Assembly: GCF_040687965.1 (NCBI RefSeq) | Contig: NZ_CP156084.1 | Location: 2,666,501 to 2,730,500, forward strand | Length of the DNA stretch: 64,000 bases | Origin: Methylocystis echinoides | GTDB taxonomy: Bacteria; Pseudomonadota; Alphaproteobacteria; Rhizobiales; Beijerinckiaceae | Reading direction: 5' to 3' | Shown: positions 1-64,000 of the stretch, in pieces | How positions within the stretch are numbered: the first letter of the stretch is position 1 | Layout of the letters: each line of letters starts with the position of its first letter | Program-made: the position numbers and the translations under genes | Notes under the pieces: model-generated | What the model saw: only the letters and a program-made list of their open reading frames with translations | Databases searched by the model: none | What the model was told of the DNA's origin: nothing

Positions 1-46
1 GCGCGCGCGCGGGGTAAGAGCCTGAAGCCTTGTAGCGGGAATCGGC

Positions 47-1456
47 ATGCCACTCGACCAAGACGAAACGGCGACGGGCGCCGAGGGTTTTCGCGAAGAA
101 GGCGGCGGCCTGGACGCCGATTTCGTCTTCGAGGTGGAGGCCGCCATTGCGCTCGGCAACGCCGACCGGGTTCATGAACTCGTCGGCGGGCTGCACGAAG
201 CCGATGTCGGCGCGCTGCTGGAACGCTTGAGCCATGAGGCGCGTCCGCGCCTTGTCGAGCTGATGGGCGCCGACTTCGACTTTACCGCGCTCATGGAGGT
301 GGGGGAAGCCACCCGGGAAGATATTCTCGAAGAGCTGCCGGTCGAAACGCTCGTAGAGGGCGTGCGCGAACTCGAAAGCGACGACGCCGTCGCGCTGCTC
401 GAAACGCTGGAGCCGGCGGAGCAGGCGGAGGTTCTCGACGCGCTGCCCGCGCAAGAGCGGATCGTCCTGCGCCGGTCGCTCGACTATCCGGAAGACTCGG
501 CCGGCCGTCTGATGCAGACGACGCTGATCGCGGTGCCGCCGTTCTGGACCGCCGGCCGCGTCCTCGATTTCTTCCGCGAGACGGAAGGCGACGAGCTGCC
601 GGACAGCTTTTTCGAGGTCTTCGTCGTCGATCCCGGCTATCACCTGCTCGGCACGGTCTTTCTCGACGCGCTGGTGCGGGCGAAGCCCAACGCCCGGCTC
701 GACGAGATCATGCAGGCGGATCGCCGGCGGGTGAAGGCGACCGAGGACGGCGCCGAGGCCGCCCGTCTGTTCGAGCGCTACAATCTCGTGTCGGCGCCCG
801 TCGTCGACGAATCCGAGCGTCTCGTCGGCGTGCTGACCATCGACGACATCGTCGACGTCATCCAGGAGCAGGCCTCAGAGGAGATCAAGGCGCTCGGCGG
901 CGTGAACCCCGAGGAGGAGCTCACCGACGATTTCTGGTGGATCGCGCGCAGCCGGTTCGCCTGGCTCTTCGTTAATATGCTCACCGCCTTCATCACCTCG
1001 AGCGTGCTCAAGACCTTCCAGTCGCAGCTCGAGCAAATGGTCGCGCTTGCGGTTCTAGGGCCGATCGTGGCCGGACAGGGCGGCAATTCCGCGACCCAGA
1101 CCATGACCGTGGCCGTGCGGGCCCTCGCCACCCGCGAGCTCAACCGCGCCAACGCCTTGAAAATTATTTTCCGCGAGCTGGCGATCGGCGCGGTCAATGG
1201 CGCGGCGTTCGGAATGGTGACCGGAGTCGTCGCGGCCAACTGGTTCCACAATGTCGGGCTGTTGCCTGTTATGGCTTTGGCGATGTTTACGAATCTCGTC
1301 GCGGGCGCCTTTGGCGGCATTATCGTGCCGCTCGTCTTCGACCGTTTCAAATTCGATCCGGCGGTCTCTTCCGGCCCCTTCGTCACCACCATCACCGACG
1401 TTGTGGGCTACGGGGCTTTCCTTACAATCGCCAGCATCTGGTTTCATCTGGGCTGA
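47..1456 (+). CDS. mgtE: Magnesium transporter MgtE
   Basis: The 469-residue protein has the full MgtE plan: an acidic N-terminal helical domain (about residues 25-140), the linker motif PEDSAGRLM (148-156), two CBS domains (about 160-285) and a C-terminal five-helix membrane domain (about 303-469). The conserved pore motif GNSATQ is at 346-351. MgtE proteins are homodimeric Mg2+ channels of the inner membrane; the cytoplasmic N and CBS domains bind Mg2+ and close the pore when the ion is plentiful. The length is normal for the family. The ATG lies close to the window edge, so the promoter and any Mg2+-responsive leader cannot be fully judged. The next gene follows after about 50 bp but seems to have its own promoter. 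Confidence 0.95.
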   Translation: MPLDQDETATGAEGFREEGGGLDADFVFEVEAAIALGNADRVHELVGGLHEADVGALLERLSHEARPRLVELMGADFDFTALMEVGEATREDILEELPVETLVEGVRELESDDAVALLETLEPAEQAEVLDALPAQERIVLRRSLDYPEDSAGRLMQTTLIAVPPFWTAGRVLDFFRETEGDELPDSFFEVFVVDPGYHLLGTVFLDALVRAKPNARLDEIMQADRRRVKATEDGAEAARLFERYNLVSAPVVDESERLVGVLTIDDIVDVIQEQASEEIKALGGVNPEEELTDDFWWIARSRFAWLFVNMLTAFITSSVLKTFQSQLEQMVALAVLGPIVAGQGGNSATQTMTVAVRALATRELNRANALKIIFRELAIGAVNGAAFGMVTGVVAANWFHNVGLLPVMALAMFTNLVAGAFGGIIVPLVFDRFKFDPAVSSGPFVTTITDVVGYGAFLTIASIWFHLG

Positions 1457-1470
1457 GTCGGCGGCGGCCA

Positions 1471-1501
1471 TTAACGCTTCGTTACCGGCTGAGGGGATAA
1501 T
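1471..1501 (+). promoter_or_regulatory. Possible CtrA box with -10 element before the lysozyme gene
   Basis: TTAA at 1471-1474 and TTAC at 1482-1485 are separated by seven bases. This is one base away from the TTAA-N7-TTAAC site of the alphaproteobacterial cell-cycle regulator CtrA. It overlaps the place where a -35 box would lie for the -10-like GATAAT at 1496-1501. CtrA-activated promoters commonly have this geometry. The predicted start of transcription falls about two bases before the ATG at 1510, so the message would be nearly leaderless. The site is suggestive only. Confidence 0.3.
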
Positions 1502-1509
1502 TTGACGAA

Positions 1510-2541
1510 ATGCGCTCGTTGAATTTTTCTGTTTTGCGTTTCACTGCGCTCGCTTGCGTTGCGGCCAGCACGGTGACACTCGCCGCCTGCGGCAGCGCCT
1601 ACGACCCCGGCTACGCCCGGCGCCCGCGCTTCGCCACCAGCGCCCCTCTGGTCAACGCCAAGAAGGACCCGACCTTCCTCGCCTATGCGGTGCCGGAGAC
1701 CGACCTTCACCTCTTCCCCGCGACCCGCAGCGCCGAATTCGCCGTCCACGGCATCGACGTCTCCAAATATCAGGGCGACATCGACTGGGAGCAGGTGCGG
1801 GATTCGGGCGTCGCCTTCGCCTATATCAAGGCGACGGAGGGCGGCGACAAGACCGACTCGAAATTCCAGTATAATTGGGCGGCCTCCAAGGCGGCCGGCG
1901 TGCCGCGCGGCGCCTATCACTTTGTCTACTGGTGCCGCCCGCCACACGAAGAAATCGCCAATTTCGCCTCCGCCGTCCCCAATGACCCGGAAGCCCTGCC
2001 GCCCGTTCTCGACGTCGAGCCGACCCCTGAATCCAAGAGCTGCAAGCGCACGCTTTATCGGGAAGAGGCGATCCGCGACATGCGGATCATGCTCGAGGCG
2101 ATGGAGCGTCACTACGGCAAGAAGCCGGTCATCTATTCCTCGGTCGACTTCTATCAGGCGATTCTCCAGCCCGACGCCCTATCGGAATATCCGATCTGGG
2201 TGCGCTCGACGAAATATCATCCGAAGGTGCGCTACGGCGACCGCAGGTGGACCTTCTGGCAATATCGCTCGGACGGCCGCGTGCCCGGCATCGTCGGCGC
2301 CGTCGACCAGAACACGTTCAACGGCTCGCATGAACAGTGGCGCAGCTGGCTCGCCGCGCAGACGGGGATGAGGGCCGCGCCCGTGGCCGCGACGGCGCGG
2401 CATGCGGACGATCGGGGCGCCAACAAGCTTATCGAGGACGATCCGGCAATGCTCAAGGGCGCCGAAAAGGGCTCTTATGAAAAGGACGGCGCCTCGCCGA
2501 CTCCCCCGGCCGCCGTCGACGGCCAGCCCGACAAAGGTTGA
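1510..2541 (+). CDS. GH25 family lysozyme-type lipoprotein
   Basis: The 343-residue protein begins with a lipoprotein signal: hydrophobic residues 8-24 and a lipobox LAAC ending at Cys27, so it should be anchored to a membrane and face the periplasm. Residues about 80-285 are a glycoside hydrolase family 25 domain. Visible hallmarks are HGIDVSKYQGDIDW at the first strand, YIKATEG, GAYHFVY and the acidic pair in PPVLDVEP, which matches the DxE catalytic motif. GH25 enzymes cleave the MurNAc-GlcNAc bond of peptidoglycan. The C-terminal 55 residues are low-complexity and probably disordered. The role is likely cell-wall remodelling; the exact substrate bond is inferred from the family. Confidence 0.9.
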   Translation: MRSLNFSVLRFTALACVAASTVTLAACGSAYDPGYARRPRFATSAPLVNAKKDPTFLAYAVPETDLHLFPATRSAEFAVHGIDVSKYQGDIDWEQVRDSGVAFAYIKATEGGDKTDSKFQYNWAASKAAGVPRGAYHFVYWCRPPHEEIANFASAVPNDPEALPPVLDVEPTPESKSCKRTLYREEAIRDMRIMLEAMERHYGKKPVIYSSVDFYQAILQPDALSEYPIWVRSTKYHPKVRYGDRRWTFWQYRSDGRVPGIVGAVDQNTFNGSHEQWRSWLAAQTGMRAAPVAATARHADDRGANKLIEDDPAMLKGAEKGSYEKDGASPTPPAAVDGQPDKG

Positions 2542-2559
2542 TCTGGGGAAAGAGACAAG

Positions 2560-2585
2560 CGGCGCCCGATTCAGGGCGCCGTTTT
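2560..2585 (+). terminator. Rho-independent terminator after the lysozyme gene
   Basis: An 8-bp perfect stem (2560-2567 with 2574-2581) with a six-base loop is followed by TTTT. The stem overlaps the stop codon of the convergent gene on the minus strand (2571-2573), so the two genes share this end region. Confidence 0.8.
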
Positions 2586-3311
2586 CTTTGTTCCGACGTC
2601 AAGCGAGGTGGCGATCATCCGCCACGAGGCCGTGGGGGGCGTCGAGCCATCGATCTGGCGGCCGACGTCGAGAGCGAATGTGACAGAGGCGAGCAGTGCG
2701 GTTGACGCCACGGGCGCGAGCAATCGAGTTCCGCCGGCCTGCTCGATTCGCAAGGCCGTCTGACCGCTTGAACGGCCCGACTCGGCAAGGGCTCCGATCG
2801 TCTTCATGCCGCGCCGGATGACCAGCGACTTGCCAAAGAAGCCGACGCCGAGGCTGAGGAGAAATTGCCAAACCGAGAAGTTGGACGGCGACAAGCCCAT
2901 GACCGCGCACTCGAATCCGGTCGCTGCGAGAGCTGGCGCGTATAATCGCCGGTAAAAAAGCCAGAGCGAGGAAAAGAAAAACGCGTCGAAGGAGAAGCCC
3001 GGCCTGAGCGCGCCGTCGTGCTTCATCTGGAGCCAGAGGTCGCGATAATCCTCCCAGCCCGGTCCGATGAACCACCGCATCTGAGTCTCATTGGCGCCAT
3101 AGGCGGCGCTCCCGCGGCGAGGAGAGGGAAGCTCTGTCAGGGGCGCTTGGTCGCGGCCTATTTCCGCCTCCTCCTCGCCGGCCCTGGAAAGGTCGGCGTA
3201 GGATAGCCGGGGCGGGTCGGCGAGCGGTTGTTTGCGGTGGTCTCGCGCGGGGACGCGCGGGGTTTTCTGTGACCCGCGCCGGCCGAAAGTGACGACTCGC
3301 TCTGGATTCAC
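2571..3311 (-). CDS. DUF2628-like membrane protein
   Basis: The 246-residue product is of unknown function. The middle part (about residues 75-180) resembles DUF2628 proteins: a tryptophan-rich cytoplasmic segment MRWFIGPGWEDYRDLW, then FDAFFFSSLWLFYRRLY, then two hydrophobic segments (about 130-165) and a positively charged continuation. The N-terminal 75 residues are polar and low-complexity. The GTG start at 3311 is supported by a strong ribosome-binding site, GGAGG, seven bases upstream; an ATG at 3080 is the alternative and would give only the conserved part. The gene converges on the lysozyme gene and lies back to back with rpmF. The leader can fold so as to hide the ribosome-binding site (see the hairpin at 3314-3359). 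Confidence 0.6.
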   Translation of the reverse strand: MNPERVVTFGRRGSQKTPRVPARDHRKQPLADPPRLSYADLSRAGEEEAEIGRDQAPLTELPSPRRGSAAYGANETQMRWFIGPGWEDYRDLWLQMKHDGALRPGFSFDAFFFSSLWLFYRRLYAPALAATGFECAVMGLSPSNFSVWQFLLSLGVGFFGKSLVIRRGMKTIGALAESGRSSGQTALRIEQAGGTRLLAPVASTALLASVTFALDVGRQIDGSTPPTASWRMIATSLDVGTKKTAP

Positions 3312-3313
3312 AC

Positions 3314-3359
3314 AACGCCTCCATGATTACATTCAACAATGTTTTCAGCAGGAGGCGTT
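3314..3359 (-). promoter_or_regulatory. Hairpin that can hide the ribosome-binding site of the DUF2628-like gene
   Basis: Bases 3314-3322 and 3351-3359 form a perfect 9-bp inverted repeat (AACGCCTCC / GGAGGCGTT) with a 28-base interior. The interior holds a second hairpin, ACATT (3329-3333) and AATGT (3338-3342) around a four-base loop. In minus-strand RNA the inner arm GGAGGCGTT contains the GGAGG placed seven bases before the GTG start at 3311, so the outer stem would block ribosome access. This layout resembles translational switches such as RNA thermometers. It could instead be a DNA operator between the divergent genes. Confidence 0.55.
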
Positions 3360-3441
3360 AAATCCGCGCTTAGATTCTTGGTGAAAAATATGCTTGAGCT
3401 CGAGCTGTCGACGGTCGGGTAAAGCTGTGGCGCGCGACGGC

Positions 3442-3470
3442 TAGCCAAGCGCGTCAAATTCGCGTATAGG
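3442..3470 (+). promoter_or_regulatory. Possible rpmF promoter
   Basis: TAGCCA (3442-3447) and TATAGG (3465-3470) are 17 bp apart. Each matches the sigma-70 -35 or -10 consensus at four of six positions or slightly better. They lie about 70 bp before the rpmF start codon. Confidence 0.35.
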
Positions 3471-3537
3471 GCCGCATCAGTTTCCGCCGTGCCGGGGCGA
3501 ACCCGCGCGGCCTTCGCCGTTTAGTAGAGAGAAGCAA

Positions 3538-3726
3538 ATGGCCGTTCCGAAGAGAAAAGTCTCCCCGATGAAACGGGGCTTCCGTCGTTCCGCCGACGCC
3601 CTCAAGGCCCCGACCTATGTCGAGGACAAGGACTCGGGCGAGCTGCGCCGCCCTCACCATATCGACCTCAAGACCGGCATGTATCGCGGCCGTCAGGTTC
3701 TGAAGGTGAAGTCGACCGAGGAATAA
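3538..3726 (+). CDS. rpmF: 50S ribosomal protein L32
   Basis: The 62-residue basic protein begins [20 protein letters not shown], the conserved N-terminus of L32, and has the alphaproteobacterial tail with [17 protein letters not shown]32 is a small protein of the large ribosomal subunit. The zinc-binding cysteines of some L32 forms are absent, which is the usual alphaproteobacterial form. AGAGAGAAG just upstream provides the ribosome-binding site. The gene stands alone, with a strong terminator 20 bp downstream. Confidence 0.97.
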
Positions 3727-3748
3727 GGCGCTTGGCGCTCATTTTTTG

Positions 3749-3777
3749 AAAAAAGCGGGCTCTGGGCCCGCTTTTTT
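3749..3777 (+). terminator. Strong rho-independent terminator after rpmF
   Basis: A perfect 12-bp inverted repeat (3749-3760 with 3766-3777) has a GC core, a five-base loop and a run of A on one side and T on the other. It can serve both rpmF and the convergent SDR gene on the minus strand. Confidence 0.93.
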
Positions 3778-3788
3778 GTTTGGGACGT

Positions 3789-4592
3789 TTAGTTTCGCTT
3801 CATCTGCGCCGCGCCGAGAAGCGGCAGCAGCAGGGCGCGGGGCGAGAGCCTTGCGCCCCACACCAGAAATTTGTTGGCCGCGCCGGGCACTACGACGCGC
3901 TTGCCGGCCATCAGGCCCTCATAGCCCTGCCGTGCGACTTCCGACGCCGGCACCAGCGCGGGTTTTACGGCGGACATGATGCCGTCGAAGCTCATCCCGG
4001 CGCGGGCCTGAAAGCCCGTTTCGACCGGCCCGGGGCAGAGGCAGGAGACTTTCACGCCGGCGGGCTTCAATTCATGCGCGATCGCCTCGCTGAAGGAGCG
4101 CACGAACGCCTTGGTCGCGTAATAGACGGCGAATCCCGGTCCCGGCATGAAGGAGGCGACCGAGGCGACGTTCAGCACGCCGCCCTGCGTGGCGGTGAGC
4201 GACGGCAGGAAGCGCAGGGTCAGCTCGGTCAGAGCGCGAATATTGAGATCGATCATGTCGAGCTGCTCGGCCTCATCGAGGTCGGCGATGCGCCCGATGA
4301 GTCCGAACCCGGCGTTGTTGACCAGATATTGGGGGCCAAGATTGGCCTCGGCCAGCCGCTTTTCGAGGGTCCGCGAAGCCCCGTCGGCGAGGAGGTCGAG
4401 TTCGATCACGGCGGGGCGGCTTTGCCCCTTGGCCGCGATCTCATCGGCGAGCGCCTCGAGCCGGTCGCCCCGGCGCGCGACGATCGCCACCTCATGTCCC
4501 TTTTCTGCAAAGACTCGGGCGAGTTCGGCGCCGATCCCCTCGGACGCGCCGGTGATCACGGCCGCCGGCCGGCCTTTGTGCAGTTCGCTCAT
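3789..4592 (-). CDS. Short-chain dehydrogenase/reductase (SDR)
   Basis: The 267-residue protein is a classical SDR. The NAD(P)-binding glycine motif appears as TGASEGIGAELA near residues 15-26, the NNAG motif near 92-95, and the catalytic Ser with YxxxK as YYATKAF near 158-164. The Arg after the first strand (VARRGDR) suggests preference for NADPH. Such enzymes oxidise alcohols or reduce ketones of very varied substrates, so the substrate cannot be named. The extended C-terminus (FLVWGARLSPRALLLPLLG) resembles lipid-active SDRs, which is only a hint. The gene follows the TerB-like gene by nine bases and is probably co-transcribed with it. Confidence 0.9.
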   Translation of the reverse strand: MSELHKGRPAAVITGASEGIGAELARVFAEKGHEVAIVARRGDRLEALADEIAAKGQSRPAVIELDLLADGASRTLEKRLAEANLGPQYLVNNAGFGLIGRIADLDEAEQLDMIDLNIRALTELTLRFLPSLTATQGGVLNVASVASFMPGPGFAVYYATKAFVRSFSEAIAHELKPAGVKVSCLCPGPVETGFQARAGMSFDGIMSAVKPALVPASEVARQGYEGLMAGKRVVVPGAANKFLVWGARLSPRALLLPLLGAAQMKRN

Positions 4593-4601
4593 GTCCGACG
4601 A

Positions 4602-5096
4602 TCACTCCTTGGGGCGATACCAGGTCTCCTGCGGCGGCGTCGCAAGGTTCTCCCGCGCCTCGCGGCGAAGTTCGACCCGCTCGCGCGTCGAGACGCCGAG
4701 CAGTTCGGCCACGCGCCAGACCACATTCTCCTCGAATTCGTGCACCTCGCCGTCGGCGTGGGCCATGTCCCACAACATCGCGACAACCTGCCGGCGACCT
4801 TCTTCGTCGAGACGCCGCTTGAGGACGCTGGTGAAGCGGTAGAGGTCGACGGCCTCCCGCTCGCTTTCAAAGGCCTCGGCGATAAGCTTCTGCGCCGCGT
4901 CGGACGAGAGGCCGAACCGGGCTTCGACGAGCGCTTGGATACGGGCTCGTTCGTCCGCGTCGAAGTCGCCGTCGATCGAGGCGATGTGCACGAGGAGCGC
5001 GGCGGCGGCGAGCTGATAATCGGCGGTTTCGAACGGCTTGGGCCGCTCGGCTTCGCCGGTCAGGTCCGCGATGAAGGTTTTCAAAAGGTCGAGCAT
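4602..5096 (-). CDS. TerB-like domain protein
   Basis: The 164-residue protein has a TerB/DUF533-like all-helical domain. Typical elements are the acidic repeat HIASIDGDFDADERARI (about residues 37-53) and the mirrored second half AMLWDMAHADGEVHEFEENVV (about 117-137). TerB domains are thought to bind metal ions through these acidic loops and often sit at the inner face of the membrane; the real function is not known. The reading frame stays open far upstream across the opposite strand of the SulP gene, but conservation begins at this ATG. The gene is followed after nine bases by the SDR gene. Confidence 0.8.
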   Translation of the reverse strand: MLDLLKTFIADLTGEAERPKPFETADYQLAAAALLVHIASIDGDFDADERARIQALVEARFGLSSDAAQKLIAEAFESEREAVDLYRFTSVLKRRLDEEGRRQVVAMLWDMAHADGEVHEFEENVVWRVAELLGVSTRERVELRREARENLATPPQETWYRPKE

Positions 5097-5279
5097 GTCT
5101 TTTCCGGCCTGCCGGCGGGTGGCGTCTGCCTTGCTATAGAACAGCGGGGACCCGAAGGGTAGCCGATCCGTAGCAGCCGACCGCCGGAGGTCGCCGGGAA
5201 GGAGTCTAATATTTAGGCATTCCGCCGCTGTTTTGAGCGCCCCCCTCGTGCGGCGCCCGTTTATGACAGAGAGGTGACA

Positions 5280-6998
5280 GTGACGGCCGAGATGAACGCC
5301 ATCCGCATTGCGAGCGCGCGTCGTCCCTGGAGGGATCATTCCACGCCTATGACCAACACCCTTGCAAGGGCTGAGCTCCCGCTGACGGGCCTCGCCGGAT
5401 TGAAGCAGAATTGGCGGCAGGACGCCGTCGCGGGTTTCCTCGTCTTTCTGATCGCTTTGCCGCTGTGTCTCGGCATCGCCATGGCCTCTGGCTTTCCGCC
5501 TCAGGCGGGCGTGATTTCCGCGATCGTCGGCGGGCTGGTCGTCTCGCGCATCAACGGCTCCTTCGTCACCATCAATGGTCCGGCCGCCGGCCTCATCGTC
5601 GTGGTGCTGGCCTCCGTGCAGGAACTCGGCGCCGGCGACGCCATGGCTGGCTACCGCTACACGCTGGCTGCGATCGTCTGCGCCAGCGTCCTGCAAACGA
5701 CCATGGGGCTCTGTCGCGCCGGCAAGCTTTCGGCCTTTTTTCCGTCCTCGGCCGTGCACGGCATGCTCGCCGCGATCGGCATCATCATCATGTCGAAGCA
5801 GCTTCACGTCATGCTCGGCGTCAAGCCCGAGGCGGACACGCTGCTCCAGACAATCGCCGCCATCCCGGCGAGCCTGCGCGACATGAATCCGGAAGTAGCG
5901 ACGATCGGCGGGGTCGGCCTGCTGATCCTGATCGGCTGGTCGCTCGTGACGAACCGCTATGTGAAGATGATCCCGGCGCCGCTTGTCGTCGTCATCGTCG
6001 GCATGGCGCTCGGCCAATATTTCGACCTCGACGACGAGCACATCTTTCTGTTCCTTCCCGACACGGCCTTTCTCCCTCATCACGAATTCACGATCGGTCC
6101 GAAATTCCTCGTCGCCATTCCGAATAATTTCCTCGCGAGCTTCGCCCTGCCGGATTTCGCGCCGATCTTCTCGCTTGTCTTCTGGCAGCAGGTTTTCGCG
6201 ATCTGCCTCGTCGGCAGCCTGGAGACGCTGCTGAGCGCGGCGGCGGTCGACAAGCTCGATCCTTACAAGCGCACGTCGGACCTCAACCGCGATCTCGCGG
6301 CCGTGGGCCTCGGCAACATTCTCTGCGGCCTGATCGGCGGCCTGCCGATGATCGCCGAAATCGTTCGCAGTTCGGCCAATTGCAACAATGGCGCACGGAC
6401 GGGCTGGGCCAATTTCTTCCATGGCCTGTTCCTGCTCGTCTTCGTGGCGCTGTTTCCCAAGCTCATCCACGAGATTCCGCTCGCCTCGCTCGCGGCGTTG
6501 CTCGTCTTCACCGGCTTCCGCCTCGCCTCGCCGAGCGTGTTCAAAAAGACATTGGCCATTGGGTGGGATCAGCTCGGCGTCTTCTGCATCACCATTGCCG
6601 GCGTGCTGGCGACCGATCTGATCATCGGCGTCGGGATCGGCGTTCTCGCCGAACTCGCCTTCCACCTTTATCGCAGCGTCAACTGGAGCGACGTGCTGCG
6701 TCTGCGTCTGGAAATCGAGGAGGCGGAGCCGGAAGTCTTCCACGTGCGGCTCGGCGGCGCGGCCTTCTTCGCCAATGTTCTGGCTCTCAAGAAAGATTTG
6801 GCGCTGCTGCCGCGCGGCAAGACTGTCGTCTTCGATCTGTCGGAAACGTCGACCATCGACCACACGGTCATGGAGTTCCTGCACCATTATTGCGAAGACT
6901 ACGAGCGCGCCGGCGGGATGGCGGAGCTCTTCGGCCTCGATCATCACGCGGCGAGGTCAAAGCACCCGCTCGCGCCGCGCAAGCGCACGGCCGCCTAG
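5280..6998 (+). CDS. SulP-family anion transporter
   Basis: The product of about 572 residues belongs to the SulP/SLC26 family. The membrane domain starts near residue 47 with the conserved stretch DAVAGFLVFLIALPLCLGIAMASG and continues through about 12-14 hydrophobic segments, including SFVTINGPAAG. A short C-terminal STAS domain (about 465-560) has VVFDLSETSTIDHTVMEFL. Family members carry sulfate, bicarbonate or other anions with Na+ or H+; this subgroup is often annotated as a sulfate permease or BicA-like bicarbonate transporter and I cannot decide which. The start is uncertain: GTG 5280 follows AGAGAGG, GTG 5274 is in frame, and ATG 5349 begins nearer the conserved part. Confidence 0.9.
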   Translation: MTAEMNAIRIASARRPWRDHSTPMTNTLARAELPLTGLAGLKQNWRQDAVAGFLVFLIALPLCLGIAMASGFPPQAGVISAIVGGLVVSRINGSFVTINGPAAGLIVVVLASVQELGAGDAMAGYRYTLAAIVCASVLQTTMGLCRAGKLSAFFPSSAVHGMLAAIGIIIMSKQLHVMLGVKPEADTLLQTIAAIPASLRDMNPEVATIGGVGLLILIGWSLVTNRYVKMIPAPLVVVIVGMALGQYFDLDDEHIFLFLPDTAFLPHHEFTIGPKFLVAIPNNFLASFALPDFAPIFSLVFWQQVFAICLVGSLETLLSAAAVDKLDPYKRTSDLNRDLAAVGLGNILCGLIGGLPMIAEIVRSSANCNNGARTGWANFFHGLFLLVFVALFPKLIHEIPLASLAALLVFTGFRLASPSVFKKTLAIGWDQLGVFCITIAGVLATDLIIGVGIGVLAELAFHLYRSVNWSDVLRLRLEIEEAEPEVFHVRLGGAAFFANVLALKKDLALLPRGKTVVFDLSETSTIDHTVMEFLHHYCEDYERAGGMAELFGLDHHAARSKHPLAPRKRTAA

Positions 6999-7293
6999 GC
7001 GGAATAGGGCGAGGGCGGGCCGGGGGCTCCAACTCCCGGCCTAGTTGTATCATTGCCATATTTCTACGAGAAGTGGTCTTTTTTACGGACCCTTAAATCT
7101 TGCTCTTTATCTAACGTCGACGCTAACGACGGTTTCATGCGTCGGGCGAGGTCCCTGCTTCCGTAGGCGTCTGGTCCTCCCCATCGATCCGTCGCCCTCG
7201 GCGATGCCAGCCGATCTGCGCGCATGACCGTGGTCGCATGACGCGACGCCGCGCGCCCGCACCTACGACTGCTGAACGCGAAGGGCCACCGAC
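6999..7293. other. Intergenic region between the SulP gene and the chemoreceptor
   Basis: This stretch of almost 300 bases holds a 7-bp GC-rich hairpin (7018-7024 with 7035-7041) close to the SulP stop codon, followed by only a weak T-rich tail; it may end the SulP message. The rest includes an AT-richer section (about 7045-7120) that may hold the chemoreceptor promoter. I see no clear -35/-10 pair, RNA gene or open reading frame with coding character. Confidence 0.4.
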
Positions 7294-9204
7294 ATGCGGG
7301 TCACGATTTCGAAGGCGTTTACTTATGGCGGCTATCTTATCCTGGCGGGGATGGCCTTTTCGCTGGTCACCAGCACGCTTGCGCTGCAGCGGCTGAAAAT
7401 CGGCAGCCCGGCCTATGACAAAATCATGGCGGGCAAAGATCTGGTGGCTGATATTCTGCCGCCGCCCGTCTATGTCATCGAAGGCTATCTCGAGGCGCAT
7501 CTGGCGCTTCGCGAGCCGGCGGGACTGAACCGACATATCGCCCGCTTGCAGGAGCTGAAGGGCAGCTACGAAGACCGGCGGGCGTTTTGGAACAAGTCGG
7601 AGCTTCTTCCGTCGGATATCAAGACGCTGGTCTCGCGGTCGGACGCCGAGGCGCAGAAGTTCTGGGCCGTCGTCGAGACGTCTCTGGCGCCGGCCGCAAA
7701 ATCCGGGGATCCAGCGCGGGCCGCTCAGACCATGGCGGATCTCGCCCGGCATTACGAGGCGCATCGCGCTGTCGTCGACGAGATGGTCATTAAAGCGAAC
7801 GCCTTCTCGGCAAAGGCCGAAGCCGACGCCGCCCATGAGGCGACTGTGTTCAAGTCGCTGATGTTCGGCTCCGCCGGGCTCGTCTTCCTGACGATCTGGG
7901 GCGCGATCCGCTTCTTGCGCCGCAAATCCGCCGACCGGCTCGCCGTTCTGCGGGCCTATATCGAGGACCTCATCCATCGGCGCTACGACAAGGCCGTCCC
8001 CTACAAGGACGAGCAGGACGAGATTGGCGACGTGGCGCGGGCCGTCGAAGTGTTCCGACAGGCGCTGATCGATCAGGAAAGGGCCCAGGCGCGCGAGGCG
8101 GAAGAGGAACGGCGCCGGCAGGAGGAAGGACGGGCCGCCGAAGAGCGCGAGCAAGCGATCAGCGAAGAGCGCGAGATGGTGTCGACGGCGATCGGCGCCG
8201 GGCTGGCGGAGCTTTCCAAAAAGAACCTGACCTATCGGCTGCTGGCCGATTTCCCGGAAAGCTATCGCAGCCTGCAATCGAACTTCAACTCGGCGATTCA
8301 GCAGCTCGAGCGCGCCCTGGGCGCCGTGAAGGAAGGCGTGGACACGATCGCGCCGGCCGCCGGTCAGATCGCTTCCGCCGCCGCCGATCTCGCCGGACAG
8401 GCTGAGCGCCAGGCGGGCGAGCTCGAGCTCGCCTCGACGACGCTGCGTGCGATCACCGACAGCGCCGAGCAGATCGCCAGTGGCGCCACCGGCGCCGCGC
8501 AGATCGTGGTGACGACGCGGACCGAGGCGGAAGCCAGCGGGGCCGTCGTGCGCAAGGCGGTGGACGCCATCTCCCGCATCGAGAAGTCATCCCAAAGCAT
8601 TGGCCAGATCATCGGGGTCGTCGACGAGATCGCGTTCCAGACCAACCTCCTCGCCCTGAACGCCGGGGTCGAGGCGGCGCGGGCCGGCGAGGCGGGGCGC
8701 GGCTTCGCCGTCGTCGCATCCGAAGTGCGCGCGCTCGCCCAGCGTTCCGCGGAGGCGGCGAAGGAAATCAAGACGCTGATCTCCTCGTCCAGCGTCGAGG
8801 TGGGGCAGGGGGTCGAATTCGTCGGCCTGACCGGCCAGGCGCTGCAGAAAATCGTGTCCCAGGTCCAGGAGCTGGAGGCGGCGGTCTCCAGCATTGCGGC
8901 GCGCGCCACCGAGCAGGCGCGCGCGCTGCAGGAGATTCGGACGGTTGTCGGGCAGGTCGACCAGAACACTCAGGCGAACGCCAAGATGGCGGAGGAAACC
9001 ACAAGGGCGACCGAGGCGCTTCAGCAAGAGACCAAAGATCTCGCCAAGACCGTGCGGGAGTTCGCCACCACCCGAGACGAGCGCAAACTTGCGCCGGAAC
9101 GGCTTCCTGCACAAGCGCCGGCGGCCCCTGTCGTCGCCCTGAAAACCGTTGGGCGGGGCGGTGCGGCCCCGGTGGAACAGACCGGGGCTTGGGAGGAGTT
9201 CTAG
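7294..9204 (+). CDS. Methyl-accepting chemotaxis protein
   Basis: The 636-residue protein is a transmembrane chemoreceptor. It has a first membrane helix (about 11-31), a helical periplasmic sensor region (about 32-188), a second membrane helix (about 189-207), a HAMP domain (about 208-262), a glutamate/arginine-rich coiled coil and a second HAMP-like segment (about 305-345). The long signalling hairpin has its conserved tip around [20 protein letters not shown] (about 443-462). The protein ends in AWEEF, which resembles the xWxxF tether that binds CheR and CheB. It should relay signals to CheA/CheW; the ligand is unknown. It stands alone, with no che genes nearby. Confidence 0.95.
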
Positions 9205-9214
9205 CGTTCTCCCC

Positions 9215-9245
9215 GCGCCGCTGGCCGAGCCTCCGCCAGCGGCGC
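9215..9245 (+). terminator. Hairpin after the chemoreceptor gene
   Basis: A perfect 11-bp GC-rich stem (9215-9225 with 9235-9245) encloses a nine-base loop, 11 bp after the stop codon. No T run follows, so it may stabilise the 3' end or act as a weak terminator. It lies upstream of the likely ahcY promoter and so should not be part of the ahcY message. Confidence 0.5.
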
Positions 9246-9272
9246 AGAGCGTCCGGCCAGGCCTGTCGGCAA

Positions 9273-9329
9273 TTGACATAAACAAATCTTTATATGTTTA
9301 TTGCCTTCTTAAGTCCGCCCTGTTATAGG
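9273..9329 (+). promoter_or_regulatory. ahcY promoter region with AT-rich palindrome, possible SahR operator
   Basis: The 20-bp imperfect palindrome CATAAACAAATCTTTATATG (9277-9296) is symmetric at seven of ten base pairs and stands out in GC-rich DNA. A -35-like TTGACA (9273-9278) overlaps its left end. A further pair, TTGCCT (9301-9306) and TATAGG (9324-9329) with a 17-bp spacer, lies just downstream. ArsR-family SahR repressors, which sense S-adenosylhomocysteine, bind AT-rich palindromes before ahcY and methionine-cycle genes in many Proteobacteria. The assignment rests on context and general appearance, not on a matrix match. Confidence 0.45.
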
Positions 9330-9374
9330 CGCGGCTTGCGCCGGGACGCCGGCCTGCCCGAGCAGAGGATACGC

Positions 9375-10781
9375 ATGACCGCCCATTTCAACGATTACGC
9401 CGTCACCGACATTTCCCTGGCCGAATGGGGCCGCAAGGAAATTGCCATTGCCGAGACCGAAATGCCTGGCCTCATGGCGACTCGCGCCGAATACGGCCCG
9501 TCGCAGCCGCTCAAGGGCGCGCGCGTCGCCGGCTCGCTGCATATGACGATCCAGACCGCGGTGCTGATCGAGACGCTGAAGGCGCTGGGCGCCGATGTGC
9601 GCTGGGCCTCCTGCAACATCTATTCGACGCAGGACCACGCCGCGGCGGCGATCGCGGCGGCCGGCACGCCGGTCTTCGCGCGCAAGGGCGAAAGCCTCGA
9701 GGACTATTGGGACTACACCCACAAAATCTTCGAGTGGGGCGACGGCGGCTGCCCGAACATGATCCTGGACGACGGCGGCGACGCCACGCTGCTGATCCAT
9801 CTCGGCCTGCGCGCCGAGAACGGCGACACAGCCTTCCTCGACAAGGCGACCAATGAAGAGGAGGAAGTCCTCTTCGCCGCGATCAAGAAGCGCCTGAAGT
9901 CAAATCCGGGCTGGTACAAGCGCAACGCCGAGTCGATCAAGGGCGTCACCGAGGAGACGACGACGGGCGTGCACCGCCTCTACATCATGCAGAAGGAGGG
10001 CAAGCTCCTCTGGCCGGCGATCAACGTCAACGACTCGGTCACCAAGTCGAAATTCGACAATCTCTACGGCTGCCGCGAGTCGCTCGTCGACGGCATCCGC
10101 CGCGGCACCGACGTGATGATGGCCGGCAAGGTCGCCTGCATCGCCGGCTATGGCGACGTCGGCAAGGGCTCGGCCGCCTCGCTGCGCAACGCCGGCTGCC
10201 GCGTGCTCGTCACCGAAATCGACCCGATCTGCGCGCTGCAGGCGGCGATGGAAGGCTATGAGGTGACGACGATGGAAGACGCGGCGTCGCGCGCCGACAT
10301 TTTCTGCACCGCGACGGGCAACGTCGACGTCATCACCATCGACCATATGCGCGCCATGAAGGATCGCGCCATCGTCTGCAACATCGGCCACTTCGACTCG
10401 GAGATTCAGGTCTCCGCCCTGCGCAATCTCAAATGGCACAATGTGAAGCCGCAGGTCGATGAAATCGAGTTCCAGGACGGCAAGCGGATCATCCTGCTGT
10501 CGGAAGGCCGTCTCGTAAATCTCGGCAACGCCACCGGCCATCCGTCCTTCGTGATGTCGGCCTCCTTCACCAACCAGACCCTCGCCCAGATCGAGCTCTT
10601 CACCAAGCAGGGCGAATACGGGAAGGAAGTCTACACCTTGCCCAAGCATCTCGACGAGAAGGTGGCTTCGCTCCATCTCGACAAGATCGGGGTCAAGCTG
10701 ACCAAGATGACCGAGCAGCAGGCGACCTATCTGAACCTGCCGGTCAATGGTCCCTTCAAGCCCGAGCACTACCGTTACTGA
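9375..10781 (+). CDS. ahcY: Adenosylhomocysteinase
   Basis: The 468-residue protein is S-adenosylhomocysteine hydrolase, which splits S-adenosylhomocysteine into adenosine and homocysteine and so keeps methyl transfers running. Landmarks are the N-terminal [13 protein letters not shown], the substrate region [13 protein letters not shown], the NAD-binding motif [13 protein letters not shown], and the C-terminal [15 protein letters not shown], whose Lys and Tyr reach the NAD of the neighbouring subunit. The ATG at 9375, with AGAGGA upstream, is the start that fits family alignments; the frame remains open for 81 bases before it. It is a single-gene unit with its own promoter region and terminator. 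Confidence 0.97.
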
Positions 10782-10819
10782 GCTTTAGCCTGACGGTCCG
10801 GCTCGCCGGCCTCGAATTG

Positions 10820-10851
10820 CGGCCCCCTCCTTTGGAGCGGGGCCGTTTTTT
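10820..10851 (+). terminator. Rho-independent terminator after ahcY
   Basis: A 7-bp stem (10820-10826 with 10839-10845) continues into an inner CTCC/GGAG stem around a TTT loop, with one unpaired C. Six T follow. Confidence 0.9.
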
Positions 10852-11159
10852 ATGCGACTCTTCGTCAGAAACACGATTCCGTTTTCTCGAAACGCGTTCT
10901 AGATTGGGACGATTCGTAGTATGCGTGCCGAGCGTGGGCGCGACGGTCGGGCGAGCTGGCCGGACCCGGTCCACCCGCCTTCTCCGGAGGCGCCGCCGGG
11001 CGCCTGCGTGTGTCCCCGCTGTTCGTCCTCGATTATCGAGCAAGAGTCCTTGCGCAAGGTTCCCTGTGCGGTTTCGTCGTGAGCGTTTTCAATTATCTCT
11101 GGAGCCCGGCTCTCGATGACGCCCGAGCCGCATGGCGCGCGAAAGGAAATGTCTCGTTC
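10852..11159. other. Intergenic region before divL
   Basis: About 310 bases lie between the ahcY terminator and the chosen divL start. They include a small inverted repeat CGTTT/AAACG (10880-10884 with 10890-10894) and otherwise no recognisable promoter, RNA or conserved reading frame. The divL frame is open from 11010, so part of this region would be coding if divL starts further upstream. Confidence 0.35.
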
Positions 11160-13676
11160 ATGATGCGATGCGGCCGACTGCATTTCGTCGTTGAGGCGGC
11201 CTCGCGTCGGTTTCAACGGCCGCGCTTGCGCCCGTGGGGAGGCTCCGCGGCCTTGGTCGGCGTCGTTTTTTTCGGCGCGCCGGCGGCGGCTCAGACATTA
11301 TCTCTGCCGGTTGACGCCGATGTCGTCGGATTCGCCTTCAGCGGCGGGCTCGCGCTGTTCTCCGCCGTCGTGGCCCTCACCCATATCGGGGAGCGCAACC
11401 ATTGGCGCCGCCGCGAGAGCCTGATGGCCGCCGAGCTCGAGGACCTACGCGCGCGTTTCGACCGCGCCCGGACCTTCCTCGCGAGCGAGCCGCAAGCTTT
11501 TGTCGCCTGGTCCTCTCCTGACGGCGATCCGGACGTCAGCGCCTCGACGCTGCTCATCGACGCTGAGGGCGCGCAGCGCCGGCTTCTGGCCTTTGGAACC
11601 TGGCTCGCCCCGAAGGACGCGCAGGCGTTGGAGGCCGCCATCGACCGGCTGCGCAAGAATGGCGAAGCGTTCCGTCTGCCGCTGGCGGGCGTCGCGGGGC
11701 GCTACTACGACGCCGAGGGCCGTGCGGTCGGCGGCAGCGCCGTCCTGAGAATTCGAGAGGTTTCCGGCGATCGGCTGGAGCTGATCAGCTTGCGCGAGCG
11801 CCATGCCGAGACGCAGCGCATGCTCGCGGGGTTGCAGGCCTTGCTCGACGCCGCGCCGACCCCTGTGTGGCTACGCGACCAAAACGGCAGGCTTTCCTTC
11901 GTCAACAAGGCTTATGTGGCCGCGGTCGAGGCCAAGGACAAGGAAGACGCGATTTCCCGCGGCGTCGAACTGCTCGATCGAGAGGCGCGAAGCGACGCCG
12001 CAAAGGCGCTGGCCAAGGGCGCGGTCTGGCGAGATCGCGTTTTGGCGGTTGTGGCCGGCGCGCGGCATCTGCTCGACGTGACCAAGACGACCGCGCCGCT
12101 GACGGCGGCGATCGCCATCGACCGCCACGACGTCGAGAGCGTGCGGGCCGAGCTCGAACAGGAAATGCAATGCTATGTGCGCACGCTCGATCAACTGCCG
12201 ACCGCCGTCGCCTTGTTCGATCGCAAGAAGCGCCTGATCTACAATAACGAGGCCTTCGCCAAGCTCTGGCAGCTCGACGCCAGATTTCTCGACCAGAAGC
12301 CGACGGACGGCGAGCTTCTCGACCGGCTGCGCGCAGACGAGCGCGTGCCCGCGGAGCCCGATTACAGGGCCTGGAAAGAAAGGCTTTTCGAGGCCTATCG
12401 CGCCACCGAGCCGGTTCGGCACACTTGGCATCTGCCCGACGGCCGGATCCTCGACGTCGTCGCGCATCCCAATGCGCAGGGCGGCGTGACCTATCTCTAC
12501 GAGGACATCACGAAGGCCTATGATCTCGAAACGCGCTTCAACGCCTTGAACCGCACGCAGAGCGAGACGCTCGACACTCTCCGCGAGGGCGTGGCGGTGT
12601 TCCGCGCGGATGGGCGCCTGAGCTTCTGTAACCCGGCCTTCATCAAACTCTGGCGGCTCGACCCCGAGGAACTCGCCAAGAAGCCCCGCTTCGAGGCGCT
12701 CGCGGCGCGCTGCCAGATGCTGCACGAGAGTGCGGAGACCTGGGCGGCGTTGAAGGGGTTCGTCACGAGCTTCAACGATATGCGCGAAGGCTTCACGCGC
12801 CGCATCGAGAGAAGCGACGGCGTCGTGCTCGACTGCACGGCCCAGTCGCTGCTCGACGGCGCCGCGCTTCTCACTTTCGTCGACGTGACGGCGGACGTGA
12901 ACGTCGAGCGCGCCCTTACCGACCGCAACAAGGCGCTGCTCGCCGCGGAGAAGCTGCGCAACGACTTCATCCACCACATCAGTTACGAGCTGCGCTCTCC
13001 GCTGAACAACATCAATGGCTTCGTGCATCTGCTCGGAGAGGAGTCGACAGGCCCGCTCAATCCGCGGCAGCTCGAATATCTGGGCTATGTCAGCAAGTCC
13101 TCGGCGGCGCTGCTCGCGATCATTGACGATATTCTCGATCTTGCGACGATCGACGAAGACGCGCTGGAGCTCGAAGTCTCGGACGTGGACGTTGTCGCCA
13201 CCATGCATGCGGCGATCGAGGGCGTGCAAGACAGGCTCGAGGAGAACTCGATCGATGTGCAGATCGTCGCGATGGACAATGTCGGGTCCTTCCGCGGCGA
13301 CGCCAAACGCGTGCGGCAAGTCCTCTTCAATCTCCTCTCCAACGCCATCGGCTTCTCGAGCCCCGGCCAGACCGTGACGCTCGCCGCGCTGCGGCGGGAC
13401 CGGGAGGTCGTTTTCAAGGTGACGGATCGCGGCCGCGGCATTCCCCCGGAGGTTCTGGCGCGCGTCTTCGACCGTTTCGAGTCGCATACGGCGGGTTCGC
13501 GTCACCGCGGCGTCGGGCTCGGCCTCTCTATCGTGCGCGCCTTCATGGAGCTGCATGGCGGCAAGGTGCTCATCGACTCGGCGCCAGGCGAGGGCACGTC
13601 CGTCACCTGCGTGTTTCCCGCAAGTGAGTCGAAACCAGAAACGCGGCCCGCCGCAAGCGAGGGAGGCGCGTCATGA
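11160..13676 (+). CDS. divL: DivL-like PAS-domain kinase with tyrosine in place of the phospho-histidine
   Basis: The product of about 838 residues has hydrophobic segments in its first 80 residues, several PAS-type sensor domains (about 230-590), a dimerisation/H-box helix and a C-terminal ATPase domain. The H-box reads ISYELRSPLNN: tyrosine (codon 12984-12986, residue 609) replaces the usual phospho-acceptor histidine. This is the signature of DivL, known from Caulobacter as a regulator that controls CckA and through it CtrA. The ATP-binding motifs NLLSNAIGFS, DRGRGIP and GVGLGLS are present. The stop codon overlaps the ATG of tsaE, the gene order also seen in other Alphaproteobacteria. The start is uncertain (ATG 11160 or 11163, or ATG 11010). 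Confidence 0.88.
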   Translation: MMRCGRLHFVVEAASRRFQRPRLRPWGGSAALVGVVFFGAPAAAQTLSLPVDADVVGFAFSGGLALFSAVVALTHIGERNHWRRRESLMAAELEDLRARFDRARTFLASEPQAFVAWSSPDGDPDVSASTLLIDAEGAQRRLLAFGTWLAPKDAQALEAAIDRLRKNGEAFRLPLAGVAGRYYDAEGRAVGGSAVLRIREVSGDRLELISLRERHAETQRMLAGLQALLDAAPTPVWLRDQNGRLSFVNKAYVAAVEAKDKEDAISRGVELLDREARSDAAKALAKGAVWRDRVLAVVAGARHLLDVTKTTAPLTAAIAIDRHDVESVRAELEQEMQCYVRTLDQLPTAVALFDRKKRLIYNNEAFAKLWQLDARFLDQKPTDGELLDRLRADERVPAEPDYRAWKERLFEAYRATEPVRHTWHLPDGRILDVVAHPNAQGGVTYLYEDITKAYDLETRFNALNRTQSETLDTLREGVAVFRADGRLSFCNPAFIKLWRLDPEELAKKPRFEALAARCQMLHESAETWAALKGFVTSFNDMREGFTRRIERSDGVVLDCTAQSLLDGAALLTFVDVTADVNVERALTDRNKALLAAEKLRNDFIHHISYELRSPLNNINGFVHLLGEESTGPLNPRQLEYLGYVSKSSAALLAIIDDILDLATIDEDALELEVSDVDVVATMHAAIEGVQDRLEENSIDVQIVAMDNVGSFRGDAKRVRQVLFNLLSNAIGFSSPGQTVTLAALRRDREVVFKVTDRGRGIPPEVLARVFDRFESHTAGSRHRGVGLGLSIVRAFMELHGGKVLIDSAPGEGTSVTCVFPASESKPETRPAASEGGAS

Positions 13677-15211
13677 GCGAGGACAGGGCGGCGAAGACCG
13701 TCTGGCGCATCGACGTCGCCGACGAAGCGGGCACGCTGGCGCTGGCCAAGGAATTCGCGACGCTGCTCAAGAGCGGCGACACGCTCACGCTCGCCGGCGA
13801 TCTCGGGGCAGGCAAGACGACATTCGCGCGAGCCATCATCCGCGCGCTGATGAACGACCCTTCCGTGGAGGCGCCGAGCCCGACCTTCACCTTGATGCAG
13901 ATCTACGAGAATGATGCGCTTCGCATCGTTCACGCCGACTTCTATCGCATCGAATCCGGCGCCGAACTGGCGGGTCTCGGCTGGGATGAAGAGGTCGAGG
14001 ACGCAATCGTCCTCGTCGAATGGGCGGAGCGCGCGCCCGAGGCGCTGCCGCAGGATCGGATCGATTTGCGCTTGAGCTTCGTCGACGGCGAAAATCGCGA
14101 CGCGCGCCGCATCACCGTCTCGGGTCACGGCGCGTTCGCGGCGCGGCTCAGCTCATTCAAGTCGCTGCGCGAACTCCTGCGCAGAGAGGGCTGGAGCGAG
14201 GCCAGTCGGCGCTTTCTCATGGGCGACGCCTCGACGCGCGCCTATGAACTCCTCGAAAAGCCTGACGGCGCGCGCGCGATTCTGATGATCTCGCCGCCGC
14301 GTCCGGATGGCCCGCCGGTGCGCTATGGCAAGCCCTACAGCGCCATTGCGCGCCTCGCCGAGAATGTGAAGCCTTTCGTCGCCCTTGCGAATGGTCTGCG
14401 CGCGCACGGGCTTTCGGCGCCGAAAATCTTCGGGCAGGATCTCGACGCGGGCCTGCTGATCGTCGAGGATCTCGGGCGCGAGGGCGTCGTCGACGCAAAC
14501 GGACCCATCCCCGAGCGCTATCTCGAGGCCGCCGGCGCGCTTGCGCATCTGCATGCGCAGGCGCTGCCCGATACGCTGCCCGTCGACGGCGCGGGCAATT
14601 ATCATATTCCGCCGTACGACCTCGATGCGCTGCTCATCGAGGCCGACCTGCTGCTCGACTGGTACGTGGGTCATATCAAGAGCAACGTCGCTTCCGGCGC
14701 GCGCGCCATCTTCGCCAATCTCTGGCGCACCGCCTTGATCGACGTGGTCGGCGCGCCGCCGACATGGACGCTGCGCGACTATCACTCGCCCAATCTGCTG
14801 TGGCTCGCGGAGCGCGAGGGCGTGCAACGCGTCGGCGTGATCGATTTCCAGGATTGTGTGCTCGGACACCCAGCCTATGACATGGCGTCGCTCGGGCAGG
14901 ATGCGCGCGTGACCGTCTCCGACGATCTCGAACTGAAGCTCCTTGCGCATTACGCCAGGCTCAGACGCGAAGCCGACGAAAGCTTCGATATGGCGGCCTT
15001 CGCCAAGGCCTATATGATCCTCGCGGCGCAGCGGGCGACAAAGGTTCTCGGCATCTTCGCGCGGCTCAATCAGCGCGACGGAAAGCCGCAATATCTGGCG
15101 CATCTGCCGCGGGTCGAATCCTATCTGCGCAAATCCTTGAGACATCCGGCGCTGGCGGAGATAAAAGCCTGGTATGAAGCCAATCTCCCAGGACTGTTCC
15201 ACGACGCCTGA
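13673..15211 (+). CDS. tsaE: TsaE-AmgK fusion: tRNA t6A ATPase joined to a sugar kinase of peptidoglycan recycling
   Basis: The 512-residue protein joins two families. Residues about 1-160 are TsaE, the ATPase required with TsaB/C/D for the t6A modification of ANN-decoding tRNAs; the Walker A motif is GDLGAGKTTFA and APSPTFTL and HADFYRI are conserved. Residues about 165-505 are an aminoglycoside-phosphotransferase-like kinase with LRDYHSPNLLWL and the metal-binding VIDFQDCVLGHPAYD. Such kinases next to murU are AmgK, which phosphorylates the anomeric carbon of MurNAc and GlcNAc. The murU-like gene follows directly, which strongly supports this. The ATG overlaps the divL stop. Whether the chain is cut after translation is unknown. 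Confidence 0.9.
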   Translation: MSEDRAAKTVWRIDVADEAGTLALAKEFATLLKSGDTLTLAGDLGAGKTTFARAIIRALMNDPSVEAPSPTFTLMQIYENDALRIVHADFYRIESGAELAGLGWDEEVEDAIVLVEWAERAPEALPQDRIDLRLSFVDGENRDARRITVSGHGAFAARLSSFKSLRELLRREGWSEASRRFLMGDASTRAYELLEKPDGARAILMISPPRPDGPPVRYGKPYSAIARLAENVKPFVALANGLRAHGLSAPKIFGQDLDAGLLIVEDLGREGVVDANGPIPERYLEAAGALAHLHAQALPDTLPVDGAGNYHIPPYDLDALLIEADLLLDWYVGHIKSNVASGARAIFANLWRTALIDVVGAPPTWTLRDYHSPNLLWLAEREGVQRVGVIDFQDCVLGHPAYDMASLGQDARVTVSDDLELKLLAHYARLRREADESFDMAAFAKAYMILAAQRATKVLGIFARLNQRDGKPQYLAHLPRVESYLRKSLRHPALAEIKAWYEANLPGLFHDA

Positions 15212-15224
15212 GCGCGGCGCCGTC

Positions 15225-15932
15225 ATGCCGCGAACCGCCATGGTTTTCGCGGCCGGCCTCGGCACGCGCATGCGGCCGTTGACCGACAAGACGCCAAAGC
15301 CGCTCGTTCGCGTTGCGGGACAGGCGCTGATCGATCGCGCGCTCGATGACATCGCGCGCGCGGGCGTCGAGACGGCGATCGTCAATGTGCATCATCTCGC
15401 CGATCAGATCGAGGCGCATCTCATCTCCCGCACGGCGCCGCGCATCGTCATTTCGGACGAGCGCGCCTTGCTCCTCGATCAGGGCGGCGGCGTCAAGAAG
15501 GTGCTGCCGCTTCTCGGCGACGATCCTTTCTTCATCTGCAATACGGACGCCTTCTGGCACGGCGCGCCGCGCTCGAATCTCATCGACCTGGCGCAGGCGT
15601 GGCGCGCTGCGGAAATGGACGCGGCGCTGCTGCTCTCGCCGACGCAGGGCAGCATTGGCGTCGATTGGGACGGCGACTTCGATCTCGCGGCGGACGGCCG
15701 CATCGTTCGGCGACCGGGACCAAAGCCTTACGTCTATTCCGGCGTCGGCCTCATCAAGCCGCAACTGTTCGCGAAAGCAACGCAGGACGTCTTCAAGCTC
15801 GCGCCCTTCCTGTTTGAAGCGGCGGAAAAGGGGCGCCTGTTCGGGGTCGTCTCCAGCGGGCTCTGGCTGCATGTCGGCACAGTGGCCGCGATTGACGACG
15901 CGGAGAAAGCGATCGCCGCGACGGGAAGGTGA
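15225..15932 (+). CDS. murU: Nucleotidyltransferase, MurNAc-1-phosphate uridylyltransferase MurU
   Basis: The 235-residue protein is a sugar-phosphate nucleotidyltransferase with the signature MVFAAGLGTRMRPLTDKTPKPLV at the N-terminus (the nucleotide-binding loop and catalytic lysines) and the conserved Asp in ICNTDAFW. MurU joins UMP to MurNAc-1-phosphate, giving UDP-MurNAc without passing through the MurA step that fosfomycin blocks. The assignment rests on the adjacent AmgK domain; from sequence alone other sugar-1-phosphate uridylyl- or guanylyltransferases are possible. The ATG at 15225 lies 13 bases after the preceding stop; a start at 15174 would overlap the upstream gene by more than 30 bases. 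Confidence 0.85.
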   Translation: MPRTAMVFAAGLGTRMRPLTDKTPKPLVRVAGQALIDRALDDIARAGVETAIVNVHHLADQIEAHLISRTAPRIVISDERALLLDQGGGVKKVLPLLGDDPFFICNTDAFWHGAPRSNLIDLAQAWRAAEMDAALLLSPTQGSIGVDWDGDFDLAADGRIVRRPGPKPYVYSGVGLIKPQLFAKATQDVFKLAPFLFEAAEKGRLFGVVSSGLWLHVGTVAAIDDAEKAIAATGR

Positions 15933-15935
15933 CGC

Positions 15936-18900
15936 ATGGGCGTGAAACGCAATGTCTTCACCATCGCGCCAGGCGCGCCCTTTCTCGCAACATTCGTCGA
16001 CGCGCTTCTCGCTGGAAAGATTGTTTCAAAGCTGTCGCGCGAGACGCCGCCGCTCGAAATGGCGCGGGCGACGATTTATGTGCCGACCCAACGCGCGGGC
16101 CGCGCGCTGACCGTGGAATTCGCGCGCGCCATCGGCAAGGGCGCAACCTTCCTGCCGCGCATCCTTCCGCTCGGCGGATTGGAGGAGCAGGAAACCGCGA
16201 CAGTTTTTGGCGATTTCTCCGGGGACTTCGACGCCGCCGCGCGGCCGCAGATCGAAGAGCTCGAACGCCGTCTGCTTCTTGCGCAGCTTGTCGCCAAATG
16301 GTCCGCGTCGGTCGACAGAGCCATCCTCGCCGCCGACGGGCAAGGCGGCCTGGTGCTGCATGAAAGTGAATCTTTTCTCGTCGCTTCGTCGCCCGCGGGC
16401 GCCTATGCGCTTGCCGCCGAGCTCGGAGCGCTCATTGATGAATTGATCATCGAAGGCGTAGCGCCGGACAAAATCGCCGCTGCGATCGACGACAGCGCTT
16501 TCGACAAATACTGGGCGATCACCACCACCTTCCTTCAGATCGTCGTCGATGTCTGGCCCAACATGCTCGAGGAAATCGGCCGCATTGACGCCGCCGCGCG
16601 GCGAAAGCGCATGCTCGAGGCGCATGTGCAGCGTCTTGGCGAGACCCAGGATCATGCGCCCGTCGTCGCCATTGGTTCGACAGGCGCGCAGCCGGCGACC
16701 GCGAGACTGCTCTCGGCCATCGCTGCGCTCGATCATGGCGCAGTCATCCTGCCCGGTCTCGATCTGGCGATGGATGAGGTCGCTTGGGCGCATGTCGGCG
16801 ACAGCGGCGACGAGCCTGCCTTCACCCATCCGCAGACGGTCCTGAAGCGCCTGCTCGGCGTCATGAAGCTGAAGCGCGACGACGTGCGCGAGCTTGCGGT
16901 TCTGGCGCCGGCGAAGGCCGAACGCCGCCGCCTTGTCTCGCAGGCGATGACGCCCGCGGGCGCGACGGCGAGCTGGCGCGACTTTCGCGCGTCGGAAGGC
17001 GCGCGCTTTGCCGCCGCGCTCGAGGGCGTCACGCTGCTGGAGGCGCCGGACGAGCAGATGGAGGCGCTCGCCCTTGCGCTTTTTCTGCGCGAGGCGCTGG
17101 AGACGCCCGAGCGCACCGCCGCGCTGGTGACGCCCGATCGAAATCTCGCGCGCCGCGTCGCGGCGGAGCTGCGGCGCTTCTCGATCGAAATCGACGACTC
17201 GGGCGGCGCCTCTCTCGCCTCGACGCCGGCCGGCGCGCTGGCGCGCCAGGCGGCGGCAATCGGCGCCTCCGGACTCGACGCTGTCGCCATTGCGGCGCTG
17301 CTGCAACATCCGCTCGCCCGTTTCGGCCGCACAGCGGAAGAAATCGCAACGCTCGCCCCGCTCGTTGAAATCGGCGTCCTGAGGGCGACGCCCCGCGCAG
17401 CGCAGGGCTATGCGGCGTGCGTCGCGCGGGCGCGCCTCGCAGCGCGGGACGCTCACGCGCATCCTGCGGCGCGCCGCATCGACCCGACGCAGTGGGACGA
17501 GATTGAGCGGCTGCTGCGCGACGTCGAAGCGGCGGTCGCGCCGCTTGTCGCGCTCGAAGGCAAGCATGATCTGAAAAATTTCGCCTGCGCCCATCGTACC
17601 GCGTTCGAGGCGATGACGAAGGGCGTCGAGAGCGGCGAGGACGAAGGCGCGCTGGCGCTGTTCGATATTTTGGAGCGGCTGTCGCGCGCAGAGGCGCCGG
17701 CGGGCTTCGACGCGTCAGGCTATGCGGCGCTGTTCGATCGCATCGCCTTCGAAACGACGCTGCGCGGCCCGCGCCGCGCCCATCCGCGCCTCAAGATCCT
17801 CGGTCCGCTGGAGGCGCGCCTGATGGACGCCGACCTCATGCTGCTCGCCGGGCTGGACGAGGGCGTCTGGCCGCCGCAGGCCGAAACCGGCGCCTTTCTC
17901 AACCGTTCGATGCGCGCGCAATTGGGCCTGTCGCCGCCCGAGCGCCGCATCGGCCAAAGCGCCCATGACTTCGTGATGGCGTTAGGGGCCAAGGAGGTCG
18001 TGCTCAGCCGCGCCGCCAAGCGCGACGGATCGCCGACCGTCGCCTCGCGCTTTCTCACGCGGCTGGAGGCGCTCGCGAGCGCGGATGTGATGAGCGCCTG
18101 TCGGGCCCGCGGCGTTCGTATGCTCGACATCGCCGCGGCGCTCGATCAGCCGCACGCGCATGAAATCATCACGCTGAAGCGCCCCGCCCCGACGCCGCCG
18201 ATCGAGTTGCGGCCCGCGAGACTGAGCGTCACGCGCATAGAAACGCTCCGGCGCGATCCTTATGCGGTCTTCGCCGAGCAAATTCTCAAGCTCAAACCGC
18301 TCGCGCCGCTCGGGGTCGACATTGGCGCGCGCGAGATGGGCACGGCGATCCATGCCGCGTTGGAGGCGTTTGTTCGACATTATCCCGAAGGCCCGCTTCC
18401 CCCGGACGGGCAGGCGCGACTGGTGGAAATTGCACGAGAGGCGCTCGGCCCGTTTCTCGTCGATCCCTCATTCGAAAGTTTTACTTGGCCCCGCGTCCAG
18501 GCCGGGCTCCAGCACGCTTTTTCCTTTGAGCAGGCGCAGCGGGCGAAAGGCGGCGTCATTCATATGGAGAAAGCAGGCGAATGGGTCGTCACGCTTGCCG
18601 ATGGCGCGCTATTTTCGCTCACGGCGAAAGCCGACCGTATCGAGATCGACGCACAGGGAAACGCCTGCGTTTTCGATTACAAGACCGGCGAACCGCCCTC
18701 CAACAAGCAGGTTCTCGCCGGCTGGTCTCCGCAGTTGACGCTCGAGGCGGCGATGATTGCGGCCGGCGCCTTCGCCGAGATCGGCGCGCGGCCCGTCGCC
18801 GGCGCGGCCTATGTCGGCCTCAAGAACGGCGGCAAGACGCAGCCGCTTCATTGGAAGGAGCACAGTTTCGAGGACGTCGTCGCGAAACACCGCGACGAGC

Positions 18901-19043
18901 TCGTCAAAATGCTCTCGCAATATCGCGATCCCGCGACGCCCTATCCGTCGCGCCCTTATGTCGCCTTCGTGAAGCACGAGGGCGATTATGACCATCTCGC
19001 GCGCGTGAAAGAATGGGCGCGCGGCGGCGGAGACGAGGCATGA
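15936..19043 (+). CDS. addB: Double-strand break repair protein AddB
   Basis: The 1035-residue protein is the alphaproteobacterial AddB subunit of the AddAB helicase-nuclease, the counterpart of RecBCD. The N-terminal two thirds resemble an inactivated helicase fold (TIYVPTQRAGRALTVEFARA near residues 46-65). The C-terminus holds a RecB-like nuclease domain with the catalytic motif VFDYKTGEP near residue 911. AddAB processes DNA ends, recognises Chi-like sites and loads RecA. The gene starts three bases after murU, and its stop overlaps the addA start, so translation is probably coupled. Confidence 0.95.
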   Translation: MGVKRNVFTIAPGAPFLATFVDALLAGKIVSKLSRETPPLEMARATIYVPTQRAGRALTVEFARAIGKGATFLPRILPLGGLEEQETATVFGDFSGDFDAAARPQIEELERRLLLAQLVAKWSASVDRAILAADGQGGLVLHESESFLVASSPAGAYALAAELGALIDELIIEGVAPDKIAAAIDDSAFDKYWAITTTFLQIVVDVWPNMLEEIGRIDAAARRKRMLEAHVQRLGETQDHAPVVAIGSTGAQPATARLLSAIAALDHGAVILPGLDLAMDEVAWAHVGDSGDEPAFTHPQTVLKRLLGVMKLKRDDVRELAVLAPAKAERRRLVSQAMTPAGATASWRDFRASEGARFAAALEGVTLLEAPDEQMEALALALFLREALETPERTAALVTPDRNLARRVAAELRRFSIEIDDSGGASLASTPAGALARQAAAIGASGLDAVAIAALLQHPLARFGRTAEEIATLAPLVEIGVLRATPRAAQGYAACVARARLAARDAHAHPAARRIDPTQWDEIERLLRDVEAAVAPLVALEGKHDLKNFACAHRTAFEAMTKGVESGEDEGALALFDILERLSRAEAPAGFDASGYAALFDRIAFETTLRGPRRAHPRLKILGPLEARLMDADLMLLAGLDEGVWPPQAETGAFLNRSMRAQLGLSPPERRIGQSAHDFVMALGAKEVVLSRAAKRDGSPTVASRFLTRLEALASADVMSACRARGVRMLDIAAALDQPHAHEIITLKRPAPTPPIELRPARLSVTRIETLRRDPYAVFAEQILKLKPLAPLGVDIGAREMGTAIHAALEAFVRHYPEGPLPPDGQARLVEIAREALGPFLVDPSFESFTWPRVQAGLQHAFSFEQAQRAKGGVIHMEKAGEWVVTLADGALFSLTAKADRIEIDAQGNACVFDYKTGEPPSNKQVLAGWSPQLTLEAAMIAAGAFAEIGARPVAGAAYVGLKNGGKTQPLHWKEHSFEDVVAKHRDELVKMLSQYRDPATPYPSRPYVAFVKHEGDYDHLARVKEWARGGGDEA

Positions 19044-22000
19044 GCGATCGCGCCTATCTTTCGCTGACGATCCAGAAGCAGCACAAGGCCGCCGATCCTC
19101 AGGCCTCCGCCTGGGTTTCGGCCCATGCGGGTTCGGGCAAGACCTATGTGCTGACGCAGCGCGTGCTGCGGCTGCTGCTCGAAGGCGTGCGCCCGTCGCA
19201 GATCCTCTGCCTCACCTTTACAAAAGCGGCGGCCGCGAATATGTCGGCGCGCATCTTCGCCCGGCTCGCGGAATGGGCCGTGCTCGACGATTGCGCGCTC
19301 GCCCAGAAAATCGTCGAGACCGGCGCCGAAGCGCCCTCGCCGCGCCAGCTCGACTTCGCGCGCAGCCTGTTCGCGCGCGCGGTCGAGACGCCCGGCGGGC
19401 TCAAAATCCAGACGATTCACGCCTTCTGCGAAAGGCTTTTGCACAGCTTTCCCTTCGAGGCCAACGCCCCGGCCGGCTTCAGCGTGCTCGACGACGCGGG
19501 GCGCGCGGAGCTGCTGGAGGCGGCGAAGCGGCGTGCGATCGAAAAGGCGAAAAGCGAACCGGGTCCGCTGCATGACGCCCTCGCGCGCGTCGCTTCGGAG
19601 ACGACGGAGCAGGGCTTCGACGAACTATGCGCAGCGATCTTGCAAAAGCGCGAGGCGCTGGCGCAGGCGCATCAATGGAAGAGTTACGAGAGGCGGCTGC
19701 GGGCGCGGCTGGGTTTGGAGGCAGGGGAGACGCTCGCACAGATCGAAGCGGAGATGATCGAGGGGCGGGAGCAATGGCCGGAGTTGGCGAACCGCCTCGG
19801 GCTGGGCTCGCCGAAGGACAAGGCGCTCCTCGCGCATCTCGAACGGGCCATCGCGCTCGCGCCGGGGACGGACTGCATCGAATGCTACCTCTCGGTCTTC
19901 TTCACCAAGGACGGCGACGCGCGCGGCGGCGACAAACGCGCCATCATCACAAAGGGCCTGCGTGATGAAGCTCCTGGACTTCTCGAAGAAATGCAGGCGG
20001 AGCAGGATCGTCTGGCGGGGCTCATCGAGAAGCGCAAGGCGGCGGCCGCCGCAGAGCGCTCGCTTGCGCTCGCGCAACTGGGCGAGTCGATTGTCAGCCA
20101 ATATGAACAGGCGAAGCGCTATCGCAACGCCCTCGATTACGATGATTTGATCGAAGGCGCCTGGCGCCTGCTCAATCGATCCGAGCCGTCCTGGGTGCTT
20201 TACAAGCTCGACTCGCAAATCGACCACATTTTGCTCGACGAAGCGCAGGATACGAGCGCGCGGCAATGGGAAATACTCACCGCCATCGTGCAGGAATTTT
20301 GCGCGGGCCTCGGCGCGCGCCGCGCTGCGCGTAGTTTCTTCGCCGTCGGCGACGACAAGCAGTCGATCTTCTCCTTTCAGGGCGCCGCGCCCGACAAATT
20401 CGACTCCATGCGGCGCGTCTTGACCAGCCGCTTTGTCGCTGTCGAGCAGCGTTTCGAATATGTGCAGCTCACGCAATCTTTTCGCTCGGCGCCCGGCGTG
20501 CTTTCAGCCGTTGACGCCGTCTTCAATTTCGCCGGCAATAGCGAGGGCCTCACTTGCGACCCCGATCCCAACCGGCCGCCGCTGACGCATGAATCCACCA
20601 AGCCGCACGTGCATGCGCTCGTGGAAGTCTGGGAGCCGATCGGCCCGATCGACAAGGAGGAGCCCGAGGACTGGCGGCTGCCGCTCGATTATGCGAAGGC
20701 GACCGATCCGGGCGAAAGGCTCGCGCGTAAAATCACGGCGAAGATCAAATCCCTGCTGGCGCCCGGGAGCGGCGAATATGTCGAAGACCGGTTCGGCCCG
20801 CGTCCGATCGAGCCGCGCGACATTCTCATCGTGGTGCGCAAGCGCGGCGCCTTTTTCGAGGCGCTGATCCGCGCGCTGAAGGCGGAAGATGTGCCGGTCG
20901 CCGGCGCCGACCGGCTCGATCTCGCCACGCATATCGCCGTCAACGATCTCGTGGCGCTGGGCCGCGCTCTGCTGCTCGCCGATGACGATCTGACGCTGGC
21001 GACCGTGTTGAAGTCGCCGCTGATTGGATTGGACGACGATGATCTCATTGCTCTTGCGCCAAAGCGGCGGGGCGCGCTCGTCGACGCGCTCAGGCAGTCG
21101 CCAGAGGCGCGCCATCGCATGGCCGCGGAGAAACTTTCGACATGGCGCAGGGAGGCGGCGCGGCTTGCGCCTTATGAGTTCTACAGCCTCGTTCTTGGGC
21201 CCGGCGGCGGCCGGCGCCGGCTGGTGGCGCGGCTCGGGCCCGAGGCCAATGACGCGATCGACGAGTTTCTGCGGCTGGCGATGAGCCATGAGCGCGAGGA
21301 GGCGCCATCGCTCGTGCGATTTCTGGCGATGATCGAGGGGCTCGATCTCTCGATCAAGCGCGACATGGAAGCCGCCGGCTCCGCGGTGCGCGTGATGACC
21401 GCCCATGCCGCCAAGGGGCTGGAAGCCAAAATCGTGTTCCTGCCCGATACCTGCAGCGCGCCGGCCGGCAAGCATGATCCCAAGCTTTTCACGCTGGGCG
21501 TCGGTGATGAACTGTCGCTCGTCTGGTCGCGCGGCAAGGACAACGACCCGGACGCGCTTACGCAGGCGCGCGTGGCGCATCGCGCCGCGGAAGCGGCCGA
21601 ACATCGGCGCCTGCTCTACGTCGCCATGACGCGCGCCGAGGAGCGGCTTTATATCGCCGGCTATCACGGGAAGACCCCGCCGGCGGAAGGTTGCTGGCAT
21701 AGAATGGTCGAGGCGGCGCTCGAAGGGGACTGCGAAAGGCTTTCGGACGCCGACGGCTATATCCTGCGTCGCGGCCATGCGCCTTTGCGTGACGATCTTG
21801 GCTTCGGCGCGGCGCCAACGCGCGCGCCGGCGATCCCCGACTTCGCGCGCACGCCTGCGCCAGCCGAGCCGTCGCCGCCGCCGCCGCTGCGCCCGTCGAA
21901 CGCGCTCGCCGGCGCCGACGCGTTTGCGGCGGTTGAAAGCGGCGCGCCGAACAGCCGTGACGCCCTACGCGTTCTGATCGGGCGTCTCACCCATGCGTTG

Positions 22001-22471
22001 CTGCAATATCTTCCGGCCTGCCCGGCAAGTCGGCGGGAAGAGGCCGCGCGGCGGTTTCTCACTCTGCGCGGCGCAAATCTGGACGAGAAGACGTCGGGCG
22101 ACATCATTGACGCGGCGCTGCGCGCCATCGATGACCCGCGGCTTGCCGATCTGTTCGGGCCCCGCTCCATCGCTGAGGCCGACGTCTACGCCGCCCTCGA
22201 TGAAGGGCTTACAGTCTCGGGCCGGATCGACCGACTGGCGGAGACTGAGGACAGCGTGCTCATCGCCGACTTCAAGACAGGCCGGCCGCACGAGACCCCG
22301 AACGCCGCGCAGCTTCGCCAGCTCGCGCTGTACCGCGCCGCGCTGCGCCCGCTCTATCCCGGCAAGCGGCTGCGCTGCTTCATCGTCTTCACGCAAAACG
22401 CAGCCATCGTCGAGGCGTCGGATGCAGCGCTGGACGACGCGTTCACACGCCTCGTCGCCACGACGACGTAA
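19040..22471 (+). CDS. addA: Double-strand break repair helicase AddA
   Basis: The 1143-residue protein is a UvrD-type helicase with a C-terminal nuclease. Walker A is AHAGSGKTY (about residues 29-37) and the DExx box is HILLDEAQDT (about 395-404). Motif VI is LLYVAMTRAEERLYIAG, and the RecB-like nuclease motif is IADFKTGRPH near residue 1075. It drives unwinding and cuts one strand in the AddAB complex. The ATG at 19040 overlaps the addB stop (ATGA). The gene is the last of the divL-tsaE/amgK-murU-addB-addA run and ends one base before the convergent permease gene, with no clear terminator between them. Confidence 0.96.
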   Translation: MSDRAYLSLTIQKQHKAADPQASAWVSAHAGSGKTYVLTQRVLRLLLEGVRPSQILCLTFTKAAAANMSARIFARLAEWAVLDDCALAQKIVETGAEAPSPRQLDFARSLFARAVETPGGLKIQTIHAFCERLLHSFPFEANAPAGFSVLDDAGRAELLEAAKRRAIEKAKSEPGPLHDALARVASETTEQGFDELCAAILQKREALAQAHQWKSYERRLRARLGLEAGETLAQIEAEMIEGREQWPELANRLGLGSPKDKALLAHLERAIALAPGTDCIECYLSVFFTKDGDARGGDKRAIITKGLRDEAPGLLEEMQAEQDRLAGLIEKRKAAAAAERSLALAQLGESIVSQYEQAKRYRNALDYDDLIEGAWRLLNRSEPSWVLYKLDSQIDHILLDEAQDTSARQWEILTAIVQEFCAGLGARRAARSFFAVGDDKQSIFSFQGAAPDKFDSMRRVLTSRFVAVEQRFEYVQLTQSFRSAPGVLSAVDAVFNFAGNSEGLTCDPDPNRPPLTHESTKPHVHALVEVWEPIGPIDKEEPEDWRLPLDYAKATDPGERLARKITAKIKSLLAPGSGEYVEDRFGPRPIEPRDILIVVRKRGAFFEALIRALKAEDVPVAGADRLDLATHIAVNDLVALGRALLLADDDLTLATVLKSPLIGLDDDDLIALAPKRRGALVDALRQSPEARHRMAAEKLSTWRREAARLAPYEFYSLVLGPGGGRRRLVARLGPEANDAIDEFLRLAMSHEREEAPSLVRFLAMIEGLDLSIKRDMEAAGSAVRVMTAHAAKGLEAKIVFLPDTCSAPAGKHDPKLFTLGVGDELSLVWSRGKDNDPDALTQARVAHRAAEAAEHRRLLYVAMTRAEERLYIAGYHGKTPPAEGCWHRMVEAALEGDCERLSDADGYILRRGHAPLRDDLGFGAAPTRAPAIPDFARTPAPAEPSPPPPLRPSNALAGADAFAAVESGAPNSRDALRVLIGRLTHALLQYLPACPASRREEAARRFLTLRGANLDEKTSGDIIDAALRAIDDPRLADLFGPRSIAEADVYAALDEGLTVSGRIDRLAETEDSVLIADFKTGRPHETPNAAQLRQLALYRAALRPLYPGKRLRCFIVFTQNAAIVEASDAALDDAFTRLVATTT

Positions 22472-22472
22472 C

Positions 22473-23546
22473 TTATTCCGTCTGCAGGTCCGGGTCCGAG
22501 CGGCGCCGCCAGAATTCGAGCATGAGCAAGGTCATGGTGAAGGCGACCGGTCCGAGAATGAGCCCCGACGGGCCAAAGAGCTGCAGTCCGCCGAGCATGG
22601 CGATGAGGGCCGGCGCCGTATGCAGGCGCAAGGTTTCGCCGACGAGCAGCGGACGCACGACATTGTCCGCCGTCGAGATCACGACGCTGCCCCAAATGCC
22701 GAGCGTAACGGCGTCCGCCCAGCGATCTTCGAGCGCAAGGTAGATCGTCGCAGGGATCCAGATCACGAAAGAGCCCAGCACCGGAATGATCGAAATGACT
22801 GTCATCACCACGGCCCAGAGCGCCGGCGAGGGAAAGCCCAGCCACCAGAACATGGCGCCGCCGAGCGCGCCCTGCAGCACGGCCACGGCGAGCGTTCCGA
22901 AGATCGTCGCGTAGATCGTGTCGCGCACGCGCACGATGAGCTTGCCCGTCTCGATATTGGAAAAGGGCGAGAGCCGAACCACCGCGTCGAGCCCCGCGCT
23001 GCGATCGCGCAAGAAAAAAAACAACATGTAAAACGCCAGCGCGATGGTGATGGCCTGTCCGGTGGACTGTCTCAAGACCGACGCCCCGAGGTTGGTGAAG
23101 AATTCACCGAGCCGCGCGGCGGTGGTCGGCACGTCGACGCGGTCGCCGATCCAGGCGAGCCAGGGATGCGCGGCGAGAAAGTCGCTCCATCTTCCCGCCG
23201 AGACGGCGCTCTGAACGTAGTCGACGCCCGCCAGCGCTTCCTGGAGAAGGCGCTGGAAGATGAAAAGGAGCGGCGCGACGATGATGAGGGCGACAAAGGC
23301 GACCGAGAGCCCGGCGGCTTTGTTTGGCCCGAGGAAGGTTTCGAACCAGCGATGCGGGCGGATGAAAACGACCGCCAACACGAGCGCCCAGGTGACGCTG
23401 GCGAGATAAGGCGCCGCGACGAGCGCCGTGAGAACGACGAAGATGAAGGTGAAGCCGAGACGCGCCAGGAGGAAAATATCGATTGGCTCGCCAGTCGTGA
23501 AGACTTCGCCGACCGGCGCGTCTCCGTTCTTTCGGGTGTCCGTCAT
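22473..23546 (-). CDS. AI-2E/PerM family transporter
   Basis: The 357-residue membrane protein belongs to the AI-2E transporter (PerM/YdiK) family. It has paired hydrophobic segments near the N-terminus (about residues 25-75), a segment at about 85-110, a central soluble part (about 110-175), then clustered helices with the conserved region VLGSFVIWIPATIYLALE (about 270-287) and GLILGPV near the C-terminus. Some members export autoinducer-2; others work as Na+/H+ exchangers or have unknown substrates, so the cargo is not known. The ATG at 23546 gives a normal N-terminus; the frame is open for 54 bases before it. Confidence 0.88.
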   Translation of the reverse strand: MTDTRKNGDAPVGEVFTTGEPIDIFLLARLGFTFIFVVLTALVAAPYLASVTWALVLAVVFIRPHRWFETFLGPNKAAGLSVAFVALIIVAPLLFIFQRLLQEALAGVDYVQSAVSAGRWSDFLAAHPWLAWIGDRVDVPTTAARLGEFFTNLGASVLRQSTGQAITIALAFYMLFFFLRDRSAGLDAVVRLSPFSNIETGKLIVRVRDTIYATIFGTLAVAVLQGALGGAMFWWLGFPSPALWAVVMTVISIIPVLGSFVIWIPATIYLALEDRWADAVTLGIWGSVVISTADNVVRPLLVGETLRLHTAPALIAMLGGLQLFGPSGLILGPVAFTMTLLMLEFWRRRSDPDLQTE

Positions 23547-23606
23547 GTTCTGCCCGCGTCTCCGCCTCGTTTCTAGATAAGGCGAGGCCGACGCGGGCAC
23601 ATGTCT

Positions 23607-24173
23607 CTAGAAGGCGCATTCCTTGGGCAGATCGCCGTCGGACCAGTCGGCGAGCTTCTTGACCGGAAACTTCGCCTCAACCGCCTTTCCATCTTTCTTG
23701 CCCTTTCCGGACAGGAAGTTGAGATCACAGCTGTGCGAGGCGTTGGGCTCGAGCGAATCATAGGCGTCGCGCGTCAGGCCGGCGACGATGAACTCCTTGT
23801 TGCGGTAGACGACCGTCAGCGTCTGTGTCCACTTGTCGCGACCTATGCCGGTATTCTCGGATTTGACGAGAAGGGAGCCCTTGGCGCTGGTTTCGAGCGA
23901 AGGGCGCGAGCCCCATATGCCGCCGCTCCAGGCGACGTTCTTTTTCACCAATGCGGGCTTTGGCGGCTTGGCCGGATCGAAGGCGGGCTCGAGCGCCCGG
24001 TAGATGTAGAGGTCGGCGCCTGAATCGCCGTTGTCCACGAGAACGGCGCGGTCCGTATCGCCATTGTTTTCCAAGGAAAAGGTCTCGACGTCGAGAACGC
24101 GGGAATAATCCGGCTCCGCTTGGGCGGTCGAGACGGCGCTAAGCGCAATTAGAAAAACCATTGTTCTGAGCAT
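23607..24173 (-). CDS. Secreted hypothetical protein
   Basis: The 188-residue product has a clear Sec signal peptide (residues 1-19, cleavage after AQA). The mature part looks like a small beta-rich periplasmic protein: YSRVLDVETFSLENNGDTDRAVLVDN followed by alternating polar and hydrophobic strands and two cysteines (about residues 151 and 186). I do not recognise the family. The start ATG at 24173 lies just downstream of the pnp terminator on the same strand, so it probably has its own promoter or depends on read-through. A role at the envelope is inferred from the signal peptide only. Confidence 0.75.
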   Translation of the reverse strand: MLRTMVFLIALSAVSTAQAEPDYSRVLDVETFSLENNGDTDRAVLVDNGDSGADLYIYRALEPAFDPAKPPKPALVKKNVAWSGGIWGSRPSLETSAKGSLLVKSENTGIGRDKWTQTLTVVYRNKEFIVAGLTRDAYDSLEPNASHSCDLNFLSGKGKKDGKAVEAKFPVKKLADWSDGDLPKECAF

Positions 24174-24187
24174 GCGCGTCCCCTTGC

Positions 24188-24218
24188 AAAAAAGCCGCCC
24201 GATTGTGTCGGACGGCTT
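24188..24218 (-). terminator. Rho-independent terminator after pnp
   Basis: In minus-strand RNA, 24218-24210 pairs with 24200-24192 in a 9-bp stem with one G-U pair. The loop has nine bases and the stem is followed by a run of six U (24193-24188). Confidence 0.85.
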
Positions 24219-24245
24219 GCGCTTGTTTGACCGAGAGGTGTCAGC

Positions 24246-26402
24246 TCATTCGCTCTCCGCCGCGGCGGCGGCTTCGCGCTCGGCCTTCTCCTTGGCTTCG
24301 AGGTCCTCGCCGGTCGTCTGGTCGACGACGCGCATCGAGAGGCGCACCTTGCCGCGATCGTCGAAGCCGAGGAGCTTCACCTTCACGCGGTCGCCTTCCT
24401 TGACCACGTCCGTCGTCTTGGCCACGCGCTGCTTCGAGAGCTGCGAGATGTGGACAAGGCCGTCCTTGGCGCCGAAGAAGTTCACGAAGGCGCCGAAGTC
24501 GGCGGTCTTCACCACCGTGCCCTCGTAAATCATGCCGACTTCCGGATCCGAAGCGATCGACTTGATCCAGTTGATCGCGGCCTTGATCGAGTTGGCGTCA
24601 GCGGAGGCGACCTTCACCGTGCCGTCGTCCTCGATGTTGATCTTGGCGCCGGTCTTCTCGACGATCTCGCGGATCACCTTGCCGCCCGAGCCGATCACGT
24701 CGCGGATCTTGTCCGTGGGGATCTTCATCGTCTCGATGCGCGGCGCGAATTCGCCGAGTTCGGCGCGCGAGCTGGTGATCGCCTTCGCCATCTCGCCGAG
24801 GATATGCAGGCGGCCGTCCTTCGCCTGGGCGAGGGCGACGCGCATGATCTCTTCGGTGATGCCGGCGATCTTGATGTCCATCTGCAGCGAGGTCACGCCG
24901 TTGGCCGTGCCCGCCACCTTGAAGTCCATGTCGCCGAGGTGATCCTCGTCGCCGAGAATGTCGGAGAGAACCGCGAAGCGCTCGCCTTCGAGGATGAGGC
25001 CCATGGCGATGCCGGCGGTCGGCGCCTTGATCGGCACGCCCGCGTCCATCAGCGCCAGCGAGGTGCCGCACACCGTGGCCATGGAGGACGAGCCGTTGGA
25101 CTCGGTGATCTCCGACACGACGCGCAGCGTGTAGGGGAATTCCGCAGCCGCCGGCAGCATCGGACGGATGGCGCGCCAGGCGAGCTTGCCGTGGCCGATC
25201 TCGCGGCGGCCCGGCGAGCCCATGCGGCCGGTCTCGCCGACGGAATAGGGCGGGAAGTTATAATGGAGCAGGAAGCGCTCCTTGTAGGTGCCCTCGAGCG
25301 AATCGACGAATTGCTCGTCTTCCGCCGTGCCGAGCGTCGCAACGACCAGCGCCTGCGTCTCGCCGCGCGTGAAGAGCGCCGAACCGTGGGCGCGCGGCAG
25401 CACGCCGACTTCGGAGACGATCGGCCGCACCGTCTTCACGTCGCGGCCGTCGATGCGCACGCCCGTGTCGAGGATGTTCCAGCGCACGACCTTGGCCTGA
25501 AGCTCCTTGAAAACCTCGGCGACCTGCTCCTTGGTGTAGAGGGGCTCCGACCCTTCCGGGAAGAGCTCCGACATCGCCTTCGCCTTCACGGCGTCGACGG
25601 CGGCGTAGCGGTCCTGCTTGATGGTGATCTTATAGGCCTCGCGCAGCCCGGCTTCGGCGTGCTTCGCCACCGCGGCGGCGATTTCCGAGGTGTCGGGGAT
25701 GATCAGCTCGCGCGGGTCCTTGGCGGCGCGTTCGGCGAGGCGGATGATCGCGTCGATCACCGGCTGGAAGCCGCGATGGCCGGTCATCACCGCTTCGAGC
25801 ATCGTCTCTTCGGAAAGCTCCTTGGCCTCGGACTCGACCATCAGCACGGCGTCCTGGGTGCCGGCGACGACGAGATCGAGGTCGGAGAGCTTCATCTCCT
25901 CGATCGTCGGATTGAGCTTGAGCTGGCCGTTGACATAGCCGACGCGCGCGCCGCCGATGGGGCCCATGAAGGGCACGCCCGAGAGCGTCAACGCCGCCGA
26001 AGCCGCGACCATCGCCAGAATGTCGGGGTCGTTCTCCAGATCGTGCGAGAGCACGGTGAGGATCACCTGCGTGTCGCAGCGGTAGCCGTCCGGGAACAGC
26101 GGGCGAATCGGGCGGTCGATCAGGCGCGACACGAGCGTCTCGCGCTCGGAGGGACGCCCTTCGCGCTTGAAATAGCCGCCCGGAATGCGGCCGGCGGCGA
26201 AGGCCTTTTCCTGATAATTGACGGTGAGGGGGAAGAAGTCCTGGCCAGGCTTGGGAGCCTTTGCGGAAACGACGGTGGCGAGGACGGTGGTCTCGCCCCA
26301 GCTCGCCATCACGGCTCCGTCGGCTTGGCGGGCGACCTTTCCGGTCTCGAGGACGAGCCTGCGCCCGGCCCAGTCGAGTTCTTCGCGGTGCACTTCGAAC
26401 AT
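24246..26402 (-). CDS. pnp: Polyribonucleotide nucleotidyltransferase (PNPase)
   Basis: The 718-residue protein is PNPase, the phosphorolytic 3'-5' exoribonuclease and part of RNA degradosomes. It has two RNase PH domains (about residues 1-210 and 305-540) joined by a helical linker, then a KH domain ([19 protein letters not shown] near 560-578) and an S1 domain (about 620-690: [18 protein letters not shown]). The catalytic region includes DRPIRPLFP in the first half and the second-half motifs [15 protein letters not shown] and [17 protein letters not shown]. It lies downstream of rpsO, the usual bacterial arrangement, with a strong hairpin between them. Confidence 0.98.
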
Positions 26403-26564
26403 ATTTGGTCTTTCTCTGATGAACCCGACGGTTCGTCATGAGCAAGACGGCGAGAGGCTGCGGAAGCGTTGGTCTTTGTGGTCCGGCCCCGCAGCGTCCG
26501 GCGATCCTGCCCTGACGGTGTTCGCGCTGGGTCTGTTTGGGGCGCGTCGGCCCCCTTTCAAAAG

Positions 26565-26598
26565 GCGAAAGCGGCGCCTGTCGTCGCGCCGCTTTCGC
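26565..26598 (-). terminator. Strong hairpin between rpsO and pnp
   Basis: A perfect 13-bp inverted repeat (26565-26577 with 26586-26598) with an eight-base loop starts just after the rpsO stop codon. In the minus-strand message it is followed by CTTTTG, so it could be a partial terminator or a processing site for RNase III. The same position in Escherichia coli has both a terminator and the RNase III site used for pnp autoregulation. Confidence 0.7.
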
Positions 26599-26606
26599 AA
26601 GGCTTC

Positions 26607-26876
26607 TTAGCGGCGAATGCCCAAACGCTCGATCAGCGTCTTGTAGCGGGCTTCGTCCCGCTTCTTCACGTAATCGAGGAGTTGGCGACGCTGGGAGACG
26701 AGCTTCAGCAGGCCGCGACGCGAGTGATTGTCCTTCACATGCGTCTTGAAATGCTCGGTGAGGTTGACGATGCGCTCCGTCAGGATCGCGACCTGGACCT
26801 CGGGCGAGCCCGTATCGTCGGCTTTGGTGGAATATTCCTTAATGAGCGCCTGCTTGCGCTCGGCCGTGATCGACAT
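26607..26876 (-). CDS. rpsO: 30S ribosomal protein S15
   Basis: The 89-residue protein is full-length S15, with the conserved stretches [15 protein letters not shown] (residues 22-36), [15 protein letters not shown] (41-55) and LLDYVKKRD (66-74). S15 binds 16S rRNA early in assembly of the small subunit. AAGGAACG upstream of the ATG provides the ribosome-binding site. It is the first gene of the rpsO-pnp unit. The usual upstream neighbours truB and rbfA are not present here; a transporter-like gene precedes it instead. Confidence 0.98.
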
Positions 26877-27048
26877 CCGTCGTTCCTTTTGGTTGGGAGT
26901 GGTCCGCTGCGGGCGGCCTTGGCCGGGATGTCGTCCAGCGAGGTCGCCTCAAAGCGGCGCCGCCCGGCTGGGCCGGGCGTGCGCGGTCCCATATAGCAGA
27001 AATCGCGGGAAAGGATAGGGGGCGGCGGAGGGGCGCGAAAGCTCCCGC

Positions 27049-28824
27049 CTAGGCGCCCTTGTCCGGCGCGACGATCTCGCCGTCGCCATGGAGCATGCGG
27101 CGGACGAAGGACTGGGCCAATGGCTTCTCCTGGCCCGAGGCGAGGGCGGAAACGACGCCCGCCGTCATGCCGACCGCGGCGCCGGCGAGACCGGCCAGGG
27201 CGTAGGCCTCGATCTTGCGGGCCGGCCCGGCGAGGGCCAGCGTGGCGGCGAGCGTCAGGGCGCCGGCGATGAGCGCCGCAAAAGCCTCCCGATCCTCGGC
27301 CCGATCCCAGAAGGCGAGGGCGAGCGAGGGGGCGACGCAGGACGCCGCGACGGCCAGCGCCAGCGCGATCAGCCCGCCGGGCGAGACGATCTGCGTCACG
27401 CCCGCGACATAGGCGCAGGTGGCCAAGAGGACGAGCGCGAGCCGGGTGAGGGCGAGCCGGCGGCTCGTGAGATCGATCTCTCCGCGCAGCCGATAGAGCG
27501 CGTCATGTCCCAGGGCGGCGCTACAGGCCTGAAGGCCCATCGCCGCCAGCAGCAGTCCGAAGGCGACGAGCGCCGAGGCGACGAGGCCCGCCGCGGCGGC
27601 GCCGAGATCGGTGGCGCCGGGCAGGGCGCCGAGCAGGTAATCGCCGTCGATCGGTCGGACGTTGGCCGGCGTCAGCGGCGAGCCCGGCGCAATTTTTTGC
27701 GCAGCGCAGGCCCGCTGCGCCTGAGAGGGACTGGGCGCCCGCGCGTCGCAGACGGCGACAAGGCCTCGGCTGCTGGCGGCATAGACCGAGGCGGGCAGAC
27801 GCTCGGCGCTCTGGCCCGAGACGGAAGCCGCCAGGCTCAGGGCAGACGCCGCGATGGCCGCTGCGACGAGCAGGGCGAAGAGGAACGTCCAGCCTATGGC
27901 GAGAATGCCGGCAGAGCGTGCCGAAGAGGCGTTTTCGGTCGTCACCGCCGGCGCGAGCACCGGGGCGAGCGAGGCGACGCCGAGCGCCATGGCGATGGTG
28001 GCGCCGATCTCGACGAAAACGCCCATCGGGTCCGGCATGAGCTTCCAGGCGGCGAACAACTCGGCGGCCTCGCGCCAGCCCGCGCCGCCGAACAGCTCGA
28101 CAGGCAGTCGGCCCTGAACCTCGAGCGCGGCGACCGGCCAGCCGAAGCCGAGCAACGCCACGCCCGCCGCCGCGGCCGCGGCCCAGACCGCGGCGCCCAG
28201 CCCGCCGGGTCCGGCAATAACGAGGCCCGCCGCCGCAACGGTGAAGGCAGAGGAGACCCGGCCCGCGCCTGTCAGATCGACGAGGGCGTCGACGGCCATC
28301 TGGCTTCCGGCGACGGCGAGCAGGCCCGAGGAGAAGCCGACGGCCGCAACCAGGCCGAAACGCGGCAGCGTGCGTCGGAAGCGCGCCGCGAGAAAGCCGG
28401 AGAGCGAGAAGACGCCGGTTCGGCGCAACAGCGGCCCCAGATAGAGCGCCGCAACCGTAAGCCCGAGAAAGGCGCCGCAGACCACGCCAATCCCCCAGCT
28501 GTGGCCGGCGAGCCGCGTCGCGAAAGGCAAAAGCAGCGCAACCACGACGGCGGCGTTGGCGAAGCCCGCATAGGCGGCCGGAATTGCGCGCCCGCCGGCG
28601 TAATAGAAAGACACCCGCATGGAATGGAGCAAGAAGCCCAGCGCCGCCAGCGCCACGACCGTAAACCAGGGCGGCGCGGCGGCGACGAACCGCTCCGGCG
28701 CGCCGACGCGGTCGAGCAGCGCCGCGAACCCATAGGCCAGCAGAAAACTCGCCGAGACAAAGGCTATTCGCGAATCCAGAACCGCGCGGTCGAACAGGGC
28801 AACTTCGCCGGAACGCTCTTGCAT
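27049..28824 (-). CDS. Sodium:solute symporter-like membrane protein
   Basis: The 591-residue protein has about 13 hydrophobic segments and looks like a divergent member of the SSS (solute:sodium symporter) family. The N-terminal half holds YYAGGRAIPAAYAGFANAA (about 73-91), which corresponds to the AGR-x-x-P motif after the first helices, and later GQSAERLPASVY in a loop. A non-membrane insertion with three cysteines (about 355-395) breaks the helix pattern and is unusual. The substrate cannot be told; ActP-type acetate carriers are the closest idea I have. It lies upstream of rpsO on the same strand, separated by 172 bases. Confidence 0.65.
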   Translation of the reverse strand: MQERSGEVALFDRAVLDSRIAFVSASFLLAYGFAALLDRVGAPERFVAAAPPWFTVVALAALGFLLHSMRVSFYYAGGRAIPAAYAGFANAAVVVALLLPFATRLAGHSWGIGVVCGAFLGLTVAALYLGPLLRRTGVFSLSGFLAARFRRTLPRFGLVAAVGFSSGLLAVAGSQMAVDALVDLTGAGRVSSAFTVAAAGLVIAGPGGLGAAVWAAAAAAGVALLGFGWPVAALEVQGRLPVELFGGAGWREAAELFAAWKLMPDPMGVFVEIGATIAMALGVASLAPVLAPAVTTENASSARSAGILAIGWTFLFALLVAAAIAASALSLAASVSGQSAERLPASVYAASSRGLVAVCDARAPSPSQAQRACAAQKIAPGSPLTPANVRPIDGDYLLGALPGATDLGAAAAGLVASALVAFGLLLAAMGLQACSAALGHDALYRLRGEIDLTSRRLALTRLALVLLATCAYVAGVTQIVSPGGLIALALAVAASCVAPSLALAFWDRAEDREAFAALIAGALTLAATLALAGPARKIEAYALAGLAGAAVGMTAGVVSALASGQEKPLAQSFVRRMLHGDGEIVAPDKGA

Positions 28825-28901
28825 GGGGACTCTCGCGGGATGGTTGCGGCGAGATTACCGGAGGCGGCGCGATGGGGGAAGAGCGCGGCTAAGGCGCCCT
28901 A

Positions 28902-29108
28902 TCAACGGGTCCTACGCGCCCAAAAGAGCGCGGCGGTCATCCCGAACGCGGCTCCAACCGGGCCGGTCACGAAGGCGCCGGTCATAACGGCTTCCAAGGC
29001 CAGGTCATGTGTGTTGCCGGAGAAGACGTCGACCAGCAAGGCGCCGCCGACCGCGCCGGCGAGGTAGCCCATGATAAGTCCGGCAATCGCCGCGAGCGCC
29101 TTGTGCAT
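28902..29108 (-). CDS. Small membrane protein of unknown function
   Basis: The 68-residue product has two predicted membrane helices (about residues 5-26 and 40-61) rich in Gly and Ala, joined by a short acidic loop VFSGNTHDLALEAV, and a basic tail ARRTR. The ATG at 29108 fits better than the upstream one, which would add a polar, basic extension with no sign of coding character. I do not recognise the family. It is divergent from the pseudouridine synthase gene. Confidence 0.6.
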   Translation of the reverse strand: MHKALAAIAGLIMGYLAGAVGGALLVDVFSGNTHDLALEAVMTGAFVTGPVGAAFGMTAALFWARRTR

Positions 29109-29193
29109 CCGATTTCCTCGCCATCGACAATAGGGCGGGCTTTGGGCCATAAGGCGGCATGCCGTTATTTCTCACCGCGAAGCGAGAGGCCGC

Positions 29194-30252
29194 ATGAGCG
29201 CGCCCGAGACCAAAGGCGTGGGCGTAACCACGACGACCGTCACCGAGGACGAGGCGGGGATGCGCGTCGACCGCTGGTTCAAGCGACGCTACCCCACGCT
29301 CGCCCTGTCCCATCTCGCCAAAATATGCCGCAAGGGCGAGGTGCGCGTCGACGGCAAACGCGTCGAGACCTCCTCCCGGCTGGAGATCGGCCAGAAGGTC
29401 CGCGTGCCGCCGCTCAAGATCGAGCCGCCCGCGAGCCCGGCCGTCAAGCGCGCGGCGCCCGAGGACGTCGCGGCGATTCGGGCGATGACCTTGTTCGAGG
29501 ACAAGGACTTGATGGTGCTCAACAAGCCCTTCGGCCTCGCGACGCAGGGCGGCTCCGGCCAGAAACGCCATATCGACGGCATGCTGGAAGCGTTGGCCAA
29601 GGGCGATTCGCGCCCGGTCCTGGTTCACCGCCTGGACCGCGACACGTCCGGCGTGCTGCTCGTGGCCAAGAGTCGGCGCATGGCGGCGGATCTCGGCGAG
29701 ATTTTTCGCTCGAGGCAGGCGAAGAAGATCTACTGGGCGTTGGTCGAGGGCGTGCCCAAGCCGGCGCAGGGCCGGATTTCGCTCTACCTCGCCAAAGGGC
29801 CCGGCATGGAGAAAACCCGCGGGGCCGGGCGCGATCTGGAAAAGATGCGGATCGCCAAACATGGCGACGCCGACGCCCAGCATTCGCTGACCTATTACGC
29901 CATCGTCGACAAAGTGGCGCCGCGCTGCGCCTGGCTGTCGATGAAGCCCTTGACCGGCCGCACGCATCAGCTGCGCGCCCATGCCGAGGCGATCGGCCAC
30001 CCGATCTTCGGCGATCCGAAATATGGGCGCCGCCCCGAGGACGACGTGCGCCGCCGCGACCCGCTGCGCGCCATGCCGGACGGGCTCGAGCGCAAGCTCC
30101 ATTTGCTGGCGCGGCGGCTCGTTCTGCCGCACCCGAAGGGCGGGACGCTGGACGTGACCGCCCCGCTGCCCGAGCATATGCAAAAGAGCTGGGACCTCTT
30201 CGGCTTCGATTTGAAACACTATGACCCGATCGAGGATGCGCCCGACGCGTGA
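29194..30252 (+). CDS. RluA-family 23S rRNA pseudouridine synthase
   Basis: The 352-residue protein has an N-terminal S4 RNA-binding domain (about residues 20-80, with RVDRWFKRRYP) and an RluA-type catalytic domain with the signature HRLDRDTSGVLLVAKS (about 145-160), whose Asp is the catalytic nucleophile. LKPLTGRTHQLRAHAEAIGHPIFGDPKYG is the second conserved block. Enzymes of this type convert specific uridines of 23S rRNA to pseudouridine; RluC- and RluD-like members share this build, and the exact site is not decidable here. It precedes the ATP12 gene by 117 bases. Confidence 0.93.
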   Translation: MSAPETKGVGVTTTTVTEDEAGMRVDRWFKRRYPTLALSHLAKICRKGEVRVDGKRVETSSRLEIGQKVRVPPLKIEPPASPAVKRAAPEDVAAIRAMTLFEDKDLMVLNKPFGLATQGGSGQKRHIDGMLEALAKGDSRPVLVHRLDRDTSGVLLVAKSRRMAADLGEIFRSRQAKKIYWALVEGVPKPAQGRISLYLAKGPGMEKTRGAGRDLEKMRIAKHGDADAQHSLTYYAIVDKVAPRCAWLSMKPLTGRTHQLRAHAEAIGHPIFGDPKYGRRPEDDVRRRDPLRAMPDGLERKLHLLARRLVLPHPKGGTLDVTAPLPEHMQKSWDLFGFDLKHYDPIEDAPDA

Positions 30253-30369
30253 GGACGTCCCGGTTCGCTGAGCCGCGTCATGGCCGACTTCGGGCCGGGC
30301 GTGGACGCCCTCAACGAGCGCGGACATGGCGCGGTCGGGCCCCCGACCCTCGCTTCCAGGAGCTGAGAA

Positions 30370-31191
30370 ATGCCCCAAGACCCAACCGGCTTCGACGCCG
30401 ACTTCTTCGTCCCCGAGAGCGAGCGCGACCCGGTGAAGGCGGCGCGCGACCCCGCGCGGCCGTTGCCGAAGCGCTTCTACAAGGAGGCGACCGTCGGCGC
30501 GGAGGCGAACGGCTTCTCAATTCTGCTCGACGGGCGCCCGGTGAATACGCCGGCCAAGCGCCGGCTCGTCGTGCCCTCGCGACGGCTCGCCGAGGCCATG
30601 GCCGCGGAATGGGCCGCGCAGGGGGAGACGATCGACCCGGCGAGCATGCCGCTCACCCGTCTGGTGAATACGGCGCTCGACGGCGTGGCGCAGCAAATGG
30701 CCGAAGTCGAGGCCGAACTCGTCAGATACGCGGGCTCCGACATGCTCTGCTACCGCGCCGGGGAGCCGGAGAGCCTTGTTGCGGCGCAGTCGGCCGCCTG
30801 GGACCCGCTGCTCGCCTTCGCCCGCGACAAGCTCGGCGCAAGGCTGGCGCTGGCGGAAGGGGTGATGTTTACGGCGCAGCCCGAAGAATCGGTCGCCGCG
30901 CTCGGTCGCGCCGTGCGCGCCTTTGTCGGCGAGGGGCAGGGGGCCCCGCTGCGGCTCGCGGCGCTGCACGTCATGACGACTCTGACCGGCTCGCTGATTC
31001 TCGCGCTCGCCAAGGCATTGAATGAAATAGACCTTGCGACGGCCTGGGGGGCCGCCCATATCGACGAGGACTTTCAGATGCGGGCCTGGGGCGCCGACCC
31101 TGAGGCGCTGGCGCGCCGGGAGGCGCGGTTCGCCGAGATGACGGCGGCCGCCTTCCTTGCGGACACCCTCGCGGAAGGCCGGGAGCCGTAA
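30370..31191 (+). CDS. ATP12-family F1-ATPase assembly chaperone
   Basis: The 273-residue protein belongs to the ATP12 family, found in Alphaproteobacteria and mitochondria, where it helps the alpha subunit enter the F1 part of ATP synthase. Typical features are RFYKEATVGAEANGFSILLD (about 37-56), GRPVNTPAKRRLVVPS, AEWAAQGETIDPASMPLTRL (about 80-99) and LVRYAGSDMLCYRAGEP. The gene starts after an AGGAG site at 30358-30362 (CCAGGAGC). It stands between the pseudouridine synthase gene and the nuo operon. Confidence 0.93.
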   Translation: MPQDPTGFDADFFVPESERDPVKAARDPARPLPKRFYKEATVGAEANGFSILLDGRPVNTPAKRRLVVPSRRLAEAMAAEWAAQGETIDPASMPLTRLVNTALDGVAQQMAEVEAELVRYAGSDMLCYRAGEPESLVAAQSAAWDPLLAFARDKLGARLALAEGVMFTAQPEESVAALGRAVRAFVGEGQGAPLRLAALHVMTTLTGSLILALAKALNEIDLATAWGAAHIDEDFQMRAWGADPEALARREARFAEMTAAAFLADTLAEGREP

Positions 31192-31249
31192 GCCGCCGCC
31201 GGCGCGGGCCAACCCTGCGACGAAATCGACATAACTGCGGACCAGCCGT

Positions 31250-31273
31250 CCTTGTCTCTTGCTTTGCACAAGG
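31250..31273 (+). promoter_or_regulatory. Inverted repeat before the nuo operon
   Basis: CCTTGT (31250-31255) and ACAAGG (31268-31273) form a perfect 6-bp inverted repeat separated by 12 bases, about 100 bp before nuoA. It is the only symmetric element in the 183-base region that must hold the nuo promoter. No convincing -35/-10 pair was found around it. Confidence 0.25.
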
Positions 31274-31374
31274 GGCTTTGTTACGGAACCCGCGGCCTGG
31301 AGCTTTTCTAAGGTGGAGCTCCCAAGAAAGCGGCCCTCGCCCCGCCGCACCGTCGGACCGACCGGACACGACCC

Positions 31375-31740
31375 ATGCCGATGCTGCTCGAACAATACAT
31401 GCCGCTGGTGATTTTCATCGCGCTCTCCGCGATCATCTCCGGCGCGCTGCTCGTCGCGCCCTTCCTGCTCGCCTTCAAGGCGCCCGATCCGGAGAAGCTC
31501 TCCGCCTATGAGTGCGGCTTCAATCCGTTCAACGATTCGCGCATGAAATTCGACGTGCGCTTCTATCTCGTGTCGCTGCTCTTCATCGTGTTCGATCTCG
31601 AAGTGGCCTTTCTCTTTCCCTGGGCCGTCGCCTTCAAGGAGGCCGGGGCCTTCGGTTTCTGGTCGATGATGGTTTTCCTCGGCGTGCTGACCGTCGGATT
31701 CGTCTATGAGTGGCGCAAGGGAGCGCTGGAATGGGATTGA
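31375..31740 (+). CDS. nuoA: NADH-quinone oxidoreductase subunit A
   Basis: The 121-residue protein is the small membrane subunit NuoA (mitochondrial ND3), with three membrane helices and the conserved loop [26 protein letters not shown] containing the cysteine of the quinone-site loop. It opens a complete 14-gene complex I operon that couples NADH oxidation and quinone reduction to proton pumping. Its stop codon lies inside the start region of nuoB. Confidence 0.97.
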
Positions 31741-32315
31741 TCACGAACCAGGGCGGGACGCTCGTCGCCCCGCAGCCCAAGGGCCTCATCGATCCGCGCA
31801 CCGGCAAGCCGGTGGGCTCGGACGACCCGTTCTTTTTGCAGATCAACGAAGAGCTCGCCGACAAGGGCTTCTTCGTCACGGCGACGGACGACGTCATCAA
31901 CTGGGCGCGCACGGGCTCGCTGATGTGGATGACCTTCGGCCTCGCCTGCTGCGCAGTGGAGATGATCCAGGCGGCCATGCCGCGCTACGATCTCGAGCGC
32001 TTCGGCTTCGCGCCGCGCGCGAGCCCACGCCAGTCGGACTGCATCATCATCGCCGGCACGCTGACCAACAAGATGGCCCCGGCGCTGCGTAAGGTCTATG
32101 ACCAGATGCCGGAGCCTCGCTACGTCATCTCCATGGGCTCCTGCGCCAATGGCGGCGGCTATTACCACTATTCCTATTCGGTGGTGCGCGGCTGCGACCG
32201 CGTGATTCCCGTCGACGTGTACGTTCCGGGCTGCCCGCCGTCGGCGGAGGCGCTGGTCTACGGCATGCTGCTGTTGCAGAAGAAGATCCGCCGCACGGGC
32301 ACGATCGAGCGGTGA
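31731..32315 (+). CDS. nuoB: NADH-quinone oxidoreductase subunit B
   Basis: The 194-residue protein carries the ligands of iron-sulfur cluster N2, the last one before quinone: the twin cysteines in [16 protein letters not shown], the GSCANGGG motif and VPGCPP. The ATG at 31731 overlaps the end of nuoA and has AAGGGAGC before it; the longer open frame from 31710 has no support. A double hairpin follows the stop codon. Confidence 0.97.
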
Positions 32316-32321
32316 GTGTTT

Positions 32322-32362
32322 CCCTCTTCCCGCGGGCGGGAAGAGGGCGCGTGGCGACGCGC
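32322..32362 (+). repeat. REP-like double hairpin between nuoB and nuoC
   Basis: CCCTCTTCCC (32322-32331) and GGGAAGAGGG (32338-32347) form a perfect 10-bp stem with a six-base loop. A second stem, GCGCGT (32347-32352) with ACGCGC (32357-32362), follows directly. The element sits inside the 68-base gap of an otherwise tight operon. The CCCTCT...AGAGGG form is like the small repeated palindromes common in Rhizobiales genomes, but I see only this copy in the window. It could stabilise mRNA ends or partly stop transcription. Confidence 0.6.
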
Positions 32363-32383
32363 GGGCTTAAGGGAAAGTGACGG

Positions 32384-32986
32384 ATGTCGGCTGAACTGGA
32401 AACTCTCGGCGCGCGGATCAGCGGCGCTCTTCCCGGCGCGGTCACGGGCGCGAAGGTCGCTTACGGCGAACTCACGCTCACGATCGCGCGTGACCGCTGG
32501 ATCGACGTCGCAACCTATCTGCGCGACGATCCGGAATGCCTCTTCGTCAATTTCATCGACGTGACGGCGGCGGATTATCCCGAGCGTGATGAGCGCTTCG
32601 AGGTCGTGGCGCATTTTCAGTCGCCGAAACACAATCGCCGCATCCGCATCAAGACGCCGGCGGCCGAAGAGACGCCCGTCGCCTCGCTGGTCCCGCTCTT
32701 TCCCGGCGCCGACTGGTACGAGCGCGAGACCTACGATCTATTCGGCGTGATCTTCTCGGGCCATCCGGACCTGCGCCGCATCATGACCGACTATGGCTTC
32801 GACGGCCATCCGCTGCGCAAGGACTTCCCGATGACGGGCTATGTCGAGGTGCGCTACGACGACGAGCGCAAGCGCGTCGTCTATGAGCCCGTGCGCCTCC
32901 AGCAGGAATACCGCAACTTCGATTTCCTCTCGCCGTGGGAGGGCGTGCAATACGACCTGCCCGGCGACGAGAAGGCGAGCAAGTGA
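32384..32986 (+). CDS. nuoC: NADH-quinone oxidoreductase subunit C
   Basis: The 200-residue protein is NuoC (30-kDa subunit) of the peripheral arm, with the family motif [21 protein letters not shown] (about 110-130) and [18 protein letters not shown]. NuoC and NuoD are separate genes here, as in most Alphaproteobacteria, not the NuoCD fusion of enterics. The gene follows the double hairpin after nuoB. Confidence 0.97.
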
Positions 32987-34218
32987 GCGCGTCGCAGATG
33001 AACGATCTAACAGCCGCCCCCGCCAAGCCCGACTCCCAGGGTCTGCGCAACTTCAACATCAACTTCGGCCCGCAGCATCCGGCTGCGCACGGCGTTCTGC
33101 GCCTGATCCTCGAACTCGACGGCGAAGTCGTCGAGCGCGTCGATCCGCATGTGGGCTTCCTGCACCGCGGCACCGAGAAGCTGATGGAGGCGCGCACCTA
33201 TCTGCAGAACGTGCCTTACTTCGATCGGCTCGACTATTGCGCGCCGATGAATCAGGAGCACGCCTTCTGCCTTGCGATCGAGCGCCTGCTCGACGTGGAA
33301 GTTCCGCGCCGCGGTCAGCTCATTCGCGTTCTCTACGCCGAGATCGGCCGCCTGCTGTCGCATCTCCTGAATGTCACCTCGCAGGCGATGGACGTCGGCG
33401 CGCTGACCCCGCCGCTGTGGGGCTACGAAGAGCGCGAAAAGCTCATGGTGTTCTATGAGCGCGCTTCCGGCGCGCGCATGCACGCGAATTATTTCCGTCC
33501 GGGCGGCGTCGCGCGCGATCTGCCCGACCAGCTCGTCGAGGACATCGGCGCCTTCTGCGATCCCTTCCTCAAGGTCTGCGACGATCTCGAAGAGCTCTTC
33601 ATCGAGAACCGCATCTTCAAGCAGCGCAACGTCGACATCGGCGTGATTTCGCTCGAAGACGCATGGAAGTGGGGCTTTTCGGGCGTCATGGTGCGCGGCT
33701 CCGGCGCCGCCTGGGACCTGCGCAAGGCGCAGCCCTACGAGTGCTATGAGGAGATGGAATTCGACATCCCCGTAGGCAAGAACGGCGACTGCTACGACCG
33801 CGCGGTGATCCGCATGGAGGAGATGCGGCAGTCGACCTACATCATCAAGCAGTGCGTCGAGAAGCTGATGCGCGCCGACGGCCGTGGCCCCGTGCTCACG
33901 CCCAACCACAAGATCACGCAGCCCTCGCGCGGCGAGATGAAGCGCTCCATGGAGGCGCTCATCCATCACTTCAAACTTTTCACCGAAGGCTTCCACGTGC
34001 CCGCCGGCGAGGTCTATGCGGCGGTCGAAGCCCCCAAGGGCGAATTCGGCGTCTATCTGGTGTCGGACGGCGGCGACAAGCCGTATCGCTGCAAGATCCG
34101 CGCGCCGGGCTTCGCGCATCTCGCGTCCATGGATTTCATGTGTAAGGGCCACATGCTCGCCGACGTCTCGGCGATCCTCGGCTCGCTCGATATCGTCTTC
34201 GGGGAGGTCGATCGCTAA
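32983..34218 (+). CDS. nuoD: NADH-quinone oxidoreductase subunit D
   Basis: The protein of about 411 residues is NuoD (49-kDa subunit), which with NuoB forms the quinone pocket. Visible motifs are [19 protein letters not shown] near the N-terminus, [16 protein letters not shown] and [15 protein letters not shown]. The GTG at 32983 overlaps the nuoC stop (GTGA) and has GAAGGCGAG upstream; ATG 32998 is also possible and would shorten the protein by five residues. A still longer frame begins inside nuoC at 32935 and is unlikely. Confidence 0.96.
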
Positions 34219-34826
34219 TGTCCGTCCGTCGTCTCGCCGAGAACCAGCCCGAGAGCTTCGAGTTCACGCCTGAAAACAAGGCGTGGCTCGAAAAGCAGAT
34301 CGCCAAATATCCCGACGGCCGTCAGGCCTCCGCGGTCGTGCCGGCCCTGTGGCAGGCGCAGAAGCAGAACGATTACTGGCTGCCGCAGAAGGCGATCGAG
34401 AAGGTCGCTGAAACGTTGGGCATGCCGAAGATCCGCGTGCTCGAGGTCGCGACCTTCTACACGATGTTCAACCTCGAGCCGGTTGGCAAATTTTACATCC
34501 AGCTGTGCGGCACCACGCCCTGCATGCTGTGCGGCTCGGACGATCTCATCAAGGTCCTGGAACGCCGAGTCGGCCCGCAGCGCAAGGTGACGGCCGACGG
34601 TCTGTTCTCCTGGCTCGAAGTCGAATGTCTGGGGGCCTGCTGCAACGCGCCCATGGTGCAGATCAACGACGATTACTACGAAGACCTCACCGCCGAGAGC
34701 TTCGAGAAGCTGCTCGACGATCTCGCCGCCGGCCGCCCGGTGAAGACCGGCTCCCAAAAGGGCCGCGTTTCCTCGGAGCCCGAGGGCGGGCTGACGAGCC
34801 TCACCTCGCTCTACAGCCAGAAATAA
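34218..34826 (+). CDS. nuoE: NADH-quinone oxidoreductase subunit E
   Basis: The 202-residue protein is NuoE (24-kDa subunit), which holds the 2Fe-2S cluster N1a through the four cysteines in CGTTPCMLCGS and ECLGACCNAP. The ATG shares its first base with the nuoD stop codon, so translation is probably coupled. The 30-residue tail after the cluster region is charged and variable. Confidence 0.97.
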   Translation: MSVRRLAENQPESFEFTPENKAWLEKQIAKYPDGRQASAVVPALWQAQKQNDYWLPQKAIEKVAETLGMPKIRVLEVATFYTMFNLEPVGKFYIQLCGTTPCMLCGSDDLIKVLERRVGPQRKVTADGLFSWLEVECLGACCNAPMVQINDDYYEDLTAESFEKLLDDLAAGRPVKTGSQKGRVSSEPEGGLTSLTSLYSQK

Positions 34827-34844
34827 GCGGAGGGGAAAGACATC

Positions 34845-36149
34845 ATGCTCTCCGATTCAGATCGCATTTTCACAAATCTTTACGGCCTCGGCGACCGGTC
34901 GCTGGCGGGCGCCCGGGCGCGCGGCCAGTGGGACAACACCAAGGCGCTGCTCGCCAGGGGCCGCGACAAGATCATCGAAGAGGTGAAGGCGTCGGGCCTG
35001 CGCGGCCGCGGCGGCGCCGGCTTCTCGACGGGCCTCAAATGGTCCTTCATGCCCAAGGACGTCGACCCCAAGCGCCCGCATTATCTCGTCATCAACGCCG
35101 ACGAGTCGGAGCCCGGCACCTGCAAAGACCGTGAGATCATGCGCAACGACCCGCATACGCTGGTCGAGGGCGCGCTGGTCGCGAGCTACGCCATGGGCGC
35201 GCACGCCTGCTATATTTACGTGCGCGGCGAATTCATCGCGGAGCGCGTCGCGCTGCAGAAGGCGGTCGACGAGGCCTATGAGGCCAACCTCATCGGCAAG
35301 AACAATGTCCACGGCTATCCATTCGACCTCTACGTTCATCATGGCGCCGGCGCTTACATCTGCGGCGAGGAGACCGCGCTGATCGAGAGCCTCGAAGGCA
35401 AGAAGGGCATGCCGCGCCTGAAGCCGCCGTTCCCAGCCAATGTCGGCCTTTACGGCTGCCCGACGACGGTGAACAACGTCGAATCGATTGCGGTCGTCCC
35501 CACCATCCTGCGGCGCGGTCCGGCCTGGTTCGCCGGCATCGGCAAGCCCAACAACACCGGCACCAAGCTCTTTTCGATTTCCGGCCACGTCAACCGGCCC
35601 TGTAATGTCGAAGAGGCGATGTCGATCTCCTTCCGCGAATTGATCGACGCCCATTGCGGCGGCGTCCGCGGCGGTTGGGACAATCTCCTCGCGGTCATTC
35701 CGGGCGGCTCGTCGGTGCGCTGCGTGCCGGCGCATCAGATCATCGATTGCCCGATGGACTTCGACAGCCTGGTGAAGCTCGGCTCGGGCCTCGGCACGGC
35801 GGCGGTGATCGTCATGGACAAATCCACGGACATCATCCGCGCCATCGCGCGGCTCGCTTATTTCTACAAGCACGAGAGCTGCGGCCAGTGCACGCCCTGC
35901 CGCGAAGGCACCGGCTGGATGTATCGCGTCGTGCAGCGCATGGTCGAAGGCCGCGCCCACAAAAAAGAGATCGATATGCTTTTCGACGTGTCGAAGCAGA
36001 TCGAGGGCCACACCATTTGCGCGCTCGGCGACGCGGCCGCCTGGCCGATCCAGGGCCTCATCGCGCATTTCCGCGACGTGATCGAGCAACGCATCGATCA
36101 ATATTCGGCCAATCCGCATCCGGAGCCCGTGCGCGAGGCGGCGGAATGA
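34845..36149 (+). CDS. nuoF: NADH-quinone oxidoreductase subunit F
   Basis: The 434-residue protein is NuoF (51-kDa subunit), the site where NADH passes electrons to [18 protein letters not shown] (about residues 61-75) is the NADH-binding region, [14 protein letters not shown] the FMN region, and [14 protein letters not shown] (about 347-360) binds 4Fe-4S cluster N3. GAGGGGAAAG precedes the ATG. Confidence 0.98.
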
Positions 36150-36186
36150 TCATGAACAAGCGCATTACGACTTCGGAGAGAGCGAA

Positions 36187-38247
36187 GTGACAAAGATTCT
36201 CGTCGACGGCGTCGAAGTGGACGTTCCGGGAGAGTTCACGCTTCTCCAGGCTTGCGAGCAGGCGGGCGCCGAGGTGCCGCGCTTCTGCTATCACGAGCGC
36301 CTGTCCATCGCCGGCAATTGCCGCATGTGCCTCGTCGAGGTAAAGGGCGGTCCGCCCAAGCCGCAGGCCTCCTGCGCCATGTCGGTCAAGGATCTGCGTC
36401 CCGGCCCGAACGGCGCGCCGCCGGAAGTCTTCACCAAATCGCCCATGGTGAAGAAGGCGCGCGAAGGCGTGATGGAGTTTCTGCTCGTCAACCATCCGCT
36501 CGACTGCCCGATCTGCGATCAGGGCGGCGAATGCGATCTTCAGGATCAGGCGCTGGCCTTCGGCGGCGACTCGTCGCGTTTCCATGAAAACAAGCGCGCC
36601 GTCGAGGACAAATATATCGGCGTTCTCGTCAAGACCGAGATGAACCGCTGCATCCACTGCACGCGTTGCGTCCGCTTCACCGCCGAAGTCGCGGGCACGG
36701 GCGACATGGGCGCCATCGGCCGCGGCGAGGATATGGAGATTACGACTTACCTCGAAAGCGCGATGACCTCGGAGCTTCAGGGCAATGTCGCCGATCTCTG
36801 CCCGGTTGGCGCGCTGCTGCCGAAGCCGCAGAGCTTCCGCGCGCGTCCGTGGGAATATCAGAAGACCGAGACCGTCGACGTCATGGACGCGCTCGGCTCG
36901 GCGATCCGCGTCGACTCGCGCGGCCGCGAAGTGATCCGCATTCTGCCGCGCGTCAACGACCTCGTGAACGAGGAATGGATCTCAGACAAGACGCGCCAGA
37001 TTGTCGACGGTCTGAAGACGCAGCGTCTGGATCGCCCCTATGTGCGCGAGAACGGCCGGCTACGTCCGGCGACGTGGCAGGAGGCCTTCGCCGCCATCGC
37101 CGCGAAGCGCAAGACGACGGCGCCCGCGCGGACTGGCGCGATTGTTGGCGACCTTGCGGCGGTCGAAGAGACCTTTGCGCTGAAGCTGCTCATGCAGCAG
37201 CTCGGTTCGCCCAATCTGGACTGCCGGCAGGACGGGGCCAAGCTCGATCCGAAATTCGGCCGCGCGTCGTATCTTTTCAATGCGACTGTCGCCGGCATCG
37301 ATCACGCGGACGCGCTGCTCGTCGTCGGCGCTAATCCGCGCAAGGAGTCGCCCGTTCTCAACGCCCGCATCCGCAAGCGCTGGCTGAAAGGCGACTTCAA
37401 GATTTCCGTCATCGGCGAGAAGGCGGATCTCACCTACGACTACGATTACCTCGGCGCGGGCGCGGACTCGCTGCTGCGATTCATTCAGGAAGGCAAGCCC
37501 GTCGGCAAGCTTCTGGTGATCGTGGGGCAGGGCGCCATTTCGCGTCCCGACGGCGACGCCATTCTGGCCCTTGCCGCCCAGGCTGCGCAAAAGCTCGGGG
37601 GCGTCAGCGACGGCTGGAACGGCTTCTCCATCCTGCATACGGCGGCGTCGCGCGTCGGCGCGCTCGATCTCGGCTGCACGCCCGGCGCCGGCGGCCTGGA
37701 CGCCGAGGCCATGGCCAAGGCGGGGGCGCTCGATCTGCTGTTCAACCTCGGCGCCGATGAGATCGCGATCGCCCCGGGCGCCTTCGTCGTCTACATCGGC
37801 ACGCATGGCGACCGCGGCGCGCATCGCGCGGACGTGATCCTGCCTGGCGCCGCCTATACCGAGAAGTCGGGTCTCTACGTCAATACCGAGGGCCGCGTGC
37901 AGCTTGCGTCGCGCGTCGTCTTCCCGCCGGGCGAGGCCCGCGAAGACTGGGCGATCCTGCGCGCGCTGTCGGCGGTCCTGGGTCAGGCGCTGCCCTTCGA
38001 CTCGCTTGCAGAATTGCGCAAGAAGCTCGTCCTGGAGCACCCGCATTTCGCGCGCATCGACCAGATCGAGGCCGGCCAGGCGGGCGATATCGGCAAGCTC
38101 GCCAATCATCCCGCGGTCGCCATGAAGGACCCCTTCGTTGCGGCGATCGGCGATTTCTATCTCACCAATCCGATCGCGCGCGCCTCGGCGGTCATGGCGG
38201 AATGCTCGGCCCTCGCGCAGGGCCGGCTGAAGCAGGCGGCGGAATAG
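36187..38247 (+). CDS. nuoG: NADH-quinone oxidoreductase subunit G
   Basis: The 686-residue protein is NuoG (75-kDa subunit). The N-terminal 2Fe-2S ferredoxin-like domain ([26 protein letters not shown]) is followed by the cluster ligands [14 protein letters not shown] and [11 protein letters not shown] and a C-terminal domain derived from molybdopterin oxidoreductases (about 220-686). It starts with GTG, preceded by GGAGAGAG. The length is normal for alphaproteobacterial NuoG. Confidence 0.97.
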
Positions 38248-38257
38248 GAGCGATCAC

Positions 38258-39301
38258 GTGTCAGAAGCCTGGAACGCCATAACGGCCTATCTCGCGGAGA
38301 GCCCCGTTCTGCTCGCGATCATCAAGAGTGTGCTGATCGCGGTCGTGCTGCTGATCTATGTGGCCTACGTCATTCTGGCGGACCGCAAGATCTGGGCGGC
38401 CGTGCAGCTGCGCCGCGGCCCGAACGTCGTCGGCCCCTGGGGACTGCTGCAGAGCTTCGCCGACTTCATCAAGTTCGCGCTGAAGGAGCCGGTGATTCCG
38501 GACACGGCGAACAAGGGCGTCTTCCTGTTCGCGCCCTTCATCATGGCGACGCTCTCCATCGCCGCCTGGGCGGTGATGCCCGTTGCGGACGGCTGGGTCG
38601 TCGGCGACATCAATGTCGGCATTCTTTATATTTTCGCGCTGTCGTCGCTCGGCGTTTATGGCGTCATCATGGGCGGCTGGGCGTCGAACTCGAAATACCC
38701 CTTCCTGTCGGCGCTGCGTTCGGCGGCGCAGATGGTGTCGTACGAAGTCTCCATCGGCTTCGTCATCATCACCGTGCTGCTCTGCGCCGGGTCGCTGAAT
38801 CTGACGGAGATCGTGCGGGCGCAGGACACGCCCTATGGCATGGCCGGCTGGTATTGGCTGCGCCTGTTCCCGATGTTCATCATCTTCTTCGTTTCGGCGC
38901 TCGCTGAAACGAACCGACCGCCCTTCGACCTCGTCGAAGCCGAGTCCGAGCTCGTCGCGGGCTTCATGATCGAATATTCGGCGACGCCTTACGTGCTGTT
39001 CATGCTCGCCGAATATGTCGCGATCTGCACCATGTGCGCGCTGCTGACGATCCTTTTCTTCGGCGGCTGGCTGCCGCCGGCCAACATCGCGCCCTTCACC
39101 TGGGTGCCGGGCGTGATCTGGTTCATCCTGAAGGTCAGCTTCTTCTTCTTCTTCTTCGCCATGGTGAAGGCCTTCGTCCCGCGCTACCGCTACGATCAGC
39201 TGATGCGTCTGGGCTGGAAGGTCTTCCTGCCGATCTCGCTGGCCATGGTGATTATCGTCGCCGCCGTGCTGCAGTTTGGCGGCGGAGCTGTCGCGAGCTA
39301 A
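38258..39301 (+). CDS. nuoH: NADH-quinone oxidoreductase subunit H
   Basis: The 347-residue membrane protein is NuoH (ND1), which lies at the junction of peripheral and membrane arms and lines the quinone chamber. The family motifs [22 protein letters not shown] (after the first helix) and [20 protein letters not shown] (a cytoplasmic loop) are intact. The start is GTG; its ribosome-binding site TAGGAG overlaps the nuoG stop codon (38245-38247). Confidence 0.97.
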
Positions 39302-39310
39302 GGGCCCGTC

Positions 39311-39799
39311 ATGAGACTAGACCAAGCCGCCAAGTCGCTTTTCCTCTCCGAGTTCGTCGGCGCCTTCCTGCTGTCGATGCGCTACTTCTTCAAGCCGAAG
39401 GCGACGATCAACTATCCGCACGAGCGCAATCCGCAGTCGCCGCGGTTCCGCGGCGAGCACGCGCTGCGCCGCTATCCCAATGGCGAGGAGCGATGCATCG
39501 CCTGCAAGCTCTGCGAGGCGATCTGCCCGGCGCAGGCGATCACCATCGAGGCCGGCCCGCGCCGCAATGACGGCACCCGCCGGACGACGCGCTACGACAT
39601 CGACATGGTGAAGTGCATCTATTGCGGCTATTGCCAGGAGGCCTGCCCGGTCGACGCCATCGTCGAGGGGCCGAACCAGGAATTCGCGACGGAAACGCGC
39701 GAGGAGCTCTATTACACCAAGGAGCGCCTGCTCGAGAACGGCGCACGCTGGGAACGCGAGATCGCGCGCAACATCGCGCTGGATTCGCCCTACCGGTAA
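39311..39799 (+). CDS. nuoI: NADH-quinone oxidoreductase subunit I
   Basis: The 162-residue protein is NuoI (TYKY), which binds two 4Fe-4S clusters, N6a and N6b, through [16 protein letters not shown] (about 61-76) and [16 protein letters not shown] (about 100-115). It passes electrons from NuoG to NuoB. The gene starts nine bases after nuoH. Confidence 0.98.
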
Positions 39800-39854
39800 C
39801 AAACGAACGCGAGCCGCGGCTCACGCCGCGCGCTCAATACGAGAGGATGAGGCC

Positions 39855-40457
39855 GTGGCGGCTGTATTTTTCTACATCTTCGCGACGATCATGATCGCGT
39901 CGGCCAGCGTGGTGATCTTCGCCCGCAATCCGGTGCATTCGGTGCTGTTTCTCATCCTCGCCTTCTGCAACGGCGCGGGTCTCTTCCTGCTCGCGGGCGC
40001 GGAATTCCTGGCCATGATCTTGATCGTGGTCTATGTCGGCGCCGTGGCGGTGCTGTTCCTCTTCGTCGTCATGATGCTCGACGTGGACTTCGCCGAGCTC
40101 AAGCAGGGCTTCGCCAAATATCTCCCGGTTGGCGCCGCAGTTGGCGTCGTCGTGCTCGCCGAACTCGGCATGGTCGCGGTCGGCTGGCAACCAGCCGAGA
40201 ATGCGAAGGCTTTGCTGGAGACGCCGATCGCCGCCAATGTCTCCAACACGGCGGCGCTGGGGCAGGTGCTCTATACAAAATACGTGATCTTCTTCCAGGC
40301 GTCTGCGCTGGTGCTGCTCACCGCCATGATCGGCGCAATTGTGCTGACGCTGCATCACAAGCCCAACGTCAAGCGCCAGAAGATCGACGAACAGAACGCG
40401 CGCAACCGCAAGAACGTGATCGAGATCAAGAAGGTCCCGTTCCGGACCGGCGTCTAA
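39855..40457 (+). CDS. nuoJ: NADH-quinone oxidoreductase subunit J
   Basis: The 200-residue membrane protein is NuoJ (ND6) with five membrane helices. The glycine-rich third helix [26 protein letters not shown] is the conserved pi-bulge helix of the family. The C-terminal 40 residues are cytoplasmic and basic. The start is GTG with GAGAGGATGAGG upstream. The short gap after nuoI holds a 12-base palindrome, GAGCCGCGGCTC (39811-39822). Confidence 0.96.
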
Positions 40458-40470
40458 CGAGGAAGCTTAC

Positions 40471-40779
40471 ATGACCATCGGCCTCACGCATTACCTCGTC
40501 GTCGCCGCGATCCTGTTCACGCTCGGCGTGGCCGGCATCATCCTGAACAGGAAGAACATCATCGTCATCCTCATGTCGGTGGAGTTGATCCTTCTGTCGG
40601 TGAACCTGAACTTCGTCGCCTTCTCGCAGTCGCTCGGCGATCTCGTCGGCCAGGTGTTCGCGCTCTTCGTGCTCACCGTCGCCGCTGCGGAGGCCGCCAT
40701 CGGCCTCGCGATCCTCGTCGCCTTCTATCGCAACCGCGGCACCATCGCGGTCGAAGACATCAATTCCTTGAAGGGCTGA
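40471..40779 (+). CDS. nuoK: NADH-quinone oxidoreductase subunit K
   Basis: The 102-residue membrane protein is NuoK (ND4L) with three helices and the conserved glutamates in [17 protein letters not shown] and [17 protein letters not shown], which lie on the proton path. AACGAGGAAGC precedes the ATG. Confidence 0.97.
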
Positions 40780-40788
40780 TCCAAAGCG

Positions 40789-42873
40789 ATGATCCAAGCA
40801 ATCGTCTTCCTGCCGCTGCTCGGCTTCCTGATCGCTGGCGCCTTCGGGCGGAAGATCGGGCCGCGCCCTTCGGAGCTCGTCACGACGGGCCTGCTCTTCG
40901 CCTCGGCCGCGATGTCGTGGATCGTCTTCTTCGACGTGGCGCTGGGTCATAATCACGGCTTCACGCCGGTTCTCGGCAATTGGATGACCGTCGGCGCCCT
41001 CAAGGTCGACTGGGCGTTGCGCGTCGATACGCTGACGGCCGTCATGCTGGTCGTCGTCACCACCGTGTCGAGCCTCGTGCATCTCTATTCGGTCGGATAC
41101 ATGCACGAAGATCCGTCGCGGCCGCGCTTCTTCGCCTATCTGTCGCTCTTCACCTTCGCCATGCTGATGCTGGTGACGGCCGATAATCTGGTGCAGATGT
41201 TCTTTGGCTGGGAGGGGGTCGGTCTCGCCTCCTATCTGCTCATCGGCTTCTGGTACGAAAAGCCCTCGGCCTGCGCCGCCGCGATCAAGGCCTTCGTCGT
41301 CAACCGTGTCGGCGATTTCGGCTTCGCGCTCGGCATCTTCCTCGTCTTTCAGCTCACGCAGTCGCTGAGCTTCAACGAAGTTTTCGCCGCGGTTCCGGGC
41401 CTCGAGGGCAAGCCGATTCATGTTTTCGGCCTCGACGTCGACGCGCTGACGATCGCCGCCTTCCTGCTGTTCATCGGCGCGATGGGCAAATCGGCGCAGT
41501 TCTTCCTGCACACCTGGCTTCCGGACGCGATGGAGGGCCCGACGCCGGTCTCCGCGCTCATCCACGCCGCCACCATGGTGACCGCCGGCGTGTTCATGGT
41601 GGCGCGGCTGTCGCCGATCTTCGAACATGCGCCCGCCGCGCTCGAATTCGTGACGCTGATCGGCGCGGTCACCGCCTTCTTCGCGGCGACGGTCGGCCTC
41701 GTCCAAAACGACATCAAGCGCGTGATCGCCTATTCGACCTGTTCGCAGCTCGGCTATATGTTCGTCGCCGAAGGCGTCGGGGCCTATTCCCTCGGCATCT
41801 TCCACCTGTTCACCCACGCCTTCTTCAAGGCCCTGCTGTTCCTGGGCGCCGGCTCGGTGATCCATGCGATGCACCATGAGCAGGACATGCGCAACATGGG
41901 CGGGCTGCGCAAGGACATTCCCTTCACCTTCGCCATGATGACGATCGGCACGCTGGCGCTCACCGGCTTCGGCATCCCGCACACCGAGATCGGCACTGCC
42001 GGCTTCTTCTCGAAGGACGGGATCATCGAAGCGGCCTATGCCGCGGGCGAGCACAGCACGGCGGCATGGCTCGGCTTCGTCTCGACGGTGGTCGCGGCCG
42101 GTCTGACGTCCTTCTATTCCTGGCGTCTCGTGTTCATGACCTTCTTCGGTCACCGCGCGACCCATGAGATCCCGGAGAGTCACGCGGAAGACGAGCCGAC
42201 CGCAGCCGCCCTCGCTCATCCCCAGGGCGCGGATAGCCACGCCCATGCGCATCACGACGACCATGCGCATCAAGACGACCACGGCCATCATGGCCATGGC
42301 GATCATGCGCCACACGAGTCGCCGGTCGCCATGTTGATCCCGCTGGCCGTTCTGGCGCTCGGCGCCATCGGCGCAGGCTATCTCTTCGAGCCCTATTTCG
42401 CCGGCCACGACTACAATGAATTCTGGAAGGGCGCGCTGTTTACGGGCGAGCACAACCACATTCTCCATGCCCGTCACGAGATCCCGGGCTGGGTCGGCTT
42501 TGCGCCGTCGGCGATGATGGCGCTCGGTTTCCTCGTCGCACTTTACGTCTACATCCTCGCGCCCGGCACGGCGCAGAAGCTGGCGGAAGCGCTGCCGCGC
42601 CTCTACCGGTTCCTGCTCAACAAGTGGTATTTCGACGAGCTCTACGACGCCATCTTCGTGCGGCCCGCCTTCAAGATCGGGCGGCTGTTCTGGAAGGGCG
42701 GCGACGGCGCCATCATCGACGGGCTCGGCCCTGACGGCGTCGCCGCGCGCGTGGCCGACGGCGCGCGCATCGCGGTGCGCCTGCAGACGGGATACATCTA
42801 CAACTATGCTTTCGCCATGCTGATCGGCGTCGCCGCCATCGTCACTTGGTTCGTCGCCGGAGGGCTTCGCTGA
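40789..42873 (+). CDS. nuoL: NADH-quinone oxidoreductase subunit L, with His-rich loop
   Basis: The 694-residue protein is NuoL (ND5), the distal antiporter-like proton-pumping subunit. Key parts are [28 protein letters not shown], the [30 protein letters not shown] block and the C-terminal amphipathic lateral helix region (about 590-694). Residues 484-509 form an inserted hydrophilic loop with 12 histidines in 26 positions, between the last antiporter-type helices; it resembles a metal-binding loop and is not needed for the core fold. Confidence 0.97.
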
Positions 42874-44381
42874 TGTTCGGGTTCGGCATTCTATCCGGCC
42901 TTACCTTTCTGCCGCTGGTTGGCGCCGCGTTCCTGCTGACGCAGCGGGGCGAGGATGAAGCGACGCTGCGGAATATCCGCTGGGCGACGCTTTTGACGAC
43001 GCTCGCGACCTTTGCGCTCTCCCTCTATGTCTGGATGGGCTTCGATCCGTCGAACGCCGCCTTCCAGTTCGTCGAGGAGAAGAACTGGTTCGGCTCTGGG
43101 CTGAGCTACAAGATGGGCGTCGACGGCTTCTCCATGCCGCTGCTGCTGCTCACGACCTTCGTCATGCCCTTCGCGATCCTGGCGTCCTTCGAGTCGGTCA
43201 CGAAGCGTGTGCAAGAATATATGATCGCTTTCCTCGTGCTCGAGACGCTGATGATCGGCGTGTTCTGCGCGCTGGATCTCGTGCTGTTCTACCTCTTCTT
43301 CGAGGGCGGCCTCATTCCGATGTTCCTCATCATCGGCATCTGGGGCGGCAAGCGCCGCGTCTATGCGAGCTTCAAGTTCTTTCTCTACACGCTCGCCGGT
43401 TCGCTGCTCATGCTCATCGCGATCCTTGCGATGTACAATCAGGCGCACACCACCGACATCACGGTGCTGCTCAAGACCGATTTCCCCAAGGAAATGCAGA
43501 CCTGGCTGTGGCTCGCCTTCTTCGCCTCTTTCGCGGTGAAGATGCCGATGTGGCCGGTGCACACCTGGCTCCCTGACGCGCACGTCGAGGCGCCGACGGC
43601 AGGCTCGGTGATCCTGGCGGCGATCCTACTGAAGATGGGCGGCTACGGCTTCATCCGCTTCTCGCTGCCGATGTTCCCCGACGCGTCGGTCTCCTTCGCG
43701 CCGCTGGTCTATGCGATGTCGGTCATCGCCATCGTCTACACCTCGCTCGTGGCGCTGGTGCAGGAAGACATCAAGAAGCTCATCGCCTATTCGTCGGTCG
43801 CTCACATGGGCTATGTGACCATGGGCCTCTTCACGATGAATGCGCAGGGCGTGCAGGGCGCGATGTTCCAGATGATCTCGCACGGCTTCGTGTCGGGCGC
43901 GCTCTTCCTTTGCGTCGGCGTCATCTACGACCGCATGCACACCCGCGAGATCGCCGCCTATGGCGGGCTCGTCAACCGCATGCCGATCTACGCCTTCGTC
44001 TTTATGCTCTTCACCATGGCCAATGTCGGCCTGCCGGGCACGACGGGGTTCATCGGCGAGTTCCTTTCGCTCGCTGGAGCGTTCAAAGCCAATAGCTGGG
44101 TGGCGCTTTTCGCGACGAGCGGCGTCATCTTCTCGGCGGCCTATGCGCTCTATCTCTACCGCCGCGTCGTCTTCGGCGCGCTGGAGAAGGCGAGCCTGAA
44201 GGACATGGTGGACCTCACGCCCCGCGAGATCGCGATTTTCGCCCCCCTCGTGCTGCTGACGGTCTACTACGGCGTGCTGCCGGGGCAGATCCTGGCCTCG
44301 ACGCAAGCGTCGGTCGACAATCTCATCCAATCGCATACGGCGCTGCTCGATGCGGTGAAGCTCGCCGCCGCCGGCCACTGA
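42873..44381 (+). CDS. nuoM: NADH-quinone oxidoreductase subunit M
   Basis: The 502-residue membrane protein is NuoM (ND4), an antiporter-like proton channel with about 14 helices. The discontinuous-helix block [24 protein letters not shown] and [18 protein letters not shown] are typical. The ATG shares its first base with the nuoL stop (TGATG), so translation is probably coupled; the longer open frame from 42846 runs back into nuoL. Confidence 0.97.
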
Positions 44382-44394
44382 CGGACAGCCTCAA

Positions 44395-45831
44395 ATGTCT
44401 TTCCTCGCAGAACTCGCGCTTCACTTCCTTCCCGAGGTCATCCTCGCCGTCGGCGTGATGGTCCTGATCCTCATTGGCGCCTGGCGCGGCGAGCGCGGCT
44501 TCAGCCTCGTCGACGAACTGGCGGTCGGGGTTCTCGGCCTTGCGTTGCTCGCCATCGTGCTCTCCACCAAGGGGGGAGATACGGCGGTCTTCGACGGCGC
44601 CTTTATCGACGACGCCTTTTCGCGCTTCGTCAAGGCCCTGACGCTCATCGGCGCCATGGCGTCGATCCTGATGTCCGTCGACTGGCTGCAACGCAACGGC
44701 CTCGAGAAGTTCGAATATCCGGTCCTCGTGATCCTTTCGACGCTCGGCATGATGCTGCTGATCTCGGCTGACAACCTGATCGCGCTCTATCTCGGCCTCG
44801 AACTGATGTCACTCGCGCTTTATGTGATGGCGGCCTTCGCGCGCGACGACGGACGCGCCTCCGAGGCTGGCCTGAAGTATTTTGTGCTCGGCGCGCTTTC
44901 TTCCGGCATGATGCTCTATGGCTCGTCGCTGCTCTATGGCTTTTCCGGCACCGTGTCCTTTGAAGGCATCGCCCAGGCGGTGACCAATTCGCCGCCGGTC
45001 GGCGTGATCTTCGGCCTTGTCTTCGTGCTTGCGGGCCTCGCGTTCAAAATGTCGGCTGCGCCGTTCCATATGTGGACGCCCGACGTCTACGAGGGCGCGC
45101 CGACCCCGGTCACGGCCTTCTTCGCCTCGGCCGCTAAGATGGCCGCCGTCGCCATCACCGTCCGCGTGGTGATCACCGCTTTCCCCGCGATCACCGTGCA
45201 GTGGCGGCAGATCATCGTGTTCCTGGCCATCGCCTCGACGCTGCTCGGCTCCTTCGCCGCCATCGGCCAGAACAACATCAAGCGGCTGATGGCCTATTCC
45301 TCGATCGGCCACATGGGCTTCGCGCTCATCGGCCTCGCGGCCGGAAATGAGGCGGGCGTGAAGGGCGTGATCATTTATCTCGCCGTCTATCTGGTGATGA
45401 CGCTCGGCTCCTTCGCGGCGATCCTCGCCATGCGCGTCAATGGCAGAAACGTCGAGAAGATTGCGGATCTGGCCGGCCTGTCGCGCACCAATGGCGTGAT
45501 GGCCTTCTTTCTGGCCATGCTGATGTTCTCGCTCGCGGGCATTCCGCCGCTCGCCGGCTTCTTCGCGAAATATTACGTGCTGCTCGCCGCCGTGGACGCC
45601 GGCCTCTATCCGCTCGCCGTCATCGGCGTGCTCGCGAGCGCCGTGGCCGCCTTCTATTATCTGCGGGTCGTCAAGGTGATGTATTTCGACGAGCCGGCCC
45701 CCGGTTTCGATCGCTCGCCGCTCGCGATTCGCGGCGTGCTCGCGGTCTCCACCATCGCCATGCTTGGCTTCTGGCTCTATCCGGCTCCGCTCATGGACGC
45801 CGCGAGCGCCGCCGCCAAGTCGCTGTTCTAA
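44395..45831 (+). CDS. nuoN: NADH-quinone oxidoreductase subunit N
   Basis: The 478-residue membrane protein is NuoN (ND2), the third antiporter-like subunit. It has ADNLIALYLGLELMSLALYVMAA, the MSAAPFHMWTPDVYEGAPTPVTAF block and LMAYSSIGHMGFALIGLA. It is the last complex I gene; birA follows after 13 bases, across a strong hairpin. Confidence 0.97.
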   Translation: MSFLAELALHFLPEVILAVGVMVLILIGAWRGERGFSLVDELAVGVLGLALLAIVLSTKGGDTAVFDGAFIDDAFSRFVKALTLIGAMASILMSVDWLQRNGLEKFEYPVLVILSTLGMMLLISADNLIALYLGLELMSLALYVMAAFARDDGRASEAGLKYFVLGALSSGMMLYGSSLLYGFSGTVSFEGIAQAVTNSPPVGVIFGLVFVLAGLAFKMSAAPFHMWTPDVYEGAPTPVTAFFASAAKMAAVAITVRVVITAFPAITVQWRQIIVFLAIASTLLGSFAAIGQNNIKRLMAYSSIGHMGFALIGLAAGNEAGVKGVIIYLAVYLVMTLGSFAAILAMRVNGRNVEKIADLAGLSRTNGVMAFFLAMLMFSLAGIPPLAGFFAKYYVLLAAVDAGLYPLAVIGVLASAVAAFYYLRVVKVMYFDEPAPGFDRSPLAIRGVLAVSTIAMLGFWLYPAPLMDAASAAAKSLF

Positions 45832-45837
45832 ACGAGG

Positions 45838-45873
45838 CGCGCGCGTGCAATTGGGTCCCATTGCGCGCGCGCG
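45838..45873 (+). promoter_or_regulatory. Hairpin over the birA start codon
   Basis: Bases 45838-45850 and 45861-45873 can pair over 13 bp (one G-U pair) in the + strand RNA, with a ten-base loop. The birA GTG start (45845-45847) lies in the left arm. Its ribosome-binding site GAGG (45834-45837) lies immediately before the stem, seven bases from the start. The element could limit birA translation, reduce read-through from nuo, or both. Confidence 0.5.
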
Positions 45874-46621
45874 GGGCGTCCGACTTCTGGCGCTCGAGGC
45901 GATCGACTCCACCAATGACGAAGCGCGCCGGCTGATCGAGACCGGCGAGCGCGGCCCGCTCTGGATCGTCGCTGCGCGGCAGACGAAAGGCCGCGGGCGG
46001 CTGGGACGCGAATGGATTTCGCCTCCGGGCAATTTATATGCGAGTTTCATTTTCGGGGATTTTTCGCAGACCCGCCTCGCGCCGGAACTGGGTTTCGTCA
46101 CAGGCGTCGCTGTCGTCAGAGCCCTGCGGGCGACAGCCGGGCAGAGAGATTTCAAATTGAAATGGCCGAACGACATGCTTTTTGACGGCGCCAAGCTCGG
46201 CGGAATTCTCCTCGAGGGCGTCGGCGCGGGCGTTGCGCCCCTCGCCATTATCGGCGTTGGCCTCAACGTGTCTCAGGCGCCGGAGGATATGCCTTATCCT
46301 GCGCGCGCGCTCGCCGCCCTCGGCGCGGCGGCGCCATCCGCGGGCGCCGTCTTCGCCGCGTTCTCGGACGCGCTCTGCGAGGCGCTCGACCTTTGGCAGG
46401 GCGGCGAAGGGTTTGCGGCGATCCGCGACGAATGGCTGCGCTCGGCGTCGGGGCTCGGGGAAACCATCCGGGTCGCGCTGACGTCGGAGATCGTCGAAGG
46501 TCGATTTGACACGATCGACGCCGCGGGGCGGCTCGTGCTGGAGACGGCCGACGGGCGCCGGGTCATCGAAGCGGGAGACGTGCTCATTGGCCCGCGCGCG
46601 GCCCAAGGAGCGCGCGCATGA
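45845..46621 (+). CDS. birA: Biotin--[acetyl-CoA-carboxylase] ligase
   Basis: The protein of about 258 residues is a biotin protein ligase that attaches biotin to carboxylase carrier domains through biotinyl-AMP. The catalytic domain shows DSTNDEARRL near the N-terminus, ARQTKGRGRLGREWISPPGNLYASFIF (the biotinyl-AMP loop), KLKWPNDMLFDGAKLGGILLE and a short C-terminal domain. There is no N-terminal DNA-binding domain, so it should be an enzyme only and not a repressor. The start is most likely GTG 45845, seven bases after GAGG; TTG 45851 is an alternative. The gene ends overlapping rnj. Confidence 0.93.
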   Translation: MQLGPIARARGVRLLALEAIDSTNDEARRLIETGERGPLWIVAARQTKGRGRLGREWISPPGNLYASFIFGDFSQTRLAPELGFVTGVAVVRALRATAGQRDFKLKWPNDMLFDGAKLGGILLEGVGAGVAPLAIIGVGLNVSQAPEDMPYPARALAALGAAAPSAGAVFAAFSDALCEALDLWQGGEGFAAIRDEWLRSASGLGETIRVALTSEIVEGRFDTIDAAGRLVLETADGRRVIEAGDVLIGPRAAQGARA

Positions 46622-48291
46622 CCGCGACCGCCGAAGCAAATTTCGTTTTCGTCCCTTTCGGCGGCGTCGGCGAGATCGGGATGAATCTCGCCCTTTACGG
46701 CTATGGGCCGCCGCGGGCGCGCAAATGGCTGATGGTCGATTGCGGTTTGGGCTTTCCGGGCGCCGACCTTCCGGGCATCGACGTGGTTTTCCCGGACATC
46801 GCCTTCGTCGAGAAAATCGCCAGGGATCTCGTCGCCATCTGCATTACCCATGCGCATGAGGACCATATCGGCGCGCTGGCCACGCTCTGGCCCAAGCTCA
46901 AGTGCAAGGTTTATGCGACGCCCTTCGCGGCGGGGCTTCTCGAGGTGCGACGGCTGAACGAACCGGGCGCGCCGAAGATCGATATTCTCACTGTGCAGGC
47001 CGGCGCCGTTCTCGACCTCGAGCCGTTCACGGTCGAATATATCGCCGTGGCGCATTCCATCCCGGAGGCCAATGCGCTGGCCATTCGCACGCCGCTCGGC
47101 ACGGCGCTGCACACGGGCGATTGGAAGATCGACCCCGAACCCGGCGTCGGCAATCGCATCGACGAGGCGCGGCTGCGCGCGCTCGGCGACGAGGGCGTCG
47201 ACGTTCTCATCTGCGACTCGACCAATATCCTGCGCGAAGGCGACAGTTTCTCGGAGAGCGACGTCGCCCGCGTGCTGAAGCCGCTCATTGCCGAGGCGCC
47301 GGGCCGCGTGCTGGTGACGACCTTCGCCTCCAACGTCTCGCGCCTGCGCGCGATCGCCGAGGCGGCGCAAGCGTGCGGCCGCACGGTCGTCGTCGCCGGG
47401 CGCGCCATGGATCGCGTCGTACAGGTCGCGCGCGACTGCGGTTTTCTCGACGGACTGCCGGGTTTTCACGCGCCGGAGATGCTCCCGAATCTGCCGCGCG
47501 AGAAAACCGTCGTCATCGCCACGGGCAGCCAGGGGGAGCCGCGCGCCGCCATGATGCGCGCCTCGCAAAATGATCACCCCTCGATCAAGCTCGTCTCCGG
47601 CGATCGCGTGATCTTCTCCTCGCGCACCATCCCCGGCAATGCGCGCGAGGTGCATCGCGTCATCAATAATCTTTGCAATCTGGGCGTCGAGGTCATTACT
47701 GACCACGACCATCTGGTGCATTGCTCGGGCCATCCGCGCCGCGGAGAGGTGCGGCAGATGTATGAGTGGGTGCGCCCGAAAAGCGCAGTGCCCGTGCATG
47801 GCGAGGCCCATCATCTCACCCAGCATGTCGCCTTCGCGAAATCCTGCGGAGTGGCGCATGTGGTCTCCGCCCGCGACGGCCACATGGTGCAGCTCCTGCC
47901 GGGGCCGCCCGCCATCATCGATGAAGTGCCGCATGGCCGCCTGCTCAAGGATGGCGACGTCGTCGTCAAGGAAGACGACGGGGCGGTGCGCGAACGTAAC
48001 AAGCTGGCCTTTGCGGGCGTCGTGTCCATCGCGCTGGCCGTCGACAAAAAAGGCGAGCTCGTCGGCGATCCGGACGTCGTCTTCGCCGGCGTGCCAAAGA
48101 AAGGCAAGTTCGGCGAAGAGATGGGCGAGGTCATCGACGAGGCGCTGTTCGCGACCTTCGAAGGCCTGCCGCGCGCCCGCCGCCGCGACCCCGACTCGGT
48201 GTCGACCGCGATCGAGCGCTCGGTGCGCGGCGCGGTGAGCTCGGTGTGGGGCAAGAAGCCGATCGTGCATGTGATGGTGGTCTCGGCCTGA
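46618..48291 (+). CDS. rnj: Ribonuclease J
   Basis: The 557-residue protein is an RNase J of the metallo-beta-lactamase/beta-CASP family, an RNA-degrading enzyme with both endonuclease and 5'-3' exonuclease activity. The zinc-binding motif HAHEDHIGAL is near residues 79-88; TGDWKID, CDSTN and the beta-CASP motifs ATGSQGEPRAAM and HCSGHPRRGEV follow. The ATG lies in the last codons of birA, so expression is probably coupled to it. Alphaproteobacteria use RNase J in 23S rRNA 5'-end maturation, which is probable here. Confidence 0.95.
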   Translation: MTATAEANFVFVPFGGVGEIGMNLALYGYGPPRARKWLMVDCGLGFPGADLPGIDVVFPDIAFVEKIARDLVAICITHAHEDHIGALATLWPKLKCKVYATPFAAGLLEVRRLNEPGAPKIDILTVQAGAVLDLEPFTVEYIAVAHSIPEANALAIRTPLGTALHTGDWKIDPEPGVGNRIDEARLRALGDEGVDVLICDSTNILREGDSFSESDVARVLKPLIAEAPGRVLVTTFASNVSRLRAIAEAAQACGRTVVVAGRAMDRVVQVARDCGFLDGLPGFHAPEMLPNLPREKTVVIATGSQGEPRAAMMRASQNDHPSIKLVSGDRVIFSSRTIPGNAREVHRVINNLCNLGVEVITDHDHLVHCSGHPRRGEVRQMYEWVRPKSAVPVHGEAHHLTQHVAFAKSCGVAHVVSARDGHMVQLLPGPPAIIDEVPHGRLLKDGDVVVKEDDGAVRERNKLAFAGVVSIALAVDKKGELVGDPDVVFAGVPKKGKFGEEMGEVIDEALFATFEGLPRARRRDPDSVSTAIERSVRGAVSSVWGKKPIVHVMVVSA

Positions 48292-48354
48292 TCGCCTGCG
48301 TTTGGGTTTTTCAGCCCAAGGGCTAAACTGCGCCCGGGACAGACGAGTCGGGGC

Positions 48355-49500
48355 ATGAGCGGCAAACCGGGCTTCTACGAATTCTTCGCCGGCGGCGGCA
48401 TGGCGCGCGCCGGGCTCGGGCCGGGCTGGACCTGCCTGTTCGCCAATGATTTCGACGCGAAGAAAGCCGCGAGCTATCGGCTCAATTGGGGCGGCGAAGC
48501 GCTGCATGTCGGCGACGTGGCCAAGGTCACGACCGAACAGTTGCCGGGGCAGGCCGATCTCGTCTGGGCGTCTTTCCCTTGTCAGGATCTGTCGCTCGCG
48601 GGGGCGGGGGCGGGGCTCAAGGGCGAGCGCTCGGGAACGTTCTGGCCGTTTTGGGGACTGATGACGGCGCTGCGCGCCGAGGGCCGGGGACCCAAGACCA
48701 TCGTTCTCGAAAATGTCTGCGGGGCGCTGACCTCGCATAAGGGGAAGGATTTTCAGTCGATTTGCGCGGCACTTGCCGAAGCGGGCTATCGCTTCGGCGC
48801 GCTCGTTATCGACGCCGCGCTGTTTCTTCCGCAATCGCGGCCGAGGTTGTTTATCATCGCCGTGCGCAACGACGTGGCGATCCCCGCCGCGTTGACGGGC
48901 CATGCGCCAAAGCCGCCCTTCCACACGAAGGCGCTGCAAACGGCTCATGCGCATCTGGACGCCAGGCTAAGGGCCGTCTGGCTGTGGTGGCGCTTGCCAG
49001 AGCCGCCGATAAGAAACACGAGGCTTCTGGAGATCATCGAAGATGCGCCTGCCGATGTGTCGTGGCATAGCGCGGCGGAGACGCGCGCCCTCATCGGGAT
49101 GATGAGCGAGGTCAATCTGGCGAAGATCGAGGAGGCCAAGCGCGCGGGTCGTCGAATGGTGGGCACGCTCTATCGGCGCACGCGTTATCAGGCCGGCAAG
49201 AAGCTCCAGCGGGCGGAGGCGCGTTTCGACGATATTGCGGGCTGCCTGCGCACCCCGGCGGGCGGCTCCAGCCGGCAGTTCGTGTTGCTGGTCGAGGCGG
49301 GCAAAGTGCGTTCACGGCTCATGTCGGGGCGCGAGACCGCGCGGCTGATGGGCCTTGCCGACGAGTACGCGTTGCCCCGGACGTATAACCAGACTTATCA
49401 TCTGACGGGAGACGGAGTCGCCGTCCCAGTCGTGCGGCACATTGCGGCGCATTTGATCGAACCCTTGCTCCTCGCCAGCGTCGCGCGGGAAGCGGCGTAG
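48355..49500 (+). CDS. DNA (cytosine-5) methyltransferase
   Basis: The 381-residue protein is a C5 cytosine methyltransferase. In order it shows motif I FYEFFAGGGMARAGL (about residues 7-21) for S-adenosylmethionine, motif IV SFPCQDLSLAG (about 74-84) with the catalytic Cys, motif VI ENVCG (about 118-122), motif VIII QSRPRLFIIA (about 158-167), and late motifs IX/X (CLRTPAGGSSRQ and GDGVAVPVV). The region between VIII and IX is the target-recognition part; the target sequence cannot be read from it. The vsr gene follows at once, and no restriction endonuclease is visible nearby, so it may be a solitary methyltransferase. It lies just downstream of rnj, after 63 bases. Confidence 0.93.
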   Translation: MSGKPGFYEFFAGGGMARAGLGPGWTCLFANDFDAKKAASYRLNWGGEALHVGDVAKVTTEQLPGQADLVWASFPCQDLSLAGAGAGLKGERSGTFWPFWGLMTALRAEGRGPKTIVLENVCGALTSHKGKDFQSICAALAEAGYRFGALVIDAALFLPQSRPRLFIIAVRNDVAIPAALTGHAPKPPFHTKALQTAHAHLDARLRAVWLWWRLPEPPIRNTRLLEIIEDAPADVSWHSAAETRALIGMMSEVNLAKIEEAKRAGRRMVGTLYRRTRYQAGKKLQRAEARFDDIAGCLRTPAGGSSRQFVLLVEAGKVRSRLMSGRETARLMGLADEYALPRTYNQTYHLTGDGVAVPVVRHIAAHLIEPLLLASVAREAA

Positions 49501-49515
49501 ATCTGCGCTGTGACA

Positions 49516-49926
49516 ATGGCGGCCAAGGAAACCCCCGCCCAACGCTCCGCCGTCATGCGCGCGGTGAAATCGCGCGACACCTCGCCCGAACGCGCCGTGC
49601 GCAAGCTGTTGCGCGCTTTTGCCCCCGGTTACCGGCTGCATCGAAAGGACGTTCCGGGGAACCCGGACATCGCTTATCTCGGGCGCAAACAGGCGATCTT
49701 CGTGCACGGCTGTTTCTGGCACGGACACGACTGCGCACGCGGGGCGCGCATGCCGAAGGCCAACGCCGAGTATTGGCGCGCCAAGATCGCGCGCAATCGC
49801 GCCCGCGACGCGGCGCATGGCGCGCGTCTGGCTGAACTCGGCTGGCGCGCGCTCACCGTCTGGGAATGCGAATTGAAAGACAAAGGCGCGTTGGAAAAGA
49901 AGCTGCGCGCCTTCCTGCGCGCCTGA
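49516..49926 (+). CDS. vsr: Very short patch repair endonuclease Vsr
   Basis: The protein of about 136 residues is a Vsr endonuclease, which nicks next to T in T:G mismatches left by deamination of 5-methylcytosine. Family motifs are SAVMRAVKSRDTSPE near the start, GNPDIAY (with the catalytic Asp), VHGCFWHGHDC (zinc and active-site residues) and RALTVWECEL near the end. It directly follows the C5 methyltransferase gene, as expected for a pair in which methylation damage and repair are matched. ATG 49516 and GTG 49510 are both possible starts. Confidence 0.93.
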   Translation: MAAKETPAQRSAVMRAVKSRDTSPERAVRKLLRAFAPGYRLHRKDVPGNPDIAYLGRKQAIFVHGCFWHGHDCARGARMPKANAEYWRAKIARNRARDAAHGARLAELGWRALTVWECELKDKGALEKKLRAFLRA

Positions 49927-50043
49927 AGGCGTAAAATTTGAATGTTTCCCTGCGATCGACCTTAACGCTGCGCGCCGATTACTCGGGCGGCGCGGCGCGC
50001 GCGTTGCTATGGTTCGCGCAACCTGATGGCAGGAGTGGAGGCC

Positions 50044-50349
50044 ATGTTCGTTTTGGCTTTGACCTCATTTGGAGTCAGCCAGAGATTGCTGACTTATTCG
50101 CGCATGTCCGACGCGCTGGCGCGGGCGGCCATGACGCCGTCGACGGAGGCGGACAAAGCGCAAATTTATAAAGTGCCGAGCGTCGACGATAAGCACGCAG
50201 ACCCGTCGATCGCCGGTTTGAGCAGAGGCGTGTTCGTTGGCGCAGTCGACAACACGCAGCTCGATCCGATCGAAGAGACGCGCGGCGCGCAGACGGCGAA
50301 AGCGCAGCTCCTGGCCGCGATGGCTCCGGGCATGCTGAACGACGAATGA
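50044..50349 (+). CDS. Hypothetical protein
   Basis: An open frame of 101 codons begins with ATG 50044 after GGAG (50032-50035); an ATG at 50026 is also in frame. The N-terminal 20 residues are moderately hydrophobic (MFVLALTSFGVSQRLLTYSR) and the rest is polar, with no motif I recognise. It is convergent with efp and ends at a shared hairpin, which favours a real gene. I cannot suggest a function. Confidence 0.45.
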   Translation: MFVLALTSFGVSQRLLTYSRMSDALARAAMTPSTEADKAQIYKVPSVDDKHADPSIAGLSRGVFVGAVDNTQLDPIEETRGAQTAKAQLLAAMAPGMLNDE

Positions 50350-50381
50350 AAAAGCCGCCGGGCCATGAGGCGCGGCGGCTT
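50348..50381 (-). terminator. Terminator between efp and the hypothetical gene
   Basis: A perfect 9-bp stem (50352-50360 with 50373-50381) with a 12-base loop is flanked on the low-coordinate side by a run of five A, which is a U run in the minus-strand message. It fits as the efp terminator and may also end the convergent transcript. Confidence 0.85.
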
Positions 50382-50407
50382 GTCCGAAAGCCGATAAAGA
50401 GGCGCCT

Positions 50408-50977
50408 TTAGTCCTTGGCGCGCTCGACGTAGCTGCCGTCTTCCGTCTGGATGACGACGCGCGTGCCGCTCTGAATATGCGGCGGGACCATCACGCGAGC
50501 GCCGTTCGAGAGCTTCGCGGGCTTGTAAGAGGATGACGCCGTCTGGCCCTTCATGGCGGGCTCCGTCTCGACGATCTCGAGCGTCACGCGCTGCGGCAGT
50601 TGGATCGCAACCGCCTGGCCGTTGAACATGGAGAGGATGCACTGCATCCCTTCCTGCAGCCACTGCGCCTGATCGCCGATCGCGTCCGCCGGCACCGCGA
50701 CCTGCTCGTAGCTCGCCTGGTTCATGAAGTGATAGCCGTCGTCGTCATTGTAGAGGAAGCTGTAGTCCTGATCCTCGACGAAAGCGCGCTCGACCTGCTC
50801 CGTGGTCTTGTAGCGGTCGGAGACCTTCACGCCGTCCGAGAGGCGGCGCATGTCGATCTGGGTCGTCGGCGTGCCCTTGCCGGGAAAAAAGCTTTCGGCG
50901 GTCAAAACGACGTAGAGCTGCCCATCCTCACGCTCAATAATGTTGCCCTTGCGAATCGAGCTGGCGATGACTTTCAC
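50408..50977 (-). CDS. efp: Elongation factor P
   Basis: The 189-residue protein is EF-P, which rescues ribosomes stalled at polyproline stretches by acting next to the P site. The three beta-barrel domains are full-length. The modification loop reads [11 protein letters not shown] with Lys34 at the tip, the residue that EpmA and EpmB modify with beta-lysine. Both of those genes lie within 3 kb. The start is GTG with AAGGAA upstream. A short frame of ten codons ends 13 bases before it. Confidence 0.97.
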
Positions 50978-50989
50978 AGGTTCGGTTCC

Positions 50990-51030
50990 TTCATTGCCGG
51001 CGGCCGCGCCGGCTCGCGTTCATTGCCGGC
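50990..51030. repeat. 12-bp direct repeat in the efp/epmA divergent region
   Basis: TTCATTGCCGGC occurs at 50990-51001 and again at 51019-51030, 29 bp apart, between the divergent efp and epmA genes. Both copies carry an ATG on the minus strand. The repeat may be a regulator site or the trace of a small duplication. Confidence 0.5.
50991..51023 (-). other. Possible ten-codon leader frame before efp
   Basis: On the minus strand ATG at 51023 opens a frame for [10 protein letters not shown], with a stop at 50993-50991, 13 bases before the efp GTG. It has no clear ribosome-binding site of its own. A function in coupling to efp is conceivable but not shown. Confidence 0.2.
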
Positions 51031-51145
51031 CACGGCCGGGCTGGTCTATGAACGGGGTAAGACCATATTTCGCGCGCCTCGGCAAATCCCGCCGCAAGCA
51101 GCACGATCGCATTTTGTCGCGACCGGGACGCGCTCGGGAGGCTTC

Positions 51146-52183
51146 ATGACGCTCGCTTCGCCCTGGTGGGCACGGGATGTTTACGCCGATCGCAAGCCTT
51201 TTCTCAAGGCGCGCGGCGCGATAACGGCGGCCACGCGGCGATTTTTCGCGGCCGAAGGCTTTACCGAGGTGGAAACGGCAGCGTTGCAGATCTCGCCTGG
51301 CAACGAGACCCACCTTTCCGCCTTTGCGACCGAACTGATCGGGCAGGACGGCGCGAGGAGCCGCCTCTATCTCCACACTTCGCCGGAGTTTTCCTGCAAA
51401 AAGCTGCTCGCCGCAGGCGAAGAGCGGATTTTTGCTCTCGCCCGCGTGTTCCGGAACCGCGAACGCTCGGCCCTTCACCATCCCGAATTCACCATGCTCG
51501 AATGGTATCGGGCCGGCGAGCCGACGCTGCGGCTCTATGAAGATTGCGCCGGGCTCCTCGCCGCCGCGGCGCGCGCGGCCGGAGTGAGCGATTTCACTTG
51601 GCGCGGGCGCGTCTGCGATCCCTTCGCGGAGCCCGAGATTGTCACTGTTTGCGAGGCTTTCGCCGCGCATGCGAGTATCGATCTCGAGGCCTTGCTGGGC
51701 GACCGCGACGGCCTTGCCCGGGCGGCGGCGCGGGATGGGATTCGCGTCTCGGAAGACGACAGCTGGTCGGATCTGTTCAGCAAGATTTTGTCCGAAAAAG
51801 TCGAAGGCCGGCTGGGCGGCGAGCGGCCGACGATTCTGACCGATTATCCGGTCAGCGAAGCGGCGCTTGCGCGCGTCAGCGACGACGATCCGCGCTTCGC
51901 TGACCGGTTCGAGCTTTATATCTGCGGCGTGGAAGTCGCGAACGGCTTCGGCGAGCTGACCGACCCCGAGGAGCAGCGTCGCCGCTTCGAAGCGCAAATG
52001 ACTGAGAAAGCCAGGGTTTACGGCGAGCGCTATCCGATCGACGAGGATTTCCTGAGGGCGCTGGCCGCGATGCCGGCGGCGTCGGGCGCAGCGCTCGGAT
52101 TCGACCGGCTGGTCATGTTGGCGACCGGCGCCGAGCGCATCGAGCAAGTGCTTTGGTGCCCCGTCGCGGAACAGGGCAGTTGA
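51146..52183 (+). CDS. epmA: EF-P lysine ligase EpmA
   Basis: The 345-residue protein is EpmA (GenX/PoxA), a class II lysyl-tRNA synthetase paralogue without the anticodon-binding domain, which attaches beta-lysine to EF-P. Class II motifs are visible: FTEVETAALQISPGNETHLSAF (motif 1 region), RVFRNRERSALHHPEFTMLEWYRAG (motif 2) and GAALGFDRLVML (motif 3). GGGAGG lies five bases before ATG 51146. Longer open frames upstream cross the efp gene and are not supported. It is divergent from efp. Confidence 0.95.
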   Translation: MTLASPWWARDVYADRKPFLKARGAITAATRRFFAAEGFTEVETAALQISPGNETHLSAFATELIGQDGARSRLYLHTSPEFSCKKLLAAGEERIFALARVFRNRERSALHHPEFTMLEWYRAGEPTLRLYEDCAGLLAAAARAAGVSDFTWRGRVCDPFAEPEIVTVCEAFAAHASIDLEALLGDRDGLARAAARDGIRVSEDDSWSDLFSKILSEKVEGRLGGERPTILTDYPVSEAALARVSDDDPRFADRFELYICGVEVANGFGELTDPEEQRRRFEAQMTEKARVYGERYPIDEDFLRALAAMPAASGAALGFDRLVMLATGAERIEQVLWCPVAEQGS

Positions 52184-52186
52184 CGC

Positions 52187-52390
52187 TCAGCGGTGAAGCA
52201 GCATCACCAGCGGCACGACGCCGGCAACCGCCACGATGACGCAGGCGAGCCACACGGCCTCCAGATACGCCACGAAGGCCGACGGGTGAATTGCCGCGCT
52301 CGAATTCTGCCGCTCGATCATGAGATTTGCTGGGTTTCGGACGCGCATCCGTCGCGGCGCCGGGTTGGAGGTGAAAGAGTCGAATGTCAT
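52187..52390 (-). CDS. Small single-helix membrane protein
   Basis: The 67-residue product has a polar, basic N-terminal part (residues 1-40) and one C-terminal membrane helix (about 43-65, AVWLACVIVAVAGVVPLVMLL). The gene is probably real: AAAGG lies nine bases before the ATG and a good sigma-70-type promoter lies 30-60 bases upstream. Its place between epmA and epmB, on the opposite strand, is notable. I do not recognise the family. Confidence 0.6.
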   Translation of the reverse strand: MTFDSFTSNPAPRRMRVRNPANLMIERQNSSAAIHPSAFVAYLEAVWLACVIVAVAGVVPLVMLLHR

Positions 52391-52420
52391 GGCCTGTCGC
52401 CTTTGTACTAACAGTCCATC

Positions 52421-52449
52421 ATTTTAATAGACTAAATATCACAGGTCAA
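52421..52449 (-). promoter_or_regulatory. Sigma-70-type promoter of the small membrane protein gene
   Basis: On the minus strand, TTGACC (52449-52444) and TAAAAT (52426-52421) are 17 bp apart, each matching the consensus at five of six positions. Transcription would begin near 52414, giving a leader of about 24 bases before ATG 52390. The surrounding AT-rich stretch is conspicuous in this genome. Confidence 0.65.
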
Positions 52450-52466
52450 TCGGTGTTTTTTGGAAT

Positions 52467-52493
52467 TAAACAACGCAGTTTTTCTGTTGTTTA
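52467..52493. promoter_or_regulatory. AT-rich palindrome before epmB
   Basis: TAAACAAC (52467-52474) and GTTGTTTA (52486-52493) form a perfect 8-bp inverted repeat around an 11-base centre. It lies just upstream of the small gene's promoter on one side and about 80 bp before epmB on the other, so it could be an operator for either gene. Confidence 0.45.
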
Positions 52494-52573
52494 GAGAGGT
52501 GGAGAAAGGGCCGGATTGTCATTAAGAGGCTTGGGGTCACGAAGCGCCCCGCCGGCGCATCGGCCTTGGGCGA

Positions 52574-53623
52574 ATGACGACGAAAACCCTCCGCTCCCTT
52601 TTAGATCTTGAAGCCGCCGGCCTGCTGACCTCTGTCGGGAAAGAGGATTTGCGCGCGGTCGCGGCGCGCTACAGCGTCGCCGTGACGGCCGAGGTTGCGG
52701 GGCTGGTCGACAGCGCCGATCCCGCCGATCCCATCGCCCGTCAATTCCTGCCCGACGCGCGCGAGCTCGTGATCTTGCCGCAAGAGCGCGTCGATCCCAT
52801 CGGCGACGCGGCGCATAGTCCGGTTTCAGGGATCGTTCACCGTTATCCCGATCGCGTGCTCTTGAAGCTTCTTACTGTCTGTCCGGTCTATTGCCGGTTC
52901 TGCTTTCGACGCGAGACGGTGGGACACGGCAAGGGCGATGTCCTCGGCGACGCCGAGGTCGAGGCGGCGCTCGATTATATCGCTCGCACGCCACAGATTT
53001 TTGAGGTCATCCTCACCGGCGGCGATCCGCTGATGCTCTCGGCGCGCCGATTATCGGCCGTCGCGCGCCGGCTTGCCGAGATCTCGCATGTCGCCGTTTT
53101 GCGCGTGCACAGCCGCGCGCCGACGGCGGCGCCCGATCTCGTCACGCCGGAGCGTCTCGCGGCGCTGAACGAAAGCGGCAAGGCGCTTTACGTCGCGCTG
53201 CACGTCAATCACGAGCGGGAACTGTCCGCCGCCGCTCGTGCGGCGATCTTGCGCCTGCGGGCGGCGGGCGCGACGCTCCTCTCCCAGACCGTGCTGCTCG
53301 CCGGGGTGAACGACGACCCCGACGTCCTGGAACGGCTGATGCGCGCTCTATTAAGGGTGGGCGTCAAGCCCTATTACCTTCATCACCCGGACCTCGCCCC
53401 CGGCACGCGCCATTTTCGCCTCAATATTGAGGCAGGAAAGCGTCTTCACGCCGAGCTTGCACGCCGGATGACGGGGATCGGCGCGCCGGCCTATGTGCTC
53501 GACATTCCCGGCGGCTTCGGCAAGACGCCGGTCGCGGGGATGGAGCCGGATGGGGCTGGCGGTTGGCGCGTGACGGACCGCGCCGGACGCGTGCATGTCT
53601 ATCGGGACGACGTCCAGGCTTAG
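52574..53623 (+). CDS. epmB: EF-P beta-lysylation protein EpmB (lysine 2,3-aminomutase-like)
   Basis: The 349-residue protein is a radical SAM enzyme with the cluster motif CPVYCRFCFRR (about residues 103-113), a lysine 2,3-aminomutase relative. Together with epmA and efp nearby it is best read as EpmB, which converts (S)-alpha-lysine to (R)-beta-lysine for EF-P. FEVILTGGDPLML is the S-adenosylmethionine-binding region and KPYYLHHPDLAPGTRHFR carries PLP/substrate contacts. The shorter C-terminus, compared with clostridial lysine aminomutases, supports EpmB. Confidence 0.93.
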   Translation: MTTKTLRSLLDLEAAGLLTSVGKEDLRAVAARYSVAVTAEVAGLVDSADPADPIARQFLPDARELVILPQERVDPIGDAAHSPVSGIVHRYPDRVLLKLLTVCPVYCRFCFRRETVGHGKGDVLGDAEVEAALDYIARTPQIFEVILTGGDPLMLSARRLSAVARRLAEISHVAVLRVHSRAPTAAPDLVTPERLAALNESGKALYVALHVNHERELSAAARAAILRLRAAGATLLSQTVLLAGVNDDPDVLERLMRALLRVGVKPYYLHHPDLAPGTRHFRLNIEAGKRLHAELARRMTGIGAPAYVLDIPGGFGKTPVAGMEPDGAGGWRVTDRAGRVHVYRDDVQA

Positions 53624-53664
53624 CCTTAAGATCAACGCGATTCGAGTTCCTTTGGAGACCTGCG

Positions 53665-56352
53665 TTGCGCAGACTGACGCTTTTTCTGATTCTGTTCCTT
53701 GGCGCGCTGATCTCGCTCGACGCTCGCGCCGACGAGGCGCCGACTACGCTCGAGCAGGTCAATTCGAGGCTCGATCGCTCGCGCGCCGCGCTCGATGAAA
53801 TTCATAAGAGCCTCGAAGACAATAACCTCTCGGACCGAGCGTTGCGCCATTTGCGCGACCGTCTCGAGCCGATGCGGCGGGAGCTCGAAGAATCGATCGA
53901 CCTGCTCACCCCGCGCCTCTCCGCCGTCGAAGCGCGGCTCAAGGAGCTGGCCCCGGCGGCGAACAAGCCGGCCGAGCAGCCCGCGCCGGCTCTGGCCGCG
54001 CCGGCGGCGGCGCCGACGCCCCAGGCTCCGCAGAAGGCCGCGCCGCTGCCGCCGACGCGGCCCGCCGCGGCGAAGCCGCAGACGAAGCCCGACGCCGCCA
54101 AGGCGCAGCCCCCGCCAGCGCCGCCGCCGCAGGCCCCGGCGGCCGAATCGCAGCCGGGGTCGGCCGAGGCCAGCGCCAGCGCCGAGCTCGTCGAGCAACG
54201 CAAGGTCTTCGACGAAATCGACGCCACGCTCAAGCGCGCCCGCGCCATGCTGCTCGAGACGCGTCAGCTCTCCGTCGTCATTGTCGCCCGCCAGCGGGCG
54301 CTTTTCGCGCGGACGCTCTTCCTGCGCACGAACGGGCTGTTCTCGGTCGATCTGTGGCGCGCGGCGCTCGCCGACGCGCCGGACGTCCTGTCCGACGGCG
54401 CGTCGTTCCTGTCCGACCGTTTCGCCAATTTCGCCAGTCGGCTCGAAAGCCGGCGGGCGGAGTTCCTGGCCGTGGCGCTGGCGATTCTTCTCGCTTTGCC
54501 GCCCGCTGTTTTTCTGGCGCGGCGGGTGCTCACCCGCAATCATTCCGGGCAATCGCCCTCGCCGCTGCGTCGCGCGGCCGGGGCGGGGTGGACGGCGATC
54601 GTCGCCGCCGCCGTTCCCGTCGGCGCGGCCGCCGCTCTGGGCGCCGCGCTGGAGGGGTTCGATCTTCTCGACGCGGCGGCTGAGCCGATCTGGCGAAGCA
54701 TCTTCGACGGCGTCGCCCGCATCGCCTTCGTCTATGGCGCGGCGCGCGCCGTTTTCGCTCCAAACCAGCCGGCCTGGCGCGTCATCGATCCGGGCGACAG
54801 GCTGGCGAGGCTGTTCGTGTGGCTACTGACCGCCGCCGCCGTCGTCCTGTCGTTGACCCGCTTCGCCGAGCACATCGCCGAAGTCGTGCAGGCGAGCCTG
54901 CCGGTCGTCGTGGTGACGCGCGGCGTCGGGGTGATGCTGGTCGCGTCGCTGCAGCTCGTCGCCGTCGTCTCCTTGTCGCCGCGTCGGGCGACGGCGGCGG
55001 GAGAGCCGGGCGTGACGCACGAGGGCCGCGATTGGCTCGCCGTCACGCGCCTCTTCGGCGCGCTGGGCCTGATGGTCATCGTGGGCGCCTGCGCCCTCGG
55101 CTATGTCACCTTCGCCAATTTCGTGATCTTTCAGACCGCCTGGACGGCGACCGTCGCCTTTGCGCTCTATGTCGTGGTGGTGCTGTCGGCGGGCGGCGTC
55201 GAACACGCGTTCTCCGAAAAGGGCATTCTCGGCCGCACGCTCATCTACGGGCTCGGCGTGCGGCGGGAGCAGCTGGCGCCGATCGGGGTCTTGCTCTCGG
55301 GCGTAGTCACGATCCTCGCCTGGGGCGTCGCGGCGCTCGTCGCCCTCGCCCCCTTCGGTTATGAATCCGACGACCTTGTGGCCACCATTCGCTCGGGCTT
55401 CTTCTCCTTCAAGGTCGGCGACGTCACCATCTCGCTGTCGTCGGCCGTCGCCGCGATCGGCCTGTTTCTCGTTGTGCTGGCGGCCGCCCAGGGGCTGCGC
55501 CGCTGGCTGGACACGCGCGTCCTGCCGCTGACCCGGCTCGATGTCGGGCTTCGCAGTTCGATCAACGCCACGCTCGGCTATCTCGGGGTCATCGCCGCCG
55601 CCATGGTCGCGATGTCGAGCCTGGGCATTGGCCTGGAGCGGCTCGCGATCGTCGCCGGCGCGCTGTCGGTCGGCATCGGCTTCGGCCTGCAGTCGATCGT
55701 GGGCAATTTCGTCTCCGGCCTCATCCTGCTCTGGGAGCGCGCCATTAGGGTCGGCGACTGGGTCGTCGTCGGCGACGAGCAGGGCTATGTGAAGCGGATC
55801 AATGTGCGCTCCACGGAGATCGAGACCTTCGACCGCGCCACCATGATCGTGCCGAACTCGAACCTCGTCAGCGGCGTCGTGAAGAATTGGCTGCGCGGCG
55901 ATAAGGTCGGGCGCATCAAAGTGGCGTTGTCGCCGCATCCCGGCGTCGATCCCGAACAGATGCGCGACATCATGCTCGCCGCCGCCCGGGCGCAGGAGGA
56001 CGTGCTGCGCATACCGGCCCCGCAGGTGATGTTCCTCGGCATGGAGGCGTCGAACTTCAAATTCGAGCTCTGGTGCTATGTCGCCGACGTCGAGAAATCG
56101 TCGCGCGTGCGCAGCGACCTGCATTTCGATCTGCACCGGCGGCTCTCCGAAGCGGGCATTAAAATGGCGGCGACGGCGGAGCCGGCCAGGACCGTCCTGC
56201 AGCTTCCCGAGCTCGACAAGCTCGCCGCCGCCGCCGCGGCCAGCGCGCTCGCCATCGAGAGCGGAATCGTGCAGCTCGCCTCGCCGGACGACTCTTCGGC
56301 GGAGGAGGCGCGGAGAAAGCCGGCAGAGGCGGAGGTCAGGGAGGAAGTTTGA
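53665..56352 (+). CDS. Large MscS-family mechanosensitive channel
   Basis: The product of about 895 residues is a multi-domain small-conductance channel. It has a signal peptide (about 1-23), a periplasmic coiled-coil segment with a DUF3772-like character (about 24-270) broken by a long Ala/Pro-rich linker (about 105-165), eight or more membrane helices (about 270-640) and the MscS core: pore helix GALSVGIGFGLQSIVGNFVSG (about 665-685), then the beta domain ERAIRVGDWVVVGDEQGYVKRI. Such channels open under membrane tension to release solutes. The start is taken as TTG 53665, seven bases after GGAGA, which places the signal peptide correctly. Its stop overlaps the next gene. Confidence 0.92.
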   Translation: MRRLTLFLILFLGALISLDARADEAPTTLEQVNSRLDRSRAALDEIHKSLEDNNLSDRALRHLRDRLEPMRRELEESIDLLTPRLSAVEARLKELAPAANKPAEQPAPALAAPAAAPTPQAPQKAAPLPPTRPAAAKPQTKPDAAKAQPPPAPPPQAPAAESQPGSAEASASAELVEQRKVFDEIDATLKRARAMLLETRQLSVVIVARQRALFARTLFLRTNGLFSVDLWRAALADAPDVLSDGASFLSDRFANFASRLESRRAEFLAVALAILLALPPAVFLARRVLTRNHSGQSPSPLRRAAGAGWTAIVAAAVPVGAAAALGAALEGFDLLDAAAEPIWRSIFDGVARIAFVYGAARAVFAPNQPAWRVIDPGDRLARLFVWLLTAAAVVLSLTRFAEHIAEVVQASLPVVVVTRGVGVMLVASLQLVAVVSLSPRRATAAGEPGVTHEGRDWLAVTRLFGALGLMVIVGACALGYVTFANFVIFQTAWTATVAFALYVVVVLSAGGVEHAFSEKGILGRTLIYGLGVRREQLAPIGVLLSGVVTILAWGVAALVALAPFGYESDDLVATIRSGFFSFKVGDVTISLSSAVAAIGLFLVVLAAAQGLRRWLDTRVLPLTRLDVGLRSSINATLGYLGVIAAAMVAMSSLGIGLERLAIVAGALSVGIGFGLQSIVGNFVSGLILLWERAIRVGDWVVVGDEQGYVKRINVRSTEIETFDRATMIVPNSNLVSGVVKNWLRGDKVGRIKVALSPHPGVDPEQMRDIMLAAARAQEDVLRIPAPQVMFLGMEASNFKFELWCYVADVEKSSRVRSDLHFDLHRRLSEAGIKMAATAEPARTVLQLPELDKLAAAAAASALAIESGIVQLASPDDSSAEEARRKPAEAEVREEV

Positions 56353-56654
56353 TCGCTTCACGACCGGTCGCAGCCCTTGTGGCGGCGCTGGCGTGCGTCG
56401 CCGGCGCCGACCTTGGGCGCGACCAGCCCTATGCGAATTATTCATGCGGGGACGGGCAGAAGCTGACGGTCATCAACGAGCGCGGCGGGACGGTTCTCGT
56501 CATGACCGGCGGCGGCGCCGTGAGATTAAGGAAGCGCGGCGCCTCTTATGCGTCCGCCGGCGGAGAGCTGCGCGGCGACGGCGGCGTCGTGACGTTCCGC
56601 ATGGCGGGCCGGGCGGCCACGAGCTGTCGCCTGGTCGAACGCGGCCGGCCCTGA
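56349..56654 (+). CDS. MliC-like lysozyme inhibitor
   Basis: The 101-residue product has a signal-peptide-like N-terminus (about 1-20) and a single MliC-type beta domain with YSCGDGQKLTVI, ASYASAGGELRGDGG and a second cysteine near the end (SCRLVE). MliC proteins block c-type lysozymes by inserting a conserved loop into the active site. The TTG start overlaps the stop codon of the channel gene (TTGA) and is preceded by GGGAGGAAG, so the two are probably translated together. The sequence is divergent, so the assignment is moderate. Confidence 0.7.
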   Translation: MIASRPVAALVAALACVAGADLGRDQPYANYSCGDGQKLTVINERGGTVLVMTGGGAVRLRKRGASYASAGGELRGDGGVVTFRMAGRAATSCRLVERGRP

Positions 56655-56787
56655 TCTCGAGCGAGGGGGCGCGCCGTGGCCGAAAACGGGCGGGACGACG
56701 GCGTTCCTGGCGTTCGTCCTTATTTCCCCGGCGCGGCGCGCGTGTTAGAGGGGCGCTCCCGAAGCTTCTCAGGATATCCCCCGCCAA

Positions 56788-58206
56788 ATGCCGCAGGTCG
56801 TCACCCGTTTCGCGCCGTCCCCCACCGGTTTTCTGCATATCGGCGGGGCGCGCACCGCGCTGTTCAACTGGCTTTACGCCAAGCGCCACGGCGGGCGGAT
56901 GATGCTGCGCATCGAGGACACCGACCGCGAGCGCTCTACCCAGGCCGCGATCGACGCGATTATCGACGGGATGAAATGGCTCGGCCTCGATTGGGACGGG
57001 GAGATTGTCTACCAGTTCTCGCGCGCCCCGCGGCATCGCGAGGTGGCCGAGGCGCTTCTCGCCCAGGGCAAGGCCTATCGCTGCTACGCCACCGCGCAGG
57101 AGCTCGAGGAGATGCGGGAGCTCGCCCGCGCCGAGAAACGCCCGCCGCGTTACGACGGCCGCTGGCGCGACCGCGATCCCGCCGAGGCGCCGAGCGGCGC
57201 TCCATTCGTCGTCCGGTTGAAATCGCCGCTCGACGGGGAGACGGTGATCGAGGACGCCGTGCAGGGCAAGGTGGTCTTCCCCAACAAGGACATCGACGAT
57301 TTCGTGCTGCTGCGCTCCGACGGAACGCCGACCTATATGCTGGCCGTCGTCGTCGACGATCACGACATGGGCGTGACCCAGATCATCCGCGGCGACGACC
57401 ATCTCACCAATGCGGCGCGTCAAAAACACATCTACGAGGCCATGGGCTGGGAGACGCCGGCCTTCGCGCATATTCCGCTCATCCACGGGCCGGACGGCGC
57501 CAAGCTCTCGAAGCGACATGGCGCGCTCGGCGTCGACGCCTATCGCGCCATGGGCTATCTGCCGGCGGCGCTGCGCAATTATCTCGTGCGCCTCGGCTGG
57601 AGCCAGGGCGACAAGGAATTCTTTGCTCTCCCGGAGATGATCGCGGCTTTCGACCTCGCCCAGGTGCATCGCTCGCCCGCGCGCTTCGATTTCGCCAAGC
57701 TCGAAAACATGAACGGGCATTACCTCCGCGACACGCCCGAGGACGAATTGTTTTCAATCCTTCTCGACACGCTGCCGTATCTCGACGGCGGCGGCGCTGT
57801 GCTGGCGGCGCTCGACGAGAGGAAGCGCGCGCAGCTGCGCGCCGCGCTGCCGGGATTGAAGGCGCGCGCCAAGACGCTCAACGAACTCGTCGACGGCGCC
57901 GCTTTCCTCTTCGTCAAACGCCCGCTGCCGCTCGACGACAAGGCCGCAAAGCTGCTGTCGCCCGAGGCGAAGGCGCGGCTCGGCGCGCTCGGCCCGAAGC
58001 TCGCCGCGCTGCCCGACTGGACAGCGGCGACGACCGAAGCCGTGGTGCGCGATCTCTCGGTGGAGCAAGGCGTCAAGCTCGGCGATCTCGCCCAGCCTTT
58101 GCGCGCGGCGCTGACCGGCCGCTCGACCTCGCCCGGCATTTTCGACGTGCTCGAAATCCTTGGACGCGAAGAGAGTCTCGGGCGTATCGCGGACCAGTCG
58201 GCCTGA
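56788..58206 (+). CDS. gltX: Glutamate--tRNA ligase
   Basis: The 472-residue protein is a class I glutamyl-tRNA synthetase. The HIGH-type motif appears as [19 protein letters not shown] (about residues 9-27) and the KMSKS motif as [10 protein letters not shown] (about 238-247). The C-terminal anticodon-binding domain is complete. Alphaproteobacteria often have two such enzymes, one of which charges tRNA-Gln with Glu; which type this is cannot be told by eye. It precedes gltA, a common order in this class. Confidence 0.97.
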
Positions 58207-58258
58207 GCCAGACGCCTTGCACTGGCTTAACTATCGGCGTTCGGCAGTCTTTTGAAGC

Positions 58259-58286
58259 TTGACAGACTTCGCGGTTGCGATAGCTT
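58259..58286 (+). promoter_or_regulatory. Possible gltA promoter
   Basis: A perfect -35 TTGACA (58259-58264) is followed after 16 bp by a poor -10, TAGCTT (58281-58286). It lies about 145 bp before the gltA start in a 225-base region with no other recognisable element. Confidence 0.35.
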
Positions 58287-58431
58287 TTTGCAGTGCACAA
58301 GACGGCGCACGCCGCCCGATATGTGCATAATTCCAGGCCTGCCAGCGTAGCGACGCATTTCTGGTTAAGCGTTGTCCGGGCTGGGCCGGCGCCGTCGATT
58401 CGCGCGCCCGGGCCGACAAACGAGGTGCGCA

Positions 58432-59718
58432 ATGGCCGATAACAAAGGTTCCTTTACGATTGGCGGCAAGGAGATAGACCTTCCCGTAAAAGAAGGGACG
58501 ATGGGGCCGTCCGTCGTGGACATCCGCAATCTCTACTCAGAGACCGAGATGTTCACCTTCGACCCTGGCTTTACCTCAACGGCTTCCTGCGAATCGAAGA
58601 TCACCTTCATCGACGGCGACGCGGGCGTGCTGCTCTATCGCGGCTATCCGATCGAACAACTCGCCGAGCACGGCGATTTTCTCGAGACCTGCTATCTGCT
58701 GCTGTACGGCGAGCTGCCCTCTGCGGCGGAAAAGGCCAATTTCGATTATCGCATCACGCGCCACACCATGGTGCATGAGCAGATGGCGCGCTTCTTCCAG
58801 GGCTTCCGCCGCGACGCGCATCCGATGGCGGTGATGGTGGCTTCGGTCGGCGCGCTTTCGGCCTTCTATCACGACTCGACCAATATCGCCGACCCCGTGC
58901 AGCGCATGGTGGCCTCGACGCGCATGATCGCCAAGATCCCGACGCTCGCGGCCATGGCCTATAAATACTCGATCGGCCAGCCCTTCGTTTATCCGAAGAA
59001 CGATCTCGATTACACCTCGAACTTCCTGCGCATGTGCTTCGCCGTGCCTTGCGAGGAATACAAGGTCAATCCGGTTCTCTCCCGGGCGCTGGACCGCATC
59101 TTCATCCTGCACGCCGACCATGAGCAGAACGCCTCGACCTCGACGGTTCGGCTTTCGGGCTCGTCGGGCGCCAATCCCTTCGCCTGTATCGCCGCCGGCA
59201 TCGCCTCGCTGTGGGGGCCGGCGCATGGCGGCGCCAATGAGGCGGTGCTGAAAATGCTGGCCGAGATCGGCACGCCGGACCGCATTCCGCAGTTCATCGC
59301 CCGCGCCAAGGACAAGAACGATCCGTTCCGGCTGATGGGCTTCGGCCATCGGGTTTACAAAAACTACGACCCGCGCGCCAAAATCATGCAGCGCACGACC
59401 CGCGAGGTCTTGAACGAGCTTGGCGTGAAGGACGATCTGCTGGACGTCGCGCTCGAGCTCGAGCGCATCGCGCTGTCGGACGATTATTTCATCGAGAAGA
59501 AGCTTTATCCCAATATCGACTTCTACTCGGGCATCACCTTGAAGGCGATGAACTTCCCGGTCGCCATGTTCACCGTGCTCTTCGCTGTGGCGCGCACGGT
59601 CGGCTGGATCGCCCAGTGGAAGGAGATGATCGAGGATTCGGGCTCCAAGATCGGCCGGCCGCGCCAGCTCTACACCGGCGAGAAGCGGCGCGACTATGTG
59701 CCGATGTCCAAGCGGTAA
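58432..59718 (+). CDS. gltA: Citrate synthase
   Basis: The 428-residue protein is a type II (hexameric, NADH-sensitive type) citrate synthase, which joins acetyl-CoA and oxaloacetate at the entry to the TCA cycle. Catalytic histidines and Asp are in [22 protein letters not shown] and [16 protein letters not shown]. The N-terminal beta domain with [32 protein letters not shown] is typical of the proteobacterial type. The ATG at 58432 follows GAGG with eight bases between. Confidence 0.97.
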
Positions 59719-59740
59719 CGGCAGGCGTCGACGCGGCGCG

Positions 59741-59760
59741 GCGGAGAAGCGCTTCTCCGC
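59741..59760. repeat. 20-bp perfect palindrome after gltA
   Basis: GCGGAGAAGCGCTTCTCCGC is a perfect palindrome 22 bases downstream of the gltA stop and 28 bases before the YcjX gene. In RNA it can fold into an eight-base-pair stem. No T run follows, so it may be a weak or rho-assisted stop, or a binding site. Confidence 0.55.
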
Positions 59761-59788
59761 TCTCCCAAAACGGCGGCTCATGGATTAG

Positions 59789-61318
59789 ATGAGGGGCCTG
59801 TCTCGTCTCTGTCCGGAGCCGCTTTTGTCCTCCCAATTGTCAGATATCTGGTTCGAGACGCGGGTCGCCGCGGAGAGCCTGGCCGATTTCGTGGCCGGAG
59901 CGCGATTGCGGCTCGGCGTCACCGGCCTGTCGCGCGCCGGCAAAACCGTTTTCATCACCTCCCTCGTGCACCATCTCACCCGAGCGGTGGCGGCCGGTCG
60001 CAAAGCCCACATGCCGGTCTTTCGCGCGTTGTCGGAGGGCCGCATTCTCTCGGCCCATCTCGACCCGCAGCCCGATTTCAACGTGCCGCGCTTCGCCTAT
60101 GAGGAGCATCTCGAGGCGCTCGTCAGCGGCCCCGAACGCCACTGGCCGCAGTCGACGCGGCGCATTTCGGAACTGCGCGTCTCGATCGAGTTCAATTCCA
60201 AGGCCTGGTCGCTGCGCCATATCGGACAGGAACATGCCCGGCTCGATATCGATATTGTCGATTATCCGGGCGAATGGCTGCTCGACCTGCCGCTGCTCGG
60301 GAAATCCTATGCGCAATGGTCGAAGGAGACGCTGGAGGCGGCGGGCGCCGCAGCGCGCGCGCCTATTGCGGCCGACTGGCGCGGCGCGACCGCGATGGCG
60401 AATCCAAAGGCGCGCTATTCGGAGCAGACCGCGCAGAAACTCGCGAGACTGTTCACGGATTACCTGCGCTCGGCGAAGGCGGAGCGATTTGCGCTCTCGA
60501 CCTTGCCTCCCGGCCGCTTTCTCATGCCCGGCGATCTCGAAGGCTCGCCGGCGCTCACCTTTGCGCCGCTTCCCGTCGAACCGGGCGAGGATTTGCCCTA
60601 TCGCAGTCTCGGGCGCGAGATGGAGCGCCGCTACGAGGCTTATAAGACCCACGTCGTCAAGCCCTTCTTCCGCGATCATTTTTCGAGGCTCGATCGCCAG
60701 ATCGTGCTCGTCGACGCGCTTGCGGCGCTGAACTCCGGCCCGGCGGCGGTCCGCGACCTCGAAAATGCGCTGACCGACGTGCTCAACGCCTTTCGCACCG
60801 GGCGCTCCAATCTCATCGCGCAGATTTTCCGCCCCAAGATCGACCGTATCCTCTTCGCTGCGACCAAGGCGGATCATCTCCACCATAGCTGCCACGACCG
60901 CTTGGAGGCGATCCTGCGTCATCTGACCAGCCGCGCCATCGCCCGCGCCGAAGGCGTCGGAGCGACGATCGACGTCATCGCCATGGCGGCGGTGCGCGCG
61001 ACGCGAGAGGCGATCGTTCGCCATGAGGGGGAGAAACTTTCCGCCATCGTCGGCACGCCGCTCGAAGGCGAGCGCATTGGCGACGACGTCTTCGACGGGA
61101 TTGCCGAAGGGGCGATCTTCCCTGGCGAACTCCCCGACGATCCGAAGCTCGTGTTTCGTGGCGATGCGCTGGCGCTGGACGAGGAGGAGGCGGAATACCG
61201 CTTCTTGAAGTTCCGGCCGCCCGTCGCAAAGATGGGCAAGGATCGCGAGCCGCTGCCCCTCCCGCATATTCGTCTCGACCGAGCGATGGAGTTTCTGTTG
61301 GGCGACAAGCTCGCCTGA
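59789..61318 (+). CDS. YcjX-family P-loop protein
   Basis: The 509-residue protein belongs to the YcjX family (DUF463) of P-loop NTPases. Walker A is LGVTGLSRAGKTVF (about residues 42-55) and the region LDIDIVDYPGEWLLDLPLLGKSYAQW (about 151-176) corresponds to the switch/Walker B part. In E. coli ycjX lies with ycjF in the phage-shock neighbourhood; the biochemical role is unknown. Here no ycjF-like gene follows. ATG 59789 is chosen; a TTG at 59825 would also fit. Confidence 0.88.
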   Translation: MRGLSRLCPEPLLSSQLSDIWFETRVAAESLADFVAGARLRLGVTGLSRAGKTVFITSLVHHLTRAVAAGRKAHMPVFRALSEGRILSAHLDPQPDFNVPRFAYEEHLEALVSGPERHWPQSTRRISELRVSIEFNSKAWSLRHIGQEHARLDIDIVDYPGEWLLDLPLLGKSYAQWSKETLEAAGAAARAPIAADWRGATAMANPKARYSEQTAQKLARLFTDYLRSAKAERFALSTLPPGRFLMPGDLEGSPALTFAPLPVEPGEDLPYRSLGREMERRYEAYKTHVVKPFFRDHFSRLDRQIVLVDALAALNSGPAAVRDLENALTDVLNAFRTGRSNLIAQIFRPKIDRILFAATKADHLHHSCHDRLEAILRHLTSRAIARAEGVGATIDVIAMAAVRATREAIVRHEGEKLSAIVGTPLEGERIGDDVFDGIAEGAIFPGELPDDPKLVFRGDALALDEEEAEYRFLKFRPPVAKMGKDREPLPLPHIRLDRAMEFLLGDKLA

Positions 61319-61356
61319 CCGCTCACGTCGCGGGTCGGTTATCCCTTCAGCATAAA

Positions 61357-61383
61357 GACCGACGGGCGCGAAGTCCGTCGGTC
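61357..61383 (-). terminator. Hairpin between YcjX and the fix operon
   Basis: A perfect 9-bp stem (61357-61365 with 61375-61383) with a nine-base loop lies between the convergent genes. In the minus-strand message it is followed by UUUAUG, a weak U run, so it is a probable end for the fix transcript. Confidence 0.55.
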
Positions 61384-61411
61384 CAGCGACAGGGGCGACT
61401 CGTCGGGTTGC

Positions 61412-61777
61412 TTATGCGCCGCCCGGCTCGCCCGTGAATTTCACCAGAATGTCCTGGTCGCGCACAATGTACTGACAGGCGAGACGATACTTCGGCGCAA
61501 TATCGTCGACCTCGGCGAGACGGATCTCGTCACTGGTGATCTTGCCGAGCGACTTCAACTGCGTCTTCTCCTTCTCGGTGAGCGCGGAGCCCATCGTCTT
61601 GCCGGAAAGCGTCACCACCTCGATGAGGCAGGAGCCGCATTCGCCGTCGCGACAATCGTGCGGGATCGGGATTTTATGAGCGTCCGCGACGGCGAGAATG
61701 CTCGCCGTGTCGCCGGCGACCGCATAGACGGTGACATTCCTATGCAATAGCGGCGACTGGAAAGTGACGTTGGGCAT
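61412..61777 (-). CDS. 2Fe-2S ferredoxin
   Basis: The 121-residue protein is a plant-type 2Fe-2S ferredoxin: CRDGECGSCLIEV (about residues 42-54) gives three of the four cluster cysteines and LACQY (about 98-102) the fourth. It follows fixX by nine bases with GAGAGGAAAC before the ATG, so it should be made together with FixABCX. A likely job is to carry electrons between FixABCX and nitrogenase or its assembly system; this is inferred from position. Confidence 0.9.
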   Translation of the reverse strand: MPNVTFQSPLLHRNVTVYAVAGDTASILAVADAHKIPIPHDCRDGECGSCLIEVVTLSGKTMGSALTEKEKTQLKSLGKITSDEIRLAEVDDIAPKYRLACQYIVRDQDILVKFTGEPGGA

Positions 61778-61786
61778 AGTTTCCTC

Positions 61787-62077
61787 TCAGCCAAATTTGA
61801 ACAGCACGCCGAAACCGCCGCGCGGGTAGTTCCAGGTGATGTCGCCAGACGCTTCACACAGCACCCGACACGTGCCGCATTCGAGACAGCCGTCCGGCGT
61901 GATCTCCACCTGTCCCGAACTCGTTTCAGAGTAGCAGCCCGCCGGACAGATACGAGTCATGGCGAGCAGATTCTCGGAAGGCTTGTCATGCGGACGAATG
62001 GCGATGTGCGGCTTGCCCGCGTCCACGATGTAGCGGTTTTGGTAAAGTTTCTCTTCAACTCGGGCTGCCAAGGACAT
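61787..62077 (-). CDS. fixX: Ferredoxin-like protein FixX
   Basis: The 96-residue protein is FixX, the ferredoxin-like partner of the FixABC electron-bifurcating complex. It has the cysteine pattern CPAGCYSE and [12 protein letters not shown] (about residues 44-83), expected to hold a 4Fe-4S cluster, and the tail [15 protein letters not shown] typical of the family. AGGAGA lies seven bases before the ATG. It receives electrons from FixC. Confidence 0.96.
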
Positions 62078-62125
62078 GGGATTTCTCCTGTCGCTTCGTT
62101 CTTTCTGCTGTTACGCAAGAACAGC

Positions 62126-62162
62126 GCCAACTCATTGCCAACTCATCGCCAACTCATCGCCA
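62126..62162. repeat. Three tandem 11-bp repeats across the fixC stop codon
   Basis: The unit GCCAACTCATY occurs three times in a row (62126-62136, 62137-62147, 62148-62158), followed by a partial GCCA. The fixC stop codon (62154-62156, TGA on the minus strand) lies in the unit nearest the gene, and each unit repeats the same in-phase TGA. The array fills much of the fixC-fixX gap. Confidence 0.8.
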
Positions 62163-63461
62163 TGCGCGCGCCAACTTCCAGGCGTCGCCAAACAGGCCGG
62201 TCCATTTGCGCTCCTTGACGAACGAGGCGATGGTGGCCTTTTCCTTGTCGATCTTGGGCGTGCCGTCGACGCGCAGGAAGTTCTCCATCGCTTTGGAGAC
62301 GAGCTGCGGATAGGCCAGGAAGTAGTTTTGCGAGTTGGCGTGCAGAAGCGCCGGCATATCCTTGTATTTCTTGAGATCCTTCATCACGAAGCTGTCGTCG
62401 AGCAGCTTTTTGTAAAGCGCCAGATTCTGCTTCGACATCGCGTCCTTGCGCGACTTGATCTGGAAGATCGCCTCGCCCGCGAGCCGCCCTGAGGTCAGCG
62501 CGAGGTTCGACCCTTCACGGTGGATGGCGTTGTTGAGCTGCGCGGCGTCGCCGCAAACCACCCAACCATCGCCGAAAAGCTCCGGAATTGTCTTATATCC
62601 GCCCTCCGGGATGAGATGGGCGGCGTATTCCTTCACTTCCGAGCCTTCGAGCAGCGGCTTGATGGACGGATGGTTCTTGAACATCTCCAATAGGCCGTAA
62701 GGCGTGTCATTGTTCGTCGCAAAGTCGGAAACCAGACAACCCATGCCGACGGACACGCTCTCCTTGTTGGTGTAGACGAAGCCCATGCCCGTCATGCCCT
62801 TGGAGATGACGCCCGCGGCTTCAATGACGACGCCCTCGTCGCCGTGGAGATTGAAGCGCGCTTCGATCGTCTCGCGCGGCAGGAAGTGCATTTCCTTCAC
62901 GGCCAGCGCGACATGCTCCGGCTTGGGGGTCGCGCGCAGGCCGGCGCGCGCGCCGAGCAGGCCGTTGACGCCCTCGCACAGCACCACGACGTCGGCGAAG
63001 AGCGTGCCGCCCTTTCGATCGGTGCGCACGCCGATCACCTTGCCATAGGCGTCGGAGACAAGTTCCATCACCGTCGTCTCGCAGATGACGAGCGCGCCCT
63101 GCGACTGGACCTCTTTGGAGAACCAGCGGTCGAACTGCGAGCGGATGATCGTGTAGCGGTTGGGCTTGTCTTCGTTGAAGTCGTCGTTGCGATATTGCAG
63201 GCCGGTGTGGGAGCGGTCGCCCATCATCCAGAACCGCTGCTCGACGAGATGACGCTCGAGCGGCGCCTCCTCGCGAAAGTTCGGGATGATCTTCTCCACC
63301 ATATCGGCGTAGAGGATCGCGCCCTGGACATTCTTCGAGCCCGGATATTCGCCGCGCTCGAGTTGCAGGACCTTGAGGCCGCGAGACGCCATGGTGTGCG
63401 CCGCGGCGTTGCCGGCCATCCCGGCGCCGATCACGATCGCGTCGAACCGTTCTTCGATCAT
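62154..63461 (-). CDS. fixC: Electron transfer flavoprotein-quinone oxidoreductase FixC
   Basis: The protein of about 435 residues is FixC, a flavoprotein related to ETF-ubiquinone oxidoreductase. The N-terminal FAD motif is [19 protein letters not shown] (about residues 7-25); further landmarks are [14 protein letters not shown] and [22 protein letters not shown] (about 288-309), the second FAD contact. FixABCX bifurcates electrons from NADH to quinone and to a low-potential ferredoxin for nitrogenase. ATG 63461 has GGAGA six bases upstream; an ATG at 63473 is the alternative. Confidence 0.96.
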
Positions 63462-63516
63462 GGCAGTCTCCATTTACGTTCCGCCGGCGCCTCGCCAGGC
63501 GTTGGGATGTGTCTCA

Positions 63517-64000
63517 TTAGCCTGCAAGCCGGTCGCGCTGATGGGGCGACAGTTTCTGCCGGAAAGCCTCGGTCAGCGCCGGCAGCAGCCGGATCGCGTC
63601 CGTCGCGATGCCGATATGCGCGAAGTCGAAGATCGGCGCATTCTTGTCGGTGTTGATCGCGACGATGCAATCCGCCCCTTCGACGCCGACGCGATGCTGG
63701 ATTGCGCCGGAAATGCCCGCCGCGATATAAAGCTTCGGCCGGATAGTTTTTCCGGTCTGGCCGATCTGGCGATCGGAAGAGAGCCAGCCTTTCTGCACGA
63801 CGGGCCGCGAGCAGCCGAACTCCGCGCCGAGCACAGAGGCCAGGTTTTTCACGAGCTGGAAATTCTCGGCGCTCTGCAAGCCCATGCCGCCCGCGACGAC
63901 GACGTCGGCGAAAGCCAGATTGCTCTTGTTGGAGTCGCGATCCGGCACGAAGCGCAGGAGCTTGGTGATGATCTCGTCTTCCGACAGATCGGGCGTGAAA
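63517..64000 (-). CDS. fixB: Electron transfer flavoprotein alpha subunit FixB (partial)
   Basis: Only the C-terminal part (about 160 residues) is in the window; the frame runs unbroken to the right edge. The FAD-binding region shows [40 protein letters not shown] and [17 protein letters not shown], which are hallmarks of ETF alpha/FixB. With FixA it forms the bifurcating flavoprotein that passes electrons to FixC. The codon at 63948 is an internal GTG, not a real start. The gene order fixB-fixC-fixX-ferredoxin implies that fixA lies just outside. Confidence 0.95.

Follow-up and report, generated by a model that had tools for sequence, protein, structure and literature searches.

Several described systems resemble the structure considered here. 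Hairpins that sequester the Shine-Dalgarno (SD) sequence are constitutive structures of the 5′ UTR that set basal translation, and the dependence of translation rate on their stability has a slope of 0.45 mol/kcal (PMC3936740). A second kind of leader hairpin is formed by RNA thermometers such as the ROSE elements, in which the pairing of the SD is imperfect and includes non-canonical pairs (PMC3669281). Palindromes of a different sort are the RIMEs, a name given to two-palindrome intergenic repeats of the Rhizobiales (PMC2573895). The locus examined here lies in a 64-kb stretch of DNA (the window) from a Methylocystis genome of 4.35 Mb, where a lineage-specific palindrome is found at the beginning of a DUF2628-like gene. 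With moderate confidence, resting on modelled RNA folds, this palindrome may be viewed as a constitutive translational brake, provided that it is transcribed.

The core of the palindrome is an inverted repeat whose arms on the plus strand read AACGCCTCC at 3314-3322 and GGAGGCGTT at 3351-3359, 28 nt apart. Read on the minus strand, AACGCCTCC (3359-3351) is the 5′ or anti-SD arm and GGAGGCGTT (3322-3314) is the 3′ arm, which contains the SD sequence GGAGG (3322-3318). A preliminary description of this DNA had pointed to a perfect 9-bp repeat enclosing a nested 5-bp hairpin; the pairing is indeed exact, and the nested element (ACATT-GTTG-AATGT) is present. The 5-bp apical stem sits above an additional 3-bp TGA/TCA stem, and the complete apical hairpin TGA-aa-ACATT-gttg-AATGT-aa-TCA (3324-3347, minus strand) appears in both minimum-energy and centroid structures. 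That description missed an outer stem formed by GGATT (3365-3361) and AATCC (3308-3304), so the structure is larger than claimed: in the folds the extended stem-loop occupies 3304-3365 on the minus strand, with a predicted energy of -25.4 kcal/mol when folded alone. The outer stem leaves GTGTG (3313-3309), which holds the GTG start codon, in a bulge, and its 3′ arm AATCC coincides with codons 2-3 of the gene. The spacing between GGAGG and the GTG at 3311 is 6 nt, not the seven bases first counted.

The DUF2628-like gene (2571-3311, minus strand) encodes a protein of 246 amino acids with a partial Pfam match to DUF2628 (PF10947), which scores 25.5 bits against a curated cutoff of 23 and joins residues 98-137 to positions 15-54 only of the 93 in the model. 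The DUF2628 gene usually present in the family is a different locus (G000:C1:2850771), and the domain occurs in 114 of 119 genomes. Start options, homology and frame scoring place the start codon at the GTG at 3309-3311 (minus strand). This is the first possible start after the in-frame stop and the sole ATG, GTG or TTG before the ATG at 3080, which would be residue 78. A protein from another family within the order, encoded at locus L057, aligns from residue 8 (TFGRRG here, TFGKRG there; E 6e-13), and the alignment runs through FIGPxW into the DUF2628 region; the N-terminal extension from GTG 3311 is therefore very probably coding, and a start at ATG 3080, which the preliminary description had listed among the findings that would speak against it, drops out as an objection. 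The TFG(K/R)RG sequence, common to the proteins encoded from 3311-3270 (minus strand) here and from 1294 (plus strand) of L057, lies far from the DUF2628 part, with a variable linker between them. The codon-usage score over 3311-3081 ranks this frame best of six (+7.2), a result that does not settle the start. Taken with the L057 alignment, it leaves the GTG, also preferred in the preliminary description, better supported than ATG 3080, which has no SD ahead of it and is disfavoured as the real start both on that account and because the homology reaches residue 8.

The local gene order is mgtE and a GH25 gene (plus strand), the DUF2628-like gene (3311-2571, minus strand), rpmF (3538-3726, plus strand), which is divergent from the DUF2628-like gene, and a short-chain dehydrogenase gene. 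The promoter/leader region of rpmF (3439-3537, plus strand) is conserved and lies outside the hairpin on the opposite strand; in most Methylocystis relatives it consists of TAGCCA, then TTCGCGTATA(G/C) and CAGTTTCCGCCG. Between the GH25 gene and this region is a lineage-specific segment of about 0.9 kb (2542-3437) that holds both the DUF2628-like gene and the hairpin. The segment is missing in the closest relative (L059, contig RXIY01000011.1), where 14 nt separate the end of the GH25 gene from the rpmF promoter, the flanks are 89% and 85% identical, and gene and hairpin are both absent. Short GH25-rpmF spacers are also the rule in the remaining Methylocystis relatives for which the spacer was read, with exceptions such as Methylocystis sp. 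Sn-Cys, where an unrelated sequence of about 0.9 kb occupies this position (L061 4051-4974, corresponding to 2542-3437 of the window).

No orthologue of the gene was detected in the other 38 genomes of the genus or in 396 other genomes of the order, where the best similarity was 31-41% over part of the protein. The named-genome, plasmid and viral collections likewise held no orthologue, and a plasmid or viral origin was set aside on the lack of a match in those collections. Among the matches to genus DNA, those inspected belonged for the most part to waaA/kdtA genes or were due to chance, and were rejected as orthologues. Judged by sequence comparison, the gene has only distant similarity in the genomes searched. 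No orthologous leader was found in the collections searched; the 9-bp inverted repeat occurs once in its own genome and is absent from all 40 relatives searched, and no further copies of the hairpin motif are dispersed in its own genome. The hairpin would have arisen when the segment entered between GH25 and rpmF or afterwards, and would not be a conserved regulatory element.

On the brake reading the palindrome would form the 5′ leader of this lineage-specific gene: a transcript starting upstream of about 3365 would adopt a stem-loop of high stability, with the entire SD paired and the GTG start bracketed. Folding energies here are ViennaRNA predictions for isolated RNA, and for the hairpin they range from -20.4 to -25.4 kcal/mol. 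The predicted probability that the SD is unpaired is 0.0003 at 37°C for all 5′ and 3′ transcript ends tried, in keeping with the earlier proposal that the SD is fully paired if transcription begins upstream of about 3359. To open the SD takes 13.8 kcal/mol; the SD:anti-SD duplex, calculated with the usual bacterial 16S tail and not one taken from this genome, contributes -9.3 kcal/mol. With the published slope (PMC3936740), a cost of 13.8 kcal/mol predicts translation at about 0.2% of the unhindered rate. Initiation would be strongly and constitutively lowered, the hairpin acting as a brake and not as a sensor. The reading builds on the sequence itself, the start codon as placed by homology, the predicted fold and the empty site in relatives, and from these we infer transcription through the hairpin, low expression and the lack of a dedicated signal. 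Provided that the leader is transcribed, almost no protein would be made from the gene at any mRNA level, which would be a simple example of a newly acquired gene kept quiet by leader structure.

The same stability bears on whether the hairpin could be an RNA thermometer, as the preliminary description had suggested from its geometry, with warming melting the stem and freeing the SD. The SD is paired in a leader hairpin as it is in ROSE and fourU elements, and at 20-25°C its predicted unpaired probability is 0.0001 if the leader is transcribed. However, this value rises only to 0.0005 at 42°C and 0.0010 at 50°C, so that the stem stays shut at every physiological temperature, and the SD is closed even at 60-70°C (0.0026 and 0.0071, respectively). 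By the same calculation, opening costs 3.9 kcal/mol in the ROSE element before an hsp20-like gene in another Methylocystis genome (G047), against 13.8 kcal/mol here. The CCUCC/GGAGG pairing is also perfect, without destabilising mismatches or non-canonical pairs of the U(U/C)GCU or four-U type, and a comparison with Rfam up to E = 1 gave no family for the hairpin. With the ROSE element of the same genus as yardstick, a thermometer is rejected on stability and is held to be extremely improbable. Genome G047 has two ROSE elements (L239 and L240), one of them before the hsp20-like gene, and none were found in the other 38 genomes of the genus, the present one included.

How far the fold exceeds chance depends on the scale at which it is viewed. 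A 52-nt segment folds at -22.0 kcal/mol (z -6.4), a value reached by none of 200 shuffles and by 2 of 3978 segments of that length at 40-45% G+C, and the 111-nt fold is mildly unusual (z -2.1). When the SD was kept fixed and the upstream leader shuffled, three of 3000 leaders locked the SD equally well, a rarity that counts against a simple brake in that it leaves room for selection for function. The wider background consisted of 864 kb, namely the window and 40 further stretches, in which a simple purpose-made codon-usage gene finder yielded 448 SD-bearing genes, so that counts over this set are approximate. In it, three SDs were at least as occluded as this one, and two were inside a perfect stem of at least 9 bp, this hairpin's among them. 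SDs locked this tightly would number a dozen or more per genome, or about 16 when scaled to an assumed 3900 genes. The hairpin thus exceeds chance locally and falls genome-wide in a small tail, where it is rare but not unique; with SDs this locked recurring about a dozen or more times per genome, a hairpin over the SD is by itself poor evidence of a switch.

A dedicated translational switch, whose stem would be opened on a signal by a protein, a small RNA, a ligand or refolding of the nascent RNA, could also produce a leader in which the whole SD is paired and the start codon bracketed, and the scarcity of shuffled leaders that match the fold fits such a view. It is weakened by the lack of conservation and of any orthologous leader found, by the absence of an Rfam match and of any further genomic copy of the motif, and by the 13.8 kcal/mol needed to open the stem. 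The distant homologue at L057, which shares the N-terminus, has an open SD (0.48 unpaired) and so is not locked. On balance a switch is unlikely. More doubtful still is the specific scenario in which a newly acquired orphan gene came with, or rapidly evolved, a near-absolute lock on SD and start codon, with a trans-acting factor to open it.

The constitutive brake supposes that the hairpin is part of the mRNA. A consensus scan gave no sigma-70-type promoter, and the hairpin may accordingly not be in the transcript, which counts against a brake. Transcription might instead begin within or below the palindrome, which, if active at all, would then act as DNA, either as an operator or as an element in the rpmF/DUF2628 divergent promoter region; this reading has a small but appreciable probability. 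The failure to find a promoter upstream is in line with it, as are the operator-sized inner part of the palindrome, TGANNACATTNNNNAATGTNNTCA, and its location in a divergent intergenic region that is AT-richer (49.6% G+C in 3312-3438). Yet transcription initiated below about 3322 would yield an mRNA without the SD of the supported start, and the palindrome has no other copy in the genome. An intrinsic terminator was likewise considered and rejected, since the scan gave no T run after the stem on either strand.

The origin of the hairpin is a related matter. An intergenic repeat of about 115 bp with two hairpins (TAGAGCGCTTCCCGATCACATGGAATCATGTGATCGATAAGGAATCGCTCAAAATCAAAA...), which is RIME-like, was found in 27 of 39 Methylocystis genomes; its loci in the relatives (L242, L243 and L245-L276) show paired changes between species. 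The present hairpin could derive, through decay, from the first hairpin of this repeat, which is abundant in many Methylocystis genomes. The bulge geometry and architecture match, as does a trailing AAATC, and all five non-self matches of a single-hairpin covariance model within the genus appear to fall on copies of the repeat. Conversely, a reverse model places 3311-3365 (plus strand) second in the window, at 16.1 bits and E 0.065, in a search seeded by this hairpin; the place it ranks first, 10847-10901, is another likely decayed copy. That place (minus strand, 17.7 bits) retains the loop GGAATC and lies just after the terminator of an adenosylhomocysteinase-like gene. Since the repeat was found by way of this hairpin, however, the scores are circular and not independent, and across 39 genomes the single-hairpin matches lack significance, the best having E 0.018 per genome. 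Scores just as high come by chance from three GC-rich places within 200 kb. The second hairpin is missing, and the nhmmer profile of the full element, made from 52 copies, has no hit on 3280-3460; the genome itself has no copy of the two-hairpin repeat at E 0.01. Membership in the repeat is suggested by eye and by covariance model and not by profile, and descent from it is improbable on the whole. A decayed repeat would explain where the hairpin came from, and brake action could still be compatible with it. A switch, a palindrome acting as DNA and a decayed intergenic repeat are readings with less support than a constitutive brake.

Set beside the described systems, the hairpin is like the first one of the RIME-like Methylocystis repeat in its succession of arm, bulge and inner hairpin and in its AAATC tail. 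It differs in having outer arms free of mismatches, a weaker inner stem and no second hairpin, and the similarity falls short of significance. ROSE-like thermometers (RF00435) are also 5′ leader hairpins that pair the SD of a downstream gene, as in this alphaproteobacterium, whereas here the 9-bp stem is perfect and G+C-rich, its arm has no U(U/C)GCU, it does not open with temperature or match Rfam, and the downstream gene is no small heat-shock gene. The hairpins that set basal translation by sequestering the SD (PMC3936740) are also comparable: they too cover the binding site of the 16S rRNA and need unfolding for initiation, and in comparison the predicted hairpin is a very stable one.
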